A stretch of DNA of 37,916 nt from Ruminococcus sp. Lineage in GTDB: Bacteria; Bacillota; Clostridia; Oscillospirales; Acutalibacteraceae. The stretch is from positions 1-37,916 of the forward strand of contig JAFRDE010000007.1 of NCBI GenBank assembly GCA_017403985.1, read 5' to 3'. Of this stretch, positions 1-37,916 are shown one piece after another (the stretch's first letter is position 1; each line of letters opens with the position of its first letter). The position numbers and the translations under genes are program-made. The notes beneath the pieces are model-generated. The model ran no database searches and had not been told where the DNA came from. It saw only the letters and a list, made by a program, of their open reading frames with translations.

Positions 1-47
1 ATAATTGATAGTTATCCTTTATTCACATAAAGCATAAGGAGTCCAAT

Positions 48-1034
48 ATGGAAAAAGAAGAAATATTCCGCGTTATTCAAGAGTACACATCGAACCCTCC
101 GTTAATCCTCGCAGGGACAGGTCTTACGATTCCTGTAGGAATACCCGGAATGTGGGCCTTAGCTGATTATTTACGTGAACAATTAGACGAAAAATATAAA
201 ACTAATACATCATGGATCAGCGTTTCAGATAAAATAGCCTCCGGTATTGATCTCGAAACTGCCTTATCAGAGGACAAATTAAGTGTTGATTTACTGAATG
301 ATATAAAGAAATGTACATGGGAATTAGTGAACGCTGCTGATATAAAATACTTCAGAGAGAAACATTTGTTCGGTCGCAAAGCTCCATTTATAAAGATTCT
401 CAGTAAATTTTTAAAAGTTACCGGACGTCATCTTGACATTATCACCACCAATTATGATAGATATATCGAATACTGTTGCGATCAGTATGGCATAGAAATC
501 GATAACGGATATAAAGGGATATACACTAAATCGTCAGATATGAGCTTTTCAAAAAGAAAGAATAATGTCACCTTATTAAAAGTTCACGGTTCATTAGATA
601 CATTCAAAGACAATTTGACGAACGAAAGCATATCGATTCCGATTCAAGATTCTATACCAAGAGGTTTTACTCCTGACATAATCACACCGGGAATTAGTAA
701 GTATGAAGCTATTTTAACGAATGCAAGCAGACAATTGGTGCATCATGCAGACACTGTAATTAACAAAGCAACTAATTTCTTGTGCATTGGTTACGGGTTT
801 AATGATTCCCAAATTCAGGAACTGATGATAAAAAAGATAAAATCTGGATGTCCTATTGTCGTGGTAACAAAAGAACTAACCGATAATGCATTAGGGATCA
901 TAAACAATAATAGTGAAAGACATGCAGTGATTCTTGATGGCGAAGATGGAAAAACCAGATTCATTGTTAATAAAACTGACGTTACAATTGACGGTACATA
1001 TTGGACAATTGATGGATTTAATGAAATCATATAA
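48..1034 (+). CDS. SIR2-family NADase-like defence protein
   Basis: 328 aa. The N-terminus has the SIR2 nucleotide-binding loop (residues about 19-42, G-T-G at 23-25, then GIPGMW). TNYD (N135, D137) and KVHGS (H180) are the NAD-binding and catalytic positions, and GYGFND near 248-253 is the late SIR2_2-type motif. Such proteins in defence systems usually degrade NAD+ on phage infection rather than deacetylate proteins. An AAGGAG site precedes the ATG. The stop is only 11 bases before a HerA-type ATPase, so the pair matches the known Sir2-HerA antiphage arrangement, in which the two proteins form one complex. The family call is firm; the activity on NAD+ is inferred from the family. Confidence 0.85.
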   Translation: MEKEEIFRVIQEYTSNPPLILAGTGLTIPVGIPGMWALADYLREQLDEKYKTNTSWISVSDKIASGIDLETALSEDKLSVDLLNDIKKCTWELVNAADIKYFREKHLFGRKAPFIKILSKFLKVTGRHLDIITTNYDRYIEYCCDQYGIEIDNGYKGIYTKSSDMSFSKRKNNVTLLKVHGSLDTFKDNLTNESISIPIQDSIPRGFTPDIITPGISKYEAILTNASRQLVHHADTVINKATNFLCIGYGFNDSQIQELMIKKIKSGCPIVVVTKELTDNALGIINNNSERHAVILDGEDGKTRFIVNKTDVTIDGTYWTIDGFNEII

Positions 1035-1045
1035 AGGAGAAGCGT

Positions 1046-2755
1046 ATGTCAATATTTAATCTCACAGAAAGAGACTCGTCATTTATTGGTAATGTACAAG
1101 CTGTAGATACAGCGAGTATAGTTGTCAAAGTCGAAAATGAAGATGTATTATCTAATATACAGGTCAATAATCTTGTCATCATCCAAGCTTCAAAAACACG
1201 TCAAACATTAATCGGAATGGTTAATAAGATAATTAGAACCTTCTCTGACGATGTCATAGATCCTGATGAAGAACTCACTTCAAATTCTAACGATATTGTA
1301 AAAGTCAACATGATAGGTACTCTTCTGGATAAAGAGGGACTGAGGGAAAATGTCTTTAAGAGAACTTTGGAATCTGTGCCTGAAATAAGCTCTGAAGTAT
1401 ATATCATGAATGATGAAAACCTTTCTGCATTTATGAATGTCATTTCAGCAACAAGCGCAGAAGGTACCGATCCGTTAAATATAGGAACATATGCTTTGAA
1501 TAAACACGCAGATGCTTATCTGGATGGTAATCGATTTTTCCAGAAACACGCTGTTATCGTTGGAAGCACCGGTTCGGGCAAGTCATGCACTGTTGCAACA
1601 ATTATTCAACAAATAGCTAATCTTAAATCGGCTAACGCAATATTGTTTGATATGCACGGTGAATATGCTCCTATTGAGGGTGACAGTATTAAGCATTATC
1701 GAATCGCCGGTCCGACAGATACGTATGAAGATAATATTCTCTTCCTGCCATATTGGTTACTGACATATGAAGAAATGCAGGCAATGCTAATAGATAGAGG
1801 CGATCAAAATGCCCCTAACCAAGCAATGCTGTTTAGCAGAACAGTTTTGAATGAAAAGAAATCCTTTCTCTCAGAAAATGAACATAGCGAATTAATTGAT
1901 AACATTACGATTGATAGTCCTGTACCATTTAGCATAAGTGAAGTATTATCTGAATTCAACAGATTGAATATTGAGATGGTCGATGGTACAAAAGGAAAGA
2001 AACAAGGCGATTATTACGGCAAATTATCTCGTTTTATTCAACGACTTGAAAACAAGGTCAACGACAAGCGCTTGAATTTTATGTTTTGCAAAGACGAGAG
2101 CTTATTGAAATATGAATATATTGATATATTGTTCAAAAAGCTTATGTTGTCCGCTTCAAATAATGGTGGAATTAAAATTATTGACTTCTCTGAAGTTCCT
2201 TCAGATATTCTTCCGCTGATTGTATCTTTAATTGCCAGATTAGTGTTTTCCGTGCAGCAGTGGGTTGAAAAAGAGAATATTCAGCCTATTGCAATCTTCT
2301 GTGATGAAGCACATCTCTATATTCCTCAAAATGTTAAGGATGGCGTTGAGACACTCAGCTTAAATAGTTTTGAGAGAATCGCTAAAGAAGGAAGAAAATA
2401 CGGAATAGGATTAGTAGTTATCACGCAGCGCCCCTCGGAGGTTGACAGAACAGTACTCAGCCAAAGCAGTAACTATGTTGCTATGCGATTAACAAACTCA
2501 GATGACCAAAATGTAATTAAGAGACTTCTTCCTGATAGCATCGGAAACTTCGGCGACATACTTCCTATTCTGGATGTAGGTGAAGCTTTAGTTGTCGGTG
2601 ACGCCTGCTTACTTCCCAGTCGTATTATCATTAAGCGCCCCAATCCGGAACCAAACAGTTCAACAGTGAAGTTTTGGGATGAATGGGCAAAGGATATGAC
2701 AGATGATAGTATAGTTTCAACTGCAGTGAAACATATGATTAAGCAATCGAAATAA
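1046..2755 (+). CDS. HerA-type hexameric ATPase, partner of SIR2
   Basis: 569 aa. An N-terminal beta-rich HAS-barrel-like region (about 1-110) precedes a RecA-type motor. Walker A is GSTGSGKS (173-180), Walker B ends in D420-E421, and TQRPSEVDRTV (460-470) fits the conserved HerA arginine-containing segment. HerA proteins are DNA-translocating hexamers. Next to SIR2 or DUF4297 effectors they form antiphage complexes that gate the effector. The spacing after the SIR2 gene and an AAAGGAG site before the ATG point to one transcript. The length is normal and no motif is missing. It could in principle act in end resection as in archaea, but a NurA partner is absent. Confidence 0.85.
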   Translation: MSIFNLTERDSSFIGNVQAVDTASIVVKVENEDVLSNIQVNNLVIIQASKTRQTLIGMVNKIIRTFSDDVIDPDEELTSNSNDIVKVNMIGTLLDKEGLRENVFKRTLESVPEISSEVYIMNDENLSAFMNVISATSAEGTDPLNIGTYALNKHADAYLDGNRFFQKHAVIVGSTGSGKSCTVATIIQQIANLKSANAILFDMHGEYAPIEGDSIKHYRIAGPTDTYEDNILFLPYWLLTYEEMQAMLIDRGDQNAPNQAMLFSRTVLNEKKSFLSENEHSELIDNITIDSPVPFSISEVLSEFNRLNIEMVDGTKGKKQGDYYGKLSRFIQRLENKVNDKRLNFMFCKDESLLKYEYIDILFKKLMLSASNNGGIKIIDFSEVPSDILPLIVSLIARLVFSVQQWVEKENIQPIAIFCDEAHLYIPQNVKDGVETLSLNSFERIAKEGRKYGIGLVVITQRPSEVDRTVLSQSSNYVAMRLTNSDDQNVIKRLLPDSIGNFGDILPILDVGEALVVGDACLLPSRIIIKRPNPEPNSSTVKFWDEWAKDMTDDSIVSTAVKHMIKQSK

Positions 2756-2760
2756 AAGAA

Positions 2761-2790
2761 GAGCAAGGATGAAATTGACCATCCTCGCTC
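2761..2790 (-). terminator. Terminator of the radical SAM operon
   Basis: An 11-bp hairpin (arms 2761-2771 and 2780-2790) lies between convergent genes. Read on the minus strand it pairs completely with one G-U, then runs into a T-rich stretch. On the plus strand the same position is an A-C mismatch, so it favours minus-strand termination. Confidence 0.6.
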
Positions 2791-2813
2791 CAATTCTATA
2801 TCATGTAGTTAAC

Positions 2814-3878
2814 CTATATGTAATAATTATCATCAAGTGAGTTTTTAAACACTTTATAATAATATAATAATTCCTCTAAACTATAGTGACACCAGTTTGA
2901 GACACAACCTCCACCACATTGTTGCCATAAAGAACAATCAATGCATTTATTAGAAGGTAAAGCACATAATTTGTTATAAATGCTATTAATCGATTTGCTT
3001 TCAAGTGTTTGTTTGAAATCATTGGCGTCATGAAAATCCACTCCATATCTTGCAATAGGATAATTGTACAAAGCATTACAAACTAATAAATCTCCATTTG
3101 TATTAAAAATAAGACCATTCTTTTGTAGTAACTGACAAGTTGTATACAGTTGTTGTTTTTCTTTCATTTTCAAAAGAAACTCCATATTCCAAATGCATAG
3201 CGGAAGAGTTTGATGTAAAGAGAATTGATTGTTTGTCAACGCACATAATTCATCATATTGCTTGCAAAAGCCATATACTAATCTAAATAGTTTAAAGCAT
3301 TCATTCATAGAATAGTGGCTATTATTGTCAAAATTAAATTCAAATGAAAAGCTAAAGTATTCCGCACCATTATTAATTGCATCTCTTACTCCAAAAAGAA
3401 AACGATCAATATTATTAGGGGTCAAAACCATTGAGACAATAAATGGGATCTTTATTCTTTGAATATTTCTAATTGCATTCATGCAATTTGTGTAGTGATC
3501 TTTACCTGTAGTATAAATGAAACTATCCTTAGAAAAGCCTTTTAACGATAATCCGATACAATCAACACCAGTTTTCTTCAGTCTTGATGTGTATTCTCTG
3601 CTGGCAAAACGAACTCCGTTGGAAACTATACCGCAAGAAATACTAAGCTTATGTGATTTAGTGATTACATATTCTAAATCCTTATACAGTGTTGGTTCAC
3701 CACCAACAAGTGTAAGATGAGTAACGTTCATGGATTTCGCAATTCCCAAAAGATCATCAAAAGTGTCAGCACTTAAATTACTTTTCTGCTCATACTTTGA
3801 TTGCTTTGCGTAGCACCACTCACAACGCAAATTACATTGTCTATTAACGGTAATCCAACAAGCATATTTCTTATCCAT
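2814..3878 (-). CDS. Radical SAM/SPASM peptide-modifying enzyme
   Basis: 354 aa from the chosen start. C15-x3-C19-x2-C22 (CNLRCEWC) binds the SAM-cleaving 4Fe-4S cluster and LVGGEPTLY is the SAM-contact motif. The C-terminus has a SPASM-like set of cysteines (CNALYNY, then CIDCSLWQQCGGGCVSNWC) for auxiliary clusters. Such enzymes install thioether or C-C crosslinks in ribosomal peptides. The frame is open 30 codons further upstream, but that would overlap the preceding peptide gene and lacks a ribosome site; the start at 3878 has GTGAAAG before it and follows that gene's stop by 13 bases. Its likely substrate is the upstream Cys-rich peptide. The Cys-rich peptide maturase (CcpM-like) group is one possible family; this could not be tested. 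Confidence 0.8.
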   Translation of the reverse strand: MDKKYACWITVNRQCNLRCEWCYAKQSKYEQKSNLSADTFDDLLGIAKSMNVTHLTLVGGEPTLYKDLEYVITKSHKLSISCGIVSNGVRFASREYTSRLKKTGVDCIGLSLKGFSKDSFIYTTGKDHYTNCMNAIRNIQRIKIPFIVSMVLTPNNIDRFLFGVRDAINNGAEYFSFSFEFNFDNNSHYSMNECFKLFRLVYGFCKQYDELCALTNNQFSLHQTLPLCIWNMEFLLKMKEKQQLYTTCQLLQKNGLIFNTNGDLLVCNALYNYPIARYGVDFHDANDFKQTLESKSINSIYNKLCALPSNKCIDCSLWQQCGGGCVSNWCHYSLEELLYYYKVFKNSLDDNYYI

Positions 3879-3891
3879 ATCTTTCACACAA

Positions 3892-4122
3892 TCACCGATC
3901 TTGGGGACAAGCACATTCATTGCGGTGTAATGGCGTACAAGCGCAAGCGCAAACACATACACCATCACATTCGCCTGCCGAATTAACTAAATCATGACTA
4001 CTGCATATGCATTCGCAATCAACTGAAATCGTCTTACAATAATCAAACTGAAACCCAGATAAGTCCGTATTACTTACAATATTTGTCTTTTTTAAGTTAT
4101 CTGCAAAAATATTAATATCCAT
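3892..4122 (-). CDS. Cys-rich precursor peptide with CxC runs
   Basis: 76 aa with 11 cysteines. A Cys-free N-terminal leader-like part (1-28) is followed by a core with CxCxC (C36, C38, C40), CxCxCxC (C56, C58, C60, C62) and CxC (C70, C72), plus C29 and C52. The start at 4122 is set by GAGGAA six bases upstream and lies just past the stop of the preceding gene (4124); a longer reading frame from 4152 has no such support. With a radical SAM/SPASM gene directly after it, the simplest reading is a ribosomally made, thioether-crosslinked peptide of ranthipeptide or sactipeptide type. A metal-binding peptide is the main alternative. The family is not recognised with certainty. Confidence 0.7.
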   Translation of the reverse strand: MDINIFADNLKKTNIVSNTDLSGFQFDYCKTISVDCECICSSHDLVNSAGECDGVCVCACACTPLHRNECACPQDR

Positions 4123-4123
4123 A

Positions 4124-4645
4124 TTATTTCCTCTTATCTTTATAATCGCCACGTTTATACTGCGGTTTATTATTTTTCCATCTTTTACTTAGTTGTTGAA
4201 AGTGTTCGCATATGGCTGTACCTTCCCCGACTGTCTCGCTTCGAAGGTTGATGTACGGTTGTAGTTTATCATAAGCACGCGTTAAATTTATATACAATAA
4301 TCGTTTTGCAATATTCTCATTAATTCTCTTGCTCAATACAGAAATCGAAAATGTTTCATAAAAATATGTTATTAAGTATAAATCTTTTTTATATTGGTCG
4401 TTTTTCATTAAAGCTTCATAAACACTCCTATCCACGGGATCTTTATCGGATTTTAATAACCCAATTTTCTCGATAAGTGAAGCGTCGACTTGCCCTATGC
4501 ATCTATTTAACTTTTCAATCTCATCAAAAGTACTCTTGTCTTTATTCCAATTTAATGTATTTTTAATTTGTTTAGTCAACAAAAGTATTTGTATTCCTGC
4601 AAAAACAAGAGCTATTATTTCCAATACGGTTTTTACCCAATCCAT
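4124..4645 (-). CDS. Small membrane protein, first gene of peptide operon
   Basis: 173 aa. One N-terminal membrane helix (about 7-25) is followed by a charged, helical cytoplasmic part ending in a Lys/Arg-rich tail. A strong AAGGAGGAAA site lies just before the ATG. The layout is like DUF4760-type proteins, but the match is weak and no function is assigned. The stop is one base before the Cys-rich peptide start, so translation is probably coupled. It could be an immunity or export helper for the peptide, or an anchored effector; this is inference from position only. Confidence 0.6.
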   Translation of the reverse strand: MDWVKTVLEIIALVFAGIQILLLTKQIKNTLNWNKDKSTFDEIEKLNRCIGQVDASLIEKIGLLKSDKDPVDRSVYEALMKNDQYKKDLYLITYFYETFSISVLSKRINENIAKRLLYINLTRAYDKLQPYINLRSETVGEGTAICEHFQQLSKRWKNNKPQYKRGDYKDKRK

Positions 4646-5044
4646 AGATTTCCTCCTTTTTATATTATTATATTATATTCCGTAAAAAAGTGCTATATTT
4701 CTACATTATTTGATTTAGAAATTTTAATAGTTTTTTTGTATAGTAATCACACTTTTTCATAAACAAAAATGTGAACAGAATTATCAAATGTTTTTTCTAT
4801 ATTATCTACTCAAAATCATCAATCTAAAACATCTAAGCAGTACACCTATTATTAATTATTTGGTACTGTATGCTTTCAGTCTCCTCAAGTATATAATTAG
4901 GATAGTATAATTCTAAATAGATGTTGTTTTTATTCACATCACATTTGTATTGTTTATATTTCAATATCAATACAATTACACGAGTAAAACAGATAGTATA
5001 CTTAGAAATACTTGAAGGAAAAATGTATTTTTCATCAAAAGGGA

Positions 5045-5073
5045 TTGATTCCTTATATAACATATGATATATT
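5045..5073 (+). promoter_or_regulatory. SigA-type promoter of HTH-DUF3990 gene
   Basis: TTGATT (5045-5050), a 17-bp spacer and TATATT (5068-5073). The -10 box overlaps the left arm of a perfect inverted repeat, which suggests repression at this site. Confidence 0.5.
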
Positions 5074-5086
5074 ATTTATATCATAT
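5062..5086. promoter_or_regulatory. Inverted-repeat operator candidate
   Basis: Perfect 10-bp inverted repeat: ATATGATATA at 5062-5071 and TATATCATAT at 5077-5086, with a 5-bp gap. It covers the -10 box and lies 23 bases before the start of a gene with an N-terminal XRE-type HTH, so self-repression is a natural guess. Confidence 0.5.
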
Positions 5087-5108
5087 AATGTTATAGAAGG
5101 TGAAGAAC

Positions 5109-5981
5109 ATGAAATCTCTCATAAAGCAAATTAGAGATTATCTGAATATGAGCCAAACTGAGATTGCAGAATTGTTGAATGTCACCTTTGCAACGGTCAA
5201 TCGCTGGGAGAACGGCCGGGCTGTTCCCAACAAACTGGCTCAAACTACTCTCTATGAGATTTGTAAGGATAACTCTGTGCCCGTCTACGATATCACCCTC
5301 AACAGAATAGCCAAAGCTGCAAACAATATTGTTCTGCCAAACAATCGTATCATTCTTTATCACGGTTCGAAATCGGGTATCGAGGGAAAGATCGAACCGA
5401 AAAGTCGCTCTCAATGTGATTTTGGCAAGGGCTTTTACATGGGTACCGATCCGAGTCAAGCGCTGACGCTGATTTGCGATTATGACAAGTCAAAGTTCTA
5501 TATTATGTCTGTTGATCTGTCTGATCTCGATATGATCGAAGTTCCTGCCGATATCGAGTGGGCTATGCTTGTTGCATATCATCGTGGCAGGATGGAAAAA
5601 ATAAAGGGTACTACTCTTTATGAGAAGTACCGCAAAATGGCTGATGATAAAGATTTGGTAATCGGAAGTATCGCCAATGATCGAATGTTCTATGTGATCG
5701 ATAACTTCTTCATCGGCAATGTGACAGACGCCGCTTTGGTAGGCAGCCTATCGGCTTTGCAACTCGGCAAACAATATGTTGCCGTAACACAGAAGGGTTG
5801 CGATGCTGTCCGGATCGAAGCTGAAGTCGAAATATCCCATTTGGAACGCCTGTTCATGAAAGAGGTTGCCGAAGCAAATCGAGCAAAGGGTGTTTCCCTC
5901 GCTAATGATATCTGCAAGAGCTATCGCCGCGAGGGCTTGTTCTTTGACGAGATCCTTGAAAAAGCGCAGAACGGAGGCTAA
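5109..5981 (+). CDS. XRE HTH fused to DUF3990 ADP-ribosyltransferase-like domain
   Basis: 290 aa. Residues about 5-55 form a Cro/C1-type HTH (MSQTEIAELLNVTFATVNRWE). From about 80 the protein matches DUF3990, with YHGS (H85) and DFGKGFY (Y110) resembling the H-Y positions of ADP-ribosyltransferase folds. DUF3990 is often found beside small partner proteins and behaves like the toxin half of a two-gene system, although its biochemistry is not settled. The start at 5109 is chosen because AAGGTG lies five bases upstream; a GTG three codons earlier overlaps that site. The stop abuts the next start. GC content is visibly higher than in the flanking island genes, so it may have arrived separately. 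Confidence 0.75.
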   Translation: MKSLIKQIRDYLNMSQTEIAELLNVTFATVNRWENGRAVPNKLAQTTLYEICKDNSVPVYDITLNRIAKAANNIVLPNNRIILYHGSKSGIEGKIEPKSRSQCDFGKGFYMGTDPSQALTLICDYDKSKFYIMSVDLSDLDMIEVPADIEWAMLVAYHRGRMEKIKGTTLYEKYRKMADDKDLVIGSIANDRMFYVIDNFFIGNVTDAALVGSLSALQLGKQYVAVTQKGCDAVRIEAEVEISHLERLFMKEVAEANRAKGVSLANDICKSYRREGLFFDEILEKAQNGG

Positions 5982-5983
5982 TG

Positions 5984-6400
5984 ATGGACGAACTGCAATT
6001 GAAGCTGTGCGACATACAGGGCAGACTGTTTGAGTTGTCCGGTGAAAAGGAAATCTCCAGCGCCGCGTTTATCAAAACCTTTATGACCTCTGAAACCGCA
6101 AAGGAGTTGGATTCTCGCTACAACCGTATGCAGTGGATGGGTGAGGAATATTTGCTGGAAGAGATCATGTCTGCTGCCGGTGATACCCTGTCCGGTACTG
6201 GTGAGATCTACCAAAGGGAAATAATGTACTGGATCGGTTACATCTACCGCTATTGGCATTACTACACCGGCGAGAGCAGCGCAAAAATCATACGACAGGC
6301 TCCTGCCGCAACAATGAAGCGCAATTATATGATGTTTCACACAATGGATCCCGTGCTTGCTATAGAAGATTTGAAAGAGATCCATGATCAAAAGAAATAA
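5984..6400 (+). CDS. Small partner protein of DUF3990 gene
   Basis: 138 aa, no membrane segment. It contains a central RYNRMQWMGEEYLLEE stretch and a late MYWIGYIYRYWHYYTGESS segment rich in aromatic residues. I recognise the type as a recurrent neighbour of DUF3990 proteins in Firmicutes but know no established function. GGAGG at 5973-5977 sits seven bases before this ATG; another ATG three bases earlier is possible. The gene starts two bases after the stop of the HTH-DUF3990 gene, so the two are translationally linked. An antitoxin or cofactor role is inferred from this layout alone. Confidence 0.65.
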   Translation: MDELQLKLCDIQGRLFELSGEKEISSAAFIKTFMTSETAKELDSRYNRMQWMGEEYLLEEIMSAAGDTLSGTGEIYQREIMYWIGYIYRYWHYYTGESSAKIIRQAPAATMKRNYMMFHTMDPVLAIEDLKEIHDQKK

Positions 6401-6435
6401 TAGTTTAAATATCTAAAGTAAAAAGAAGAACACAA

Positions 6436-7485
6436 ATGGAAAATCAAAAGAATAACCATCATTTTGTTCCGCAGTTCTATCTAAAAAAGTTTTCAAACAA
6501 TAAGAAAAGCGTTGGAGCGTACTTTTTAAGCAACCATAAATATGTAGAGCACGCTTCCATAAAAGGAATTGCCTATAGAAAGCATCTATACGGTAAAGAT
6601 GATGATATCGAAAACGCTCTTGCTCATGATGAAGGTTTATGGAATAAGATTATTGAAAAAATCATTCGTACAAAACAAATTAATCTTTCAGAGGAAGATT
6701 ATTTAAATTTATTGATATTTATTACCGTTACCGAAGCTCGTACAGCTCTAACCGCTGATTATAACAACAAAGAGATTAATGCGATATATGGTTTGATTTA
6801 TAAACTAGAAACGGGTCAAAACAAGACTCTTGATGTAGAATTTAAAATACCTAATCTAACTCCTCTGAAATCAGCATTAAAAATATATCCAATTTTATTT
6901 GACCTTGATATCATCCTTATTGTGAATAATAGTAATCGGGGTTTTATCACTTCTGATAATCCTGTTGTGCGTTATAATCAATTTTTTGTTTTTAGACGTT
7001 ATTTTAGAAACTATGGGTTAGGACACATGGGAATACAGATCTTCTTTCCTCTATCTCCGGAAGTATGTATTTGCGTATATGATAGAACGATGTATAAGCC
7101 GGAAATGGATGGTATAATAACCGTAAAATCCGGAAGTCAAATCAATGAGCTTAATAAGTTATTCTTACTTAACGCATATCAAACTATCTTTTTCAGCAAC
7201 CATCAAAAAGAGAGTTACATCCGTAGTCTGATTAAATATAGATATTCAAAGTATTCGTTTGATATTCCGGTATTTGGAGCAGGCAATCATTATTTGATTC
7301 AAACTTCTCATCCAAGTGTACATGATAGTATAAAACTAAGTTTTTTCTCTATTAATCCAGATTTATTAGATGTAAGCCTACCTGCACATGCAGCAGGTCC
7401 AATTCGTCCATACGCAGAAGAATTTGATAAGAATAAAAAGAGAAAGCGCCAGCATGAAGAAACTAAGGAGAGCCCTAATGGATGA
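6436..7485 (+). CDS. DUF4238 protein
   Basis: 349 aa. The N-terminus carries the DUF4238 hallmark HHFVPQFYL (residues 8-16), followed by acidic and helical regions (ITVTEARTALT near 100) and a conserved-looking FITSDNPVV segment near 173-181. The function of DUF4238 is unknown. The last residues are Lys/Arg-rich. It ends eight bases inside the next gene, so the two are co-translated, which hints at a two-protein system within this defence-rich island. AT-rich codon use matches the next gene and differs from the DUF3990 pair upstream. Confidence 0.75.
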   Translation: MENQKNNHHFVPQFYLKKFSNNKKSVGAYFLSNHKYVEHASIKGIAYRKHLYGKDDDIENALAHDEGLWNKIIEKIIRTKQINLSEEDYLNLLIFITVTEARTALTADYNNKEINAIYGLIYKLETGQNKTLDVEFKIPNLTPLKSALKIYPILFDLDIILIVNNSNRGFITSDNPVVRYNQFFVFRRYFRNYGLGHMGIQIFFPLSPEVCICVYDRTMYKPEMDGIITVKSGSQINELNKLFLLNAYQTIFFSNHQKESYIRSLIKYRYSKYSFDIPVFGAGNHYLIQTSHPSVHDSIKLSFFSINPDLLDVSLPAHAAGPIRPYAEEFDKNKKRKRQHEETKESPNG

Positions 7486-8992
7486 ACAATTTAAACCAAT
7501 AAACTCAGAAGAACTATCGAAGATAAACATTAAAAAACTAAAAAGCTTTTTTGAAGGGAGTTCAACCCCCAAAAAGCCCAAAACAGAAACAATCGACTAT
7601 TTGCTGAATTCACTTTCTATTGAAAAAGAATTGATAGAAAATGAAGATATCTATATTCGAAATTATTTGTTTGCTACATTAACCGCACGTAATTATTTAA
7701 TTGAAATCGAAGCAAGAATAAAAGAAATAAAAGAACATATCAGTCAATTTAAAAACAGAGAGTGTTATCCTTGTAGAAAGCTAATATTTTTTCAAAAGAA
7801 AAACGAGAGAGCGAAAGACGAAATAGTAAACTTTTTGTGCTTCGGGTTGGAAAAGTATCTAAGCAAGAATAATGATCCTTATTCAGATTTGATTAACCGT
7901 AATGATGTGGAAAAAATGTGGATGTTTGGACCGACTTATGACTATAACTATAATGCTCAATACTATGATCCTAACTATGACTTTTCTACATACGCAAAGT
8001 TTGTTAACACACCAAATACAAGCGTTTTAGATTCTTATCGAAAAATAAAAAACGCAATTGTCTTAAAGAAAGAAGATGAAGAAAAGTATTATAATGTAGT
8101 TATTGATACAGTAGAAAGTAATAACCTTCTAGAAAATATGGCAGAACGGATAGCGATGAACTATCACTTCCATAAGCGTAAAGAGATATTTGATACTATG
8201 ACTGCTCTTTTCAAAGAAGAAAAATATATTACTTTTATAATAACTGCCGCAATTCAAATAGAAGGAATGTTTTATGAGCTTGTAACAATACGGTATGGTG
8301 GAAAGGAAAATCAAGGAACCTTGTCAGAGAAAGCTGATAAAACATTCAGTAATAATCCTCAAAATAAGCATGCATTATATCCTTATTTTGCCTTTGATAT
8401 TCCCGAGTTAAGAAACAAGGTTGCACATATAGGATTAGTTGAAGAAGAAAATATAAAGCATAAAGCCTATGAGTTAGTTTTAGACCTTCATTGCATTCTC
8501 TCCTTAGCAGAGAAAGAAAGCCTAAATAAATTCATAAATGTCGTTACTATCTTTAACAAAATAAATGAAGATGTTAAGCCGGAAGACTATGATTCTGATG
8601 ACAAGTACAAAAGCGCAATTGCCGAGCATTTATTTAGCGAATTATATTTAGGATACATAACAATTGATGAGTGTTTTTGGAAGCTATTATTACGACCAAC
8701 AGATTATAAAGAGGAACTAAACTACTATTTGCCGGATCAAGAAGACGATAATTACATATACATAAAAGATATGGTGTTATACTTTCATTCTATATTACGG
8801 CATGAATTATTTTGGCAAGTTGTATTTGAGTATACTAAAAAACTGACTGAAATAAACTTTAACAAAATAAATGATATGGGTAAATTTATTTACAAATTAA
8901 AAAATATGTTTATACCTATACTTACTGGAAATGCCAAGTCTCTTTGTATTGAAGTAAATAAAGAACTACAAAAGAAAAAAATTATTAAATGA
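7478..8992 (+). CDS. Protein with HEPN-like R-x4-H motif
   Basis: 504 aa. The start at 7478 follows AAGGAG by seven bases; the frame stays open 30 codons upstream, but that part overlaps the DUF4238 gene. The N-terminal part is charged and helical. At 312-317 the sequence RNKVAH in an E-L-R-N-K-V-A-H context fits the HEPN ribonuclease pattern R-polar-x3-H. A preceding helix (ITAAIQIEGMFYEL, about 255-268) would be the partner helix of such a fold. HEPN proteins in defence islands commonly cut RNA, for example tRNA, after infection. The domain call rests on the motif only; the same motif also occurs in non-catalytic HEPN-like regions. Confidence 0.55.
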   Translation: MDEQFKPINSEELSKINIKKLKSFFEGSSTPKKPKTETIDYLLNSLSIEKELIENEDIYIRNYLFATLTARNYLIEIEARIKEIKEHISQFKNRECYPCRKLIFFQKKNERAKDEIVNFLCFGLEKYLSKNNDPYSDLINRNDVEKMWMFGPTYDYNYNAQYYDPNYDFSTYAKFVNTPNTSVLDSYRKIKNAIVLKKEDEEKYYNVVIDTVESNNLLENMAERIAMNYHFHKRKEIFDTMTALFKEEKYITFIITAAIQIEGMFYELVTIRYGGKENQGTLSEKADKTFSNNPQNKHALYPYFAFDIPELRNKVAHIGLVEEENIKHKAYELVLDLHCILSLAEKESLNKFINVVTIFNKINEDVKPEDYDSDDKYKSAIAEHLFSELYLGYITIDECFWKLLLRPTDYKEELNYYLPDQEDDNYIYIKDMVLYFHSILRHELFWQVVFEYTKKLTEINFNKINDMGKFIYKLKNMFIPILTGNAKSLCIEVNKELQKKKIIK

Positions 8993-9252
8993 TGACCGTT
9001 TATATAATAGCAATTGTTATGGAAAATACACAATGCGATTGATTGACTGTTTATTGTACTTTGTAAATTGCTTTTCTAACACATTTTTGCAAGGCTTTTC
9101 TAACACTTTTCTAACCGACGTGCAGAAAACTTGCAAAGTTGCCGGGTTTTTACCCATTTCTGTTGTCGAATTATACAGATATATGGGCATTCAGAAGACT
9201 GTATCATATTCAAAGTGAATAAAAATTACTTCTTAATGAATACGTCGATACG
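8993..9252. other. AT-rich island edge without a convincing gene
   Basis: A 61-codon plus-strand frame at 9033-9218 has no good ribosome site and no domain. The region contains three identical 10-bp boxes (reported separately) and ends at the tRNA-Trp 3' fragment. Confidence 0.6.
9071..9115 (+). repeat. Three CTTTTCTAAC boxes, possible integrase arm sites
   Basis: Exact copies of CTTTTCTAAC lie at 9071-9080, 9095-9104 and 9106-9115, about 140-180 bp inside the tRNA-Trp junction. Tyrosine integrases of tRNA-targeting elements bind short direct repeats at this kind of distance from the core site. Confidence 0.5.
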
Positions 9253-9297
9253 CTCCAAAACCACGTGCCGAGGGTTCAAGTCCTTCTGCCCCTGCCA
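9253..9297 (+). tRNA. tRNA-Trp 3' half (attachment-site remnant)
   Basis: Starts with the CTCCAAA anticodon loop (anticodon CCA), then the variable region, a T arm (GAGGG-TTCAAGT-CCTTC), an acceptor 3' strand TGCCCCT, discriminator G and CCA. The sequence upstream does not pair with the anticodon stem, and no D arm or AGGGGCA 5' acceptor strand is present, so this is not a working tRNA. A break in the anticodon loop is typical of integration by tyrosine recombinases. It marks the right junction of the AT-rich island. The intact tRNA-Trp is expected at the left end, outside this window. Confidence 0.8.
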
Positions 9298-9298
9298 T

Positions 9299-9336
9299 AA
9301 AATAAGGAACCATCCATAAGGGTGGTTCCTTATTTT
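9299..9336 (+). terminator. Hairpin after tRNA-Trp fragment (unit 1)
   Basis: A 14-bp perfect stem (9299-9312 with 9323-9336) extends by three more pairs to an ATAA loop and ends in TTATTTTAT. It fits a rho-independent terminator placed directly after the CCA end. A near-identical hairpin is repeated 205 bases later. Confidence 0.6.
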
Positions 9337-9503
9337 ATCATTAAAAGCAGAAGGACTTGAAGGCGACCGTGCCCGCCGCAGGCGGGTAAAAATGATCCGG
9401 TGAATCATTTTTAGGGAGAGCGATTATCTTGCTTTCCGTTTGCTGACCGGGACAAGGCGAGGAGAAGCCCATCTACTATATCTCTGTATTCTGCCCTTGC
9501 CAT

Positions 9504-9541
9504 AAAATAAGGAACCATCCATAAGGGTGGTTCCTTGTTTT
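9504..9541 (+). terminator. Hairpin of second 205-bp unit
   Basis: Copy of the hairpin at 9299-9336 with one changed base in the 3' arm (TTGTTTT for TTATTTT), which leaves a G-U pair in place of A-U in RNA, so the stem is kept. Confidence 0.5.
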
Positions 9542-9719
9542 ATCATTAAAAGCAGAAGGACTTGAAGGCGACCGTGCCCGCCGAAGGCGGGTAAAAATGA
9601 TCCGGTGAATCATTTTTAGGGAAAGCGATTATCTTGCTTTCCGGTTGCTGACCGGGACAAGGCGAGGTGAAGCTCATCTGCTTTATCTCTGTATTCTGCC
9701 CCTGCCACGCGGAACATCT

Positions 9720-9759
9720 CGAAAAGGCGATCACTAAGTCCTTTTCGGGTTGTTTTTTT
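9720..9759 (+). terminator. Rho-independent terminator, likely original tRNA terminator
   Basis: CGAAAAGG (9720-9727) pairs with CCTTTTCG (9740-9747) and is followed by a T-rich run with seven Ts (9753-9759). It lies just after the third copy of the tRNA 3' end, where the terminator of an uninterrupted tRNA-Trp gene would be expected. Confidence 0.65.
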
Positions 9760-9955
9760 GTTTCGGCTGTTCTGTTTAACTGTGCTATACCCCTTACATC
9801 TTGCAATCATCTTGCAATCTGGTTGTTGTTTTGTCTTTCATCAGGCATTATTCAATGCGACCGCAAAATCTAATTTTGATAATTCATCAGCATGAGCAAA
9901 ATCTTAATGCCGCAGCGGATGTATTATATATTGTAATACAACTTGAAATCGACAG
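9760..9955. other. Intergenic stretch without recognised feature
   Basis: Between the tRNA-linked terminator and the 3' end of the first chromosomal hydrolase gene. Short frames overlap here, but none has a ribosome site or domain. Confidence 0.5.
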
Positions 9956-10882
9956 TTACGATCTATGCTTTTCGATAAAATCATCAACGATCCCGATGTA
10001 GCGTTCCTCGTCTTCAAAATAGCACAAACCGTGACCCGCGTTGGGGAAAGTATGCATTTCGATCATCGAGGGATTCGATTTCTGTACTTCTTTGCTCATC
10101 GACATCGGAACGAAGTCGTCGCTTTCACCGTGGATGATGACGATCGGCGTCCTTGTTTTCTTGACCTCGCGCGCGGCAGTTGTTGCGTTAACCCTCAGTC
10201 TGCCGTAGATCAGCGCTGAGAGCCAAACGGCAGGCCAGCACAGTTCCGGATTCAGCTTGATCATCCGGCAAACGTGCTTGATGATAGTTTTCGGCGAGTT
10301 GAACGGACAGTCCGCGATGATTCCCTTGACGTTTGACGGCAGCTGTTGACCCGAAGCCATCAGCACCGTGCCGCCGCCCATGGAGATGCCGAACAGGAAG
10401 ATGCTCTTGCCTTTTCCGTACCGCTTCCGCGCGAACTTCACCCAAGATACGACGTCGTAACGCTCCTTGACGCCGAAGCAGATGGTGTGACCCTGCGAGC
10501 GCCAGTGGGCTCTCTCGTCGACGATCAGCACGTTGTATCCCTCGTGGATCAGGTGCAGTCCGACGCCCGAGAAGTCGCGCACCGCCGAACCGCGGTAGCC
10601 GTGAAAGCAGATGCACAGCGGTTTATCGCTGTCGCCCTCATAGTATCGCGCGCTGAGCTTCAGCCCGTCATACGAGCGTATGGCGTAGAACTCACACGGC
10701 AGGGAGCTTAATTCTTCAACACGTGAATCGATTTTATACCCGTAGGCGAGTTTTTTGATGTAGGGAGGGCTCTTCGTTTCGGACATATCCTTTGTCGGCG
10801 AGTAAAATGTTTTGTGATAGGCGGCGAACAATCCAGCCAGTATCAGCAGGATCACGCCGGTAACAATCAAAAAAGCAACCAT
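9956..10882 (-). CDS. Membrane-anchored alpha/beta hydrolase
   Basis: 308 aa. A membrane helix (about 3-22) is followed by an alpha/beta hydrolase domain: oxyanion-region HGYRG (94-98), nucleophile elbow GISMGG (S167), acid in HGESDDF (about D255/D256) and the base in NAGHG (H284). Such proteins are serine esterases, lipases or peptidases; the substrate is unknown. GAGGTAAGGA precedes the ATG. It is one of three distantly similar anchored hydrolases in this window (see 18052 and 21912), two of which flank or sit inside the lipid gene cluster. Confidence 0.85.
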   Translation of the reverse strand: MVAFLIVTGVILLILAGLFAAYHKTFYSPTKDMSETKSPPYIKKLAYGYKIDSRVEELSSLPCEFYAIRSYDGLKLSARYYEGDSDKPLCICFHGYRGSAVRDFSGVGLHLIHEGYNVLIVDERAHWRSQGHTICFGVKERYDVVSWVKFARKRYGKGKSIFLFGISMGGGTVLMASGQQLPSNVKGIIADCPFNSPKTIIKHVCRMIKLNPELCWPAVWLSALIYGRLRVNATTAAREVKKTRTPIVIIHGESDDFVPMSMSKEVQKSNPSMIEMHTFPNAGHGLCYFEDEERYIGIVDDFIEKHRS

Positions 10883-10909
10883 ATTCCTTACCTCTTTTGT
10901 ATTGACAAT

Positions 10910-10938
10910 ATTGTATCATACTACAGAAAAGAATGCAA
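10910..10938 (-). promoter_or_regulatory. Promoter candidate for the hydrolase
   Basis: On the minus strand, TTGCAT (10933-10938), a 17-bp spacer and TACAAT (10910-10915). A palindrome ACAATATTGT (10905-10914) overlaps the -10 box. Confidence 0.4.
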
Positions 10939-10993
10939 ATCGCGGGTGATAGGCACTTGCCGAATAAAACATTATTTTTTTTCTCATAAACAG

Positions 10994-11021
10994 TTGTAAT
11001 TTATTTTTCTTATGTTATAAT
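10994..11021 (+). promoter_or_regulatory. SigA-type promoter of STAS gene
   Basis: TTGTAA (10994-10999), a 16-bp spacer and a perfect TATAAT (11016-11021), 35 bases before the STAS start codon. Confidence 0.6.
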
Positions 11022-11055
11022 GGACTCGAAAAGCTATTCAAAAGGAGTTTTTGAC

Positions 11056-11352
11056 ATGACGATTACCAAAAAAAGAGACGGCAATAAAATGAATGTTATC
11101 ATAGAAGGACGTCTGGACACCGGCACGACTCCCGAAGCGGAAAAGGAATTAAAAGGATCTTTGGATGATATCACCGAGCTGACGCTCGATTTTTCGAAGC
11201 TCGATTATATTTCTTCTGCCGGTCTCAGACTGCTTTTATCCCTGCAAAAGACAATGAATACCCGCGGCTCGATGAAGATCCTCCATCCCAACGATGTCGT
11301 CAAAGAGATCTTTGAGGTCACCGGCTTCTCCGATATCCTTACCGTAGAATAA
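11056..11352 (+). CDS. STAS-domain anti-sigma factor antagonist
   Basis: 98 aa, a single STAS domain. The motif DYISSAGLR holds the serine that an anti-sigma kinase phosphorylates in SpoIIAA/RsbV proteins. The start at 11056 is supported by AAAGGAG eight bases upstream; an ATG 12 codons earlier lies at the -10 box and is unlikely. No kinase or sigma gene is adjacent, so the partner must be elsewhere. It has its own promoter and terminator, so it is a single-gene unit. Confidence 0.85.
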   Translation: MTITKKRDGNKMNVIIEGRLDTGTTPEAEKELKGSLDDITELTLDFSKLDYISSAGLRLLLSLQKTMNTRGSMKILHPNDVVKEIFEVTGFSDILTVE

Positions 11353-11412
11353 ACGATAGGGAAGAGGCGGCTGTTTGTCGCTTTGACTTTTGAATTGTGA
11401 TACTATAACAAG

Positions 11413-11448
11413 AAACGCGTACAGATTTTGCGGTCTGTACGCGTTTTT
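11413..11448 (+). terminator. Terminator after STAS gene
   Basis: A 13-bp stem (11413-11425 with 11434-11446) ending in a T run. It lies between convergent genes and may work weakly in the other direction too. Confidence 0.75.
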
Positions 11449-11462
11449 ATGTGGTGCGGTTA

Positions 11463-12314
11463 TTACTTTTTGTTGCCCGAGATGGTGATGATCAGGTCGA
11501 GCACCTTGAGATAGAGCCAGATAACGGTGAACGCGAGACCGAACGCCGCCTGCCATTCATACTTCTTCGGCAGCTTGTTGGTGACGACACGGTCGATGGT
11601 ATCAAAGTCGCAGATCAGGAACAGCGCCGCGATGATGATGAAGATGACCGTGAAGCCGATGGAGAGCAAAAGGTTGTTCTGCATCGCTTGTACCAGCGGT
11701 TGTGTGAACGGGATGAACGCCGCGACGACCATCAGCAGCGATACGCCGATCACGGTGATGAACAGCGTCATCATGACGGTTTTGAATTTCTTGGTGACCT
11801 TGATGATCCCCTTGGTATACAGGATTGCCATCACCAATATAATGACCATAGTGATCACGAGCGCCAGAAGACCGAGATATTCCTTACCGTGGAGCACCTT
11901 GAAGATCAGAAAAGAGATGAAGTATCCCTGCGTGACGCAGTATAAGGCGCCGGTGACGGGGGTGGTTCCTCTCGCGAAGAACGCGAGCAGCTGGAACACG
12001 ATCGCCAGTACTACGGCGACAGCCAGAGCGATCGTCTCGGTCAAATACATGGTGACCTCAAAGCCTTTGTAGCTGATGTCGAAGGTCTGACCGGTCGCAA
12101 GGGTCTTGGCGAGTATCAGCTGCAGGATGATGCCCGCGACTGTGAAAAGCAGGAAATAGACGGTTTTCGCGGTGATGCCGCCGTAGGTAGCGGAATTGAC
12201 TTCATCATACTCTTCTACCTTGTTGAGCCTGCGCATCACGGGATTGGATGCTAAAAAAGAATTCTTTGTTTTTGTTGCTGCGGTTGTTTGGGGTTCGTTA
12301 GGTAATCTGTTCAT
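11463..12314 (-). CDS. Bax inhibitor-1/YccA-like membrane protein
   Basis: 283 aa. A polar N-terminus with SNPVMRRLN and ATYGGITAKT (about 55-64), typical of Bax1-I proteins, is followed by seven hydrophobic segments. The C-terminus has a membrane-spanning stretch with LDLIITISGNKK. Bacterial members form pH-sensitive calcium leak channels in at least one studied case; the role here is unknown. AGAGGGAA precedes the ATG. It is convergent with the STAS gene. Confidence 0.8.
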   Translation of the reverse strand: MNRLPNEPQTTAATKTKNSFLASNPVMRRLNKVEEYDEVNSATYGGITAKTVYFLLFTVAGIILQLILAKTLATGQTFDISYKGFEVTMYLTETIALAVAVVLAIVFQLLAFFARGTTPVTGALYCVTQGYFISFLIFKVLHGKEYLGLLALVITMVIILVMAILYTKGIIKVTKKFKTVMMTLFITVIGVSLLMVVAAFIPFTQPLVQAMQNNLLLSIGFTVIFIIIAALFLICDFDTIDRVVTNKLPKKYEWQAAFGLAFTVIWLYLKVLDLIITISGNKK

Positions 12315-12361
12315 GTTTTCCCTCTTTCTTAAAAAATCATCAAATGCTTTTGATTGATAAT

Positions 12362-12390
12362 ATGATAATATATATTTTCGTTATTTGCAA
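12362..12390 (-). promoter_or_regulatory. Promoter candidate for Bax1-like gene
   Basis: On the minus strand, TTGCAA (12385-12390), a 17-bp spacer and TATCAT (12362-12367), about 50 bases before the start codon. Confidence 0.45.
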
Positions 12391-12448
12391 TATGTTTGAT
12401 AAAAATATATTCTAATTGCTATACCATAAAGAACCATGTCGAATTTCC

Positions 12449-12477
12449 TTGCATTTCAGGGGTGATTGTGATAAGAT
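12449..12477 (+). promoter_or_regulatory. Promoter candidate for the lipid gene cluster
   Basis: TTGCAT (12449-12454), a 17-bp spacer and TAAGAT (12472-12477), about 57 bases before the first acyl-AMP ligase. The match to consensus is moderate. The region 12315-12533 holds no gene. Confidence 0.35.
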
Positions 12478-12533
12478 AGTTGTCGATAATGTTAAAAAGG
12501 AGAGTATCGGCATTTTGCTGAGATAACAGGCTT

Positions 12534-14459
12534 ATGGGCGATATCGGTCTCGGAAAATATAAAAGCATCAAGGATTATGTCGAATCCAAGCTGCGCGAAT
12601 TTGAAGAGCGCGGTCTGACGATGCAGACGCTGTTTTCGCTGATGTTTCAGGAAAAAGATAATATCATGTATGAGCGCAGCAAGGGCTACCGTATCGAGAC
12701 CTTCACCTACGGAGAGGCGGAGGACAGGATTTTGTCGCGCGCCGTGTCGCTGAAGGAGATGCTCTCTGATATCGAGCCCGGTTCCTTTGTCGGACTCTCG
12801 ATGGAGAATTCTCTTTTGTGGATCGAGATGTTCTGGTCGATCCTGCTGTGCGGGTACAAGCCGCTGCTGATCAATCTGCGGCTTTCGCAGGATATGGTCG
12901 AGGGCGCGATCCGTGACTGCGGCGCAAAAGCGGTCGTATCCGATTCCCGCACCTATTCCGTCAAGACCGTGATGAGCGGTGACGTCAAGCTGGTCGATAA
13001 ACGCCTCAAGCCCGATAACTTCGGCGAAGAGATACTGGTCATGACGTCCGGTACCTCCCGCCACGTCAAGCTCTGCGCCTATTCGGCGGAGGAGCTGTAT
13101 TATCAGATCAAGGGCAGTTACGGTATCATTCAGGAATGTGATCTGATCAAGCGCCATTATCAGGATCACCTGAAGCTGCTGACGTTTCTCCCGTTTTATC
13201 ACGCCTTTGGCTTAGTAGCGGTATACATCTGGTTTTCGTTCTTCTCCCGCACCTTTGTAGAACTGAAGGATATGATGCCCGAGACCATTACCGGCACCGT
13301 GCGCCGTCATCATGTGACCCATATCTTCGCCGTGCCGCTTTTCTGGGAAAAGGTCTATGAGCAGGCAAAGAAGACGATCCGTCTGCGCGGCGAAGCGACC
13401 GAGCAGAAGTTCAATAAAGCGATGAACCTGAGAGATAAGCTCGGCGATTCCGCTGCCGGCGCCGCGTTTTCAAAGCTCGCGTTCAAAGAAGTGCGCGACA
13501 ATCTGTTCGGCGACAGCATCCGCTTTCTGATCACCGGCGGTTCTTCGATTTCTAAAGACGCGGTGAAGTTTTTCAACTACATCGGCTATCACCTCGCTGA
13601 TGGCTACGGCATGAGCGAGATCGGCATCACCTCGGTCGAGCTGTCCAAAAAGCCGAGTATCCTCAACGACTGCTACATCGGCAAGCCGATGGACGGGATG
13701 GAATACCGCATCAACGCCGAAGGCGAGCTCGAAGTCAAGGGCAAGGCGATCGCGCGGTATATCATCGAGGACGGCGAGCGCAAGATCATCAACAACGACT
13801 TTTTCCAAACCCACGATCTGGCGGTTTGCGAGAACGGTCACTATAAAATATTGGGCAGAAAAGACGACTTGGTCATCGGCTATTCCGGCGAGAATCTGAA
13901 TCCGAATCTGATCGAGCCCGCGCTGAAGCTCGACGGCGTGAACGAGGTGTGCCTGATCGGTGCGCGCGAGGGCGCTCAGGTCGTGCCGACGCTGGTGTTC
14001 TCGGTCAACCGGTTCATTTCCGAAGAGAAGCTCACCGCGCTTGATAAGGCAGTCAAGGAAAAGCTCGAAGAAATGCGCCTTTCGCCCGAGATCCGTAAGC
14101 TGATGTACGTCAGCGACAGGCTGATCGTCGGCGACGAGTATAAGCTCAACCGCATCCGTCTGCGTCAGCAGTTAGAGAACAATGAGTTTACGCAGGTCGT
14201 TCCGCTTCGCTCCGATGAGGGACTGCAGGATGAGCTGGCACAGCGGATCCGCGAGTTCTTTGCCGCCGCGCTGAATATCAAGGCGGAGGATATCGCCGAT
14301 AAGGCTGATTTCTTCCTTGACTTAGGCGGTTCCTCGCTCGACTACTTCGGCATGATCTCCGCCCTTGAAAACGAGTTTTCGGTGAAGATCCCCGTGGAGA
14401 AAAGCGCCGAGCTGTCCACCGTCGCCGCTTTCCACGCTTTCCTGTCAGAAAGGATTTAG
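12534..14459 (+). CDS. Acyl-AMP ligase fused to acyl carrier domain
   Basis: 641 aa. Residues about 30-540 form an ANL-superfamily adenylating domain: A3-like MTSGTSRHVK (170-179), YGMSEIG (A5 type) and GRKDDLVIGYSGENL near the hinge. The C-terminus (about 565-641) is a carrier domain whose DLGGSSL holds the phosphopantetheine serine (S601). Such fusions activate a fatty acid as acyl-AMP and load it onto their own carrier. The A3 loop lacks the usual second Gly. An in-frame stop lies five codons upstream, so the ATG at 12534 is the first possible; its ribosome site is weak. It heads a same-strand cluster of lipid genes. Confidence 0.85.
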   Translation: MGDIGLGKYKSIKDYVESKLREFEERGLTMQTLFSLMFQEKDNIMYERSKGYRIETFTYGEAEDRILSRAVSLKEMLSDIEPGSFVGLSMENSLLWIEMFWSILLCGYKPLLINLRLSQDMVEGAIRDCGAKAVVSDSRTYSVKTVMSGDVKLVDKRLKPDNFGEEILVMTSGTSRHVKLCAYSAEELYYQIKGSYGIIQECDLIKRHYQDHLKLLTFLPFYHAFGLVAVYIWFSFFSRTFVELKDMMPETITGTVRRHHVTHIFAVPLFWEKVYEQAKKTIRLRGEATEQKFNKAMNLRDKLGDSAAGAAFSKLAFKEVRDNLFGDSIRFLITGGSSISKDAVKFFNYIGYHLADGYGMSEIGITSVELSKKPSILNDCYIGKPMDGMEYRINAEGELEVKGKAIARYIIEDGERKIINNDFFQTHDLAVCENGHYKILGRKDDLVIGYSGENLNPNLIEPALKLDGVNEVCLIGAREGAQVVPTLVFSVNRFISEEKLTALDKAVKEKLEEMRLSPEIRKLMYVSDRLIVGDEYKLNRIRLRQQLENNEFTQVVPLRSDEGLQDELAQRIREFFAAALNIKAEDIADKADFFLDLGGSSLDYFGMISALENEFSVKIPVEKSAELSTVAAFHAFLSERI

Positions 14460-14470
14460 GGCAATACCGC

Positions 14471-14489
14471 AAACAGGCGATCCTGTTTT
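14471..14489 (+). terminator. Weak terminator-like hairpin
   Basis: AAACAGG (14471-14477) pairs with CCTGTTT (14482-14488) around CGAT, then one more T. It may reduce read-through after the first ligase. Confidence 0.35.
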
Positions 14490-14510
14490 CTGCACTTATT
14501 CAAAATAGTC

Positions 14511-14539
14511 ATTGCGAGGGGATTTATCCCCGCGGCAAT
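14511..14539. repeat. Palindromic intergenic element
   Basis: Nested arms ATTGC/GCAAT (14511-14515, 14535-14539) and GGGGAT/ATCCCC (14518-14523, 14526-14531). It looks like a dispersed REP-type sequence, but no second copy was seen in the window. Confidence 0.45.
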
Positions 14540-14563
14540 CTCAACCGATCAAAGATATATACA

Positions 14564-15208
14564 ATGTTTTACTGTTTGTTCAACTGGTTCGCGAAGATCA
14601 CCGGCTGGCTGATCCAGCTCGTCTGTTTTCGCACAAAAGTATATTATGAAGATAAATCCGTCCAGTCGCGGCATATCCGCGGCAAGGCGATCCTGATCTC
14701 CAATCATACTTCCGTTTTCGATTATCCCGTCACGATATTCGTCTTCTGGACGCGTACCTTGCGCTTCCATATGTCGGAGCTCGTGATGAAGAAGCCCGTG
14801 CTGGGCGTATTGCTGCGGATGCTCGGCGGTATCTTTGTCGACCGCACATCCCATGACTACGGATATATGGTGAAAAGCGAGAAGATCCTCAGCAGGGGAG
14901 GCGTCGTCGGCATCTGTCCCGAGGGACGGATACCCCTCAAGGGTGAAGAAAGACCGCTGGAGTTCAAGACCGGCGCCGCGTATCTCGCGCTGACGACGGA
15001 TACCCCGATCGTTCCGATGTTTACCAACGGCTCGTATTTCAACTTCAAGGAAAGAGCCCGCGTGATCATCGGCACGCCGATGATACCCTCCGAGATCGCC
15101 GATCCCGCGCTGAGCGATAAGGAGAACATCGAGAAGCTGAATCGCGAAATGCGTGAAAAAATCATTAGTTTAGGAAAAGAATTGAATGAAAGAACAAAAC
15201 AAAGCTAA
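14564..15208 (+). CDS. PlsC-type acyltransferase (first)
   Basis: 214 aa. An N-terminal hydrophobic segment (about 2-22) is followed by acyltransferase motif I NHTSVFD (His and Asp catalytic) and motif III PEGR. The family transfers acyl groups from acyl-ACP or acyl-CoA to lysophosphatidate or related acceptors at the membrane. There is no clear ribosome site before the ATG. The end overlaps the next gene by 23 bases. Because a second copy follows and both sit between two acyl-activating enzymes and an ACP, the acceptor may be an unusual lipid rather than the housekeeping one. Confidence 0.85.
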   Translation: MFYCLFNWFAKITGWLIQLVCFRTKVYYEDKSVQSRHIRGKAILISNHTSVFDYPVTIFVFWTRTLRFHMSELVMKKPVLGVLLRMLGGIFVDRTSHDYGYMVKSEKILSRGGVVGICPEGRIPLKGEERPLEFKTGAAYLALTTDTPIVPMFTNGSYFNFKERARVIIGTPMIPSEIADPALSDKENIEKLNREMREKIISLGKELNERTKQS

Positions 15209-15842
15209 GCTGTTTTCGCCGAAATACTGGTTCGTCGATTTCGTCAGGATCACCGGCGCGATACCTACACTCTTGTGGTATCGGCCGAAGATCACCTACG
15301 AGAATGAAGCGGCGAAAAAAAAGGTCCGCGGCGGCGCGCTGGTGATGTGCAATCACAACTGCTTTTTCGATCCCGTCTACCTGATGATCGCGCTGTGGTA
15401 CCGCCGTCATCACATTATCTGCAATCAGGAATTCTATAATACAAAAGCAAAGTGGTTTCTGGAACACGTCCTGTGTATCCCGATCGATATCGAGAATACC
15501 GGCTTTCAGACGATGAAAGTGATCAATGAGCATCTGACGGGCGGCGAGATCGTCTCGATCTTCCCCGAAGGACATATCAACGACGGTTCCGGCGAGATGC
15601 GCCAGTTCAAAAGCGGCATGGTGCTGATGGCGATGCGCGCCAAGGTGCCGATCGTGCCGGTCTATGTCCGCGAGCATAAGCCCCGCAGCAGCCGGCTGAA
15701 GATCGTTGTCGGCGAGGCGGTCGATATCAACAAGATGTTTGACGGACGGCCGTCGATGACGGATATCGAGAACGTAACGGCGATGCTGTTCGATAAAGAA
15801 AATGAATTGAAAGAAATCGCGTTTCGGCGCGACAGAAAATAA
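15186..15842 (+). CDS. PlsC-type acyltransferase (second)
   Basis: 218 aa. NHNCFFD (motif I) and FPEGHIND (motif III with His in place of the usual Arg) are visible. It starts inside the previous gene with AGGAAAAG before the ATG, so the two are probably translated together. The sequence differs enough from the first acyltransferase to suggest a separate acceptor or position. A housekeeping plsC role cannot be excluded. Confidence 0.85.
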   Translation: MKEQNKAKLFSPKYWFVDFVRITGAIPTLLWYRPKITYENEAAKKKVRGGALVMCNHNCFFDPVYLMIALWYRRHHIICNQEFYNTKAKWFLEHVLCIPIDIENTGFQTMKVINEHLTGGEIVSIFPEGHINDGSGEMRQFKSGMVLMAMRAKVPIVPVYVREHKPRSSRLKIVVGEAVDINKMFDGRPSMTDIENVTAMLFDKENELKEIAFRRDRK

Positions 15843-15857
15843 ATTTCGGAGGCTATT

Positions 15858-17369
15858 ATGTTGAACCCAAGCAAAGAAACTTTCAAAAAATACACCGATC
15901 CCGAGACGTTTGAAAAGATCGTCGATATGGACAGCGTGTCCGAGATGTGGAGCAATTCCGTCAAGAATTACCCCGACGCCGCTGCGATCGAGGATAACGG
16001 CAAGCAGTATACCTATGCCGCGATCGAAGCGGACGTCAGCGGACTCCGCACGCTGGTCAAGAGAGATAAAGCCCTTCGTGTCGGCATCTACTGCCCGAAC
16101 TCCTATGATTTTGTCCGTGCGTATCTCGCCGTGACCACGCTCGGCTATACCGCCGTGATCCTGCCCGCACAGCTCGACGCGATGACCGTGTTCGGCTGTA
16201 CGATGAAATTCGACCTGGATCAGATCATCTATCATCCGTCGCTGATCGAGAATACCGCGATCGTAGCCGCGAAGCGTCCCGACGTGACGCTGATCGCTTC
16301 CGATGCGGTGTGCGATACGCCTACCGATATGATCATGCCTTCCGGCGATACGCCCTGCGTGATCATGTTCACCGGCGGCACCACCGGCAAGAGCAAGGGC
16401 GCTCTGCTGTCTAATTCCGCTGTCATGCAGGGTACGGTCAACGGCTGTTACGGTTATCAAGATGTATTCTCCCAGCGCTATCTGCTGGTGCTCCCGCTGT
16501 CGCATGTTTTTGGTCTGATCCGCAATCTGATGACCGCGCTGTACACCGGTTCTGTGCTGTTTATCTGCCGCAATAATAAGGATATGTTCCGCGATATCGC
16601 GATGTTCCGCCCGACCGTTCTGGTCGTCGTACCGGCGCTCGCGGAAATGGCGCTGAACCTTTCCAAAAAGTTCGGCAAGAACATGCTCGGCGATTCGCTG
16701 AAAACTATCATCTGCGGCGCCGCGGCGGTACCGCCTTACCTGATCCGCGAATACAAGAATGTATTCGGTATCGATATCTTTCCCGGTTACGGTCTGACCG
16801 AGAGCGCCAACCTCGTTTCCGGTAATCCCGAAAACCTGAGTAAGCCCGAGTCCGTCGGCCTGCTGTTCCCGAACCAGCAGGTCAAGGTCGTCGACGGCGA
16901 GCTGCGCTTAAAGGGCGCGAATATGATGCTCGGCTATATCGGCGAAGAGGAAGAGGGCGTCTATGACGAGGATGGCTACTTCCGCACCGGCGATCTCGTC
17001 CGCTTCGACGAGGACGGATTCTTATACATCACCGGCAGGATCAAGGAGATCATCGTCCTGCCGACCGGCGAAAACATCTCTCCGGCTGAGTTGGAGGTGC
17101 GTTTCCTCGAACTCGACCTGATCCAGGACGCTCAGGTCTATGAGGACGTGACCGAGGAAGGCAGCCATTTCTTAGCGCTTGAGGTCGTGCCCCGCGCGCC
17201 CGAGATCGCGAAGCTCGGCGAGGTGAATCCCGTACAGGTGATCACCGACGAGCTGGAGAAGATCAACAACACCCTGCCGACCGAACAGCGCGTGTCGCGC
17301 ATCATCGTCCGTGATTCAGACTTTGAGCGCACGCCCAGCATGAAGATCAAGAGGTATAAAAAATGCTGA
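15858..17369 (+). CDS. Acyl-AMP ligase / acyl-CoA synthetase-like protein
   Basis: 503 aa, normal for the ANL superfamily. A3 loop MFTGGTTGKSKGA, A5 motif GYGLTES, RTGDL with hinge GRIKEI and a C-terminal MKIKR lysine are all present, so it should be catalytically complete. No carrier domain is fused, but a free acyl carrier protein gene overlaps its 3' end by seven bases, so the likely job is loading an acyl or related carboxylic acid onto that protein. GGAGG before the ATG fixes the start. Confidence 0.85.
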   Translation: MLNPSKETFKKYTDPETFEKIVDMDSVSEMWSNSVKNYPDAAAIEDNGKQYTYAAIEADVSGLRTLVKRDKALRVGIYCPNSYDFVRAYLAVTTLGYTAVILPAQLDAMTVFGCTMKFDLDQIIYHPSLIENTAIVAAKRPDVTLIASDAVCDTPTDMIMPSGDTPCVIMFTGGTTGKSKGALLSNSAVMQGTVNGCYGYQDVFSQRYLLVLPLSHVFGLIRNLMTALYTGSVLFICRNNKDMFRDIAMFRPTVLVVVPALAEMALNLSKKFGKNMLGDSLKTIICGAAAVPPYLIREYKNVFGIDIFPGYGLTESANLVSGNPENLSKPESVGLLFPNQQVKVVDGELRLKGANMMLGYIGEEEEGVYDEDGYFRTGDLVRFDEDGFLYITGRIKEIIVLPTGENISPAELEVRFLELDLIQDAQVYEDVTEEGSHFLALEVVPRAPEIAKLGEVNPVQVITDELEKINNTLPTEQRVSRIIVRDSDFERTPSMKIKRYKKC

Positions 17370-17617
17370 CGAGAGCCGAGATTTTTGAAAAGCTGAAAGA
17401 GATCCTGATCTTTGCCGACGCAAAGAACCGTGATATCATCGAAAACTGCGACGAGAGCACCAAGCTCGTGACCGACCTCGGCTTCACCTCCGTGTCCGTG
17501 TTGTACATGGTCATCGCGATCGAAGAGAGCTTCGGCATCGTTTTCGATGATGTTTCGATGAACGACTTTCCTACGATCGGCGACGTCGTGACTTATATCG
17601 AGGCAAAGCTTACATGA
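17363..17617 (+). CDS. Acyl carrier protein
   Basis: 84 aa, one carrier domain with four predicted helices. DLGFTSVSV holds the phosphopantetheine serine (S43; consensus D-S replaced by T-S). It overlaps both neighbours (seven and four bases), a sign of tight coupling with the upstream ligase and the downstream LRAT-type gene. It is distinct from the carrier domain fused to the first ligase. It is probably dedicated to this pathway rather than the housekeeping fatty-acid synthase. Confidence 0.85.
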   Translation: MLTRAEIFEKLKEILIFADAKNRDIIENCDESTKLVTDLGFTSVSVLYMVIAIEESFGIVFDDVSMNDFPTIGDVVTYIEAKLT

Positions 17618-18030
17618 AATGGGAATATAAGGAATGCCGCTTCGGTGATATCATCCGCGTGAAGCTCGGTTCCGTCTATCATTACGGAATATTTGTCAGC
17701 GACGACGAGGTGATCGCCTTTGGTTTACCTCCGACAGCCGAGAACCTGAAGAACCGGCAGGACATCAAGGTGCTCGCGACCGACATCGACGTCTTTTCCT
17801 GCGGAAACCTCGTTGAAACGGCAGTACCGAGCCTGAAAGAGAAGATGAAGCGCCGCAGCCCCGAACAGACCGTTGCTATGGCGAGAGCCCGTATCGACGA
17901 GGGAGGATATAATATCATCCACAATAACTGCGAGCACTTTGTCAACGAGATCGTCTACGGCGAAAAGGTGTCGGAGCAGGAGCGCTCCGTCCGCGAAAAG
18001 TGGCGGCGCTTTCATACCGATAACAACTGA
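17614..18030 (+). CDS. LRAT-domain acyltransferase-like protein
   Basis: 138 aa. The LRAT family hallmark HNNCEHFVNE (C106 nucleophile) and an early HYGIF (H23, general base) are present with the right spacing for the NlpC/P60-related LRAT fold. Animal relatives (LRAT, HRASLS/PLAAT) move acyl groups to retinol or to the amine of phosphatidylethanolamine through an acyl-cysteine. In bacteria the role is poorly known. The start overlaps the acyl carrier protein stop, so an acyl-ACP or phospholipid donor is plausible. Amidase or peptidase activity is the alternative. Confidence 0.75.
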   Translation: MKWEYKECRFGDIIRVKLGSVYHYGIFVSDDEVIAFGLPPTAENLKNRQDIKVLATDIDVFSCGNLVETAVPSLKEKMKRRSPEQTVAMARARIDEGGYNIIHNNCEHFVNEIVYGEKVSEQERSVREKWRRFHTDNN

Positions 18031-18051
18031 TTTGAAACAGGTAACGGAACT

Positions 18052-18978
18052 ATGATTTACATTTATATAATTCTCGCGATTCTGTTATTTCTGATCATCT
18101 TTATTATCGCGCCGGCTGTCGTGTGCTACCTATCGGTTTTCGGCAGACGAAAAGTACTCCCGCTGGATGACGACAAGCTGTATAAGCCTGCGATCGAGCC
18201 CTATAAAGAGAAGATGCTCGCTGATCGGAACGCTTTGAAAGAACACGGCTTTGAGCGCGTGTCCGTGACGGCGTTTGACGGCGTGACCCTCTGCGGCGAT
18301 CTTTACGATCAAGGCGCTTCCAAAACCGCGATCATGATCCACGGCTACAACGCCGACCCGTATGTGAATCTGGTATCTCCCGCAAAGTGGCTCTTTGATC
18401 AGGGCTTCAACGTGCTGGTGATCTATCACCGCGCTCACGGCTGCAGCGGCGGAAAGCGCAGCGGCATGGGCTTGATCGAGCAGAACGATGTGCTGACATG
18501 GCTGCGGTACATTCTGGACAGAAATCCCGCGCAGTATGTGTTGCTGTACGGGACCTCCATGGGCGGCACCACGCTCGCGTATCTTTCCGATACGCTTGAT
18601 GAAGAGCGCGTGCCGTGCGTGATCATCGACTGCGGCTATATCTCCACGGATAATCAGCTCAGGCACGACTGCAAAAAGATGCATATGCCGCCGCTGCTCG
18701 TTCCGATGATGCGCCGTATCGGCATCTGGGATCAGCGTATCGATATCAGCGAACGCACCACGGAGCATCTGAAGAATGCACAAAAACCGATCCTCTTCAT
18801 CCACGGAACAGCCGATATGACCGTCCCGCTCGAAGAGGGGAAAGAGAATTACGACGCCTGTTCCTCCGAAAAGCGTATGGTCATCGTTGACGGGGCGGCG
18901 CATACAACTGCTTTTCAGACGAATGAAGAGCAGGTGACCACGGAAGTGACTGGTTTTCTTAATCAGTATTTTACATAA
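18052..18978 (+). CDS. Membrane-anchored alpha/beta hydrolase
   Basis: 308 aa. An N-terminal membrane helix (about 3-27) precedes a hydrolase domain with HGYNADP (97-103), nucleophile elbow GTSMGG (S169), acid in HGTADMT and base in GAAHTTAF. The closest relatives in the window are the hydrolases at 9956 and 21912. It follows the LRAT-type gene by 21 bases on the same strand, so it probably belongs to the lipid gene set, perhaps as a deacylase or thioesterase. The substrate is unknown. Confidence 0.85.
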   Translation: MIYIYIILAILLFLIIFIIAPAVVCYLSVFGRRKVLPLDDDKLYKPAIEPYKEKMLADRNALKEHGFERVSVTAFDGVTLCGDLYDQGASKTAIMIHGYNADPYVNLVSPAKWLFDQGFNVLVIYHRAHGCSGGKRSGMGLIEQNDVLTWLRYILDRNPAQYVLLYGTSMGGTTLAYLSDTLDEERVPCVIIDCGYISTDNQLRHDCKKMHMPPLLVPMMRRIGIWDQRIDISERTTEHLKNAQKPILFIHGTADMTVPLEEGKENYDACSSEKRMVIVDGAAHTTAFQTNEEQVTTEVTGFLNQYFT

Positions 18979-19019
18979 TCAACTCATCAATATTTTCATA
19001 ATACAGGAAGGGGAAAAAC

Positions 19020-19955
19020 ATGAAAGATTATATTTTGATGGCGGACGCAGGCTGCGACCTCTCCGCTGAATTCCAGGAAAAGTATGATATCAAGATCATC
19101 AACGGTCATCTGGTACTGCCCGGCAAGGGCGACGTTCCGACCTTTATGGAGTGGAAGGACGTTTCCAGAGAGCAGTTCTATGCCGAGCTGAAAAAGAACC
19201 CCAACGACTATGCAACTGCTCCGCCGAATCTGACCGAGTATGAGACCGCCTTCGAACCGTATATCAAGGAGGGAAAAGCGATCATCTGTGTGACCATTTC
19301 CTCCGCGATCTCCGGCGCGCTGGATTTCGCGACCACCGCACGCAAGAATATCCTTGCTAAATACCCCGACGCTAAGATCAAGCTGATCGATTCCCTGCGC
19401 TTCGGTCCCGGGTTCGGTCTGATGCTCGTGCACGCCTCCATGCTCCGCGCCGACGGCAAATCCTTTGAAGAGGTAGTAAAATATCTCGAAGAGAACAGAA
19501 ACCGCTTCCATCAGGCGGGCTGGCTGGATGATCTCAGCTTTGTCGCCAAAAAGGGCAGGATCACCCATCCTAAGGCGTTCTTCGGACAGCTCGCGGGCAT
19601 CAAGCCCATCGGCGAGTTCGACGCCGGCGGACTGACCACTGTTCTCGGCAAAGCCAAGGGAGCCAAGGCGGCTTATTCCGTTCTGATGAAGTACATCGAA
19701 GCGACGATCGAGGATCCCGAGGATCAGTATATCTTTATCGCCCAGACAAGCCGCTATCCGCAGGCTGAGGCGTATAAGAAGATGATCGAGGAACAATTCA
19801 ACCCCAAGGCGGTCTACATCATCGACGTTTTCCCGTTCTGCGGCATCAATATCGGTCCCGGTCTGATGGCGGCATATTATGTCGGCAAACCGATCTCCGA
19901 GGACCTGAGCGCTGAGCGAGCCCTGATCGAGCAGTTTATCGCTGAGGCAAAATAA
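19020..19955 (+). CDS. DegV-family fatty-acid-binding protein (FakB type)
   Basis: 311 aa, full-length DegV fold: an N-terminal lobe with ADAGCDLS, a TAPPN loop (67-70) in place of the usual TSxP, ITISSAISG (fatty-acid carboxylate site, serines near 94-98) and a C-terminal GINIGPG. In studied FakB proteins a His before the IGPG-type loop contacts the carboxylate; here that position is Asn (N277). FakB binds a fatty acid and presents it to the FakA kinase, whose gene follows. AGGAAGGGGAAA precedes the ATG. Confidence 0.85.
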   Translation: MKDYILMADAGCDLSAEFQEKYDIKIINGHLVLPGKGDVPTFMEWKDVSREQFYAELKKNPNDYATAPPNLTEYETAFEPYIKEGKAIICVTISSAISGALDFATTARKNILAKYPDAKIKLIDSLRFGPGFGLMLVHASMLRADGKSFEEVVKYLEENRNRFHQAGWLDDLSFVAKKGRITHPKAFFGQLAGIKPIGEFDAGGLTTVLGKAKGAKAAYSVLMKYIEATIEDPEDQYIFIAQTSRYPQAEAYKKMIEEQFNPKAVYIIDVFPFCGINIGPGLMAAYYVGKPISEDLSAERALIEQFIAEAK

Positions 19956-20159
19956 AAGGCTCCTTTTTGATAAAGGTTTCAGTTTTCGAATATGTTTCAC
20001 GTAAAGCAAATGAAACGTTTGCTGTAGGGTACGGCGCTTGCGACGTACCGTAGAATGACGGGTGTTTCAGTTATCGAAAACGATAGATAGGACTATCAGG
20101 TATCATCTTTCGTTAACTCGGTGACTGAATTGCAACCCAAAAGATTGGAATCAAGCACT
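19956..20159. other. Leader region of the FakA gene
   Basis: 204 bases with small hairpins, for example GGTACG/CGTACC near 20027-20048, of a type often dispersed in such genomes. No promoter with good spacing was found. Confidence 0.4.
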
Positions 20160-21800
20160 ATGTCAACAAAAAGAATCAACGGAATACATCTGGAAAAAAT
20201 GATCAAGAACGGTCTCGCCAACCTGCAGCAGCATGAGGAAGAGGCCAACCGTTTGAATGTCTTTCCCGTGCCCGACGGCGATACCGGCACCAATATGGTA
20301 CTCACGCTCGGCAACGGCGTCCGCTATGCGAAATCATCCGATGATGCGGGCGCGTATCTTCGCAGCCTGTCCGACGGTATGCTGCTCGGCGCGCGCGGCA
20401 ACTCCGGCGTTATTCTGTCACAGTTTTTCAGAGGCTTTGCGGCTGAGCTTGCGCGTTCGCCGATCATCGGACCGGGCGAACTGCGCAACGGTCTGATCCG
20501 CGGTTACCGCGCGGCGTATGAAGCGGTCGTTCATCCGGTGGAGGGAACGATCCTGTCCGTCGTCCGCGAGGGCATCGAGCATATCCGCACCCAGATCACG
20601 CGTAATTCTTCGATCGAGAGCATCCTGTCGATGTATATCGCGGAAATGCGTAAGACGCTTTCCTTTACGCCCGAGATGCTCAGCGTCCTCAAGGAGGCGG
20701 GCGTTGTCGACAGCGGCGCCTACGGCTTCATCCTGATCGCCGAAGGTATGCTCAAGTGCCTGTACGGCGAAGTGATCGATCCGAAGGAGCTGCCTCAGCC
20801 GTATACGGACGCGCCTGTCGATCTCTCGCTCTTTAACGAGAATTCGGAGTTTGCCGACGGCTACTGCACCGAGTTCATTCTCCAGCGTTTGGTGAATTCC
20901 CGCTATCAGCAGGAGTTCAATAAAGAGGATTTCATTTCCGAACTGCGCTTTTTCGGTAATTCGATCGCCGTCATCGTCGACGGGATGCGCGTCAAGGTGC
21001 ATATCCATACGCTCTATCCCTCGAAGGTGATCGCGTTCGCCCAGCAGTACGGCGAATTTCTGACCTTCAAGATGGAGAATATGCAGGTGCAGCACAACGA
21101 ACACGATCGTATCGTCGAACAGAAAAAAGAGCATAAGCCGCTCGCGGTGATCGCTGTTGTCAACGGCGAGGGACTGAAAACGCTGTTTTCGAACTTCGGC
21201 TGCGATATCGTGATCGACGGCGGTACGACGATGAATACCTCTTCGGCGGAATTTCTGGAAGCCTTTGATAAGGTGGACGCCGACGCGATCGTCGTCCTGC
21301 CCAACAATCCCAATATCATCTTGGCCGCCCGACAGGCGGTCGAGCTCAGTAAACGCCGCGATATCACCGTCGTAGAGTCCAAGAGCGCCGCGCAGGGTTA
21401 TTTCGCGATGGCGATGGATATCCCTGACAGCGACGACGTGAAGTTCCGTATCTCCCAGATGCAGAGCGGTATCGATAATATCGCTACCGTCAGCCAGACT
21501 GTCGCCTCACGCGACTACAGTTATCATGAGATCAGCTGCCGAAAGGGCGACGAGATCGCCTTGCTCGACAGCGAGATCGTCAGCGTCGGTTCCGATTACG
21601 TTAAGACGATCGTCGATACCATAGCGGTCATTCCTGATATCGACGATAAAGAGACCTGCGTTCTGTTCCGCGGCAGGGACGTCCCCGAAGAGAGGGAAGA
21701 GGAGCTGTATGAGCTTTTGTCCTCGCTGTACCCCATGATGGATTTCGAGTTCATCGACGGCGGTCAGGAGATCTACCACTGGATCATCGGCTTGGCGTAA
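20160..21800 (+). CDS. fakA: FakA-type fatty acid kinase (DAK2/YloV family)
   Basis: 546 aa. The N-terminal DhaL-like kinase domain shows the metal/ATP signature FPVPDGDTGTNM (35-46; Asp ligands 39 and 41) and RGNSGVILSQ. The central and C-terminal parts match the fused domains of YloV/FakA that contact FakB. The reaction is ATP-dependent phosphorylation of a FakB-bound fatty acid to acyl-phosphate, which feeds phospholipid synthesis. The start at 20160 fits the family N-terminus; an upstream GTG at 20121 lacks a ribosome site. Its place after a DegV gene and the acyltransferase cluster supports fatty acid salvage. Confidence 0.85.
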   Translation: MSTKRINGIHLEKMIKNGLANLQQHEEEANRLNVFPVPDGDTGTNMVLTLGNGVRYAKSSDDAGAYLRSLSDGMLLGARGNSGVILSQFFRGFAAELARSPIIGPGELRNGLIRGYRAAYEAVVHPVEGTILSVVREGIEHIRTQITRNSSIESILSMYIAEMRKTLSFTPEMLSVLKEAGVVDSGAYGFILIAEGMLKCLYGEVIDPKELPQPYTDAPVDLSLFNENSEFADGYCTEFILQRLVNSRYQQEFNKEDFISELRFFGNSIAVIVDGMRVKVHIHTLYPSKVIAFAQQYGEFLTFKMENMQVQHNEHDRIVEQKKEHKPLAVIAVVNGEGLKTLFSNFGCDIVIDGGTTMNTSSAEFLEAFDKVDADAIVVLPNNPNIILAARQAVELSKRRDITVVESKSAAQGYFAMAMDIPDSDDVKFRISQMQSGIDNIATVSQTVASRDYSYHEISCRKGDEIALLDSEIVSVGSDYVKTIVDTIAVIPDIDDKETCVLFRGRDVPEEREEELYELLSSLYPMMDFEFIDGGQEIYHWIIGLA

Positions 21801-21804
21801 AAAC

Positions 21805-21878
21805 AGGCTCCCTTTGGGAAAGGGAGCTGTCGCCCATAGGCGACTGAGGAATTGCATGATTGATCGAGCGAAGCGAGA
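21805..21878 (+). repeat. Dispersed two-hairpin repeat, copy A
   Basis: Hairpin GGCTCCCTTT...AAAGGGAGC, then GTCGCC-CATA-GGCGAC, a CTGAGGAATTG tail and a GATCGAGCGAAGCGAG end. The same layout occurs at 26235 and 30816 with compensatory changes in the second stem. Confidence 0.8.
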
Positions 21879-21911
21879 AACTTTCACTCTTCACCCGACA
21901 AAGGAGTATAT

Positions 21912-22850
21912 ATGCCTTTCTGGATTTGGATCATTATCATAGCCGTCATCGTGTTCGGCGTTTTGCCGCTCCCGATACTGGGCTTTTATCTCTATTCCGT
22001 TCTTCTGGTGCGAACCTCCAAGAAGAAATGGGGGAGAGAGTGCAGTATTCCCGATGACGAAGAATACAAGCGCATGTTCGATATCGGCATTGCGTGGGAT
22101 AAGGAATACGCGTCGTACAAAACCCCTGTTGAGGTCGTCAGCGACGGCTTCAAGCTGGTCGGCGAGTATTTTGACTTCGGCTCCGATACGTCGGTCATCA
22201 TCATCGCCGGCAGGATGGAATCGCTGCTGTATTCCTATTACTTCGCCGAGCCGTACCGCCGTCTCGGTTACAACATCCTTGTGATCGACAACCGCGCGCA
22301 CGGCTTGTCCGAGGGCAGGTTCCTGTCGCTCGGCTTCAATGAATACCGCGATATTCTTCGCTGGGGAGAGCTTCTCCACGATCGGTTCCGTCAGAAGAGC
22401 ATCGTGATCCACGGTATCTGTATCGGCTCGAGCGTCGGATTGTTCGCGCTTTGCGCACCTGAATGTCCCGATTATTTCAGAGGGATGGTCGCCGAGGGTA
22501 TGTACACGACCTTCCATGATTCTTTCGTCAATCACCTGATCGACGGAAATCACAGCAAAGAACCCGCGACGTTCTTTGTGATGCACTATATCCGTCTGTT
22601 CACCGGCGCCGACGTTGTGCACGACGGACCGCTTTACCGTATCGACAAGCTCAAAAAGCCGATCCTCTTCATCCACAGCAAAGAAGACGTCTTTTCTCTG
22701 CCTGAGGAGGTACAGCGTGTTTATGACCGCTGTCAGAGCGAAAAAAAGCTCGTATGGTTCGATAAGGGTGCCCATTCGCGCGTTCGCGTCAACGCTCCCG
22801 AAAGATATGACGAAACTGTAATTGACTTTTTCACCGACTTGGATATATAA
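21912..22850 (+). CDS. Alpha/beta hydrolase with Cys at nucleophile position
   Basis: 312 aa. A long N-terminal membrane helix (about 3-32) is followed by a hydrolase fold: DNRAHG, a nucleophile elbow HGICIGSS with Cys at 170 instead of Ser, the acid in HSKEDVF and base in KGAHSRV. The codon at 22419-22421 is TGT, so the change is real in this sequence. Dienelactone hydrolases use a Cys in the same place. It may therefore act on thioesters or an atypical ester, or be a non-catalytic homologue. It lies just after the FakA gene, separated by one dispersed repeat. Confidence 0.85.
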   Translation: MPFWIWIIIIAVIVFGVLPLPILGFYLYSVLLVRTSKKKWGRECSIPDDEEYKRMFDIGIAWDKEYASYKTPVEVVSDGFKLVGEYFDFGSDTSVIIIAGRMESLLYSYYFAEPYRRLGYNILVIDNRAHGLSEGRFLSLGFNEYRDILRWGELLHDRFRQKSIVIHGICIGSSVGLFALCAPECPDYFRGMVAEGMYTTFHDSFVNHLIDGNHSKEPATFFVMHYIRLFTGADVVHDGPLYRIDKLKKPILFIHSKEDVFSLPEEVQRVYDRCQSEKKLVWFDKGAHSRVRVNAPERYDETVIDFFTDLDI

Positions 22851-22975
22851 TAGGTTCATAGATTATCCGCAATATTATGCAATGAGCGGTTTTCTAATAC
22901 AAAACTGATTTGCCGAGAGCGGATCAGTATCATCAACAGCCGGTTCGCCGGTCAGATTTATAGGAGGATATACAT

Positions 22976-23608
22976 ATGATTTGTAAACAATGCGGTAATG
23001 AAATCGCCCCCGATGCGAAGTTCTGCGGCGTTTGCGGCGCTCCCAACGATGCTGTCGCCGAACCTCAGTATGCACAGCCTGCCGAGCCTCAGTACGCACA
23101 GCCTGCCGAGCCTCAGTACGCGCAGCCCGCTGAGCCTCAGTACTCTCAGCCTGTTGACCCTCAGTACACCCAGCCTCAGCAGTATGCTGATCCTCAGTAC
23201 GGTCAGCCCCAGCAGTATGCTCAGCCTCAGTATACCCAGCCCCAGTACGGTCAGCCTCAGTACGGCCAGCCCCAGTACGGCCAGACCCAGTACGCTGCTC
23301 CCGGTATGGAAGATCCCGTTGAGCGTAATCTTTCCAAGCAGCTTCTCATTTTCGGTATCTTAGGTATCGCGTTTGCCTGCACCTACTATCTCTCTTTCCT
23401 GGGTATCGTTTTCGGCGCGATCGCGCTCGCTAAAGCAAAGGCATATGTCAGAGCCGGTTATGTACTCACCGGCAGAGCCAAGGTCGGTAAGATCTTAGGT
23501 CTGGTCGGCATGATCCTCGGCATCGTATTCGTAGTCATTCTGATCATCGTTATCATTGCCGCCTGCGCGTACAGCGTTTCTTCATATAACAGCTATTACT
23601 ATTATTGA
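22976..23608 (+). CDS. Zinc-ribbon, PQY-repeat, DUF4190-type membrane protein
   Basis: 210 aa. An N-terminal zinc ribbon (CKQCGNE, then CGVCG) is followed by a Gln/Pro/Tyr-rich low-complexity stretch (about 29-108) and two membrane helices (about 122-150 and 175-200) of DUF4190 type. The ribbon should lie in the cytoplasm. The function is unknown; zinc-ribbon proteins with this layout are common in Clostridia and may act in envelope or stress sensing. GGAGG before the ATG supports the start. A strong terminator follows. Confidence 0.8.
   Translation: MICKQCGNEIAPDAKFCGVCGAPNDAVAEPQYAQPAEPQYAQPAEPQYAQPAEPQYSQPVDPQYTQPQQYADPQYGQPQQYAQPQYTQPQYGQPQYGQPQYGQTQYAAPGMEDPVERNLSKQLLIFGILGIAFACTYYLSFLGIVFGAIALAKAKAYVRAGYVLTGRAKVGKILGLVGMILGIVFVVILIIVIIAACAYSVSSYNSYYYY
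23064..23292 (+). repeat. In-frame coding repeat (PQYAQP/PQYGQP units)
   Basis: Short tandem units built on CCTCAGTA(T/C), about 24 bp each at first, then shorter, encoding AEPQYAQP and later PQYGQ. Copy number could vary between strains. Confidence 0.8.
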
Positions 23609-23630
23609 TCGCTGAAATAAACACTTTCAT

Positions 23631-23660
23631 GATCGGCTGCCGTACGGCAGCCGATTTTTT
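23631..23660 (+). terminator. Strong terminator after DUF4190 gene
   Basis: A perfect stem ATCGGCTGCC/GGCAGCCGAT around GTAC, followed by TTTTTT. Confidence 0.85.
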
Positions 23661-23671
23661 CGTTGAAGTCA

Positions 23672-23700
23672 TTGACTTTTTTGCCCTGTAATGGCATAAT
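23672..23700 (+). promoter_or_regulatory. SigA promoter of PqqD-peptidase pair
   Basis: TTGACT (23672-23677), a 17-bp spacer and CATAAT (23695-23700), just after a terminator. It gives a leader of about 95 nt before the PqqD-like gene. Confidence 0.7.
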
Positions 23701-23802
23701 CTAAGATGTTATTTGATGGGACTTATGTGTTCCGTTCTGAGGAAAAGGCATACAGTCCGATCAAATGATGATTGGATTATCTGATATTTTGGATGTGTCG
23801 CT

Positions 23803-24063
23803 ATGAGATTAAAAGAAGAATTCATTGTACATAACGTAGGAGATGAGACCCTTTTGGTGCCGACCGCCGGCGCTGCGTTCCACGGCTTGGTACAGGGCAA
23901 CAAGACGGTAGACGTTATCCTGAACTGTCTGTTGAACGATACGACGGAGGAAGAGATACTTTCTGTGATGAAAGAACGCTTTGACGGCGACGAAGAAGAT
24001 ATGCGCGCCGATATCGCCGACGTGATTGCTCAGCTTCGCGCGATCGGAGCGATCGATGGCTAA
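23803..24063 (+). CDS. PqqD-like peptide-binding protein
   Basis: 86 aa. The winged-helix PqqD pattern is visible: an N-terminal strand region (FIVHNVGDETLLVP), GAAFHGLVQGNKT, an acidic EEEILSVMKERF helix and a C-terminal DVIAQLRAIGAI helix. PqqD proteins hold the leader of a ribosomal peptide for a modifying enzyme. No radical SAM or precursor gene lies beside it. It overlaps the next, peptidase-like gene by eight bases. It has its own promoter. Confidence 0.75.
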   Translation: MRLKEEFIVHNVGDETLLVPTAGAAFHGLVQGNKTVDVILNCLLNDTTEEEILSVMKERFDGDEEDMRADIADVIAQLRAIGAIDG

Positions 24064-24484
24064 GTCGACCTTTGAACAGGTGATCGCCGAGGAAGGCGTT
24101 TTGGTGTATTCCAACGTCGGTGACAGTATGTATCCGCTGATCAAGCCGCGCGACCTGCTGGTGATCAAAAAGCCCGAGCTTCCGATGAAGCGTCTGGATA
24201 TCCCGCTGTACAAGCGCGATAACGGTCAGTATGTGCTGCACCGCATCGTCGGAGTACGCGGGGACGAATACCTGATCTGCGGCGACAACCGTGTCGATGT
24301 CGAGCGCGGCATCACCGACAGGCATATCATCGGCATGCTGACCGATATCATCCGCGACGGAGAGAGTATCTCGGTTTACAGCTTCAAAAAGCGCGTGTAC
24401 GCGCATCTGTGGAGCGATTTCAGACCGATCAAGCGCGTGATTTTCCGCATCAGGAGAGAATTCAAAAAGCGCAGGCAGAATTGA
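24056..24484 (+). CDS. S24/S26 signal peptidase-like protein
   Basis: 142 aa. SNVGDSMYPLIKPRD (Ser at the S26 catalytic site) and LHRIVGVRGDEYLICGDN form the conserved core, but no N-terminal membrane anchor is present, unlike housekeeping signal peptidase I. A Lys at the usual general-base position is not obvious; LHRIV has Arg there. It is translationally coupled to the PqqD-like gene, a pairing seen in some peptide-maturation loci. The start at 24056 has GGAG seven bases upstream; an ATG ten codons earlier is less likely. Confidence 0.7.
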   Translation: MAKSTFEQVIAEEGVLVYSNVGDSMYPLIKPRDLLVIKKPELPMKRLDIPLYKRDNGQYVLHRIVGVRGDEYLICGDNRVDVERGITDRHIIGMLTDIIRDGESISVYSFKKRVYAHLWSDFRPIKRVIFRIRREFKKRRQN

Positions 24485-24572
24485 CCGGAGTTTTTTTATC
24501 TTGCCTGCAGCCGTTTCGCCTGCTGATGTGTGTATATATCAGAGAATAGAAATTGAGAAAGAGAGAAAGCTA

Positions 24573-26159
24573 ATGATAAAGAAAGTTGTTTCCCTGATCC
24601 TGTGCCTGACGATGATATCCGCTGCGGTGGTGAGCCTCACTGTTCAGGCGGAAGAGATCATTGAACCCGGTCCTGCACAGGAAGCATTTTTTGCCGGTGA
24701 TCCCGGCAAATCGGATGCAGATCTCGCGTCTACCGGCGTAACGCTTGAAGATCCGCTGATCGCGCCGCGTGTAGTTGTTACGACCGAAAACGGCAACGGC
24801 ACGACCCTGCAAAAGGAAGACGGCTATGTGAACGCGAATATCACGATCACCGATACCGACGGCTCTACGCTCACCGACGCCTGTTCCTTTAAGGTGCGCG
24901 GCAATACCACCGCGATGTCCTTTGTGCTGAAAAAGGCATATACCTTTAAATTCGCCAAGAAAAAGGACGTCCTCGGATTGGGCAAGGGCAAGAAGTGGGC
25001 GCTGCTCGCGAACGCCTTCGATCCGACGATGCTGCGTAATACCATGGCTTTCGAACTGGCGAATGAGCTTGGCTTGTCCTACACTTCCAACCACCGCTTT
25101 GTCGAGGTGTTTGTAGACGGTTCCTACCGCGGATGTTATGAGCTGACGGAGCCGGTGCAGGAGGGCAAAGAGCGCGTCGATATCGATATCGAGAGCAACG
25201 ACGGTATGAAGGACTTTCTGATCGAATATGAGGCGCAGAGAGTGGAAGAGGATACGACCTACTTCACCGTGAACGGTCTGCGATTCATCGCGAGCGAGCC
25301 CGAAGAGCCGAACGAGGACCAGCTGGCATATATCACCGATACCATGACCGATATCACCAATACGCTGAAAAGCGGCAGCAGGGAAGAGATCGAAGCTGTG
25401 ATCAATGTGCCGTCGTTCGCGTCTTATTATCTATTGAACGAGTATTTCAAAACCATGGACTTCGATATGAGCTCCGTGTTCTTCTATTACAAGGACGGCA
25501 AGCTCTATGCGGGTCCCGCGTGGGACTATGATATGTCCACCGGCAACACCAACGCAAATCTCAACAATTCCCGACCCAAGAAAACCGCAGCGTCCGACGG
25601 TATCATGCAGAGTGATAAAAACCTTTATAAATTCCTCTGTAATAAGAGCTGGTTCATGGATGAGGTCAAAGCGGTATATGAGGATCATTACGATTATATC
25701 CGCGGCATCTTTACCGACGGCGGTCAGTTGGATATATGGAGCGCACAGTACAGCGAATTATTCCAGCGCAACGCGACCGTCTGGCCGGCGTCGAAATGGT
25801 GGTATAATTACCAGAAAAAGCCGCTCCCGACCTATCAGGAGAATCTTGACTATCTCAAGAACTGGCTCAGCGAGCGCAATTCGTGGCTGTACGATTACTG
25901 GGATCTGTTCGCCTATGAGTATCTGCGCGGCGACGCCGACGGCAACGGCGTGATCGAAGTACTCGACGTGACCGCTGTTCAGCGCAGCCTGCTCGGTCTC
26001 GGCGTACCGGGCGACGACGGACATCTCGCACTGCGCGCGACGCTGACCGGCGATACGCTTTCGATCATCGATGCGACCGTCATCCAGCGATATAACGCCT
26101 TGATGGGGAACCGCTATGATCTGAATACTACGGTAAAAACAAAGCTGAAAGAAAAGTAA
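24573..26159 (+). CDS. Secreted CotH-kinase protein with dockerin
   Basis: 528 aa. A signal peptide (1-27, VQA-EE cleavage likely) is followed by a CotH domain (about 55-440) with CSFKVRGNTT, WALLANAFDP and the catalytic-type WDYDMSTGN (D318, D320). The C-terminus (about 458-520) is a type I dockerin: first repeat GDADGNGVIEVLDVTAVQRS complete for calcium binding, second (LTGDTLSIIDATVIQRYNAL) lacking the usual spaced Asp/Asn ligands. CotH proteins phosphorylate secreted proteins; the dockerin would attach it to a cohesin scaffold. No cellulosomal enzyme gene is near. The start is chosen for the signal peptide. Confidence 0.9.
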   Translation: MIKKVVSLILCLTMISAAVVSLTVQAEEIIEPGPAQEAFFAGDPGKSDADLASTGVTLEDPLIAPRVVVTTENGNGTTLQKEDGYVNANITITDTDGSTLTDACSFKVRGNTTAMSFVLKKAYTFKFAKKKDVLGLGKGKKWALLANAFDPTMLRNTMAFELANELGLSYTSNHRFVEVFVDGSYRGCYELTEPVQEGKERVDIDIESNDGMKDFLIEYEAQRVEEDTTYFTVNGLRFIASEPEEPNEDQLAYITDTMTDITNTLKSGSREEIEAVINVPSFASYYLLNEYFKTMDFDMSSVFFYYKDGKLYAGPAWDYDMSTGNTNANLNNSRPKKTAASDGIMQSDKNLYKFLCNKSWFMDEVKAVYEDHYDYIRGIFTDGGQLDIWSAQYSELFQRNATVWPASKWWYNYQKKPLPTYQENLDYLKNWLSERNSWLYDYWDLFAYEYLRGDADGNGVIEVLDVTAVQRSLLGLGVPGDDGHLALRATLTGDTLSIIDATVIQRYNALMGNRYDLNTTVKTKLKEK

Positions 26160-26163
26160 AAAC

Positions 26164-26190
26164 AACCCCGCCGAGTACGGCGGGGTTTCC
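26164..26190 (+). terminator. Terminator after CotH gene
   Basis: AACCCCGCCG (26164-26173) pairs with CGGCGGGGTT (26178-26187) around AGTA. The T run is short (TTTCCTT). Confidence 0.75.
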
Positions 26191-26191
26191 T

Positions 26192-26508
26192 TGTGTTGAA
26201 ATATAAATAATCAATTAGGAGCAGAGCGTTTTCGAGGCTCCCTTTGGAAAAGGGAGCTGTCTTCGAACGGAGACTGAGGAATTGTATTAAGTTGTTTGAG
26301 CGAAGCGAGTATCATCATTATTCTACATCGTATAGGGAGAGTGTATTCGAACACCAATCGGTTTTTGTCGACATATTTGTGCCTGCTCATCGTCAAAATC
26401 CTCGTGAATAGTGTTATGATAGTGTATCTCCCTTCGGTCGGTCAATTGATACAATTCATCCGAACTTGCTTTACGCGAGCCCACCTTCCTTTCCCAAAGG
26501 AAGGCTTT
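26192..26508. other. Gene-free stretch with two repeat families
   Basis: 317 bases between convergent genes. Holds copy B of the two-hairpin repeat and, on the minus strand from 26510 leftwards, a second repeat type with stem CCTTCCTTT/AAAGGAAGG (26484-26504) followed by GGTGGGCTCGCG. A plus-strand T run after this stem (26506-26510) could also stop transcription. No gene is supported. Confidence 0.6.
26235..26309 (+). repeat. Dispersed two-hairpin repeat, copy B
   Basis: Same layout as at 21805; the second stem is GTCTTC-GAAC-GGAGAC, and the TTGAGCGAAGCGAG end is kept. Confidence 0.8.
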
Positions 26509-26510
26509 TT
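26484..26510. terminator. Hairpin downstream of pncB
   Basis: A 9-bp stem (26484-26492 with 26496-26504), then CTTTTT on the plus strand. It abuts the pncB stop codon and belongs to a dispersed repeat type; the T run favours plus-strand termination. Confidence 0.45.
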
Positions 26511-27705
26511 AGAGTGTTTCTCTTTTCAGGCGGAAGGCGACGGAGCGCTTGAGGTATTTCAGGTATTCCGCATCGTGGCACATACTCTTTTCGGGGTTAT
26601 CGCTGAGCTTTGCGACAGGCTTATCGTTGACGTACTGGAGCTTGATGACGATGTTCAGCGGATCGACGCAGGTATCGTTGGCACAGTACGTGCCGATGCC
26701 GAAGGCGACCTTCGCTCTGTCCTTGAAATAGTCAAAGAGCTTCTGCGCGCGGTCGAAGTCAAGGCTGTCTGAGAACAGCAGCTGCTTGGTGCGCGGGTCT
26801 ACGCCGTAGCTTTCATAGTGGCGTATGATCTTTTCGCCCCATTCATACGGATCGCCGGAATCATGGCGCACGCCGTTGTAGTTGTTGACGTTGGAGCGGT
26901 TGAAGTCGAGCAGGAAGAGGTCGGTGGTGATGGTGTCCGTCAGAGCGGTACCGTTGTCGCCGTCATACTCGTCGTACCAGTCGCGCATCGCGTAGTGGTT
27001 GGTGTAGGCGAGGGGATAGCGGTCGATGCCCTGATACATCTGCACGAACTCGTGCGCGTAGGTACCGATGGGGGTGAGGTTGTATTTCATCGCGAGATAG
27101 ACGTTCGAGGTGCCGATGCATTTGTCTGTCTCGGTGGACAGGCGGCGCACCACGACGTCCTGCCATTCGCGGGAGAGTCTGCGGCGGCAGCCAAACTCTG
27201 CGAACTTGAAGGTGTAGGTGCCGTCATTCAGCGCTTCGATCTTCGCGCTGAGCTTTTCATGAGCGGATTTCAGCAGCATGTCATAGTCGTAGGACATGCG
27301 GAAGTAGACCTCGTTGACGATCTCGAGCAGATGGATCTCGAACTGCATCGCCGAGAAGAGCGGACCGTCGACAATGATGGACAGCTCGCCGTCCTCACTC
27401 AGCGAGGTGGTGACGTATTCACGGATCGGTCTCCACAGCCGCAGGAACTCGACATAGTCGTTTTTGATGAAGCGGATGGAACGCAGATAATCGAGCTCGT
27501 CCTTGCGGAAGCGCAGGGTGCAGAGATGATCGATCTGTGAGTTGATCTCATCGAGCATCTCGGGGGTGAATTTCACGCCCTCGTTGCGGCATTTGAAGTA
27601 GTATTTACCGCACAGGTCGGTATGTTTATGGAAGATGACCTGGTCCATGTTGAATTTATACAGGTCGGTATCCAGCAGGGATATGATGATCGGATCGAGT
27701 TTCAT
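26509..27705 (-). CDS. pncB: Nicotinate phosphoribosyltransferase
   Basis: 398 aa, the usual length. It has LLDTDLYKFNMDQVIFHKH (N-terminal family signature), IGTYAHEFVQ, FNRSNVNNYNGVRHDSGDPYEWGEK and LLFSDSLDF (phosphate and PRPP binding). It makes nicotinate mononucleotide from nicotinate and PRPP in the NAD salvage pathway, in the cytoplasm. The start at 27705 follows AAAGGAA by eight bases; the frame is open 22 codons further but has no ribosome site. It stands alone on the minus strand. Confidence 0.93.
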   Translation of the reverse strand: MKLDPIIISLLDTDLYKFNMDQVIFHKHTDLCGKYYFKCRNEGVKFTPEMLDEINSQIDHLCTLRFRKDELDYLRSIRFIKNDYVEFLRLWRPIREYVTTSLSEDGELSIIVDGPLFSAMQFEIHLLEIVNEVYFRMSYDYDMLLKSAHEKLSAKIEALNDGTYTFKFAEFGCRRRLSREWQDVVVRRLSTETDKCIGTSNVYLAMKYNLTPIGTYAHEFVQMYQGIDRYPLAYTNHYAMRDWYDEYDGDNGTALTDTITTDLFLLDFNRSNVNNYNGVRHDSGDPYEWGEKIIRHYESYGVDPRTKQLLFSDSLDFDRAQKLFDYFKDRAKVAFGIGTYCANDTCVDPLNIVIKLQYVNDKPVAKLSDNPEKSMCHDAEYLKYLKRSVAFRLKRETL

Positions 27706-27804
27706 GTTTTCGGTTCCTTTCAAAGGGTTTTTAGTCCAGTTCATTCTAATACTTTCCGTCGGATAAGTCAAGTATGGATATGATTAATTATTCTGATATA
27801 GAAA

Positions 27805-27831
27805 AAAGCGGCTGAAGATAACAGCCGCTTT
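27805..27831 (-). terminator. Terminator of MscS gene
   Basis: A 10-bp stem (27805-27814 with 27822-27831), followed on the minus strand by TTT beyond the stem, just after the MscS stop codon. Confidence 0.75.
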
Positions 27832-27835
27832 GACA

Positions 27836-28654
27836 TTACTGCGCGATATGGACGTCGAGCTGGTTGAAGGGGATGGCGATGCCGTTTTCGTCGAGCGCGT
27901 TTTTGATGCCCTCCATCAGCGCGTAGTAGACCGGCCAATAGTTTTGATACTCGCAGAAGCACCGCACGGAGAACTCGAGCGCGCTGTCGCCGAAATTCTC
28001 CAGCCTGACCTTGTGCGGGTATTCTTCACCGCTCAGCACAAGGTCGGTGCTGTCGATGACCTTCATAAGGATCCCCTGCACCTCTTTGATGTTCGCGTCG
28101 TAGGGGATGGGAACGATGATGGTGACGCGGATCTGCGGGTGAGCGGTGTAGTTGTTGACCTCGCTGTTGGAGATGACGGAATTCGGGATAATGACGTTGG
28201 TGCCGTCATAGGTGAGGATGTTGGTGTGCATGATGTCGATCTTCTGCACGAAGCCCTTGTACTTGGAGAATTCGATGAAATCGCCGGTGACAAAAGGCTT
28301 GGAGAACAGGATGACGATACCGCTGGCTACGTCGTTGAGTCGGTCCTTCAGGGCGAGGGCGACAGCCGCCGCGGCAGCCGAGAAGAACGCGACGATACCG
28401 GTAATGGAAACTTGCAGCGCGGATAAAGCCGCCAGCAGCGTGAACGCGTAGATGAGCAGCCTGACGGATCGGCACACAAAGGCGATCAGCGAAGCGTCGA
28501 CCTCTTTTTTCGTCATCGCCTTGCGGGTGATGCGTACGGTCAAAAAAGCGATCAGGATACCGACGACGGCGATGATCAGCGCTCCCGCCAGATCAGGCAG
28601 ATGAGAAGTGACGGCGGTATAGAAACCGTCCCAGAAATCTTTGATTTTTTCCAT
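27836..28654 (-). CDS. MscS-type mechanosensitive channel
   Basis: 272 aa, near the size of E. coli MscS. Three N-terminal membrane helices are followed by the pore helix (about 95-120; Ala/Gly-rich FFSAAAAAVALALKDRLNDVASG), the beta domain (FVTGDFIEF, NVIIPNS) and the C-terminal cage. It opens under membrane tension to release solutes in osmotic downshock. GGAG lies eight bases before the ATG. Single-gene unit with its own terminator. Confidence 0.9.
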   Translation of the reverse strand: MEKIKDFWDGFYTAVTSHLPDLAGALIIAVVGILIAFLTVRITRKAMTKKEVDASLIAFVCRSVRLLIYAFTLLAALSALQVSITGIVAFFSAAAAAVALALKDRLNDVASGIVILFSKPFVTGDFIEFSKYKGFVQKIDIMHTNILTYDGTNVIIPNSVISNSEVNNYTAHPQIRVTIIVPIPYDANIKEVQGILMKVIDSTDLVLSGEEYPHKVRLENFGDSALEFSVRCFCEYQNYWPVYYALMEGIKNALDENGIAIPFNQLDVHIAQ

Positions 28655-28803
28655 ATTATCAGCTCCGAATAATAATGATTATTTTGCTGATAATATTCTA
28701 TCGGAAATGATTGACAAATGCAAGGCTTAGGATGTAAACTTTTATATAAAAAAGTAGGGGAGGGGCTTGCTCCTCCCGAACGATTTGGTTGGGAGGAAGA
28801 ATG

Positions 28804-29562
28804 ATGAAAGCGTTGATCACGGGCGCGTCGTCGGGTATCGGGCGCGACATGGCGCGGTATCTGGCGCAGAAGGGCTTTGATCTGATACTGGTCGCGCGGA
28901 GAGAGGACAGGATCAAGGAACTGCAAAAGGAGCTCAGCGGCGTTAGTGTACGCTGTATCACGACCGACGTCGGCAGGGTAGAGGATTGCCTCGCACTGTA
29001 TGAGACAGTGAAAGACGATCAGATCGACATGCTGATCAATAACGCCGGCTTCGGTCTGGCGGGCGAGTTTGTCAGGACCGATATGGATACCGAGCTGAAC
29101 ATGATCGACGTCAACGTTCGCGCGGTGCATATCCTGACCAAGCTGTTCCTGCGGGATTTTGTCGCACGAGATCACGGAATAATCCTGAATGTCGCTTCTT
29201 CGGCAGGCTTTATGCCCGGACCGCTGCTCTCGACCTATTACGCGACGAAGAACTATGTGCTGAGATTGTCCGAAGCGATATATGAAGAGCTGCGCCGCAA
29301 GGGGAGTAAGGTAAAAATATCCGTTCTCTGTCCCGGACCGGTGAATACCGAGTTCAATCAGGTGGCAAAGGTGAAATTCGCCGTGGATGGTATTTCGTCC
29401 GAATTCTGCGCTCATACCGCGATCGACGGCGCGCTGAAAGGCAAACTGATCATCATTCCCGGCGGGATGATGAAGGCGGGATTATTCTTCCGCAGATTTG
29501 TTCCGGAAAAGACGCTGCTGAAGCTGGCGTACGGCTTCCAGAGAAGGAAGAACGAGAAATGA
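28804..29562 (+). CDS. Short-chain dehydrogenase/reductase
   Basis: 252 aa. The Rossmann motif TGASSGIG (about 6-13), NNAG (83-86 region), the catalytic Ser in NVASSAG and YxxxK as YYATKNY are all present, so it should be an active NAD(P)-dependent oxidoreductase of the DltE/YqjQ-like short type. The substrate is unknown. GGAGG is seven bases before this ATG; another ATG one codon earlier is also possible. Transcribed away from the MscS gene. Confidence 0.85.
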   Translation: MKALITGASSGIGRDMARYLAQKGFDLILVARREDRIKELQKELSGVSVRCITTDVGRVEDCLALYETVKDDQIDMLINNAGFGLAGEFVRTDMDTELNMIDVNVRAVHILTKLFLRDFVARDHGIILNVASSAGFMPGPLLSTYYATKNYVLRLSEAIYEELRRKGSKVKISVLCPGPVNTEFNQVAKVKFAVDGISSEFCAHTAIDGALKGKLIIIPGGMMKAGLFFRRFVPEKTLLKLAYGFQRRKNEK

Positions 29563-29586
29563 GTTAGGAGTTAGGAAATAGGAATT

Positions 29587-29760
29587 AGGAATTAGGAATT
29601 TCGAGAAACGCTGACGCGTTTTGATTGATATACAGTCTGATAACAGTAACGCTCATGACTCTTTGAGAAAGCCATGAGCGTTATTTCTGTAAGAATAGTT
29701 TTCAGTCGGATGCTATATCAATCGGGTGCGGGCAGCGCCCGCCATTCATTCCTAATTCCT
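29587..29760. repeat. MITE-like element bounded by inverted repeats
   Basis: AGGAATTAGGAAT (29587-29599) is exactly inverted at 29748-29760. Inside lies a hairpin TAACGCTCATG/CATGAGCGTTA (29647-29683) and a GC palindrome GCGGGC-AGC-GCCCGC (29728-29742). No gene is present. The hairpin could also end transcription of the dehydrogenase gene. Confidence 0.5.
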
Positions 29761-29767
29761 CATTTAA

Positions 29768-30781
29768 TCAATAGACCGTCATCAAGGGATTCAGCGTGGA
29801 GCGCTGGGTCTCGGCTTCCTCAATAAACTTGGTAGCCTTGAAGCAACCGGATACGACACAGTCGGCTGGATTCTTGGCGACGTGTACGGTGATGCCGGTT
29901 TCTGTTTCGATCAGATCTTTCATACCTTTCAGATTCGCCAAGCCTCCGGTGAGGGTGACGCCGTCCATCTGGATGTCGCCGAGCAGCTCGGGCGGCGTGT
30001 CTTCAAGTACATCGATGATTGCGTTGAGGATGGTGGTCGTGATATCGGAGATCGCCTCGGCGATCTCGACGGAGGTGACCATCTGGGCGCGGGGAAGACC
30101 GCGCAGGGAATCTCTGCCTTTGAGTCGGAAGGTCAGGCTTTCATCCGGATCATTAACGCAGGCGACAGCCTCTTTGCAGGAGGTCGCCATCGCCTTGCCA
30201 ATGATCAGACCGTGTTTGCGGCGGACGTATTTGATGATCTCCTCATCCATGGCGTTGCCGGCGGTTTTGATGGTTTTGCTGACGGACATACCGCCCAGCG
30301 ACATGACCGCGATATCGACCGTACCGGCGCCCATGTCGATGATCATCGTGCCGTGCGGCGACATGATATCCCTGCCGCTTCCGAATGCGGCGGCTTTCGC
30401 GGCTTCGATCAGCAGAACGCGTCTGACGCCGAAGCTCGATATCGCGCCGACGATGGCGCGCTTTTCCACCTCGGTGATCTCACCGGGGATACAGGCAACG
30501 ACGCGGGGCATCACGACGCGGCTGGTGCATACCTCCGCCATATAGATGTTGACCATTTCCTCGACCAGACCGGATTCGGCGATCACGCCGCCCTCGAGGG
30601 GGAAGATGACGTTGATCTTTGCCGAAGTCTTGCCGAGCATCGCGTAAGCCTCGTCGCCGACGGCGAGGATCTCGTTGTTGTCTTTATTGTAGGCGATGAC
30701 CGAGGGCTGGTCGATCGCGTTTTCACTGTCGTTGACTCTTAATCTGGCGTTGGCGGTGCCTAAATCCAAAGCGATATCCAT
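29768..30781 (-). CDS. mreB: MreB-type actin-like protein
   Basis: 337 aa, normal for MreB/Mbl. Phosphate-1 motif DLGTANARL (residues 5-13), phosphate-2 IDMGAGTVDIAV and adenosine motif TGGLANLKGM are present, plus PRVVACIPGEITEVEKRA. It forms membrane-associated filaments that guide lateral wall growth in rod cells. The start at 30781 has AAGGAGAA six bases upstream. No mreC/mreD genes are beside it, so it may be an mbl-like paralogue. A dispersed hairpin repeat sits in the leader. Confidence 0.88.
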   Translation of the reverse strand: MDIALDLGTANARLRVNDSENAIDQPSVIAYNKDNNEILAVGDEAYAMLGKTSAKINVIFPLEGGVIAESGLVEEMVNIYMAEVCTSRVVMPRVVACIPGEITEVEKRAIVGAISSFGVRRVLLIEAAKAAAFGSGRDIMSPHGTMIIDMGAGTVDIAVMSLGGMSVSKTIKTAGNAMDEEIIKYVRRKHGLIIGKAMATSCKEAVACVNDPDESLTFRLKGRDSLRGLPRAQMVTSVEIAEAISDITTTILNAIIDVLEDTPPELLGDIQMDGVTLTGGLANLKGMKDLIETETGITVHVAKNPADCVVSGCFKATKFIEEAETQRSTLNPLMTVY

Positions 30782-30815
30782 AGCGTTCTCCTTGTTGAAT
30801 TGGTTTCTGTCATTC

Positions 30816-30889
30816 AGGCTCCCTTTGGTAAAGGGAGCTGTCACCGAATGGTGACTGAGGAATTGTATGATTGATCGAGTGTTAACGAG
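30816..30889 (+). repeat. Dispersed two-hairpin repeat, copy C
   Basis: Same layout as at 21805; the second stem is GTCACC-GAAT-GGTGAC. The end is diverged (GATCGAGTGTTAACGAG). It lies in the leader of mreB in opposite orientation to that gene. Confidence 0.8.
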
Positions 30890-30934
30890 ATACTAATATT
30901 ATATATGACCGATCGGTTGTTTTCAAGTTACATT

Positions 30935-30970
30935 AAGGTAACGGGAATCGAACCTAATCGCCGTTACCTT
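30935..30970 (-). terminator. Hairpin after comF
   Basis: AAGGTAACGG (30935-30944) is inverted at 30961-30970, just past the comF stop. The T run is poor on the minus strand, so the terminator role is uncertain. Confidence 0.4.
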
Positions 30971-30976
30971 TTCGTA

Positions 30977-31648
30977 TCAAATAACGGTTTCTTCCGGATA
31001 TTTATTCCTTGCGGAGGCGATCGTAGCGCAGCAGATGAGGCTCGGCTTGCCGCGGCTGAGTGTTTTGCCGCAGTTGCCGAGGGTATAGCCGCTGGTGACG
31101 ATATCGTCGATGATCAGGATCCGCTGTCCTTTGACGCTTTCTTTGTCGATCAGCTGAAAGGCGCCGTTGAGATTGGTCTTGCGCTCTGCGTATTTGAGTT
31201 GATGCTGTTTCTTTGTCTTTTTCACCTTGATCAGCGTCTCGCGGCAGGGTATATCCAAAAGGGATGACAGCTCTTTTGCCAACAGCTGTGATTGATTATA
31301 CTGACGCTTGTGAAAATCCTTCTTGTGCATCGGGACGTATGTGATGATATCAAATGCGCCGCTGCCGTAAGCCGCGCGGATATCGTCAGCCATCAGCACC
31401 GCGATCTGCGGTACATACTGCGTGCGGTCGTGATATTTCAGCAGTAATATCATGCGGCGCACCTTGCCGTCATATACAAAAGTGGATACGCAGCGGAAGC
31501 CTTTGGCACCGCCGGTGATCGGCACATGCTTGCGTCTGATCTCGTCATAACAGTGTTGGCAGGCGATCTCGCACGGTTCGATCAAAGCGCTGCAGTAGGG
31601 GCAGCGTTCGGGATAGAACAGGGCGGTCAGTTTACGGAAAAATTGCAT
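30977..31648 (-). CDS. comF: ComF family phosphoribosyltransferase-like protein
   Basis: 223 aa. An N-terminal zinc finger (CPYC...CQHC) is followed by a phosphoribosyltransferase fold with VPMHKKDFHKRQYNQSQLLA and the PRPP loop ILIIDDIVTSGYTL. ComF proteins support DNA uptake and recombination in competence; the exact chemistry is not known. It begins one base after the recD2 stop codon with GAGGGA before the ATG, so the two form an operon. Confidence 0.88.
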   Translation of the reverse strand: MQFFRKLTALFYPERCPYCSALIEPCEIACQHCYDEIRRKHVPITGGAKGFRCVSTFVYDGKVRRMILLLKYHDRTQYVPQIAVLMADDIRAAYGSGAFDIITYVPMHKKDFHKRQYNQSQLLAKELSSLLDIPCRETLIKVKKTKKQHQLKYAERKTNLNGAFQLIDKESVKGQRILIIDDIVTSGYTLGNCGKTLSRGKPSLICCATIASARNKYPEETVI

Positions 31649-31649
31649 A

Positions 31650-33848
31650 CTAATCCCTCAGGAGAAATTGTTTCAGTCCGGTATAGCGCGATACGCGGCG
31701 GTTATTCTCGACCATAAGTTGTAATGCGCTTTCATCGCCGACAATGATCAGCATCTTTTTTGCGCGGGTGACGGCGGTATACAGCAGATTGCGGTACATC
31801 AGCTGAGGCGCGCCGCGGAACATCGGCAGGATGACGCAGTCGAATTCGTTGCCCTGACTTTTATGGACCGTGCAGGCATAGGCAAGTTCCAGATCGCCGA
31901 CGCTGTCGCCGTCATAGACGGCTGTGCGGTCGTCAAAGCGAACTTTGTAGACCTTGGAGGCGTTGTTGACCTCGACCATCACGCCGATATCGCCGTTGAA
32001 AACGCCTTCGCCGTATTCGCCGTTATCTTTGTTCCACAGGATATCGTAATTGTTTTTGATCTGCATGACCTTGTCGCCTTCGTTCAGGGTGAAGCCGCCG
32101 ACCTTCACGCCTCTCGACGGATTCGGATTGACCAGCGCCTGCAGGCGGTTGTTTAGCTCAAAGGTGCCTAATACGCCCTTGCGGGTAGGGGAGAGCACTT
32201 GAATATTCTCGTGCAGGGTGTAGCCGTATGCGTTTTTGAGCCTGCGGGCGCACAGGTCGCCGACAGTCTCGGCAATATGCTCCTGCGGAAAGTCGCGCAT
32301 GAAGAAAAAGTCGTTGTCTCTGACACGGATATCCGGCATCTCGCCGTTGACGATCTTATGCGCGTTGGTGACGATCAGGCTCTGCATCGACTGACGGAAG
32401 ATCTCGTTGAGCTCTACGACGGGGATCAGCCCGGAGGCGATCAGGTCGTGCAGGACGTTGCCCGCGCCTACGGACGGAAGCTGATTGCTGTCGCCGACCA
32501 GTATCAACCGGCAGGACAGCGGCAGCGCTTTCAGCAGGCTTTCGAGCAGGACGGTGTCCACCATGCTGACCTCGTCGACGATCAATGCTTCAGTGTTCAG
32601 CAGATTGCGCTCGTTGCGCTTGAAGACGGGCTTATCCTCGATATCATAGCTGACCTCCAGCATACGGTGGATGGTTTTGGCTTCTTCGCCGGTGACCGAC
32701 GACATGCGCTGGGCGGCTCTTCCGGTAGGAGCGCAGAGCGAGACCTTTTGACCGCTTTCCTTGAGGATGCGGATGATCGCGTTTAAGGTAGTGGTCTTGC
32801 CGGTGCCGGGACCGCCGGTCAGGATCAGCAGACCGGTGTTCAGCGCGTCGCGGATGGCTTTCTTCTGTAATTCGGCGTATTCGATACCGGCATCCTTTTC
32901 AACGGCTTTTATCTTATCTTCCGCGCCTTCGATCGCCATCGCGGGGTAACGCAATAACATCTTGATGCGCGCGGCGATATAGGTCTCGCTGTCATAAAGA
33001 GAGGGCAGGAAGATGAATTCCTTTCCGTCGATCTCGTTCATGATCAGCGTGTTATCTTCAATCATTTCTTTCAGCGCGGATTCACAGGATGGCAGCTCGA
33101 TCTCCAAAAGGCTCGCCGTCGCCTCGATCAGCCTGTCCTGCGGCAGGCAGGTGTGACCGTTAAGGCGGTTGTGCTTCAGCACATATGCCAGCGCGGCGCG
33201 TACGCGGATGCGGGCGTCCTTCGAGCTGTTGCGGGAGAGCGCGATCATATCGGCGGTATCGAACGAGATGCCGAAGCCTTCTTCGCACAGGATATAGGGA
33301 TTATCCTCGATAGCGGCGATAGCCTCATTTCCGTACTTTTTCCATATCTTTACGGCATAAGCCGCCGAGATTGAATAGCCCGCGAGATAGACCATCAGTT
33401 CGCGGATACCGACAGCGCTTTTGAGCTGTTCGCTGATATCCTGCGCCTTTTTCAGGGAAATACCCTTGAGCTTTGCGACGCGTTCGGGGTCGTTTTCGAG
33501 GACGTTCAGCGTGTCAGCGCCGAACTCCAGCACCAGCTGGCGCGCCGTGGAGGGACCGATGCCCTTGATCGCGCCGCCGGACAGGTATTTGAGGATACCG
33601 TCTAAGTTTTCGGGCATAGTGCGCTCAAAGGTCGACACGGCGAACTGCTCTCCGTAGGTGGGATGGTTCTTGAAAACGCCGTACAGGATCACGCTTTCAC
33701 CGGTGCTGATCAGCGGCATGATTCCCGTAGCGGTGACGGTCGATTCCTCCGTGCTGAGCTCGAGAACGGTATAACCGTCGCGTTCGCTGCGGTAGATGAT
33801 GTTTTCGATCTGTCCTTTTATTTGAAACAGCTGTTCGTTATTAGTCAT
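31650..33848 (-). CDS. recD2: RecD2-type 5'-3' DNA helicase
   Basis: 732 aa, the typical size. N-terminal OB-like and helix-hairpin-helix regions (GGAIKGIGPSTA near 91-102; VAKLKGIS near 124-131) are followed by two RecA-like domains with Walker A GGPGTGKT (345-352), Walker B VDEVSMVD, QRMSS and a C-terminal YACTVHKSQGNEFDCV (motif V) and YTAVTRAKK (motif VI). It unwinds DNA in repair outside RecBCD. AAAGGA precedes the ATG. Operon with comF. Confidence 0.92.
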   Translation of the reverse strand: MTNNEQLFQIKGQIENIIYRSERDGYTVLELSTEESTVTATGIMPLISTGESVILYGVFKNHPTYGEQFAVSTFERTMPENLDGILKYLSGGAIKGIGPSTARQLVLEFGADTLNVLENDPERVAKLKGISLKKAQDISEQLKSAVGIRELMVYLAGYSISAAYAVKIWKKYGNEAIAAIEDNPYILCEEGFGISFDTADMIALSRNSSKDARIRVRAALAYVLKHNRLNGHTCLPQDRLIEATASLLEIELPSCESALKEMIEDNTLIMNEIDGKEFIFLPSLYDSETYIAARIKMLLRYPAMAIEGAEDKIKAVEKDAGIEYAELQKKAIRDALNTGLLILTGGPGTGKTTTLNAIIRILKESGQKVSLCAPTGRAAQRMSSVTGEEAKTIHRMLEVSYDIEDKPVFKRNERNLLNTEALIVDEVSMVDTVLLESLLKALPLSCRLILVGDSNQLPSVGAGNVLHDLIASGLIPVVELNEIFRQSMQSLIVTNAHKIVNGEMPDIRVRDNDFFFMRDFPQEHIAETVGDLCARRLKNAYGYTLHENIQVLSPTRKGVLGTFELNNRLQALVNPNPSRGVKVGGFTLNEGDKVMQIKNNYDILWNKDNGEYGEGVFNGDIGVMVEVNNASKVYKVRFDDRTAVYDGDSVGDLELAYACTVHKSQGNEFDCVILPMFRGAPQLMYRNLLYTAVTRAKKMLIIVGDESALQLMVENNRRVSRYTGLKQFLLRD

Positions 33849-33891
33849 AATAATCCTTTGCGTGAAAATGATAATATCGGTAATTCTACTG

Positions 33892-33920
33892 TTGAATTTT
33901 TCGGCAAATTATCTTATAAT
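33892..33920 (+). promoter_or_regulatory. SigA promoter of CofE-like gene
   Basis: TTGAAT (33892-33897), a 17-bp spacer and a perfect TATAAT (33915-33920). It leaves a leader of about 110 nt before the gene at 34040. Confidence 0.65.
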
Positions 33921-34039
33921 ACTCATATATGTGTGTAAATAGGAAAGACAGCTATATCCGCATATATTGTATCATAAAAAACAGTATACCATATATTTTG
34001 TAAAAATGCTACCTTTTTGGAAGGGTAAGAGGTGAAATC

Positions 34040-34738
34040 ATGGAATTTGTTGCAAACGAAGGCAAGAATGTAGAAATTACCGTGAACGGTGTGACCTATA
34101 TGCGCCATGCGATCAAGACGCATTTTGTTCAGCAGGGCGAGGATTACATCGAGATTTTCAGAAAATATGTACAGCCGCTCTATGAGGAGGGCGATATCGT
34201 CAGCTCTTCAGAGAAGATCATCGCGCTGTGTCAGGGCCGCGTCGTCAAGCGAGAAGAGCTGAAGATCGGCTTCTGGGCGAAGTTTTTGTCTAAGTTCGCT
34301 TCCCATCCGGATACGGGCGTCGGCGTAGGCGAGACCATCAAGATGCAGTACGCGATCGAAAAGGCTGGTCTGCCGAAGGTGCTGTGGGCTTCCTTTGCCG
34401 GCGGCGTATGTAAGATCTTCGGCAAGAAGGGCGTTTTCTATGAGATCGTAGGCAGCGAAGTCGCCGGTCTGGACGGCTTTTACGATCATGTTTGGGCGGA
34501 GTACCGCGACATCGGTATCGAGAACCCCGAGAATCCTTCCGGCGTGTGCGACGAGATCAAAGAGAAACTCGGTATGTCCTGTATGATCGTCGACGCGAAC
34601 GACCTCGGTCAGGAAGTACTGGGTTACTCCTCCGATATCACGCTCAGCGAGGAAGAGCTCCACGGCTTGATCGCGGACAATCCCTGCGGTCAGGGACAGG
34701 AAACGACGCCGATCGTTTTAATTCGTAGAAAGAAATAA
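34040..34738 (+). CDS. CofE-like (F420 gamma-glutamyl ligase family) protein
   Basis: 232 aa. GDIVSSSEKIIALCQGRVV is the clearest CofE-type stretch; a C-terminal ETTPIVLIRRK end is also seen. True CofE adds glutamates to coenzyme F420, which Clostridia of this type do not make as far as is known, so the amide-forming activity probably serves another acceptor. GAGGTGA precedes the ATG. It lies upstream of an alanine racemase and an ATP-grasp gene on the same strand, which hints at a cell wall or amino-acid ligation role; this is inference. Confidence 0.75.
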   Translation: MEFVANEGKNVEITVNGVTYMRHAIKTHFVQQGEDYIEIFRKYVQPLYEEGDIVSSSEKIIALCQGRVVKREELKIGFWAKFLSKFASHPDTGVGVGETIKMQYAIEKAGLPKVLWASFAGGVCKIFGKKGVFYEIVGSEVAGLDGFYDHVWAEYRDIGIENPENPSGVCDEIKEKLGMSCMIVDANDLGQEVLGYSSDITLSEEELHGLIADNPCGQGQETTPIVLIRRKK

Positions 34739-34747
34739 AATAGTTTC

Positions 34748-34831
34748 TAGTTGTTAGTTTCGAGTTTTTAGAGTATGGAATTGCTGATTTCCATTTATCG
34801 ATAAACTAATAACTAAAAACTATCAACTAAG
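34748..34831. repeat. Imperfect inverted repeat between CofE-like and alr genes
   Basis: TAGTTGTTAGTTTCGAGTTT near 34748 is imperfectly inverted as AACTAAAAACTATCAACTA near 34812-34830. It may form a weak terminator or be a MITE remnant. Confidence 0.4.
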
Positions 34832-34844
34832 TAGAGGGATTGTT

Positions 34845-36005
34845 ATGGCTGATTCCTATGTTGAAATCAATTTATCGCGGCTGACGAACAACGTCAAAGC
34901 GATTTTGGAAAAATATCCTGAGTACAGGAGCTATATCGCTGTCGTCAAGGGCGACGCCTACGGACACGGTATGCGTTCGGTCAAAGCGTTCCATAACGGC
35001 GGTATCCGCTATTTCGCTGTGTCTTCGCTGGAGGAGGCGAAGGATCTGCGCGTCTTTAACGCGCATGTCCCGGTGCTGTGTCTGGAGCCCGTCGCAATCG
35101 AACGCCTCAATGAGGCTGCCGATCTCGACCTGACGCTTGCAATCCCCGACATCGAATACCTCAGGGCGATGCTCGAGTCGGAGGTGCCGCACAGCTTCAA
35201 GCTGCATTTACAGGTGGACGCCGGCTTCGGCAGACTCGGCTTCAAGGATAAGGGCGAGATCAAAGAGGCTGTCCAGCTCATCAATAACTCCTCCCATTTC
35301 CTTGAGGGCATTTATCAGCACTTTTCGACGGCGGGCATCTTTGATCCCCATTATGATAATCAGATCCGCAGGTTCAAAGAGCTGACCTCGCTGATCAATC
35401 TCAATGAGATCCCGATTGTGCATTTAGGCAGCGGCGTATCGCTTCTGGCTCATCCGAAGATCGATATCGCTACCGCGACCCGTATGGGGCTGATCATGTA
35501 CGGTTACAACATCGGACCGTCGTCCTACGGCGGCGGCGTCAAGGACAGGCTCAGAGATCTGCGCGACAAGCGCAATCAGCGCAAGTATCATCTGACGGAG
35601 ACCTTCAGGGATATCAAGCTCGATCTGACGCCTGCAATGCAGTATAAATGCCGTATCTTACAGATCAAGGACGTCAACGCCGGCGAGTATGTCGGCTACG
35701 GCGCGGAGTATCAGGCGCAGGAGCTGATCAGTATCGCGGTGCTGCCGGTCGGATACAACAACGGCATCGGACACGCGAACTACGGCAGAGTCGTGGAAAT
35801 CAACGGCAAGCGTTATCCGATCATCGGCGAGATCGGCATGAATATGTGCTGCGTCAAGATCGATAACCGCGTCAAGCTCACCGACACCGTCACCGTCCTC
35901 GGCGGCGGCATCAGCCTCGGCCGCTTCTCCCGTTCGTCGGGCTTGGGACTGGCGGAGATCCTGCTGGGTATCGGCAAGAACAACGAGAGAGTATATGTGA
36001 AATGA
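34845..36005 (+). CDS. alr: Alanine racemase
   Basis: 386 aa. The PLP lysine is in AVVKGDAYGHG (K35) and the second catalytic base is Tyr in VGYGAEYQA (Y285). It interconverts L- and D-alanine for peptidoglycan. An extra charged stretch (about 227-260: SSYGGGVKDRLRDLRDK...) enlarges the region between the barrel and C-terminal domain compared with housekeeping Alr, so another amino acid such as serine could be the substrate. AGAGGGA precedes the ATG. Followed 49 bases later by an ATP-grasp gene. Confidence 0.9.
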   Translation: MADSYVEINLSRLTNNVKAILEKYPEYRSYIAVVKGDAYGHGMRSVKAFHNGGIRYFAVSSLEEAKDLRVFNAHVPVLCLEPVAIERLNEAADLDLTLAIPDIEYLRAMLESEVPHSFKLHLQVDAGFGRLGFKDKGEIKEAVQLINNSSHFLEGIYQHFSTAGIFDPHYDNQIRRFKELTSLINLNEIPIVHLGSGVSLLAHPKIDIATATRMGLIMYGYNIGPSSYGGGVKDRLRDLRDKRNQRKYHLTETFRDIKLDLTPAMQYKCRILQIKDVNAGEYVGYGAEYQAQELISIAVLPVGYNNGIGHANYGRVVEINGKRYPIIGEIGMNMCCVKIDNRVKLTDTVTVLGGGISLGRFSRSSGLGLAEILLGIGKNNERVYVK

Positions 36006-36010
36006 TATAG

Positions 36011-36036
36011 CTTTCCCCTCAAGGGGAAGGCTTTTA
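36011..36036 (+). terminator. Hairpin between alr and ATP-grasp gene
   Basis: CTTTCCCC/GGGGAAGG around TCAA, followed by CTTTTA. It belongs to a dispersed repeat type (compare 26484); it may attenuate read-through. Confidence 0.4.
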
Positions 36037-36054
36037 TACAGGAGGGTGATTATT

Positions 36055-37086
36055 ATGGCAATGTCAGTTCATAAGTGGCTGATGAACAAATTTAAGGATA
36101 TCAATAAGGACAGGATGAACCGTCATATCGAGATCATCAGCAAGGAGAGCGGCAAGTCCAGATTCTATATCAAGTGCAGCCTTGCGTGGAACTTTCTGAC
36201 GCAGGGTACCGGCTACACGGATTATTTCCGCGGACATTTTATTGACAGAACCAGAGAAGAGAAAAAGACCTACGCTACCGCCAAGCGTTTTTACCGGCTT
36301 ATGGCTTATCTCAACGACGAGGAATATATCGTCGTTCTCGGCGATAAGCTGATTTTCGACGAGGTGTTCCGCGAGTATCTCAAGCGTGATTTCATCAACC
36401 TCCGTAAGAGCTCTCCCGAAGATCTGAAGAAGTTCCTCGACGGAAAGACCACCGTATTCGCCAAAGAGACCAAGGGCGAGGGCGGTCACGGTATCTCGAA
36501 GATCATCGTGAAGGATATCGAAGACGTCGAGAAGTTCTATCACGAGTGCAAGGAAAAGGGACAGTTCCTGATCGAGGACGCGATCAGACAGCATCCCGAT
36601 CTCAACCAGATCAACCCCAATGTCGTTAATTCCTTCCGTGTCATCACCCTGATGAACAAACAGGGCCAGATCAAGATGATCGCCAACGCTCTGCGCGTCA
36701 ATCAGGACGACAGCGTCGTTATCGGCTGTACCAACGACCTGTATTTCAGCCTTGGCGCGGACGGCAAGATCGACAGCAACGTCGTCGACGACTACGGTCA
36801 GGTCTACGATACTCACCCTCTGACCGGCGTGAAGTTCAAGGATGTGTACATCCACGGCGTGAAGGAAGCCTTCGATATGTGTGTGGAAGCGCATAAGCGC
36901 ATCCCTCAGTGCCGTTACATTGGCTGGGACGTCGCGTTCACGGTGGACGGTCCCGTTCTGGTCGAGGGCAACGAGTACCCCGGTTACGGTCTGGTACAGC
37001 ATTATGCGCTGAAGAACAGCCGTACCGGTCACCTCAAAGAGGTCGCCGATCACCTCGGCGACGAGTTCAATCAGATCAAGCTGTAA
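36055..37086 (+). CDS. ATP-grasp ligase of sugar-transfer-associated type
   Basis: 343 aa. The central and C-terminal parts follow the ATP-grasp fold: FAKETKGEGGHGISKI (nucleotide-binding loop), FLIEDAIRQHPDLNQINPNVVNSFRVIT and GWDVAFTVDGPVLVEGNEYPGYG (metal-binding end). This matches the alpha-L-glutamate ligase-like / sugar-transfer-associated ATP-grasp group. The reaction would be ATP-driven amide bond formation; the acceptor is unknown. The start at 36055 follows GGAGGGTG by eight bases. It may work with the adjacent alanine racemase and CofE-like ligase. Confidence 0.8.
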   Translation: MAMSVHKWLMNKFKDINKDRMNRHIEIISKESGKSRFYIKCSLAWNFLTQGTGYTDYFRGHFIDRTREEKKTYATAKRFYRLMAYLNDEEYIVVLGDKLIFDEVFREYLKRDFINLRKSSPEDLKKFLDGKTTVFAKETKGEGGHGISKIIVKDIEDVEKFYHECKEKGQFLIEDAIRQHPDLNQINPNVVNSFRVITLMNKQGQIKMIANALRVNQDDSVVIGCTNDLYFSLGADGKIDSNVVDDYGQVYDTHPLTGVKFKDVYIHGVKEAFDMCVEAHKRIPQCRYIGWDVAFTVDGPVLVEGNEYPGYGLVQHYALKNSRTGHLKEVADHLGDEFNQIKL

Positions 37087-37091
37087 TGATG

Positions 37092-37117
37092 AAGCCTCCC
37101 GCTCGGGAGGCTTTTTT
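37092..37117 (+). terminator. Terminator after ATP-grasp gene
   Basis: AAGCCTCCC (37092-37100) pairs with GGGAGGCTT (37105-37113), followed by TTTT. Confidence 0.85.
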
Positions 37118-37121
37118 GATA

Positions 37122-37418
37122 TCAGTCTGTGTCTTTCGGAATGATGGTCATGAACGGATATTCCTTCTGCATCAGGCGGCAGATATCATAGGCGGGATCG
37201 CTTTCGTCACAGATGCAGACGAGCTGTATCCCGCGGTGATGCAGACAGATTCGCGCCGCGGAGCGGATGCGCGCTTCGGCGTTGTCGGGACTGAGATTTT
37301 TGAGAACCAGCTCGGATTCAATGTTGCTTTTGTAGAATCTGTCAAGTAGCGCCGTGATAAAAGCGCACAGTCCTATCACGCCAAAGAAAACCAGAATGAT
37401 CATAGCGATAATGTACAT
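37122..37418 (-). CDS. Small single-pass membrane protein
   Basis: 98 aa. An N-terminal membrane helix (about 2-24) precedes a soluble part with HHRGIQLVCICDESDPAYDICRLMQKEYP. The start at 37418 is supported by GAGGTGA seven bases upstream; the frame runs much further upstream but opposes the DUF1540 gene there. No family is recognised. It may be a small envelope or regulatory protein. Convergent with the ATP-grasp gene. Confidence 0.65.
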   Translation of the reverse strand: MYIIAMIILVFFGVIGLCAFITALLDRFYKSNIESELVLKNLSPDNAEARIRSAARICLHHRGIQLVCICDESDPAYDICRLMQKEYPFMTIIPKDTD

Positions 37419-37532
37419 ATTGAATTCACCTCGTTCTATCATATCGAAATTGCGGCGTTCTGTGCATAGTTTCATCCTGTCGGATGATAATAATGACGTC
37501 GGGTTCCCGACAAAATCATTTGAGGTGAAATT

Positions 37533-37715
37533 ATGTTTAACGAAACCAATGCCAATCACAGTATCCACTGCAGCGTCAAGGGCTGCGAATTCCACTGCGG
37601 CGACGAAAATTTCTGTTCGCTGGACGCGATCCAAGTTGCATCTCACGAAAAGCATCCCACCGACGAGAAATGTGTGGACTGTCGTTCCTTTGCCTGCAAA
37701 AGCGGCAAATGCTGA
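37533..37715 (+). CDS. DUF1540 small Cys-rich protein
   Basis: 60 aa. A single DUF1540 domain with CSVKGCEFHCGDENFC and CVDCRSFACKSGKC, eight to nine cysteines likely binding zinc or forming a small metal-held fold. The function is unknown; it is frequent in spore-forming and gut Clostridia. GAGGTGA precedes the ATG. Confidence 0.85.
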   Translation: MFNETNANHSIHCSVKGCEFHCGDENFCSLDAIQVASHEKHPTDEKCVDCRSFACKSGKC

Positions 37716-37719
37716 TTCA

Positions 37720-37736
37720 TCCCTTCGGGGATGATA
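37720..37736 (+). terminator. Hairpin after DUF1540 gene
   Basis: Short stem ATCCC/GGGAT extending to TCATCCC...GGGATGA. There is no real T run. Confidence 0.35.
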
Positions 37737-37778
37737 CATAATCAGCGGTCATAGATGGGTTATCATATATCATAGAAG

Positions 37779-37916
37779 GGCTGTCGCACTAAGACATCCC
37801 TAAAAACTAGACCGGGCAGCCCGAAAGGGTTGCCCGGTCAGTGCTTTCATAGTATAATTTAATCGCCAAAGAAAACCACACAGAAAGCAAGGTAATTATA
37901 CAATGATGAGAAACAG
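37779..37916 (+). mobile_element. Possible start of an insertion sequence (truncated by window)
   Basis: GGGCTGTCGCACTAAG (from 37779) resembles the terminal repeat of some IS elements. A hairpin ACCGGGCA/TGCCCGGT follows (37811-37838), then a promoter-like TTGCCC (37830-37835), a 17-bp spacer and TATAAT (37853-37858). An ATG-ATG frame opens at 37903 and runs off the end. There is no transposase sequence to confirm it. Confidence 0.3.

Follow-up and report, generated by a model that had tools for sequence, protein, structure and literature searches.

A probable mobile non-coding repeat behind tRNA genes of Ruminococcus carries an inverted arm that matches the local tRNA

The window analyzed here, a stretch of 37,916 nt from Ruminococcus sp. 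(assembly GCA_017403985.1, contig JAFRDE010000007.1), contains two tandem units behind the 3' end of a tRNA-Trp. These units probably belong to a mobile repeat which is non-coding and non-autonomous, measures roughly 180-250 bp and inserts behind the CCA of tRNA and tmRNA genes, and whose inverted arm is copied locally. At many loci, the 14-bp repeat was found together with units stacked in tandem and an inverted copy of the T-arm/acceptor strand of the local tRNA, and at one locus the unit is shown to be an insertion element which restores the tRNA end and carries its own terminator-like hairpin. The ends of tRNA genes are classic landing sites of bacterial mobile DNA, and the integrase of an element residing there usually restricts it to one site. 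Tandem repeats of tRNA ends have precedents, as do site-specific mini-elements; what is new is an inverted arm matched to the target on a core that switches between tRNAs: one core type is located behind many tRNAs, and the arm follows the tRNA.

Results

A tandem array behind a tRNA-Trp remnant

A repeat search of the window returned two 205-nt copies of 96% identity (9284-9488 and 9489-9693), which are edged by three copies of the 14-nt repeat TTCTGCCC(C/T)TGCCA, the 3' end of tRNA-Trp (Table 1), just as the preliminary description had it. The 15-nt inverted copy of the T arm that was noted there is exact in both units, but the match between arm and local tRNA at other loci had gone unnoticed. 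Only a single open reading frame of at least 80 aa overlaps the units (86 aa, minus strand). Since the same anatomy recurs at many loci, the pattern in the window is not due to chance. The assignment to tRNA-Trp holds for the 3' end together with a remnant starting at the anticodon loop (about 9253-9297), but not for a complete tRNA, which was called in the window neither by ARAGORN nor by Rfam at gathering level. A second copy of this 3' part was not detected by a search of the 63-contig assembly of the source genome, and tRNA-Trp was absent among the loci inspected around 42 tRNA matches. Truncation at the anticodon loop was seen by eye in further unit-bearing tRNA remnants (e.g., L156, L157 and L181), as would be expected if an island entered there. 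An island entering at this position may have split the tRNA-Trp of the window, leaving the 3' end and the two units on its far side. The terminator proposed to lie past the last copy was located as a terminator-like hairpin (9720-9760) and is, in analogy to the tRNA-Ala site described below, probably the original terminator of tRNA-Trp.

The presumed island to the left of the remnant contains adjacent SIR2 and HerA genes (48-2755), whose best matches are the PADLOC SIR2 and HerA models and which are likely an anti-phage pair. In addition, the region 5100-6400 harbors a DUF3990 protein with an HTH and a partner matching PDC-M42B, possibly a two-gene defence or toxin-antitoxin-like pair.

Table 1. 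Features of the tRNA-Trp remnant and the unit array in the window.
Feature	Position	Strand	Basis
tRNA-Trp 3' remnant, anticodon loop to CCA	9253..9297	+	sequence; uncalled by ARAGORN/Rfam
Direct repeat 1, tRNA positions 63-76	9284..9297	+	repeat search
Unit 1 terminator-like hairpin T1	9298..9338	+	repeat search (I3); position common to relatives
Unit 1 inverted arm, reverse complement of tRNA 54-68	9347..9361	+	repeat search (I5)
Unit 1 core	9362..9422	+	alignment with relatives
Unit 1 core parts	P1 CGACC 9364-9368, hp1 9372-9386, hp2 9387-9413, P1 GGGAG 9414-9418	+	
Unit 1 tail	9423..9488	+	comparison with relatives
Direct repeat 2, 13/14 identical	9489..9502	+	repeat search
Unit 2 terminator-like hairpin T1	9503..9543	+	repeat search (I4)
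Unit 2 inverted arm	9552..9566	+	repeat search (I6)
Unit 2 core	9567..9627	+	alignment; covariance model
Unit 2 tail	9628..9693	+	comparison with relatives
Direct repeat 3, tRNA 63-76	9694..9707	+	repeat search
Terminator-like hairpin 3' of the array	9720..9760	+	sequence; analogy with the tRNA-Ala empty site

Anatomy of the unit

The units share a common order in which tRNA positions 63-76 are followed by the terminator-like hairpin T1, a short spacer often ending in CAAAG, the inverted copy of tRNA positions 73-54 ending in GAA, the core (GGCGACYGTGCC-hp1-GGTAAAAA-hp2-TTTTTARGGAGAGCG) and a tail, after which tRNA positions 63-76 are repeated. Among the 64 units with a downstream repeat, the direct repeat measures exactly 14 bp in 41 and 13-16 bp in 50, and it is located 100-120 bases from the core in 59. 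T1 is absent from some units within tRNA operons (L048, L062, L063), which hinted that T1 might be the host's own terminator; this was rejected, as the old terminator sits behind the insert at tRNA-Ala. Arrays differ in size, as judged by eye from two loci with similar flanks that contain one unit (L059) or two (L090).

Several variants were observed. A long form of the core, in which hp1 is extended by about 130 bases (L021, L024, L029, L160), is common to several genomes, and two units, one behind tRNA-Ser(gct) (L028) and the second copy in L162, appear by eye to be truncated at the left while their right end is intact. At a tmRNA locus (L105), two cores 2.5 kb apart were considered as an autonomous copy with an internal gene; however, the second core is truncated and lies beside an ORF of 492 aa that looks recombinase-like by eye (core and ORF within 3342-4959 of L105). 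This core stops inside hp2, and hp2 may be the landing site of another element. A second array at L057, for which an origin by fold-back was considered, reads as the unit of another tRNA in opposite orientation.

Distribution and host sites

Fifteen copies of the unit were identified in the source genome by a covariance model. A DNA search matched 29 of 60 genomes of the genus, mostly through a core stretch of about 35-70 bp, and a pattern scan of named genomes yielded 81 stretches, nearly all from metagenome-assembled genomes labelled Ruminococcus or uncultured Clostridiales/Clostridia, with one isolate record. After removal of redundancy, 97 of 120 cores were kept which, together with the two from the window, make up a set of 99 units. 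For 69 of the 97 cores, a same-strand tRNA or tmRNA was called by ARAGORN no more than 600 bp upstream; its end is located 20-80 bp ahead of the core in 54, and is more distant in the other 15, several of which are second units of an array. ARAGORN alone called no tRNA or tmRNA within 600 bp of the remaining 28 cores. With remnants included, a tRNA end was recognized upstream of 85 of the 99 units, but not of the other 14, and a downstream repeat of that end in 64. The hosts comprise 12 isotypes (Leu, Pro, Arg, Gln, Glu, Ala, Met, Gly, Ser, Thr, Asp, Val) and tmRNA; one unit (L087) was assigned to His, but its arm fits a Gln end. The search suggested by the preliminary description was thus positive, as numerous further tRNA genes are followed by the unit together with the tRNA end that matches them.

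Under strict filters, the covariance model matched 9 of 300 genomes of the family, including the source genome, and 6 of 135 genera. A hairpin pattern was found in 14 of 295 genomes and 8 of 148 genera of the order, with a reversed control giving 0. Of 20 loci obtained with this pattern and inspected by eye, ten are tRNA ends with an inverted arm, and four, from two genomes, are located at the 3' end of rpsI, whose product terminates in RRAPQFSKR; there, the plan is kept and the arm matches partly. The remaining six have different surroundings, and the hairpin is therefore not diagnostic by itself. The window unit had no match in plasmids, the unit L146 none in phages, two patterns gave 0 matches in viral contigs, and an initial pattern, which was too narrow, gave 0 in genome contigs.

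As separate observations, the hairpin AAAACAGTCCGGTGGACTGTTTT occurs away from tRNAs in different repeats (L199, L200, L207, L212, L213), with 30 occurrences in one genome (G257). A Gut-1 RNA (RF01706, 76.5 bits) is located behind a unit in L201 (1296-1372, minus strand), and units in L098 and L211 also seem, by eye, to be followed by a Gut-1-like sequence.

Empty and filled tRNA-Ala(cgc) sites

A query in which tRNA-Ala(cgc) is joined directly to its downstream flank was run on 161 genomes of the genus. It was unbroken in G012 and G711, for which the sequences were read out, and according to the search table also in G719, G629 and G668. In contrast, 239-247 bp separate two copies of GCTTATCTCCACCA at this tRNA in the source genome and in G017, G631 and G688; the filled sites contain an exact 14-bp duplication, and the old terminator follows directly after the second copy. 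The comparison therefore shows an insertion with a 14-bp duplication by which the tRNA is restored and the terminator-like hairpin is brought along. Between the source genome and the empty sites, homology comprises the tRNA, about 60 bp ahead of it and about 85 bp past it; genes further downstream differ between empty and filled sites, and strict orthology is therefore not proven. The empty and filled sites and the 14-bp duplication support the view, already put forward in the preliminary description, that the unit is small and non-autonomous, inserts at the ends of tRNAs, restores these ends and stacks in tandem.

The inverted arm matches the local tRNA

The arm was compared with tRNA ends in 84 of the 99 units (51 distinct ends), for which a clean 23-nt tRNA end was required. 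In this set, the arm agrees with tRNA positions 57 and 59 in 100% and 99% of the units as opposed to 50% and 33% for other tRNAs, no other end fits better in 70 of the 84, and the summed match is 1145 compared to at most 790 in 2000 shuffles. As the ends of this set were partly chosen by their match to the arm, the test was repeated with ends called by ARAGORN only, which retained 68 of the 69 units with an upstream tRNA or tmRNA (45 ends). The outcome was similar: positions 57 and 59 were matched in 100% and 99% versus 51% and 30%, no other end was better in 55 of 68 units, with the own end strictly best in 47, and the summed match of 919 compares to at most 652 in 2000 shuffles.

Read from the core side, the arm of the 66 distinct combinations in the ARAGORN set matches the tRNA at 94% (844/894) before the first double mismatch and at 30% (46/154) after it, and 29 combinations have no break. 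In the larger set, the corresponding counts are 1032/1094 and 53/165, with 37 of 79 lacking a break and five breaks being indel-like. Hence, the arm behaves like a tract of variable length copied from the core side onwards. The CCA (positions 74-76) is matched at chance level and is not part of the arm, and the types of arm-tRNA mismatch do not tell which strand pairs. Together, these data suggest that a small non-coding element can become adapted to the site where it lands.

Cores sort by genome more than by tRNA

Median core distances were 0.382 for units at different tRNA ends of the same genome (53 pairs), 0.503 for units at the same tRNA in different genomes (83 pairs) and 0.510 otherwise (2014 pairs). 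On a core tree of 95 rows, the genome label (38 rows) required 23 changes, compared to 30.0 in shuffles with a minimum of 25, and the tRNA label (56 rows) 40 changes, compared to 45.3 in shuffles with a minimum of 42. The cores thus sort by genome more than by tRNA, while the signal of the tRNA label indicates that some copies were inherited in place at their tRNA. Pairs of units behind different tRNAs of a single genome include a tRNA-Gly and a tRNA-Ser unit (L053/L079), the cores of which are 83% identical, and two tRNA-Ser units (L089/L104) with 84% identity of their cores; each unit has its own arm and repeat.

Hairpins of the core

The core alignment contains 51 of 58 listed units, tandem near-duplicates and three others being left out; the list covers units with the repeat at the usual distance and excludes L075. 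On this alignment, the covariation score was 0.413 compared to a shuffled mean of 0.150, a value reached by none of 500 shuffles, for a structure which was chosen after inspecting the same alignment and before divergent forms were seen. In hp2, six pairs change on both sides, in P1 two. The pairing of GGAGAGC or GGAAAGC with GCTTTCC read from the window earlier is not conserved; in relatives, GGGAG instead pairs with the upstream CGACC, forming P1 with a tandem G.A motif on the tRNA strand. By eye, the tandem G.A is replaced in divergent genomes by Watson-Crick stretches (GGCT/AGCC, GCTC/GAGC, GGGC/GCCC), which speaks for folding of the tRNA-sense strand. P1 contains three U.G. In contrast, hp2 has 33 different stems in 107 contexts, and 625 of 642 cells are Watson-Crick, with four G.T and nine A.C. 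These stems change as a whole, as DNA hairpins or template-switch mutations would give, and judged from the sequences the near-absence of wobble pairs would speak against an RNA reading. Rfam returned no family at gathering level in the window; near the units, 23 matches at E up to 10 were obtained, the best of which is far below the gathering scores, and at 18 loci nothing beyond tRNA, tmRNA and Gut-1 was found.

Candidate enzymes

A mobilizing gene was not found among the candidates searched. Comparing the 29 unit-bearing genomes, i.e., those positive in the DNA search, of which at least one (G028) matches by the T1 hairpin only, with the 31 others, RVT_1 was present in 10 and 11, Cas1 in 4 and 12, being rarer with units, and the Y1 transposase (PF01797) in 13 and 18. 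The source genome has three RVT_1 matches and none for Cas1 (PF01867) or Y1_Tnp. Accordingly, a casposon or Cas1, a reverse transcriptase and a Y1 transposase were rejected as movers for want of a positive association with unit-bearing genomes. The sites chosen, i.e., the 3' ends of tRNA, tmRNA and rpsI, are those used by tyrosine integrases.

Discussion

We propose that the element would insert directly behind the CCA of a tRNA (or tmRNA) gene through an enzyme supplied in trans, whereby the last 14 bp would be duplicated and the tRNA rebuilt. The arm would not be inherited with the core and is probably copied from the target at or after insertion by template switching. The simplest route would be a switch at the T arm of the tRNA: a DNA strand with the conserved TTC at its end would prime again on the tRNA gene, from which a tract of variable length would then be copied. 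Points that weigh against local copying are the conserved spacer between T1 and the arm and the absence of the CCA from the arm, for which simple fold-back offers no explanation. According to PMC8794818, reverse-complement copies adjacent to their source are created and maintained by template switching, there as a mutation process in RNA genes, whereas here it is proposed as the origin of the arm of an inserted element.

Other explanations have to be weighed against local copying. The units might be mini-islands moved by the tyrosine integrases of resident ICEs, with the arm as the inverted core site of attP; the targets at tRNA, tmRNA and rpsI 3' ends agree with this, as does the length of the repeat, which is within the 12-54 bp given for such ICEs in PMC4701971. 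However, one core type at many tRNA ends is not expected of a single integrase, and we regard this explanation as rather unlikely. Alternatively, the arm might be a guide through which the unit, as RNA or as a single strand, pairs with tRNA positions 54-73 and homes there, with tRNA-specific lineages spreading between genomes. The match of arm and target, the stacking at one tRNA and some clustering of cores by tRNA would be in line with such homing, but cores at the same tRNA in different genomes are about as distant (0.503) as those at different tRNAs (0.510), those within one genome are nearer (0.382), and similar cores with different arms occur in one genome, which makes a guide doubtful.

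It appears quite improbable that the units are old, tRNA-linked structured RNA genes similar to rtT of E. coli, which are not mobile and are kept in step by gene conversion within the genome. Co-varying stems with the tandem G.A motif on the tRNA strand and the similar plan of the rtT repeats would fit, but empty sites exist, DNA matches occur in just 29 of 60 genomes of the genus, the hp2 stems have almost no wobble pairs, and no Rfam family was matched at gathering level. Structured RNA may also be made by read-through from the tRNA, the alternative offered in the preliminary description; the stems do co-vary, but hp2 has no excess of G.U pairs. Target-primed reverse transcription by a retroelement or a casposon-like insertion is similarly hard to sustain: a 14-bp duplication at the tRNA 3' end resembles that of casposons, and the two 5'-truncated copies with an intact right end (L028 and L162, by eye) would also fit, but neither RVT_1 (10/29 versus 11/31) nor Cas1 (4/29 versus 12/31, none in the source genome) is positively associated with the units.

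Among known systems, the rtT repeats at E. coli tyrT, tandem repeats behind a tRNA that each contain the tRNA 3' end, are closest in plan, and tandem units each ending in a tRNA 3' end are likewise found here. To our knowledge, a target-matched inverted arm is not a feature of rtT. The covariance model RF00391 gave no match in the source genome, while the E. coli control was positive, and near the window, where matches with E up to 10 were considered, rtT was not among them. The target duplication of casposons is 14-15 bp, and a duplication of about 14 bp at the tRNA 3' end is shared by the units; however, the source genome lacks Cas1, and no terminal inverted repeats of the unit were among the repeats found in the window region. 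REPINs are hairpins mobilized by RAYT, whereas the units are site-specific at gene 3' ends with a duplication, and Y1_Tnp was not found in the source genome. Casposons are described to integrate at tRNA 3' ends (PMC6614799), and REP elements as mobile repeats which are short and non-coding and increase in number within a genome (PMC3116915). Tyrosine-integrase ICEs are reported to insert at the 3' ends of tRNA genes, rplL, rpsI and others, the end of the gene being contained in direct repeats of 12-54 bp (PMC4701971). The units have in common with tyrosine-integrase islands, ICEs and IMEs that they are inserted, with a direct repeat, where a tRNA or conserved gene ends at its 3' side; in contrast to these, the units, of about 240 bp, have no room for an integrase gene and combine one core type at many different tRNAs with a local inverted arm. 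A search of openly accessible literature returned no recognized description of the units.

If the arm is indeed copied from the target, the units would represent a natural system that re-tailors an element to its site. It might be speculated, as a tentative and in our view rather doubtful extension of local copying, that the element retargets itself: a generic structured core would land behind any tRNA or rpsI and rewrite its 12-20-nt arm to the reverse complement of the new target, the arm then acting as a new guide or recombination site when the next round takes place at that gene. Finally, the repeats lie where assemblies can break: in the source genome, tRNA-Ala(ggc) and the start of a unit end one contig, and the unit occurs again at the start of another.
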